Assembly: GCF_964019385.1 (NCBI RefSeq)
Contig: NC_088645.1
Span: 22,139,711-22,203,710 of the forward strand
Source of the DNA: Sycon ciliatum
Lineage: Eukaryota; Porifera; Calcarea; Leucosolenida; Sycettidae
Length of the DNA: 64,000 nt
Direction of reading: 5' to 3'
Shown: one piece after another, positions 1-64,000 of the stretch
Numbering within the stretch: position 1 is the first letter of the stretch
How the letters are laid out: each line of letters begins with the position of its first letter
The notes under the pieces: generated by a model
What the model was told of the DNA's origin: nothing
What the model saw: the letters and a program-made list of their open reading frames with translations, nothing else
Databases searched by the model: none
Program-made: the position numbers and the translations under genes

Positions 1-1500
1 ACTTTTTTAAACGAAAAGCAAAACAGAAAATAATAATTTTTAAAGAAAGAGAAAAATGAAATTTGATACTAAAGTCCATGTCAAAACTATAGACGCGTAC
101 CTAGGCAAAAACCGTTATGCCAGCATCTATACCACATAAAATCTGTGATCACTTTGTGCATAAAATTTTCCAAATTGGGCATCTGTTATCCAATCGTTTA
201 GAAACTATGAGAGTAATTGTGGAGCGGACCTGAGCAATATTCCGAAAACTACTCTCAAAAAGCTCCAGCCAAATTTGAAATATTTCAAAAACCCTACGCG
301 TCTATAGTTTTGAAATAGACTGTAGTAGTCCACACACGATGATAACTCCATTCACGATAGTCCCTGTTAGATCTGCCTGCGCCTATGACCCGTGTTACCC
401 CACGACCAACTAGGGGACAACGCACAAAAACAAAAAAAACATCTAGTACTAATTATCCTGTGACGAAAGATGCAGGGCTTGACCAGCATGGCTGCTGCGG
501 ATGGTTCTGTGATACATGTGAAAGCACTATATTGAAGGAAGGCTTATGTCTACCAGAGGACGAGGGAGCAGCCACCCATGGCGAAAGAAAAGGCAGTCGG
601 ACTCGCCAACACAACAAGCACAAAGAGGCTGCATGAACTTACGACTGTTTGCGCTCGTGACGCTTCTGTCCCAGTGGAGGCGGATCGGGCAAGTGAGTGG
701 GAATGGGCGAGTTCTGTCAACAAACGCAGGGAATAACAATACACAAGAGTAGGGAGGAAGAGATCATTAGACTCAGGAATTGTGTATGCTGTCTGATAAT
801 CATCCAGTGTGTAATATTTTTGGCGTTTACAGCTTAACAGCCTTTCATTTTCCGTATCAGTGTATACGAGTATACTGCTCTGCACTTTGCATGGAGCACT
901 CTTGCAGCCCAGACTGGTCCTCATTGGATACAGTCGTCCGTCCTTAATCTAGAATACTATAGACCAGCACTCCCAATACAGTCAACTTTGCGTATAACGA
1001 CACTCGACCGGGCATCAGAAAAGTGTCGTTATTCGCGAAGTGTCGATATACCCGAAGTCTCATTATATGTATACAGGTAGAATGGACTTTGCTCTGGGCA
1101 TGGAAATTCTGTCGTTACTCGCGAATTGTCGTTAAATCCGCAGTGGTTATTAGCGAAGTTGACTGTATACCACCATAATTTTCGGCAACTGAAATGTCCT
1201 ATTCATACTGGCTGCACCAATAGATCAGATTTGATAATCCAGCACTCTCCTAAATTCAGCAGAATGTCCATAGCACAGATGGTGGCAGATTAGAGAGGGA
1301 CCACTGTATGAAGAGCATGATGCTCAACTCCAAAGTAGCGGCTGGCGGAATTCGGGTCAACAACTCGGTATACATGTACTAACATCAGGGAATGCCCCGA
1401 ATCTCAAACAAGAAATTCCTAAAACGTCTCCACACCCAATCCAGACACAGTTAAAGAGAAAACATCAGAAAAACCAAGACCCAGCTCGCTCTGAAAGGAC
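1..1500. repeat. Left-edge non-coding DNA with nested repeats
   Basis: No gene is supported in 1-940. Between about 940 and 1310 lies a copy of a repeat also seen at 63650-63830, interrupted by a TA-flanked MITE at 979-1165. If the kinase gene continues downstream, this is intron or 3' flank. Confidence 0.4.
979..1165. mobile_element. MITE, CAGTCAACTT family, copy 1
   Basis: The ends are CAGTCAACTT and GTTGACTG, flanked on both sides by TA, as in Tc1/mariner-type insertions. The interior has short repeated GTCGTTA motifs. A second copy in opposite orientation lies at 5445-5636. Confidence 0.8.
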
Positions 1501-1502
1501 TA

Positions 1503-2371
1503 TTAAAGGGGAAGTTAAGGCAAAAATTAAAATTTCACCAGTTGTAGTCTTCGAGGTGCTGAGTCGAATGGTCTTGGTCCGAGAAAGCTGAGACGCTCCC
1601 TTCCTACTTGAATCCCAATCGAACTCGCGCACTTCCACCGAAACTGGGTGACTGCGCCCTACTAGATGAGGATTTGTATGCAAAATGTCACTAAAAGCGC
1701 CATTTCGTTCTTATAAAAGCACGGATGACCGCAATTGGCCCATATGTTGTACTCTTTTGGACGCTAAGTCGACTGGTTTTGGTCCGAAAAGGCTGCGATG
1801 CAGCGTTCCTCCTTTATTCCCAATCGAACATGGTTGAACAAGCGGTCACGTGCTCCTGGGGGCCCAAATCACCTGGTCACCACGCCAGCAGGCGACAACT
1901 TTCACACCAAGGTTCAACTCGAGTTCAACTCGAGTGACAGGACTGCACCCAAAAAAGGTCAAACACGCTAGTAAGTTGTACCCTGCAGGCACGGTGACCA
2001 GGTGACTGGTGTTCGCAGGAGCACGTGACCGCTTGTTCAACCATGTTCGGTTGGGAATAAAGGAGGAACGATGCATCGCAGCCTTTTCGGACCAAAACCA
2101 ATCGACTCAGCGTCCAAAAGACTACAACATATGAGCCAATCGCGGTCATCCATGCTTTTATAAGAACGAAATGGCGCTTTTAGTGACATTTTGCATACAA
2201 ATCCCCATCTAGTAGGGCGCAGTCACCCAGTTTCGGTGGAAGTACGCGAGTTCGATTGGGATTCAAGTAGGAAGGGAGCGTCTCAGCTTTCTCGGACCAC
2301 GACCATTCGACTCAGCACCCCGAAGACTACAACTGGTGAAATTTTAATGTTTGCCTTAACTTCCCCTTTAA
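1503..2371. mobile_element. 869-bp foldback transposon, copy 1
   Basis: The whole element is a near-perfect inverted repeat with arms of about 430 bp meeting near 1925-1940 (CTCGAGTTCAACTCGAG). Ends are TTAAAGGGGAAG/CTTCCCCTTTAA with TA on both sides. It has no transposase, so it is non-autonomous. The ORFs seen in it are shadows of the arms. Confidence 0.85.
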
Positions 2372-2439
2372 TAGCCATGCAAGCCATCTAGCATACATGA
2401 ATAGCTGCACGGGCAGTGTATTGTTCATCCATCACTCAC

Positions 2440-9724
<7,285 letters not shown>

Positions 9725-10193
9725 GGAGCCTTCTTGCACCCAGGAGGACTAGAAACAGTGGGAACAGCCTTTGGGACGTCTCCAATTCTAGGTTTCTGAC
9801 AGTATGTGGTCTAAATTCAGCGGCAGGCCGTGTGCCTATTTGGCTCGACAAGAGCAATGTTGGTGCCAGTGCGAAATGTTCCACCACAAGAAAAGTATGT
9901 ACGCCAGCTCCTGGAGTAATGGCCCAATCTGCGGAGGTGCTTCTCTCTCCGCGGCAAGCAGCCAAGAAGGCCCGTCATTCATCAAAACATTGAACAATTT
10001 TTTATCGACAGACACCAAGCAAGTGGTACACTGCACTGACTGGCTGTACAAAAGTGTAGCCGAAGCAAGCATGGGTAAATCTACCCGCGTACTATCATGT
10101 ACGGTGTGTGGTCTGGTCAGTCACTACAAATGACAAGTCAGTGCAGTACACGCACACTGTACCTTGCATGCATGCATGCAGTGAGCTTGCAAC

Positions 10194-10231
10194 CAGGGAG
10201 TCGTAAAATACTTTACGACTCCCAGTCCCTG
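10194..10231. mobile_element. hAT-like micro-hairpin element 1 (38 bp)
   Basis: A palindrome CAGGGAGTCGTAAAATAC... ending TCCCTG is flanked by the exact 8-bp repeat CTTGCAAC (10186-10193, 10232-10239). CAGGG ends with an 8-bp target duplication are typical of hAT transposons. Confidence 0.85.
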
Positions 10232-10611
10232 CTTGCAACACGACCTCATGTGATGCATCGATGATGCAGATGCACCCACATGCACAGTCTAGTGTGTGGC
10301 ATGGTGGTCCCATGTGTGTTCTGCAGCATGGAGTGGAAATCTCGAAGTGTGAGCTTCATCAGTTTCATGCATGTTCCGGTACTAGACGTGTGTAGCTGTG
10401 TTGCGGGCAGTGTGCTATCAGAAAAACCACTCTGTGGCCAGGGTGGGTGCATCCAGCCAGGCCAGTCGGAGATATGAGACAGTGAGAGAGTCACCTGGTC
10501 ACCCAGCTGCCAACTCACTGCTCAGGCCAGTATCAGGTCAGGCCTCTCTGACCGGTCCAGCAGCAGGAAGTCGTCAACAATTTTTACATGATCATGTGAC
10601 ACAGTCGTGTA

Positions 10612-10904
10612 CTGTAAAGTGAGAAACTTTCGCTAGAGATTAAATTTCGCGACCATCACACATTCGCGAATATACATCGCCGCAAACCTCTCCATACATT
10701 GATTGTTGTAGACAGTACAAAATCCGACTGTAGTAGTAGTAGTAGAATTTATTATTTTGATAGGGAAGGCCCTACAGACGTTGCCGTCTTGTTACAGGGA
10801 ACCCTAAGACTGAAGAGATAGAATCGCAAACGTTTCTCGTCGTGAACCAGCCCGATTTATGAAAACGCTAAATTTGCACGCCGCGAAAGTTTGTCGCTTT
10901 ACAG
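10612..10904. mobile_element. MITE, CTGTAAAG type, with a nested repeat
   Basis: Ends are CTGTAAAGTGAG and CGCTTTACAG, each flanked by TA. Inside, 10727-10806 is a (GTA)n-headed segment (ATTTATTAT..AGGGAAGG..CCCTACAGAC) that recurs at 47216-47492 and 57858-57943. Confidence 0.75.
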
Positions 10905-12087
10905 TACATGCATGTCGTGTACAGCCTACAGGATTGGTATGTGTATCATTTTGGCATATCTGGTGGCAAGCGTCACATTCATGTACATGTGTATAGCAGC
11001 ATTCCTGCTGGTACATGCATGTTGTTGTTGTTGTTGTTGCTGTTACTTTATTTTACTTCACCAGAATTACAGGCAGTAGAATGCCTTCTCACTAGACCAG
11101 GTCTAGTTCTCATGTACATGTACATGTACCACGGTCATTAGAATAGGGTTGCCAATAAATGAGTTTGTGCATCAGTAGGGTCCGGCGGATTCTGCCGGCA
11201 GAAAAATTGGCAGAATCCGGTACTTTTTCTGGTAAGTTTCATGCATGTTTGGTATGTGGATAAAGAAATGGAGCAGAATTCGATGAATTGCCCGCCATAA
11301 AAATAAGGTTTGTATGGTTCTGCCAATTTCACTGCTTTTCGAGCAGAATCTACCACCTTTTCGAGCATAATCCGCCGGTCCCTATGCATCAGTGCATGCA
11401 TCTTCACATCCATGACTACACGTGACTCACTCGGGCCATACATTCGTTGGCATCTGCAGCATGGCCGGAGCATCCGGGCCTATGAAAGCAATTTTGTTAA
11501 TAACAGCTGATCCAATGTTACATTGTATGTCATGACATGTGTTCAGTCCTGAATCAAACCCTTGCCATTTACATGTACATGTACATGTATGCACAACATC
11601 AGCGGCTTGAGCAGCGCAGAAGGGGGATATAGCATTGTGTTATAGGGTGATCAATGGCTCCGTGGCAGGGGAATTTCCCTAGCATTATTCGATGTAAGAC
11701 CATCATTGTCATATGAGCAGTTTGAATATAGCCGGTGTTTACATGTTCTGTGGGAGACAATGCTGTCTTTAAGATTGATGTTTTAGGTACGAAAGACCGA
11801 TGAGTGCACGGTTGTCATGAAACTCTGATTTACAACCCGCGTTATAGCCTTTCTGTCCTGTGTCTACTGTTTGACTATGGTGTGTTTAGGTACATAGGAT
11901 CTGTGCCTTGCTTTGTCAAAGTGCACGGTGTATGAGGTAGGACGGCTTGCCCTGCAAAGCCGGCATCATGTTATGCATGGTGATTTGAAGGTACATCCAT
12001 GCGGCATTATTATACTCTTACACCATTGGGTATGACATTTTGTCCTACATCACTCGCGGGCTTGCTTGCCAGTGCTGCATTCCAGTA

Positions 12088-14229
12088 CTAGAGATGCCAG
12101 CCATGTCGGGATACGATCCAGGCGTCGTCGGCAACAGACCCGTCCTCGTTCCGAACGTACTGCACGCGCAGGTGCGTGCCGTTGGCAACGTGAACGCGAG
12201 CGTAGCCGTAGTCGATGCCACGGTGACGGCTCCACGGGTGGGCATCCCAGCGATCAAAGTCCTGACTCGCGCCGCCCGTTCCCACTAGTAGGTGCACGGT
12301 TGCTTCGGCCATGCCCGATATTAAGCTCTGTCGGCATGTCCCATTGTACACCGGGCACGTCCGCTCGTAGGCATGGTAGTGCCCTCCGAAGAACACGTCG
12401 ACGCCGTATCGGTACAGGACATCTTCGTACGCCGCTCGCTGGTGTAGCTGGACAATGTAGTTATCCTTGGCGGTGATTTCGTCGACGGAGCGGCTGCAGT
12501 ACATGGGTCGATGGCCCATGACGAACACCCACGGCGTGCGCGTGCGGTTGACGGCGTCCAAGTCGGCGACCAGGAACTTGTGCATGTCACTGCCGGGGTA
12601 GAAGTCGTGCTCCGTCGACAGCCACACGACGTGAATCAGACCGTGGTCGTGCGAGTACCAGAACGGCTGCAGGCTCTGCGCCGCCGTCGACGGCATGCTG
12701 AAGCGGCTCACGATCGGAGCAGCGCACTCGCCACCAGAGTCGTCGCCGTACACGCCCCAGGAGGGGTGGTACCCCTGGTCTGGGGCACCGCTGGGATCCC
12801 GCGTTCCCCCGGCCACATGATCGTAATCATGGTTACCAATACCCACGTAATACGGTATCCTGGTGGCCACGCTCTGGATCAAGTCACCAAACTGCTCCCA
12901 CTTGTAGCCGCGGCCTTCCGCATAGGATATATCACCAACATGCAGGACAAAGTGAAACTGCTGTGGGCTCTTGAAAAGGTCATCTTCAATGCGAGAAATG
13001 GTCGTGTACGATCTATTCGCCGATGGTGTTCCAGTGGGACCCCGTTGCTCGCCCAGATCGCCAAATACGAAGAAGCTGATCGCCTGGTTGCTTCCAACAT
13101 CAGGTGGAGTTGTGAACTGATACAACGGGGACCAAGTTATTGTTTCCTCTTCTGCTGCTGCCGACACGATGCCAGTCGTGCCAGCGCCGAATCGATATTC
13201 GTACTCGGTGTTGGCTGCAAGGTTGCGGAGCACAACCCGATGTATGTATCCTGGATGCCGGAAGAGCAGAGACCCGGTGATGTTGGCGGGATGATTGCAC
13301 ATATCCGAGGCTGTGTACGTGTGCGAGGTTCCCGAGGCAGTTATGATGTGCTCGCTCTCCTCCGACGTCACTCGCCGGTACTCCACAAGCGATGGCTTGA
13401 CCGCCTGCGCCACCCACATGATGCTCATTTCACCGGGGATGCCCGTTTCGGAAACGCGTCCTTGTGTCGGCTGGTTGCTGCCCTGCCGAAACGAGACCGC
13501 GATGCTGGCAAGCGTTGCCACGTAGGAGCCATTCGTGCACTGGTGCAAGTAGCGGAACGCGTACTCGCACCGCATGTTAACCAGCGGGCCAAACTGTACC
13601 GTTCCAATGCTGGCGTTCACCTCGCGGTAACGTTAGTCCAGGTAGTCAGCATCGCGTGCATCGTGCGGACAATACACCGCTATGACATCGCCAACCGGCG
13701 GAAACAAGTTACTATCGGTCACGTCATGTTTCTTATGTAAGTTACGATGCTGCAATGGTCCACAGGGATCCGCGCTCGTAGCTGGGTTGGAAACATTTGG
13801 ACGTTTCCACCCGCTGACTGTAACAGAGTCACCCACGTCGATCTTCTGCTTGTCCACGATCAACGAACCGTGCGTCCCGAGGCCGCTGGTTATCTCCCCG
13901 CCATCAAGAACTGGTTGTGATGGTCGCTGGATGAAAGACAACGGCGGCGAGCTTGCTGCGCTGTGAGTGGCACCTGCCCCACCACGCCATTCTGCTGTTC
14001 CGGCTTCCTTCCTCCTGTTGCCTATCGGTGTCGCCGCCGATCTGGAGCGCAGGGTGTCGATCAGGGCCTTTGCGGCCTTGGCGATTTGCAGCTGTCCACC
14101 CAAATCTTCCACAATAACATGACCTCTGCTGCTCGGGCCGGTCACCGGAGCAACTGTCCGTGCGCTGGAATAGCTGGCCAAGTGCACCAGTGCTGCAAGA
14201 AGAAAAGGACCGAGGGACCATGCGGACAT
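12088..14229 (-). CDS. Purple acid phosphatase (metallophosphoesterase), left paralogue, with one in-frame stop
   Basis: This is a single-exon frame of 713 codon positions, from ATG at 14229 to TAG at 12088-12090, interrupted only by TAA at 13633-13635 (codon 199). A signal-peptide-like start (MSAWSLGPFLLAALVHLAS) suggests secretion or a lysosome-like compartment. After the stop the same frame continues with a beta-sandwich region and then every metal-ligand motif of purple acid phosphatases in order: GDLG, GDISY, GNHD, VMGHRP and GHYHAYER. Family knowledge: a dinuclear Fe-Fe or Fe-Zn/Mn centre hydrolyses phosphate esters at acid pH. The length and motif spacing resemble the long plant-type PAPs rather than the shorter animal ACP7. 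It is closely similar to the paralogue at 15400-17334, which has no stop at the matching place. The stop may be an assembly error, a null allele or a young pseudogene; the long intact frame on both sides argues against an old one. Confidence 0.85.
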
Positions 14230-15399
14230 CTCTCCAGCTCGTTTTTTTTGTATCTGCCAAAATGATAGCGCTAGCGAGACTCGAGTATGTGCGGAGTATC
14301 GCGGTTTTTCTCGATCAATTGACCAAAACTTGCAAAAGTAATCCTGGGTCGCTGTCTTTTGCTATTGCTTATTCATTGTTGAGTGCTGCGTGGTATGTAA
14401 TGGTGCTGCTGTCACCATGATGACCTGGCTCATGATCACAAACTCGTTGCGGACAGTCGTGCTATGGCATTACACTGCCATTGCCATTGGTAGCAGGGCA
14501 ACTAATGACAGTAGTAATGTAACGTTGTGAACATTCGCTTTGCCCATATTATTTTTTAGCAGTTTGGCGTGGATGAAAAATCCGACTATCGGAACCAGGG
14601 CCTAGGGAGTGGTCGTCAAGTAACCGTGTGGTTAGTTCCATCCCAGGCCGAGTCAACCTGAGGACGAATGTCTGTTCTGGTCTGAGCAGTTCAGACTGCT
14701 GGCAGTGCGCCTTGCTCAGTTGCTGTGTTGTGTTTTGGAGCGAAGGCCACACACAACAACAGCAGACAGTCAGTGCAGTGCAGGCCTTCAACGCCAACGG
14801 TTGTGTCATGTGTGTGCCTTGGCCACTGACTTCGCGATCATCCGATCAGTGCGATCACGTGCCTTTAATTATTTTCGCAACCTGTATCTGGGTCACATGA
14901 CAAAATCGAATCACACACGAAAATAATGTATCATGGAATCACGAGACATGAGAGTGAGCTCGTTTCAAGTGAACAGAAACTTGAGAAAGGCGTCGCTTCA
15001 ACAAGCGACCTGCTTGGCTATGCTGTCTAGACGCTAGCATGTTCCAGTTGTCTTTTTGCAATTTTGGAACTGTCTTATTTGGGGGATTGCAGTAGGTGTG
15101 TCGTTCAATCAGTATAACATCGCCTGCATGGGCTAAAGCCCCTTTCAGTCTCAGCGTGGCCGATTGCCTCGCATCACCCGACACGGTTGAATAACTCTCT
15201 GCTACACATTTTGTTGAGCGAGAATCTTCACTTGTTGGGCAATTATTGCTAATTTTTAGAATCAAGCTGCGTGAACAAGTTAAATTTTCTAAACGCCTCA
15301 CAATCCGGCTGTACTGTCGAAAGCCTAGCGGGACTCGAAACGGATTATTGGCGCAACAAACAGACATACACGAGGACTTTGCTGGCAGGAAACAGCAGA
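14230..15399. promoter_or_regulatory. Putative shared promoter interval between head-to-head phosphatase genes
   Basis: The two purple acid phosphatase genes start about 1.17 kb apart and point away from each other, so both promoters must lie here if their transcripts begin near their ATGs. I see no convincing TATA box and no other gene. The assignment rests on arrangement alone. Confidence 0.4.
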
Positions 15400-17334
15400 A
15401 TGACGAGGGGATCATTCATGGGAGGAACTCTGCCACCGTTGAAGGCAGTAGGCAGCCTGGTGACGGTTTTGTGCATCGGGCTTCAGCTGCAATACCACAT
15501 GACCCAGGCTACTGCACCGCATGGTACGCACTGGAAAGCGGGCGCTGGCGTGTGGCACCCGCACGAGGAGGCCATGCCCACTCTGCTGCGGCCCGGCGCT
15601 AGGCAACTGCGCGCCGGGCAAGCGGAGATCATGACGGTGGAGCCGAGCGTTCTGGAGGTGCGTGATTACATCACTGTTAACTGGCCGAAGAAAAAGATGG
15701 AGTCGCTGCTGCCGACGTCGCCACACATCGAGGGAAGTCCCCACGGTGACATCATCGCTGCGTATTGTCCCGAAACAGCCGCCGACGGGGATTACGTCGA
15801 CTACCTGAGCGTTCCGAAAGAGGAGACGTCGGTGAAGTTTGGCCCGGTGGTGAACATGCGGTGTCGGTACCAGTTTCGCTACCTGCGCGCCCTGCTGAAC
15901 AAGTCGTACGAGGCGTACGCTCAGAGTCCGCCGGTGGGCTTTGCGGCCGGGAGCAGCCAGCCGACGCAGGGACGCCTGTCGGAGACCGGCGTCGTCGGCG
16001 AGATGAACGTCATGTGGGTGTCGGACCTCAACAACATGTCCGTCGTGCAGTACGTACTCAACTCCAGCCGCCACGGTGATGTCATGAAAGCCAACAATTA
16101 TGTCATGAATGCCACAGGCAAGGCACACACGTACGCGGCCAGCGATCTGTGCAACGCGCCGGCAAACGAGGTGGCGGCGCTGAAGTTCCGCGACCCAGGC
16201 TTCATACACCGTGTGCGCCTCATGGGTCTGTCGTCGGCCACACGCTACTCGTATCGCTACGGCAGCGACGGCCACTGGTCCGACTGGTTCTCGTTCACGA
16301 CTCAGCCGGCACCGGGCAGCGCCGAGCCCGTCAACTTCTTCGTGTTTGGCGACCTGGGCGAGTGGCGCGATGCGGCTGGCCCTCCACCAGGAGATCGCGC
16401 CTACACCACCATGTCTCGCATTGAAGAGGACTTAAAGAGCATGCCAGCGGCGGGACGCAACTTCAATCTGCTGCTGCATGTCGGCGACATCTCGTATGCG
16501 CGGGGTGCGGCGTACCAGTGGGAGCAGTTTGGCGATCTGGTACAGCGCGTTGCCACGCAGATCCCCTACTATGTCGGCATTGGCAACCACGAGTACGATC
16601 ACGAGGCCGGCGGCGAAAATGATCCGAGCCATGCGGACGGCAATGGTTATCATCCGTCGTGGGGCAACTACGGCACGGACTCCGCAGGGGAGTGCGCTGT
16701 TCCCGTCGTGAACCGCTTCAGCATGCCGTCGACGGCGGCGCAGAGCCTGCAGCCGTTCTGGTACTCGCACGACTACGGTCTGATTCACGTTGTCTGGCTG
16801 TCGACCGAGCACGACTTCTACCCCAGCAGTGACATGTACAAGTTCCTGGTCGCCGACTTGGCTACGGTCAACCGCACGCGCACACCGTGGGTGTTCGTCA
16901 TGGGCCATCGACCCATGTACTGCAGTCGCGTGGCGTCCGCCAACTACATCATCCAGGTTCACCAGCGCGAGGCCTACGAGGACGCGCTGTACCGTTTCGG
17001 CGTCGACGTCTTCTGGTCGGGTCACTACCACTCGTACGAGCGCACCTGCGCCGTGTATAAGGAGAAGTGCGCCAAGACGGCGAGCGGCGGGCCGGCGGCC
17101 ACCGTTCACATCATGGTGGGCATGGCCGGTGCCAGCCACGACCAGCCCGACTGGCAGCCGTCCACCTGGGCCGAGAGCCACTACGTCGACTACGGCTACA
17201 ACCGCGTGACCGTCGCGAACGCCACCCACCTGCTCAGCGAGTACGTGGAGAACGAGAGCGGCAAGGTCAAGGACAGCGTCTGGATCGTCTCCGACCACCG
17301 CTGGCACGCCGAAGCCGCCAAGCAATGGGCGTAA
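15400..17334 (+). CDS. Purple acid phosphatase (metallophosphoesterase), right paralogue, intact
   Basis: This is a single-exon gene ending at TAA 17332-17334. The frame is open further upstream, but the first ATGs are at 15400 (MTRGSFMGG) and 15418 (MGGTLPPLKAVG); either gives a hydrophobic signal-like segment, about 638-644 residues in all. The metal-binding set is complete and in order: FGDLGEW, GDISYARG, GIGNHEYDH, VFVMGHRPMYC and GHYHSYERTC. An N-terminal beta-sandwich region precedes the catalytic domain, as in long plant-type PAPs. Several N-x-S/T sites fit a secreted or lysosomal glycoprotein. It is the inverted neighbour and close paralogue of the gene at 12088-14229. Coding GC is clearly higher than in the flanking DNA. 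The exact start and localisation are inferred; the enzyme family is secure. Confidence 0.92.
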   Translation: MTRGSFMGGTLPPLKAVGSLVTVLCIGLQLQYHMTQATAPHGTHWKAGAGVWHPHEEAMPTLLRPGARQLRAGQAEIMTVEPSVLEVRDYITVNWPKKKMESLLPTSPHIEGSPHGDIIAAYCPETAADGDYVDYLSVPKEETSVKFGPVVNMRCRYQFRYLRALLNKSYEAYAQSPPVGFAAGSSQPTQGRLSETGVVGEMNVMWVSDLNNMSVVQYVLNSSRHGDVMKANNYVMNATGKAHTYAASDLCNAPANEVAALKFRDPGFIHRVRLMGLSSATRYSYRYGSDGHWSDWFSFTTQPAPGSAEPVNFFVFGDLGEWRDAAGPPPGDRAYTTMSRIEEDLKSMPAAGRNFNLLLHVGDISYARGAAYQWEQFGDLVQRVATQIPYYVGIGNHEYDHEAGGENDPSHADGNGYHPSWGNYGTDSAGECAVPVVNRFSMPSTAAQSLQPFWYSHDYGLIHVVWLSTEHDFYPSSDMYKFLVADLATVNRTRTPWVFVMGHRPMYCSRVASANYIIQVHQREAYEDALYRFGVDVFWSGHYHSYERTCAVYKEKCAKTASGGPAATVHIMVGMAGASHDQPDWQPSTWAESHYVDYGYNRVTVANATHLLSEYVENESGKVKDSVWIVSDHRWHAEAAKQWA

Positions 17335-18169
17335 ACGTAAACGGTGTTGTTGTATTCTTTTATTGTGCTTCGCTGTGGGCACAGGTAATGCTGCATTCTC
17401 ATCGGAGGGTGAAACCTCCGCCGATTCCTGCCAAGAACGAAAAGAAAAAAGGTAAACTCGAAAGAACTGGGCCATCGATAGTCTCAAGAACAATTTCCAG
17501 TTTGTCAAGCTATAAACAGCGTCGTAATCATTATGAGCTTTTGATATTTAACACCCTCCCCTTTTTTCTGCTTCTGCTTCTTATTATGATTATAATGTTA
17601 TTCTTGTTTACTGGTACATGTATCTTGTCTAGGAGCATTTTGTACTTAGGTTTTAGTTGCCGATAGCCTTTCAAACGCTGTCTAGGGAAGCCCGTCTGCT
17701 TTTTTGTGTCGCCTTTAGCTCTGTCCACCTTTCTGTTGCGGTGTATGTATTGCACACTCTGTCTTGCTGCGACGCACTCTGGGTTGGCGAGACTCTCACA
17801 GCTTCCCTGCTGTTGTCATTCCACTGAATCCGTGGAAATTAATATTCAAATTATCTATTTGTATTACTCTGAATCACATTATTTGGAGAAGGAACGATGC
17901 ACGCTTATCTCCTTGTATCGACAGGCTCTTCGGACCAAAATGAAGATGGCATCAAGAAATCATTTTATTCCTTGATTATTAAATTTTCACGCTGAAGAAG
18001 TACAGTATTTTGTTGGCCGGTGAAGCTAGTAGAAATAACAGTTCTTTGTTCGTCGTGATGAATTGAGCTGTGTACTCCTCAAGTTGCAATGGCAATACTG
18101 TAATGCTCGGTGCGCCAAATAACTGCCTGTACTCGTTAGCTATGATCATATCAACACAATAATCATGTA

Positions 18170-18386
18170 CTGTAAAACGGGTAACTATTGCGACGTAAAC
18201 ATGTTTGCGAATTTTGCGAGAGGCCCCGAATCGCAAACTTTGAACAACGCAAACTCGCGCCATGTAAAGTTCAGTGCAAGGACTGGCTCGACTGTGTAGA
18301 ACGACTCGCAAACATTAAACAGCGCAAACCAGTCTCAATTTGTAAAACGCAAACATTTATTGTCGCAAATGTTACCCGTTTTGCAG
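18170..18386. mobile_element. MITE, CTGTAAAACGGGTAAC type
   Basis: Ends are CTGTAAAACGGGTAAC and GTTACCCGTTTTGCAG, flanked by TA. It has no ORF of note. Confidence 0.75.
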
Positions 18387-18499
18387 TACTTGTGCTCATA
18401 CCTCAGTTTGCCGGCACAGACGTTATTACGCCCGGGCACTTCGGCCTACCGGACACCCTTGGGGCGAGGTTTAGTGGAAATAGTTATTTTGTATGGAAA

Positions 18500-18870
18500 T
18501 AGTGACGTAACATGTCCTTCTTCTCTTTGGAAAAAAATGAAAAAACCAAAAAGTAGGGATTCACTGGCCAGAAAAAGCCACTTCATAGCTGTGTAGTGTA
18601 GACCAGGCTGAATAGTGGCTTCAGCCTTGCAAGCTGTTGAATGGTGCAATCCCACCACAAGTTGCTATGGCTTCTGCTGTAGCACCGCTATCATAACCTC
18701 TGGCGATGGGCGTCAAATGGTGTGTGTGTGTGTGTGCGTGTGTGTATGTGTGTGCGTGCATGTGTGTGTGTGTGTGTGTGAAAGTTGCTATGTCTAACAT
18801 AGCTGTTCACTATCATCGCTCCCGCGATGGGTATGTCTGAGGTCTGAGGTGTGTGTGTGTGATTGTAATG
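18500..18870 (+). mobile_element. 5'-truncated SINE with TG tail
   Basis: The body and tail match 49433-49600 (ACTGGCCAGAAAAAGCCAC, GCAAGCTGTTGAATGGTGC, GGCGATGGGCGTCAAATGG), followed by (TG)n. A second tail unit (AGTTGCTATGTC ... GTCTGAGGTCTGAGG) and more TG come next. Confidence 0.75.
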
Positions 18871-19160
18871 GAGTGCAGGTGCATGGATTCAGCTCCATTC
18901 AACCCTTGTTTGTTAGAAACAGTAAATAAATTAAAATAAAAAAATTAAATAATGGCCAGAACCTGACCCAATAGTGCACTACTAGTGGCAGGGCCCCACC
19001 TGATAGCGTGCATGGTACCCGTTTCACCACTATGCAAAGTCCATGCTTTGGCCGCACCACACCCACATGCACACCTCAGACCTCAGACCTGCCCATCGCG
19101 GAAGCGATGATAGCGAACAGCCATGTTAGACATAGCAGCTTGTACACCCCCCCCCCCCAC

Positions 19161-19232
<72 letters not shown>

Positions 19233-19900
19233 AAACAGCCTCCCCCCCACACACACACATACAGGCTACTGTACTAATGTGACACAGCTGAGCACCACCA
19301 GCAAGGCAGGTCAATTTTAAAACAGATTCGAAAAGAGAGAAGAAGAAAGAAAGGTAGCATGATTGTTGATTTTCTGCTCTCCGAATAAAATTGGATGAAA
19401 ACCTTTTGTATTTAGCACAGCAAGTATGTTTCTTTCATAGCTCTGATATGATGGATAAAAAAAAAGTGAATATTAAAAGAAGAACTGCTTGCAGTTTACG
19501 TACAAGCACAGCATGAGGGTTCTAAATCAAGCTAGTGCAATGTCATGTACATGTATTAAACCAGGTTAGATCCTGAACACAGTGACTAGTGTCATGTATG
19601 CACCAGGCTGGATACTGGGCGCCGTGGGAACACGAAACGCATCAAATCACAGCAGCACAGTGATACAATTGATATAGTCTTTATGAAACGGAGGACCCAA
19701 TGTGCGCTGCCTTTCACAACCAACGCAGTAAGACGTGATTGGTGATCTCTGCGCTGGCCTATACGGACCAAAACACTAAGACACACACCAGACACGATGA
19801 TGATCTCTGTGCTGGCCTACGCGAGCTAGCACACTAAGACGCACGCGCACGCATGTGCGTGTGCAACATGGGCACAAGCGCTTGCTGTGGATGAGCACCA

Positions 19901-20070
19901 GTGGCCGGGTCATGTGACACTGAAACCAGTCCTCCCGGCGGGTCATGTGACACTGCAACCAGTCCTCCCGGCGGGTCATGTGACACTGAAACCAGTCCTC
20001 TCGGCGGGTCATGTGACACTGCAACCAGTCCTACCAGCGGGTCATGTGACGCTGAAACCAGTCCTCCTAG
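19901..20070. repeat. 33-bp tandem repeat, about 5 copies
   Basis: The unit contains GGGTCATGTGACACTG and AACCAGTCCTCCCGGC. Alternate units differ at one site (GAAACC/GCAACC), suggesting a 66-bp higher-order period. It lies about 180 bp beyond the ARIP4-like stop codon. Each unit has TCATGTGA. Confidence 0.85.
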
Positions 20071-20250
20071 CAACAAACATGCGAACATGCGTAGAGCGGT
20101 TGCGATCTAGGGAATCTCCCAGCCATCCTAGTCCAATCGCGTAGCAGTGGATGCACTAGGTAGCATAGCTGACCTCCTAGCAACAGACATGCGAACACAC
20201 ACGGGAGCGCGGTAACGATCTAGAGAATCTCCAGGCCATCCTGGCCCACC

Positions 20251-53560
<33,310 letters not shown>

Positions 53561-53611
53561 AAAAAATGGAAAAATGATGGGCATGTCTGAGGTCTGAGGT
53601 GTGTGTGTGTG

Positions 53612-54150
53612 CCAGCTAGTTCGGTTGGTGGGTACACTTATGCCGGATAGTGTTGGGTATGTTGCCAACGGGCTCGGCTGCTTGAAGGTGTAATGTTGTA
53701 CCTACCACCTTTGTTGGTTTCAGGGTTCATATACTTTCTATTTGAAGTATATATGTACATACCTGTTAACCATGGACTACTTCTGGCTAGATTAACTCTT
53801 GTGTAATCATGGTGCTAGTGAAGCTTGTGTCAGATCCACTCTGATTTAGCCACCCACACTAGTAGCAAGTATTACCTTCACTGGGGGCAGGGGTAACTGC
53901 AGTTGGATCCCGGGACGGATACCCTGATGCCGTCAATCCTTTTTCTGCACCGTGTCCTCACCCACTTACTGAGGTGTGGTGAGCCCATAAGTGGGATCAT
54001 TTTCAAGTCCACCCAGAGTTTTGGGGAATTCAGGGGGTGTCGGCCGTTGTGCGGTTCAATAGCCAATTGAGTCATCTTTCCAAGATTCCTTTTGAGTCTC
54101 TCTACCCTCTCCCGGGGAGACCCACGTGACCAGTTTTGGCAGTGAGCAAC
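53612..54150 (-). repeat. Dispersed 540-bp repeat, copy 2
   Basis: This is the reverse-oriented partner of 5985-6525, lying between two TG tracts. The junction AGCTAGTTCGGTTGGTGGGT at its far end directly meets a short TG run. Confidence 0.7.
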
Positions 54151-54156
54151 AAGTAC

Positions 54157-54885
<729 letters not shown>

Positions 54886-54990
54886 TGGTGCAATCCCAGC
54901 ACAAGTTAGTTGCTATGGCTTCTGCAGTAGCTGAGTGTAGCATCGCTATCATCACCTCCGGCGATGGGCGTCAAATGGGGGGGGGGGGGG
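54886..54990 (+). repeat. SINE/LINE tail unit after a TG tract
   Basis: GGTGCAATCCCAGCACAAG, TATCATCACCTCCGGCGATG and GGCGTCAAATGG then a G-run. It is a tail-only copy. Confidence 0.65.
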
Positions 54991-55019
54991 GGTGGAAGCA
55001 ACAACGTGCTTGGCGACGT

Positions 55020-57215
55020 CACTGATCTTCGCTTAACAATGCACACCTGCGGCTGGCCTACTCTATGGCAACAGGTGAAGCAACAAACTGTCTCCACAAA
55101 GCCAAGCAAGCGCACACTACCAGTATCCGCCGATAGATAGGAAAATGTGCCCTTTCCAACCGACAATGGTGGACAACCGTCAAGCGAGCAGGTGGGCAAG
55201 GATACCGCTCTGCAGACATACCTGTTCTGCGTGCGTCGAACGGAACTGAGCACACCACGTGCAGCGAAAAGGCCGAAGTATTCGGGCAGTACCTCTCCGC
55301 AAAGTGCAGTCTTGGTGACAACGACTTGCAAGCCAACAGCCTCCCTCCAGTCCGCCCCCGATCTGAACCTCAACTCAGCAATGTCCACTTTCGGCCAAGC
55401 ACCGTTGAGCGGAAGCTGAGGCAACTCCAGCCCGCCAAAGCCACGGGTCCAGACGACATCCCCGGGCATGTACTCCGGCAATGCAGCAAAGAGCTGGCTG
55501 TACCAGTAACAGTGTCGCGGCTCTTTTCGCAGGCCTTCCACCAAGGTCGGCAACCTACAATGTGGAAGACGGCAATGGATGTGCCGGTGCACAAGAAAAA
55601 ATCCAAGTCTGATGTTAAGAACTACCGCCCGATCTCCCTCCTCTCTCTTCTGTCGAATGTCATGGAGGTCATTATCAACCACTCAATCCGACAGTTCCTG
55701 GAGGCACACAACAGCTTATCGAAAAGTCAGCATGGCTTCCGCAGCCAACTCGGCACGCAGGACATACTCACGCTACTCAACTACCAATGGAGTCGCGTTG
55801 TGTGGTTACAGTCATTGCAGTTGATGTGGCTGGCGCATTCGACCGCGTCTCTCATGTAGGCGTTTTGCACAAGGCACAATGCTATGGTGTAACTGGTCCA
55901 CTTCTCGCTTGGCTGAGGGATTACCTGACTGATCGTCACTTGAGGGTTGCGGTTGGAGGTGAACTTTCCAGTCCGTACCCGACCAAAGCTGGCGTGCCGG
56001 CGGGCAGTATCCTTGGTCCCACCCTGTTCATCCTCTACACCAATGATGGCGAGGACCACCTCCCACCAGGTATGGAGCTAGCAGCCTACGCTGACGATAC
56101 CACTCTCTTCCACTGCCTCACAACAAGAGCTGACATCGATTGTGGCTCCGAGCTCCTCCAGCAGGGCATTGATGCGTTTTCCCGTTGGGGACGTAAGTTG
56201 ATAAAATTAATATGGTGGTAAAGACACACCTGGCAATATGGCGGTAAACACACGCCTGCCCACACACGCTCTCTAAGCTGCAAAGTTCTAGCACAGAGCT
56301 CTCCTTCTCACCACCACCACCATCAGTTCGCGCCTGGCGCCTAGTCGATGCATGGTTGGCCTAGTCGATGCATGGTTGGGGACGTAAGTGGAGGATCAAA
56401 TTTGAGCCCTCCAAGACGCAGGCTATGTCTATAGGCCACCATCGCCAGCCCTGGGAGCTCCCTCGAGCACCATTTGATGGCACACCGGTTAGTGAAGAGA
56501 GTCGGCTGAAACTCCTGGGAGTCACCTTCGACGATACCCTGAGCTACTCCTTCCACCTCCGCTCCCTAGCTTCCCGTGCTAACCAGCGCATGGGCTTCCT
56601 TAAGCGAGCGTCTCCCATTCTGGACGCCGAGAGCCGCCACCGCGTCTACAACGGCTTTGTTCGACCCACACCCTCCACATCATCGGAGCAGGTACTTGGC
56701 TCCCTAGCCTGGCACTCCGTCGCCTGGTAGCTGCGCTTGCCTATGCCTATAAGCTCTCCTATCTGGATGCATCCAGCCCTCTGAAGCAGATGCTGCCCAA
56801 ACCAGCCACTCACGGTGCCCCGAGACAAGACCTGCCCGTCACTCTCTCCAGCCGCAGGATTTCCCATCCATACCAGATGACAACTGGCCTGCATGCCAAC
56901 ACCCGGAATAGCTGCCTCCAAGGATTCCCTGCTTGCACCGTTGCAACGTGGAATGCCCTGCTCCACCACCCACCCGCCCAGCCCCACATCATGCAAAGCT
57001 TCAAGGAAAAGGTGTACCGTCACCGTCTTCCTCAGGACTGGCTCTCTGCTACTGATGCACTTCGAATCTGCTCGCCAACGCTTTCCCTGTTCTTGTTAGT
57101 GTTCAGTTGCTTACCTTATAACCCTGCTGCCATCATCACCAATATTCTGATTCTCATGCACATGTCCCAGAACCTGCTATCCTTCGCAGTCCCCATCACC
57201 AAGAGAACTGTGCTC
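55020..57215 (+). pseudogene. Non-LTR retrotransposon reverse transcriptase (Jockey/CR1-like), decayed
   Basis: Frames together cover much of a reverse transcriptase: KATGPDDIPGHVL, KNYRPISLLSLLSNVMEVI, SQHGFRSQLGTQDIL, VDVAGAFDRVSH, GVPAGSILGPTLFILYTND, AAYADDTTLF (catalytic YADD), SKTQAMSIG, LKLLGVTFDD and SFKEKVYRHRL near the end. The motif set fits the Jockey superfamily. The frame is broken by at least one shift near 55790-55800, more upstream of 55300 and near 56670, and by a 176-bp insertion at 56199-56374. A (CT)n tract follows at 57227. The endonuclease part is not seen, so the copy is 5'-truncated and dead. Confidence 0.85.
56199..56374 (-). mobile_element. Short retroposon inserted in the LINE, 15-bp target duplication
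   Basis: GTTGGGGACGTAAGT lies on both sides (56184-56198, 56375-56389). In the joined flanks the reverse transcriptase frame passes through the site without a break. A second insertion of the same sequence is at 47258-47451. On the minus strand both share the 3' end (CCACCATATT plus an A/T-rich stretch) but differ at the 5' end, as expected for 5'-truncated retroposition. Confidence 0.8.
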
Positions 57216-57226
57216 TTCTATCTCCC

Positions 57227-57381
<155 letters not shown>

Positions 57382-57857
57382 TCGCTTTTCGTCCCTCTCA
57401 AGTGTGTGTACTAGGCTCTGCACCTTGGTGTATTGAGCACTCTCTCACGAACAACCACAACTCCCTCCGAGTTTAAATGTACCACATGTACTGGCAACCT
57501 TTTTTCTTTTTTTCTTTTTTTGCAATGATCACAGCTCACAGGCAAGGACAAAAAATTGCATAGTGGAGCATAGTGATGGTGGGGCTTTTTGCTCTCAGCC
57601 GACCTGAGGTCTCGACATCATGGGGACATAAAACGCACCAAAAAGAAAGAAAAAATGATGAAAATGATAAAAAAAATATCAATGGACTGGGTATGGGTCA
57701 CAAGGGTATACCAATTGCAAAAATTTTAGATGGCAGGCAGCTCATTGCAAATGAGATAGTACCGGCAATGTTTATGCGAATCACGGTGGCGTCAGGCATT
57801 TCTAAGGTACACTGATGCCGCCAGTGCACGCTTAAAGTGATTTGAAAAGCAGCAGAA

Positions 57858-57943
57858 ATAGTATAGTATAGCATTTATTCATATTTCTCTAGGGCAGTGC
57901 CCACAGACCTATGGTCTCCTTACGGGTTACCCTAGCCAATCTA
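57858..57943 (+). repeat. ATTTATT..AGGG..CCCACAGAC repeat
   Basis: GCATTTATTCATATTTCTCT, AGTGCCCACAGACC and TACGGGTTACCCTA recall 10733-10806 and 47216-47492, each preceded by (GTA)n- or (TAG)n-like DNA. It is of unknown class. Confidence 0.5.
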
Positions 57944-58070
57944 GGATTGCGATACGAAATAATTGAAATGTGTATTTTATAGAAATTGAAATGTGTATTT
58001 TATAGAAATTGAAATGTGTATTTTATAGCGGACCCGAGCCCGAGTCCCAAACTACTTCAACTATAGACTA

Positions 58071-58213
58071 CATGTGCTGGCCAAAGAAATCCAACCTCAT
58101 GAATAAAATAGCGTTGCCGGGCGCTACCCAGCCCTAGCACTACACATACTGGTCTGTGCACTCGAACGCAACGCTACTTTATTCATGAGGTTGGATTTCT
58201 CAGGCCAGCACTG
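58071..58213. mobile_element. 143-bp MITE related to the 142-bp family by ends and size
   Basis: Ends are CATGTGCTGGCC and GGCCAGCACTG, TA-flanked, with long near-perfect arms (AAATCCAACCTCATGAAT). The interior differs from the four copies above. It lies about 80 bp beyond the fucosidase stop codon. Confidence 0.7.
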
Positions 58214-58294
58214 TACATGACAGACATTATGAGGGGAAATGGTCCTGACTCCTGAATCAAACTGTGCGGCCGCTGATTACCAAAGCCTCCCTGC

Positions 58295-61200
58295 TTACAA
58301 ATGGCCGGCGGAATTGCCAGTGACCGCGTCGCCAGTCAGCGAGTTCTGAAGCCGAATAGTGTACGCGTACTGTGTCGGGAAGCTCTTCTTGTCCAGGGCA
58401 AGACCAGCGGTTGGCATGCTGATGTTGATGCCGGTTCCGCTCGTCCAGCACTGCACGCCGAGCGTGACGGGCCCATTACCGGTCAGCAATGATGCGGTGG
58501 TCGTACCAGCCGAGCACGGCGGATTGGCAAGCTGTGCGGTGCCCGTCTGGGTAGGCCAGGACATCAGTATGGCATACAGGTCCACAGTGGAAGCGTCATC
58601 GTCGTCCACCGCAGTAGCAGCCGGTGTTCCTGCCGTGCTCAATGTCTTGGTTGTGTAGTACACCAGGACTTCGTCCGTTGAGCTGTTCTCAGCCTGCTTG
58701 ACCTTCCATGGCTGTGTGCCGTAGATAGCGTCGCCGTTGACCTTCAGCCAGGAGCCAATCTACAGTGTGTATACAAACACACACACATACACACCCACAC
58801 ACCCATTGACACATGGTCCAAAGTCACCGAGGAAGACTTCCTAGCGAACGTACATTCATAGTGATGATTTACAAATGGTGGCATGTAATTGTTGTAGTGG
58901 CTGGCTATGCAACTCTGTTGTTGTTGCTGTGTTGTACGGGTGGAGCACCAAGACGCTCGGTGTATTTGTCTCCTACAATATGTTTTCGGCCAAAATACAG
59001 TTCCGCTCACTGGAATCCGACCCAAAGTGCAAAACTGACGCCCTGGACCTGTTGCGATGACATCACTGTACTTGCACACGAGCACGTCAAACAGCTTTCG
59101 TACCACTTCTAGGGCGCCAAGGGCCGTGCAATTTGGGGACTCCCAATATGCACTGTGGGTCGGATTTCACAACTGTGTAGCAAGTGTTCTCAGTACCCAC
59201 CAGAGAGTAGTAAAATACCGGTGTTTTACTACTCCCTGGTACTGTACCCACTAACCTGGAGCAAGCGCTCGGCCATGAGCGGGATGATGATACCGTCGTG
59301 AGTGGGACCAATATTCAGAATCAGGTTACCTGGAACAACACATCACAGCACAGTCATTACAACACAGAATATAATTACAGTGAAACCTCGTTAAGAAGAA
59401 CACTGATAAAACAAACTTTCGCTTAAAAGAAGAACTAGTATTGCTACCGCCCCCCTCCCCGAGTCCATATTGGCCTATATTCTCTGGCCACGGGAAGGTG
59501 AAGTAAATAAATAAATAAATTTGTAACTCTATTGGATAAATCACTGTGTATTCACTGGGTATAAGATATGGATAAGAAGAACTCCCGTTACTAAGTTGCG
59601 AACAAATCGTGTCGGTCCCTTGGTGTTCGTCCTAAAGAGGTTTGACTGTATGCTGTTCCCGGAATGCCACATGTGGGGTCTATCACAGTAACCTACAACT
59701 TGTAATTCATTTTTTAAGTGTCAATTCTCGTACACAGCACCAGGGAGTCGTAAAATACCGGTATTTTACGACTCCCTGCACAGCACAAACAAGTGTGGTA
59801 GAGGGGACGGCTCGATACCGGGACGTTTTGACAGCCAAATTTGTATAGACCCAAACCGATCATCAGCGTTGATTTTTCACTCGAAATATGTTTGTGGAAG
59901 GAAACTGGCATGTTGAAGTTTGCTCTGGGGCCAGAGTCAATCGAACTGAGCCACTCCTTTGTGTTGACCCATTGCCTCCAAGTTGCCCAATTTTTCTCTT
60001 CAAAAAAGTTCAAATCAGAGGTGGCTCCAAACCGGACACGTTTTAGAGTGCACGTCAAATTCACTCTGGGTCTGAAATTTGGTAATTGCTATCGCTCCAC
60101 GACGGCCAGTACAGAGTAACAATAAGCCTTGTGTGTGTTTCCATTAGTTTTGATTGGTATGCGGTGCTTTATTGGCGAGAGGCGAGCCGCTGTTTACCTG
60201 CGACAAGAAGTTGATTTTTCGAAAGTCGTAAAACTCAAGTCGCAGTGCGAAGCAACACGTCAAAAACTCACCTGCTTGATATGGCGCTTCTGGTCATCGC
60301 AGAGCCATGAAATTTTGGCTCGGAGTATAACACATCGTAGTCTCACTGTGACATATGTTTTCTAATCAAAATACCAAGAGAGAAAGTGAATATTGAGTCC
60401 GTTCCGGTTTGCAACCGGTGTCCTATTTGAAACCGTCTCCTCTACCCCATATTGCTACTTAGTCACTCCTCACAGGCAGATATAGTACAGTGCTGCTCTA
60501 TGAAACCCAGTCACGTCACTCAAGTATGCGCCTTGCATCATTCCGCAGCCCAGTGTTCGCAGGTTTATGGCTGTGCAACCGGCCCGGCGCGTACTAGAGT
60601 GATGCGACTGGATTTCATTGAGCAACACTGTAGCTACAAAACCAGACTGTGTGCTAGAATTACCGGTAGGTACGTCTTGAGTACCAGGCTTGTATTCAGA
60701 ATACGCTTCTAGACAAGACACGGGGGCGTCGGACACGGTATGGTCACCACGGTATTGACCGCACCACTTTTGCCCCAGGTACCCTGTGGATCAATAAAAC
60801 ACACTGATCTGGGCTCTAAAATTAATTATTTACAAATGTTGGCTCAGGACCCCCCTCCCCCACGAGTAACTTGTACTTCAGACAGCTGACCGTACCACAC
60901 TAAAATGACTTCCGATGCCCCTGCGGCAGATTTCTAGTTCCAGGCCCGGCGGAACCAGTCTGGTTGGTCAGGCCATGGCCGGACCAACTTTTTGGCCGCC
61001 AACTTATGTTTACAGGCTGCTGAGGAGGTCATGTGTCTACCGTCCATATCATACACAAAGTGTATGAAAGGCTAGGGTATGGTCGGACCAATCAATAACT
61101 GCTTCCGCCGGTCCTGCGTTCTATACCGGGGAGAGTACGGCACTTGCTACCTGATGATCATGAGACCATTGAACTCTGGGTGAACGCTGCCTGATGATCA

Positions 61201-62498
61201 AGACTGAACCGCTTAGCTGCAAGTAGCAATGCACTTTTCCAGTCCCTCCACTCTATACGTGTACCGGGGAACATAACACACTCGGTGACCAACGGGTTTG
61301 ATGATTGTCCCTTACTGCCGGATGCTGCATCGATCACAGGAATGGAGACCAACCGCTTTACTCCCTCCTCTGTATGCTGGCATCACAAGACAACTGCATT
61401 TGGTGAATGACAGGGCTAACCGGATCCGGTCCCTTACCACCGCATGCCACATTGGCCACCAAAAATGGAGACCAACTTTGTTACTCTCTAGTGTGCTACT
61501 GTAAAAGTCATTATTCTAACGAGGCGCATATATAACGATTTCCCAAAATTGACTAGTTTACGTGTACCAAAGGTAACGATTCTCACTCATTCTCAACGCT
61601 CAATAGGACAGTATATGTATCGATTTCTGATTTCTATTTTAACGACAGATTTCTCCTCGTTAACTCGTTCGAGTTAGCACTTCGTTATATATTATGGCTT
61701 TTACAGTAATATCCCGGCACATAATGCATTGTTAGACTCGGGTCACCGGGAGAGCCAAGGATTAATTTGTAAGCAGAAAAGAGGACCAAAAGAAAAGCAG
61801 TTAGGCGTACAACGTCAGTACCGTTGGTCAGTGCCGTGCAATGTTATCGCATGAGCTGATTGTAACATAACTGGTGGTGGTGTTAGTGGATATGATAGCG
61901 TAACTTGTAGCTCTTTTAGTCCTCTTTTCTTCTTATTAACACACTGTAAAACCGGAAAGTCTAACGAGTCACAAAGTCTAACGTTTTAACGACCAACATT
62001 TTTTCGTTATTTGAAGAAACGTTATCGCAAGATGTCTGTTTAACGATGCGCATACAGATGGGTGGCCAGATAGCCATCGTTAAACTTTCTGCACCTTATC
62101 ATGCCAAAATTACAAAAAAACGTTAAACCTTTTGGTCGTTAATAAACTTTCCGGTTTTACAGTAATGCATTAACCGACAGTTCTAATGATCGCCCCTTAC
62201 CGCCGTATGCAACATTGTTCACAAGAATTGAGACCATCTCCTCGGCAGTCTTGTACTGATCGACCGTCTCGACGCGATCGTATCCCCATGAATTTGCCAT
62301 CGTCATCAAGTCTGTCCACTTGTGTGGCTGCAGAGCGCCTGGTTCATAGCGGTCATGACACGTATGGTAGCCTGCAAGTAGATACATGTATGGAGCAGTT
62401 CAGAGAACACTCTATCTCATCAGCAATGTGTGTGGTTGCAAGGACATTGTACAGTGTACATGTGAGTGTGTGTGTGTGCACGCATGTGCACGTACATG

Positions 62499-62535
<37 letters not shown>

Positions 62536-63232
62536 ACACGCGCACCTTCCAATGTCACCAGCGTGCATTCTAGCTACATGCCGAGTCTGTGTCCTTCTCA
62601 CCTCCATGCAGACAGCGTGTATCCGTTCCCCACCGGTCATCCACAACAACCGTGTCCTTCACGGGCGACTCGTTGTATAGCCAGGCCAAGAAGTCTCTAA
62701 AGAGAAGAACAAGTCAGGAATTAATAATACCGGCGGCAGACATGCATGTACGCACGCACTATATCGGTACATGTACTGCTAACACTGTAACAGCATTGCA
62801 AGCGGTTTGCAAATTCTAGACACTCAGTACCGAGCCGTAAGCTGAGGCTTTCCCAGTGTGAATAGACCTTTCTATTGTTGAATTCGAACGAGGACTGACC
62901 GAGTGGCGAAAGTTTGAAGTCGCCTCAGCATGCACTGTACAGTAAGGGGGAGGGGGTATACCCGCCCTACAGGCGTTATAGGGCTAAAAGCACGCAAGCT
63001 ACGATCCTCTCTGACAGGAGTGTTAGAGAAGCCACTCACCTTGATTTGAGCTGGGTGCTGTTGAGAAGCACGGCGTAGTCGCCGTTGACGATATCCGGCT
63101 GGTACTTCACGGTGATGTCCTTGAGCTCTTTGAGGAACACCTCCTCTACATACTCCTCTTGTCCCGTGTACGGCTCAGGGCCGTGCATGTAGTCCCACGG
63201 TAGCAGGGGATTTCCCCACTCGATATTACAAT
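58295..63232 (-). CDS. FUCA1: Alpha-L-fucosidase (GH29), 3' part; upstream exons outside the window
   Basis: Five exons join in frame: 63040-63232, 62602-62696, 62201-62371, 59256-59329 and 58295-58759 (stop TAA 58295-58297). The protein reads [89 protein letters not shown] and [19 protein letters not shown], which is the classic order of GH29 alpha-L-fucosidases. The Asp of VNGDYA lines up with the nucleophile in the family's IW-S-D-G-E region, with changed neighbours. Family knowledge: a lysosomal or secreted retaining glycosidase that removes alpha-L-fucose. The last exon codes for the C-terminal beta-sandwich. The signal peptide and first catalytic strands lie beyond 64000. Two decayed copies of the 62201 exon end sit in the following intron. 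Confidence 0.9.
59201..59243. mobile_element. hAT-like micro-hairpin element 4, at a splice donor
   Basis: CAGAGAGTAGTAAAATACC ... ACTCCCTGGTACT is flanked by the exact 8-bp repeat GTACCCAC (59193-59200, 59244-59251). The right duplication overlaps the donor of the fucosidase exon 59256-59329, so the element begins about 13 nt downstream of the exon. Confidence 0.8.
59378..59648. mobile_element. MITE, CAGTGAAACCTCG type
   Basis: Ends are CAGTGAAACCTCG and GAGGTTTGACTG with flanking TA. It lies in the fucosidase intron. Confidence 0.7.
59741..59778. mobile_element. hAT-like micro-hairpin element 5 (38 bp, perfect palindrome)
   Basis: A perfect 38-bp palindrome (half-site CAGGGAGTCGTAAAATACC) is flanked by the exact 8-bp repeat CACAGCAC (59733-59740, 59779-59786). 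Confidence 0.88.
60488..60630. mobile_element. 142-bp MITE family, copy 4
   Basis: Ends are CAGTGCTGCTCTATG and CATTGAGCAACACTG with TA on both sides. It lies in the fucosidase intron. Confidence 0.8.
61290..61480 (-). repeat. Two decayed copies of a fucosidase exon end plus donor
   Basis: On the minus strand GGTCTCCATTCCTGTGATCG..GGCAGTAAGGGACAATCA (about 61296-61342) and GGTCTCCATTTTTGGTGGCC..GGTGGTAAGGGAC (about 61430-61478) resemble the true exon end GGTCTCAATTCTTGTGAACA..GGCGGTAAGGGGCGATCA at 62185-62236. Neither has a matching upstream acceptor. Confidence 0.7.
61499..61707. mobile_element. MITE, CTGTAAAAG type
   Basis: Ends are CTGTAAAAGTCAT and GGCTTTTACAG, flanked by TA, with several AACGA motifs inside. 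It lies in the fucosidase intron. Confidence 0.75.
61944..62162. mobile_element. MITE, CTGTAAAACCGGAAAG type
   Basis: Ends are CTGTAAAACCGGAAAG and CTTTCCGGTTTTACAG. It ends only about 40 bp from the splice donor of the fucosidase exon at 62201-62371. Confidence 0.8.
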
Positions 63233-64000
63233 CTGTTAGAGAACACACAGTGTATTACTATAAATATCAATCTGACTTTGATGCTTTGAGCCGATTTAAA
63301 AAACCTACTTTGTTGTTCGCTAGGACTTCAGAGAGAAGCGGAAGAATTCTCTTTCCCTTTTCTTAAAAAAAACCCGCTGCTCAAACACTGCATAGTGTCG
63401 TGAAATAATATTATAACCGTGCCACAGAAATAAGTGGCCGGTAGACTGAGGTGCCCGTAACTTTAGTGTGCTTGCTACTACAAACGTAGCTCGGGGGGGG
63501 GGGGGGGGGGCATGAAAGTCTGTACTTTATAGCAGAGGTAGTCACACAAACACCAGAGGTGTACTAAGGTACTCTCTATCCAAGGTCAATGACTGGAAAA
63601 AGATAACCAGGGTTCTGAAAAATGTGCTTTTGTTGCCGATGCAAAGAGGAGAGTATGTTACAATAGTCCTTCTCTAATCCAGCACTTTATAGACCAGCAT
63701 CCTTTATAAACCATCACAATTCTCAGTTACCAACATGTCCTTTTGATGCACATTGCAGAAGTAGATCAGATTTGTTAATCGAGCACCCCGGCCCTAGTCC
63801 AGCAGAACTTCTGCAGCACAAATGGTGCCGGATGGTAACGGGTAACGGGACCCATGGCCTATCCAGGGTCACCAGTTAGACTGAAGTTTTACTGTACTCC
63901 ACCAACCCTGATCGGCATCTTGCAAAACAGTTTTTTACGGATTGCATGAGACTTGGCTAATAATACATGTAGAGGCTAGAGGCCGAGTTTCCACATACGT
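63233..64000. other. Fucosidase upstream intron
   Basis: No exon is recognised. It holds a poly(G) run (about 63494-63510) and a repeat at about 63650-63830 (CTAATCCAGCAC ... CAGCAGAACTTCTGC) that also occurs near 940-1310. Confidence 0.4.

Follow-up and report, generated by a model that had tools for sequence, protein, structure and literature searches.

The genome of Sycon ciliatum carries thousands of near-palindromic insertions that amount to scarcely more than a pair of terminal repeats (TIRs) joined together, the structure that a first-pass annotation of one stretch of it had proposed for five sites. We lean towards reading them as a hAT-like, non-autonomous family that has shrunk to abutting TIRs and whose 38-bp form was mobilised in trans, because there are thousands of copies, with 8-bp duplications around most exact pairs in the sample and a hAT-type target preference, and because longer relatives and hAT domains occur in the same genome. 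All five palindrome sites listed in the annotation were found when the sequence of the window (the whole 64,000-nt stretch of DNA analysed) was re-read. The elements and the flank of one of them are as follows.

10194-10231, no strand assigned: E1, 38 bp, TIR subtype C9/A13
28185-28232, no strand assigned: E2, 48 bp, TIR subtype C9/C13
40988-41019, no strand assigned: E3, 32 bp, TIR subtype A9, near-perfect palindrome
59201-59238, no strand assigned: E4, 38 bp, subtype A9/A13, near-perfect palindrome
59239-59251, no strand assigned: 3' flank of E4, GTACT (5 extra bases), then a copy of GTACCCAC
59741-59778, no strand assigned: E5, perfect 38-bp palindrome, subtype C9/A13

Four of the five sites have CAGGGAG...CCCTG ends that directly adjoin exact 8-bp direct repeats. 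These are CTTGCAAC at E1 (10186-10193 and 10232-10239), GTCAAGAG at E2 (28177-28184 and 28233-28240), GTATCAAG at E3 (40980-40987 and 41020-41027), and CACAGCAC at E5 (59733-59740 and 59779-59786). The claim that all five sites are bounded by such repeats thus stands for these four, but at E4 the 5' copy of GTACCCAC is at 59193-59200 and the second copy, at 59244-59251, is five bases off. The end of E4 is 59238 and not 59243 as first given, and GTACT lies outside the element. The description as perfect or near-perfect palindromes fits the elements at 59741, 59201 (a single change per arm) and 40988, but not the other two, which contain indels: E1 lacks 6 bp at its centre and has a 6-bp insertion, AGTCCC, near its right end, and E2 has 9 additional bp in its left half and 1 bp fewer in its right arm. 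In a comparison of left and right arms, 2 of 120 re-dealings of the right arms gave a fit as good as the real one. The target pattern nTnnnnAn is matched at 9 of 10 positions in the window, for which the chance is about 1.5e-5 to 2.8e-5.

The duplications in the window exceed chance. With tandem arrays masked (10,054 bases), an 8/8 repeat at spacings of 32, 38 and 48 was present at 16 of 146,969 window positions outside the arrays. Masking removed 102 CARRG...CYYTG pairs with spacings of 20-1500 bp and left 1,283; among the latter, the flanks matched at 8/8 in 4, at 7/8 in none and at 6/8 in 8, and the four 8/8 pairs are four of the five window sites. A palindrome scan that was blind to the TIRs found a flanking repeat of at least 7 bp in 4 of 12 palindromes, all of the CAGGGAG type, and in 0 of the 8 others; it missed site 28185, which is too irregular. 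There were no Rfam matches in the window, no hAT domain in a Pfam search of nine window ORFs, and no hAT C-terminus in a crude motif search of 804 stop-to-stop window ORFs.

The genome-wide search proposed in the annotation showed the pattern to be abundant. The sequence CAGGGAGTNGTA occurs 18,361 times in the 538-Mb genome, versus 431 times for the reversed control, and the paired form, which admits only exact ends and lengths of 24-54 bp, has 2,950 matches, whereas its control has none. The ends of the family can be written as CAGGGAGTMGTA. Among the first 50 pairs listed, the 8-bp duplication is exact in 26 and matches at 7/8 or better in 36; mismatched flanks gave an exact match in 1 of 2000 and a 7/8 match in 8 of 2000, and no repeat length other than 8 bp stands out. 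Copies without duplications, which the annotation had named as evidence against insertion, make up the remaining 14 of the 50, where fewer than 7/8 flank bases match. Within the exact set, T is at position 2 in 22 of 26 and A is at position 7 in 23 of 26. The first 200 kb fetched contain 17 close pairs (up to 80 bp, one mismatch per end permitted), of which 10 have 7 or 8 flank matches.

The 50 listed pairs measure 26-49 bp in 48 cases and 51 and 53 bp in the other two, and the shortest with an exact duplication is 26 bp. Their arms are 12-19 bp and agree with one another at position 9 in 46 of 50 elements and at position 13 in 35 of 36. The perfect palindrome of E5 is present in 435 identical copies in the genome; nine exact 38-mers in the flank sample have nine distinct flanks, matching at 8/8 in six, 7/8 in two, and 4/8 in one. 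Many TIR ends stand by themselves, belong to longer elements, or are members of decayed pairs. Of another 20 stretches of 301 bp, each surrounding a listed end, just 6 contained a partner no more than 250 bp away (two mismatches permitted), and none of these 6 has flanks matching at 7/8 or better.

Longer elements with the same ends are also present. A 2,148-bp relative (region L119) has 32-bp perfect TIRs and the 8-bp duplication GTGCTGAG; its stop-to-stop frames do not exceed 166 aa, and no transposase frame was seen in it. A 1,193-bp relative (L021:4103-5295) has TIRs of more than 100 bp and the duplication ATGTACAG. Both resemble the micro-elements in that the first 13-21 bp of their TIRs are identical to the micro-element arms and in their 8-bp duplications, but they are long, and their TIRs exceed the 5-27-bp range of hAT TIRs. 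The sequence of the 38-mer palindrome is obtained when the outermost 21 bp from each end of the 2,148-bp element are overlapped at their CCGG. A 57-mer in region L011 joins about 43 bp of a right end of the 2,148 type to about 8 bp of the other end and is, to judge from its sequence, visibly a deleted element of that type. This 57-mer and the shared 21 bp are the links of the family to a longer related element, as in other MITEs. A 430-bp element (L020:4528-4957) was rejected as a parent; it contains the repeat AGGGACC...GGTCCCT and looks like an interrupted micro-element of 37-38 bp. An 837-bp pair in region L024 has inner TIRs that are unlike and may be spurious.

These data suggest a non-autonomous, hAT-like cut-and-paste family reduced to two TIRs of about 19 bp back to back. 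A parent like the 2,148-bp element would have lost its interior by joining at the CCGG of both terminal repeats, and that the 38-mer is the sequence expected from such a loss is well supported. A hAT transposase acting in trans may then have spread copies of the 38-mer itself to new sites; the ends of the 38-mer were probably held in a complex with few contacts outside the TIR, or else paired with those of another element. The forms of 26-37 bp and 39-53 bp would derive mainly from deletions or short insertions at the centre of the palindrome, which is unstable. Against this reading count the lack of a transposase match in the loci checked, the far longer ends on which characterised hAT transposases depend, the loss of most Hermes activity when the ends are symmetric, the 14 of 50 pairs with poorly matching flanks, the many unpaired or decayed ends, and the individually made look of some elements (differing fillers, the L011 57-mer, 27-mers across subtypes). 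That the 26-38-bp palindromes themselves move, a hAT transposase cutting and reinserting two ends of 12-19 bp with next to no DNA between them, has in our view slightly less than an even chance. If they do, synapsis would have to take a form unavailable to a single stiff rod of 38 bp, for example the pairing of ends from two molecules or the use of a hairpin or cruciform substrate, and they would be the smallest cut-and-paste elements known to us.

A less likely but serious alternative is that long hAT elements inserted and later lost their interiors in place, by interrupted gap repair or by microhomology joining between the terminal repeats, so that the micro-elements never moved at their present size. 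No ends of a 26-38-bp DNA need then be paired, and the L011 57-mer is an apparent case of such deletion. The centres are diverse, with four different fillers in the four elements that have one type of 7-base centre, and in 47 of 50 listed 27-mers (of 343) the core is the one that joining at a shared TAC would produce, the same junction spanning several TIR subtypes. Random deletion, however, predicts many intermediate sizes. In 264 kb, made up of the window and 20 TIR-targeted regions, exact 8-bp repeats flank 12 CAGGGAGT pairs (an undercount because the filters missed E2, E4, and E5). Nine of the 12 are 28-57 bp and the others are 430, 837 and 1,193 bp; no pair falls in the range 58-429 bp, and the sizes look two-peaked. 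Among the first 100 rows of a listing of the 19-bp arm there were 20 exact 38-mers versus 4 opposed pairs 2.1-2.6 kb apart, one of which was checked. To yield the 435 identical 38-mers, the same deletion would also have to have happened hundreds of times, a recurrence that the CCGG overlap could favour.

It is improbable that the micro-elements are by-products of transposition, although this would account at once for the exact duplications, the size gap, and the variety of centres. In such a process the transposase complex would hold and shield about 19 bp per end while the excised element loses its interior; both held ends would then be integrated together at a distance of 8 bp, and repair would connect them on their inner sides, at times with filler. 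Many sampled elements of at least 37 bp do keep both arms to about AATACC, with few bases between. The boundary at about 19 bp may, however, only mark the extent of likeness between the repeats of the parents, and the 27-mers retain less on one side.

Assignment of the family to hAT rests on the 8-bp duplication, the nTnnnnAn preference (of the Ac/Hermes type) and the short TIRs (5-27 bp in hAT elements). CAGGG ends are a general hAT motif; P, Merlin, Zisupton and other superfamilies also make 8-bp duplications. The genome contains 422 candidate matches to the hAT dimerisation domain (PF05699), of which 150 were scored, and many hAT domains lie in open frames. The annotation had called for a hAT transposase with matching ends: hAT domains are abundant, but none was tied to the ends in the 20 of the 150 scored loci that were checked, downstream only. 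No exact TIR was found within 900 bp downstream of these 20; there was one single-mismatch end, which is missing from two other copies. A hAT at C3:20803282, whose frame measures 660 aa, was rejected as the owner of this 3' CAGGAAGTCGTA end because two other copies lack the end in the stretch fetched and because the flank is not repeated on the 5' side. The lack of a matching transposase at the 20 loci is what would favour another superfamily with 8-bp duplications, which the target preference, the ends, and the domains in open frames make very unlikely. The subterminal transposase-binding repeats of characterised full hAT elements are absent, there being no room for them in 26-53 bp; this says less about where the micro-elements come from than about whether they can move. 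That the elements are ordinary palindromes, regulatory or due to chance, is refuted by the 2,950 copies versus 0 and by the site-specific duplications. The exact paired pattern had no match in viral contigs and a single one in bacterial and archaeal genomes, a Hymenobacter palindrome that has no flanking duplication and is considered unrelated; it shows that a palindrome of this kind can also have another origin.

Excerpts of PMC10368747 describe Hermes as having 8-bp duplications at nTnnnnAn and 17-bp TIRs, and as needing long, asymmetric ends, most activity being lost when the ends are symmetric; for Tol2, Tag1, and Ac the requirement is about 100-200 bp of end. The micro-elements share duplications, target, and short TIRs with Hermes-type hAT elements as so described, but their ends are symmetric and about 19 bp long. 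Their interest is high because the hAT transposases characterised there need longer, asymmetric ends: hAT-type insertions in this genome lie far below the size predicted by the biochemistry of known hAT ends, and thousands of copies in one genome make the small-end question testable. The hAT MITE Mar of Drosophila, in the portion of PMC3517528 that describes it, is 610 bp, with 11-bp TIRs, CAG(G/A)GGTAGGC, and 8-bp duplications. Like the micro-elements, it is non-coding, has TIRs starting with CAG, and is presumably mobilised in trans, but it is more than ten times longer, the micro-elements have practically no DNA between their repeats, and its target in that account is nnnTAnnn rather than nTnnnnAn.

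The micro-elements resemble MITEs in being short and non-coding, in carrying TIRs and duplications, and in their abundance (2,950 exact-end copies). The usual MITE length is 50-800 bp, whereas 48 of 50 listed pairs are 26-49 bp, under a pattern admitting only 24-54 bp. Micro-elements may be common and unannotated elsewhere, because a widely cited MITE finder, MITE Tracker, starts at 50 nt by default (50-800 nt). No hAT element below 60 bp was reported in the titles and abstracts searched, which is weak evidence of novelty, as subscription papers fall mostly outside such a search. The window also contains an element of ordinary MITE size.

11176-11384: hAT-like MITE, 209 bp, TIR TAGGGWCCGGCGGATTMTG, duplication TGCATCAG

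It has an 8-bp duplication and a short TIR like the micro-elements, but differs from them in its size, its TIR, and its internal GCAGAATCCG-like repeats. Two foldbacks in the window, at 1500-2374 and 7144-8016, have ends of another type.

Micro-elements, near-palindromes of 26-53 bp with CAGGGAG...CCCTG-type ends, form a real, very numerous and hAT-like family in Sycon ciliatum. The window holds five of them.

10194-10231: E1
28185-28232: E2
40988-41019: E3
59201-59238: E4
59741-59778: E5, a perfect 38-bp palindrome (the 38-mer)

The first-pass annotation described exact 8-bp duplications at all five sites. Direct reading supports this at E1, E2, E3 and E5, which have CAGGG...CCCTG ends and directly adjoining exact 8-bp repeats, different at each; at E4, 5 extra bases stand between the element and the 3' repeat copy. 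The accompanying claim that the duplications exceed chance holds. Among 1,283 unmasked CARRG...CYYTG pairs 20-1500 bp apart, the flanks match at 8/8 positions in four, at 7/8 in none and at 6/8 in eight, and the four are E1, E2, E3 and E5. The background of exact 8-bp repeats at the spacings of these elements is 16 of 146,969 window positions, tandem arrays excluded. A palindrome scan of the window that ignored the terminal inverted repeats (TIRs) returned 12 palindromes, and the four with repeats of at least 7 bp all belong to the micro-element family. When folded as single strands, each of the five elements is better than all 200 shuffles.

The genome searched comprises 538,412,230 bp in 313 contigs, with the window on contig C3. 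The end CAGGGAGTNGTA is present in 9,157 + 9,204 copies, and the same letters reversed in 199 + 232. Paired 12-bp ends with 0-30 bp between them number 2,950, against 0 for the reversed control, so about one third of exact ends sit in exact close pairs. Flanks were obtained for all of the first 50 elements listed of these 2,950, which lie on contig C1 between 0.17 and 9.8 Mb. In this sample 8-bp flank duplications recur: 26/50 are exact and 36/50 match at 7 or 8 positions, compared with 1 at eight matches and 8 at seven among 2,000 mismatched flank pairs. Two further elements have an exact 7-bp repeat, the other 12 have no repeat or a decayed one, and exact adjacent repeats of 9-14 bp occur in 0/50. 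Exact duplications flank even the smallest sizes in the sample (26 bp, 1/1; 27 bp, 3/4; 28 bp, 1/3). Two pairs among the 50 elements, L065/L066 and L015/L029, are probably copies by segmental duplication, since each pair has its upstream flank in common. In the first 200 kb fetched, from regions picked for containing the end, 17 close pairs (≤80 bp, one mismatch allowed per end) include five with 8/8 and five with 7/8 matching flanks. Of another 20 stretches of 301 bp, each surrounding a listed end (L030-L049), six have a partner within 250 bp, none of the six reaching 7/8, and 14 have no partner within that distance, some of these being ends of longer elements. These samples indicate that many ends are decayed, solitary or within something longer. 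Many micro-elements are insertions with 8-bp duplications.

The outer TIRs are common to micro-elements and longer elements, of which two were delimited in fetched stretches.

L021:4103-5295: 1,193-bp element, inverted ends with a single mismatch over their first 100 bp, duplication ATGTACAG
Within L119: 2,148-bp element, perfect 32-bp TIRs CAGGGAGTCGTAAAATACCGGGAGGCGACACG, duplication GTGCTGAG, stop-to-stop frames all 166 aa or shorter

The outer 21 bp of both ends of the 2,148-bp element, overlapped at CCGG, give the 38-mer. L011 contains an element of 57 bp with duplication ACCATAAT, in which roughly 43 bp from the right end of this type are joined to roughly 8 bp from the left end. The L021 end agrees over its first 21 bp with the right arm of the 41-mers of L065 and L066. 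The micro-elements are therefore related to longer elements of several kinds. A scan of the window and 20 targeted regions, 264 kb in all, found 12 CAGGGAGT pairs with exact 8-bp repeats, an undercount because its filters miss E2, E4 and E5; nine span 28-57 bp and the others 430, 837 and 1,193 bp. The 430-bp pair is a micro-element interrupted by another repeat, and the 837-bp pair is doubtful as an element.

The 38-mer has 435 exact genomic copies, and 27-mers number 343. The variable part is the centre, with deletions (26-37 bp) or added bases (39-53 bp) between the arms. The base at arm position 9 is alike in both arms of 46/50 elements, and that at position 13 in 35/36 elements of at least 34 bp; 20,000 right-arm shuffles reached at most 37 and 28 agreements, respectively. 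When right arms were re-dealt within the window, 2 of 120 arrangements matched as well as the real one. All four combinations of A or C at the two positions are present. This mirrored variation fits several parental TIR subtypes, each yielding symmetric derivatives.

The micro-elements would have arisen by loss of the interior as two terminal repeats joined, with natural joining points at the CCGG overlap for the 38-mer and the common TAC for the 27-mer. The 38-mer itself may then have been moved in trans. Spread as a micro-element is favoured by the 435 identical copies, by the different flanks of the nine identical 38-mers in the flank sample, by the empty 58-429 bp size range in the undercounting 264-kb scan, and by the first 100 of 2,176 rows listing its arm, where 20 exact 38-mers compare with 4 opposed pairs spaced 2.1-2.6 kb apart. 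Alternatively, each unit may have shrunk in place at the insertion site of a long element; four centres of seven bases and one type, each with a different filler, one 27-bp junction recurring in several TIR subtypes among the 27-mers listed, and the lopsided 57-mer of L011 are on the side of such collapse. A less likely possibility is that micro-elements are by-products, the transposase protecting about 19 bp per end during loss of the interior and then integrating both ends, which would agree with the observed pattern. These readings overlap partly.

PF05699 (hAT dimerisation) has at least 150 scored matches among 422 candidates in the genome, many within open frames of 598-966 aa. Several are equal in score and frame length (e.g. 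673-aa and 966-aa frames), so those genes are probably copies; equal-scoring matches across the genome suggest recent hAT activity. Exact TACNACTCCCTG is absent from the 900 bp downstream of 20 of the 150 matches. It occurs there with one mismatch in L097 and with two in L095 and L104, and the L097 end is missing from two other copies of the same gene.

The micro-elements have a hAT-like target preference in common. The five window targets match nTnnnnAn at 9/10 positions, and available portions of PMC10368747 give nTnnnnAn as the preference of Hermes. The same portions give an end requirement of about 100-200 bp for Tol2, Tag1 and Ac, and little Hermes activity with two left ends and none with two right ends; for Ac and Tag1, transposase binding is reported at subterminal motifs and not at the TIRs (PMC3143072, in part). 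In contrast to these systems as so described, micro-elements lack the end length, the asymmetry and space for subterminal repeats. The default range of MITE Tracker is 50-800 nt (PMC6171319, in part), and the portions available of PMC12550479 and PMC10741241 contain no element of micro-element size. By title and abstract, no hAT elements below 60 bp were found in the literature searched, which covers subscription papers thinly. The kind to which the micro-elements belong is known; their size class is new.

Other features were seen in the window and beyond. A second family with CAAGAGTA ends may be another one shrunk to micro size.

8703-8968: CAAGAGTA-end element, 266 bp, perfect long TIRs, ATATCAT twice (7-bp repeat)
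51871-51918: CAAGAGTA-end element, 48 bp, CTAGCAT twice (7-bp repeat)
11176-11384: hAT-like MITE, 209 bp, TIR TAGGGWCCGGCGGATTMTG, exact 8-bp duplication TGCATCAG, GCAGAATCCG-like repeats inside
51310-51367: 30-bp palindrome CAAGAGTCCATAAC-GG-GTTATGGACTCTTG, TCTAC either side, no exact adjacent duplication; further arm copy 28 bp upstream
26512-26578: 67 bp between two copies of ATCGCGAT, imperfect RAACAGGAC inverted ends
1500-2374 and 7144-8016: foldback elements, 870 bp each, with arms of about 400 bp and TTAAAGGGG...CCCCTTTAA ends that suggest TTAA targets
3767-3843 and 58089-58196: compact inverted repeats, arms about 30 bp or longer; apparent 6-bp duplications belong to the arms
L001:1270-1315 (Hymenobacter contig): palindrome of 46 bp that shares the 12-bp ends of the micro-elements and lacks an 8-bp repeat
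37864-39143: tandem array, 46-bp unit, about 28 copies
51986-52997: (TG) array, 506 uninterrupted units
12088-13632 and 15253-17334: purple acid phosphatase genes, opposite strands

One reading of the 46-bp unit divides it into 8 bp (GTCCAGGA) and 38 bp bounded by CAGTG...CACTG; this could be a short element amplified along with its duplication, or chance. Among the matches listed, the closest named relatives of the phosphatases are from oomycetes, rotifers and one diatom-like name.
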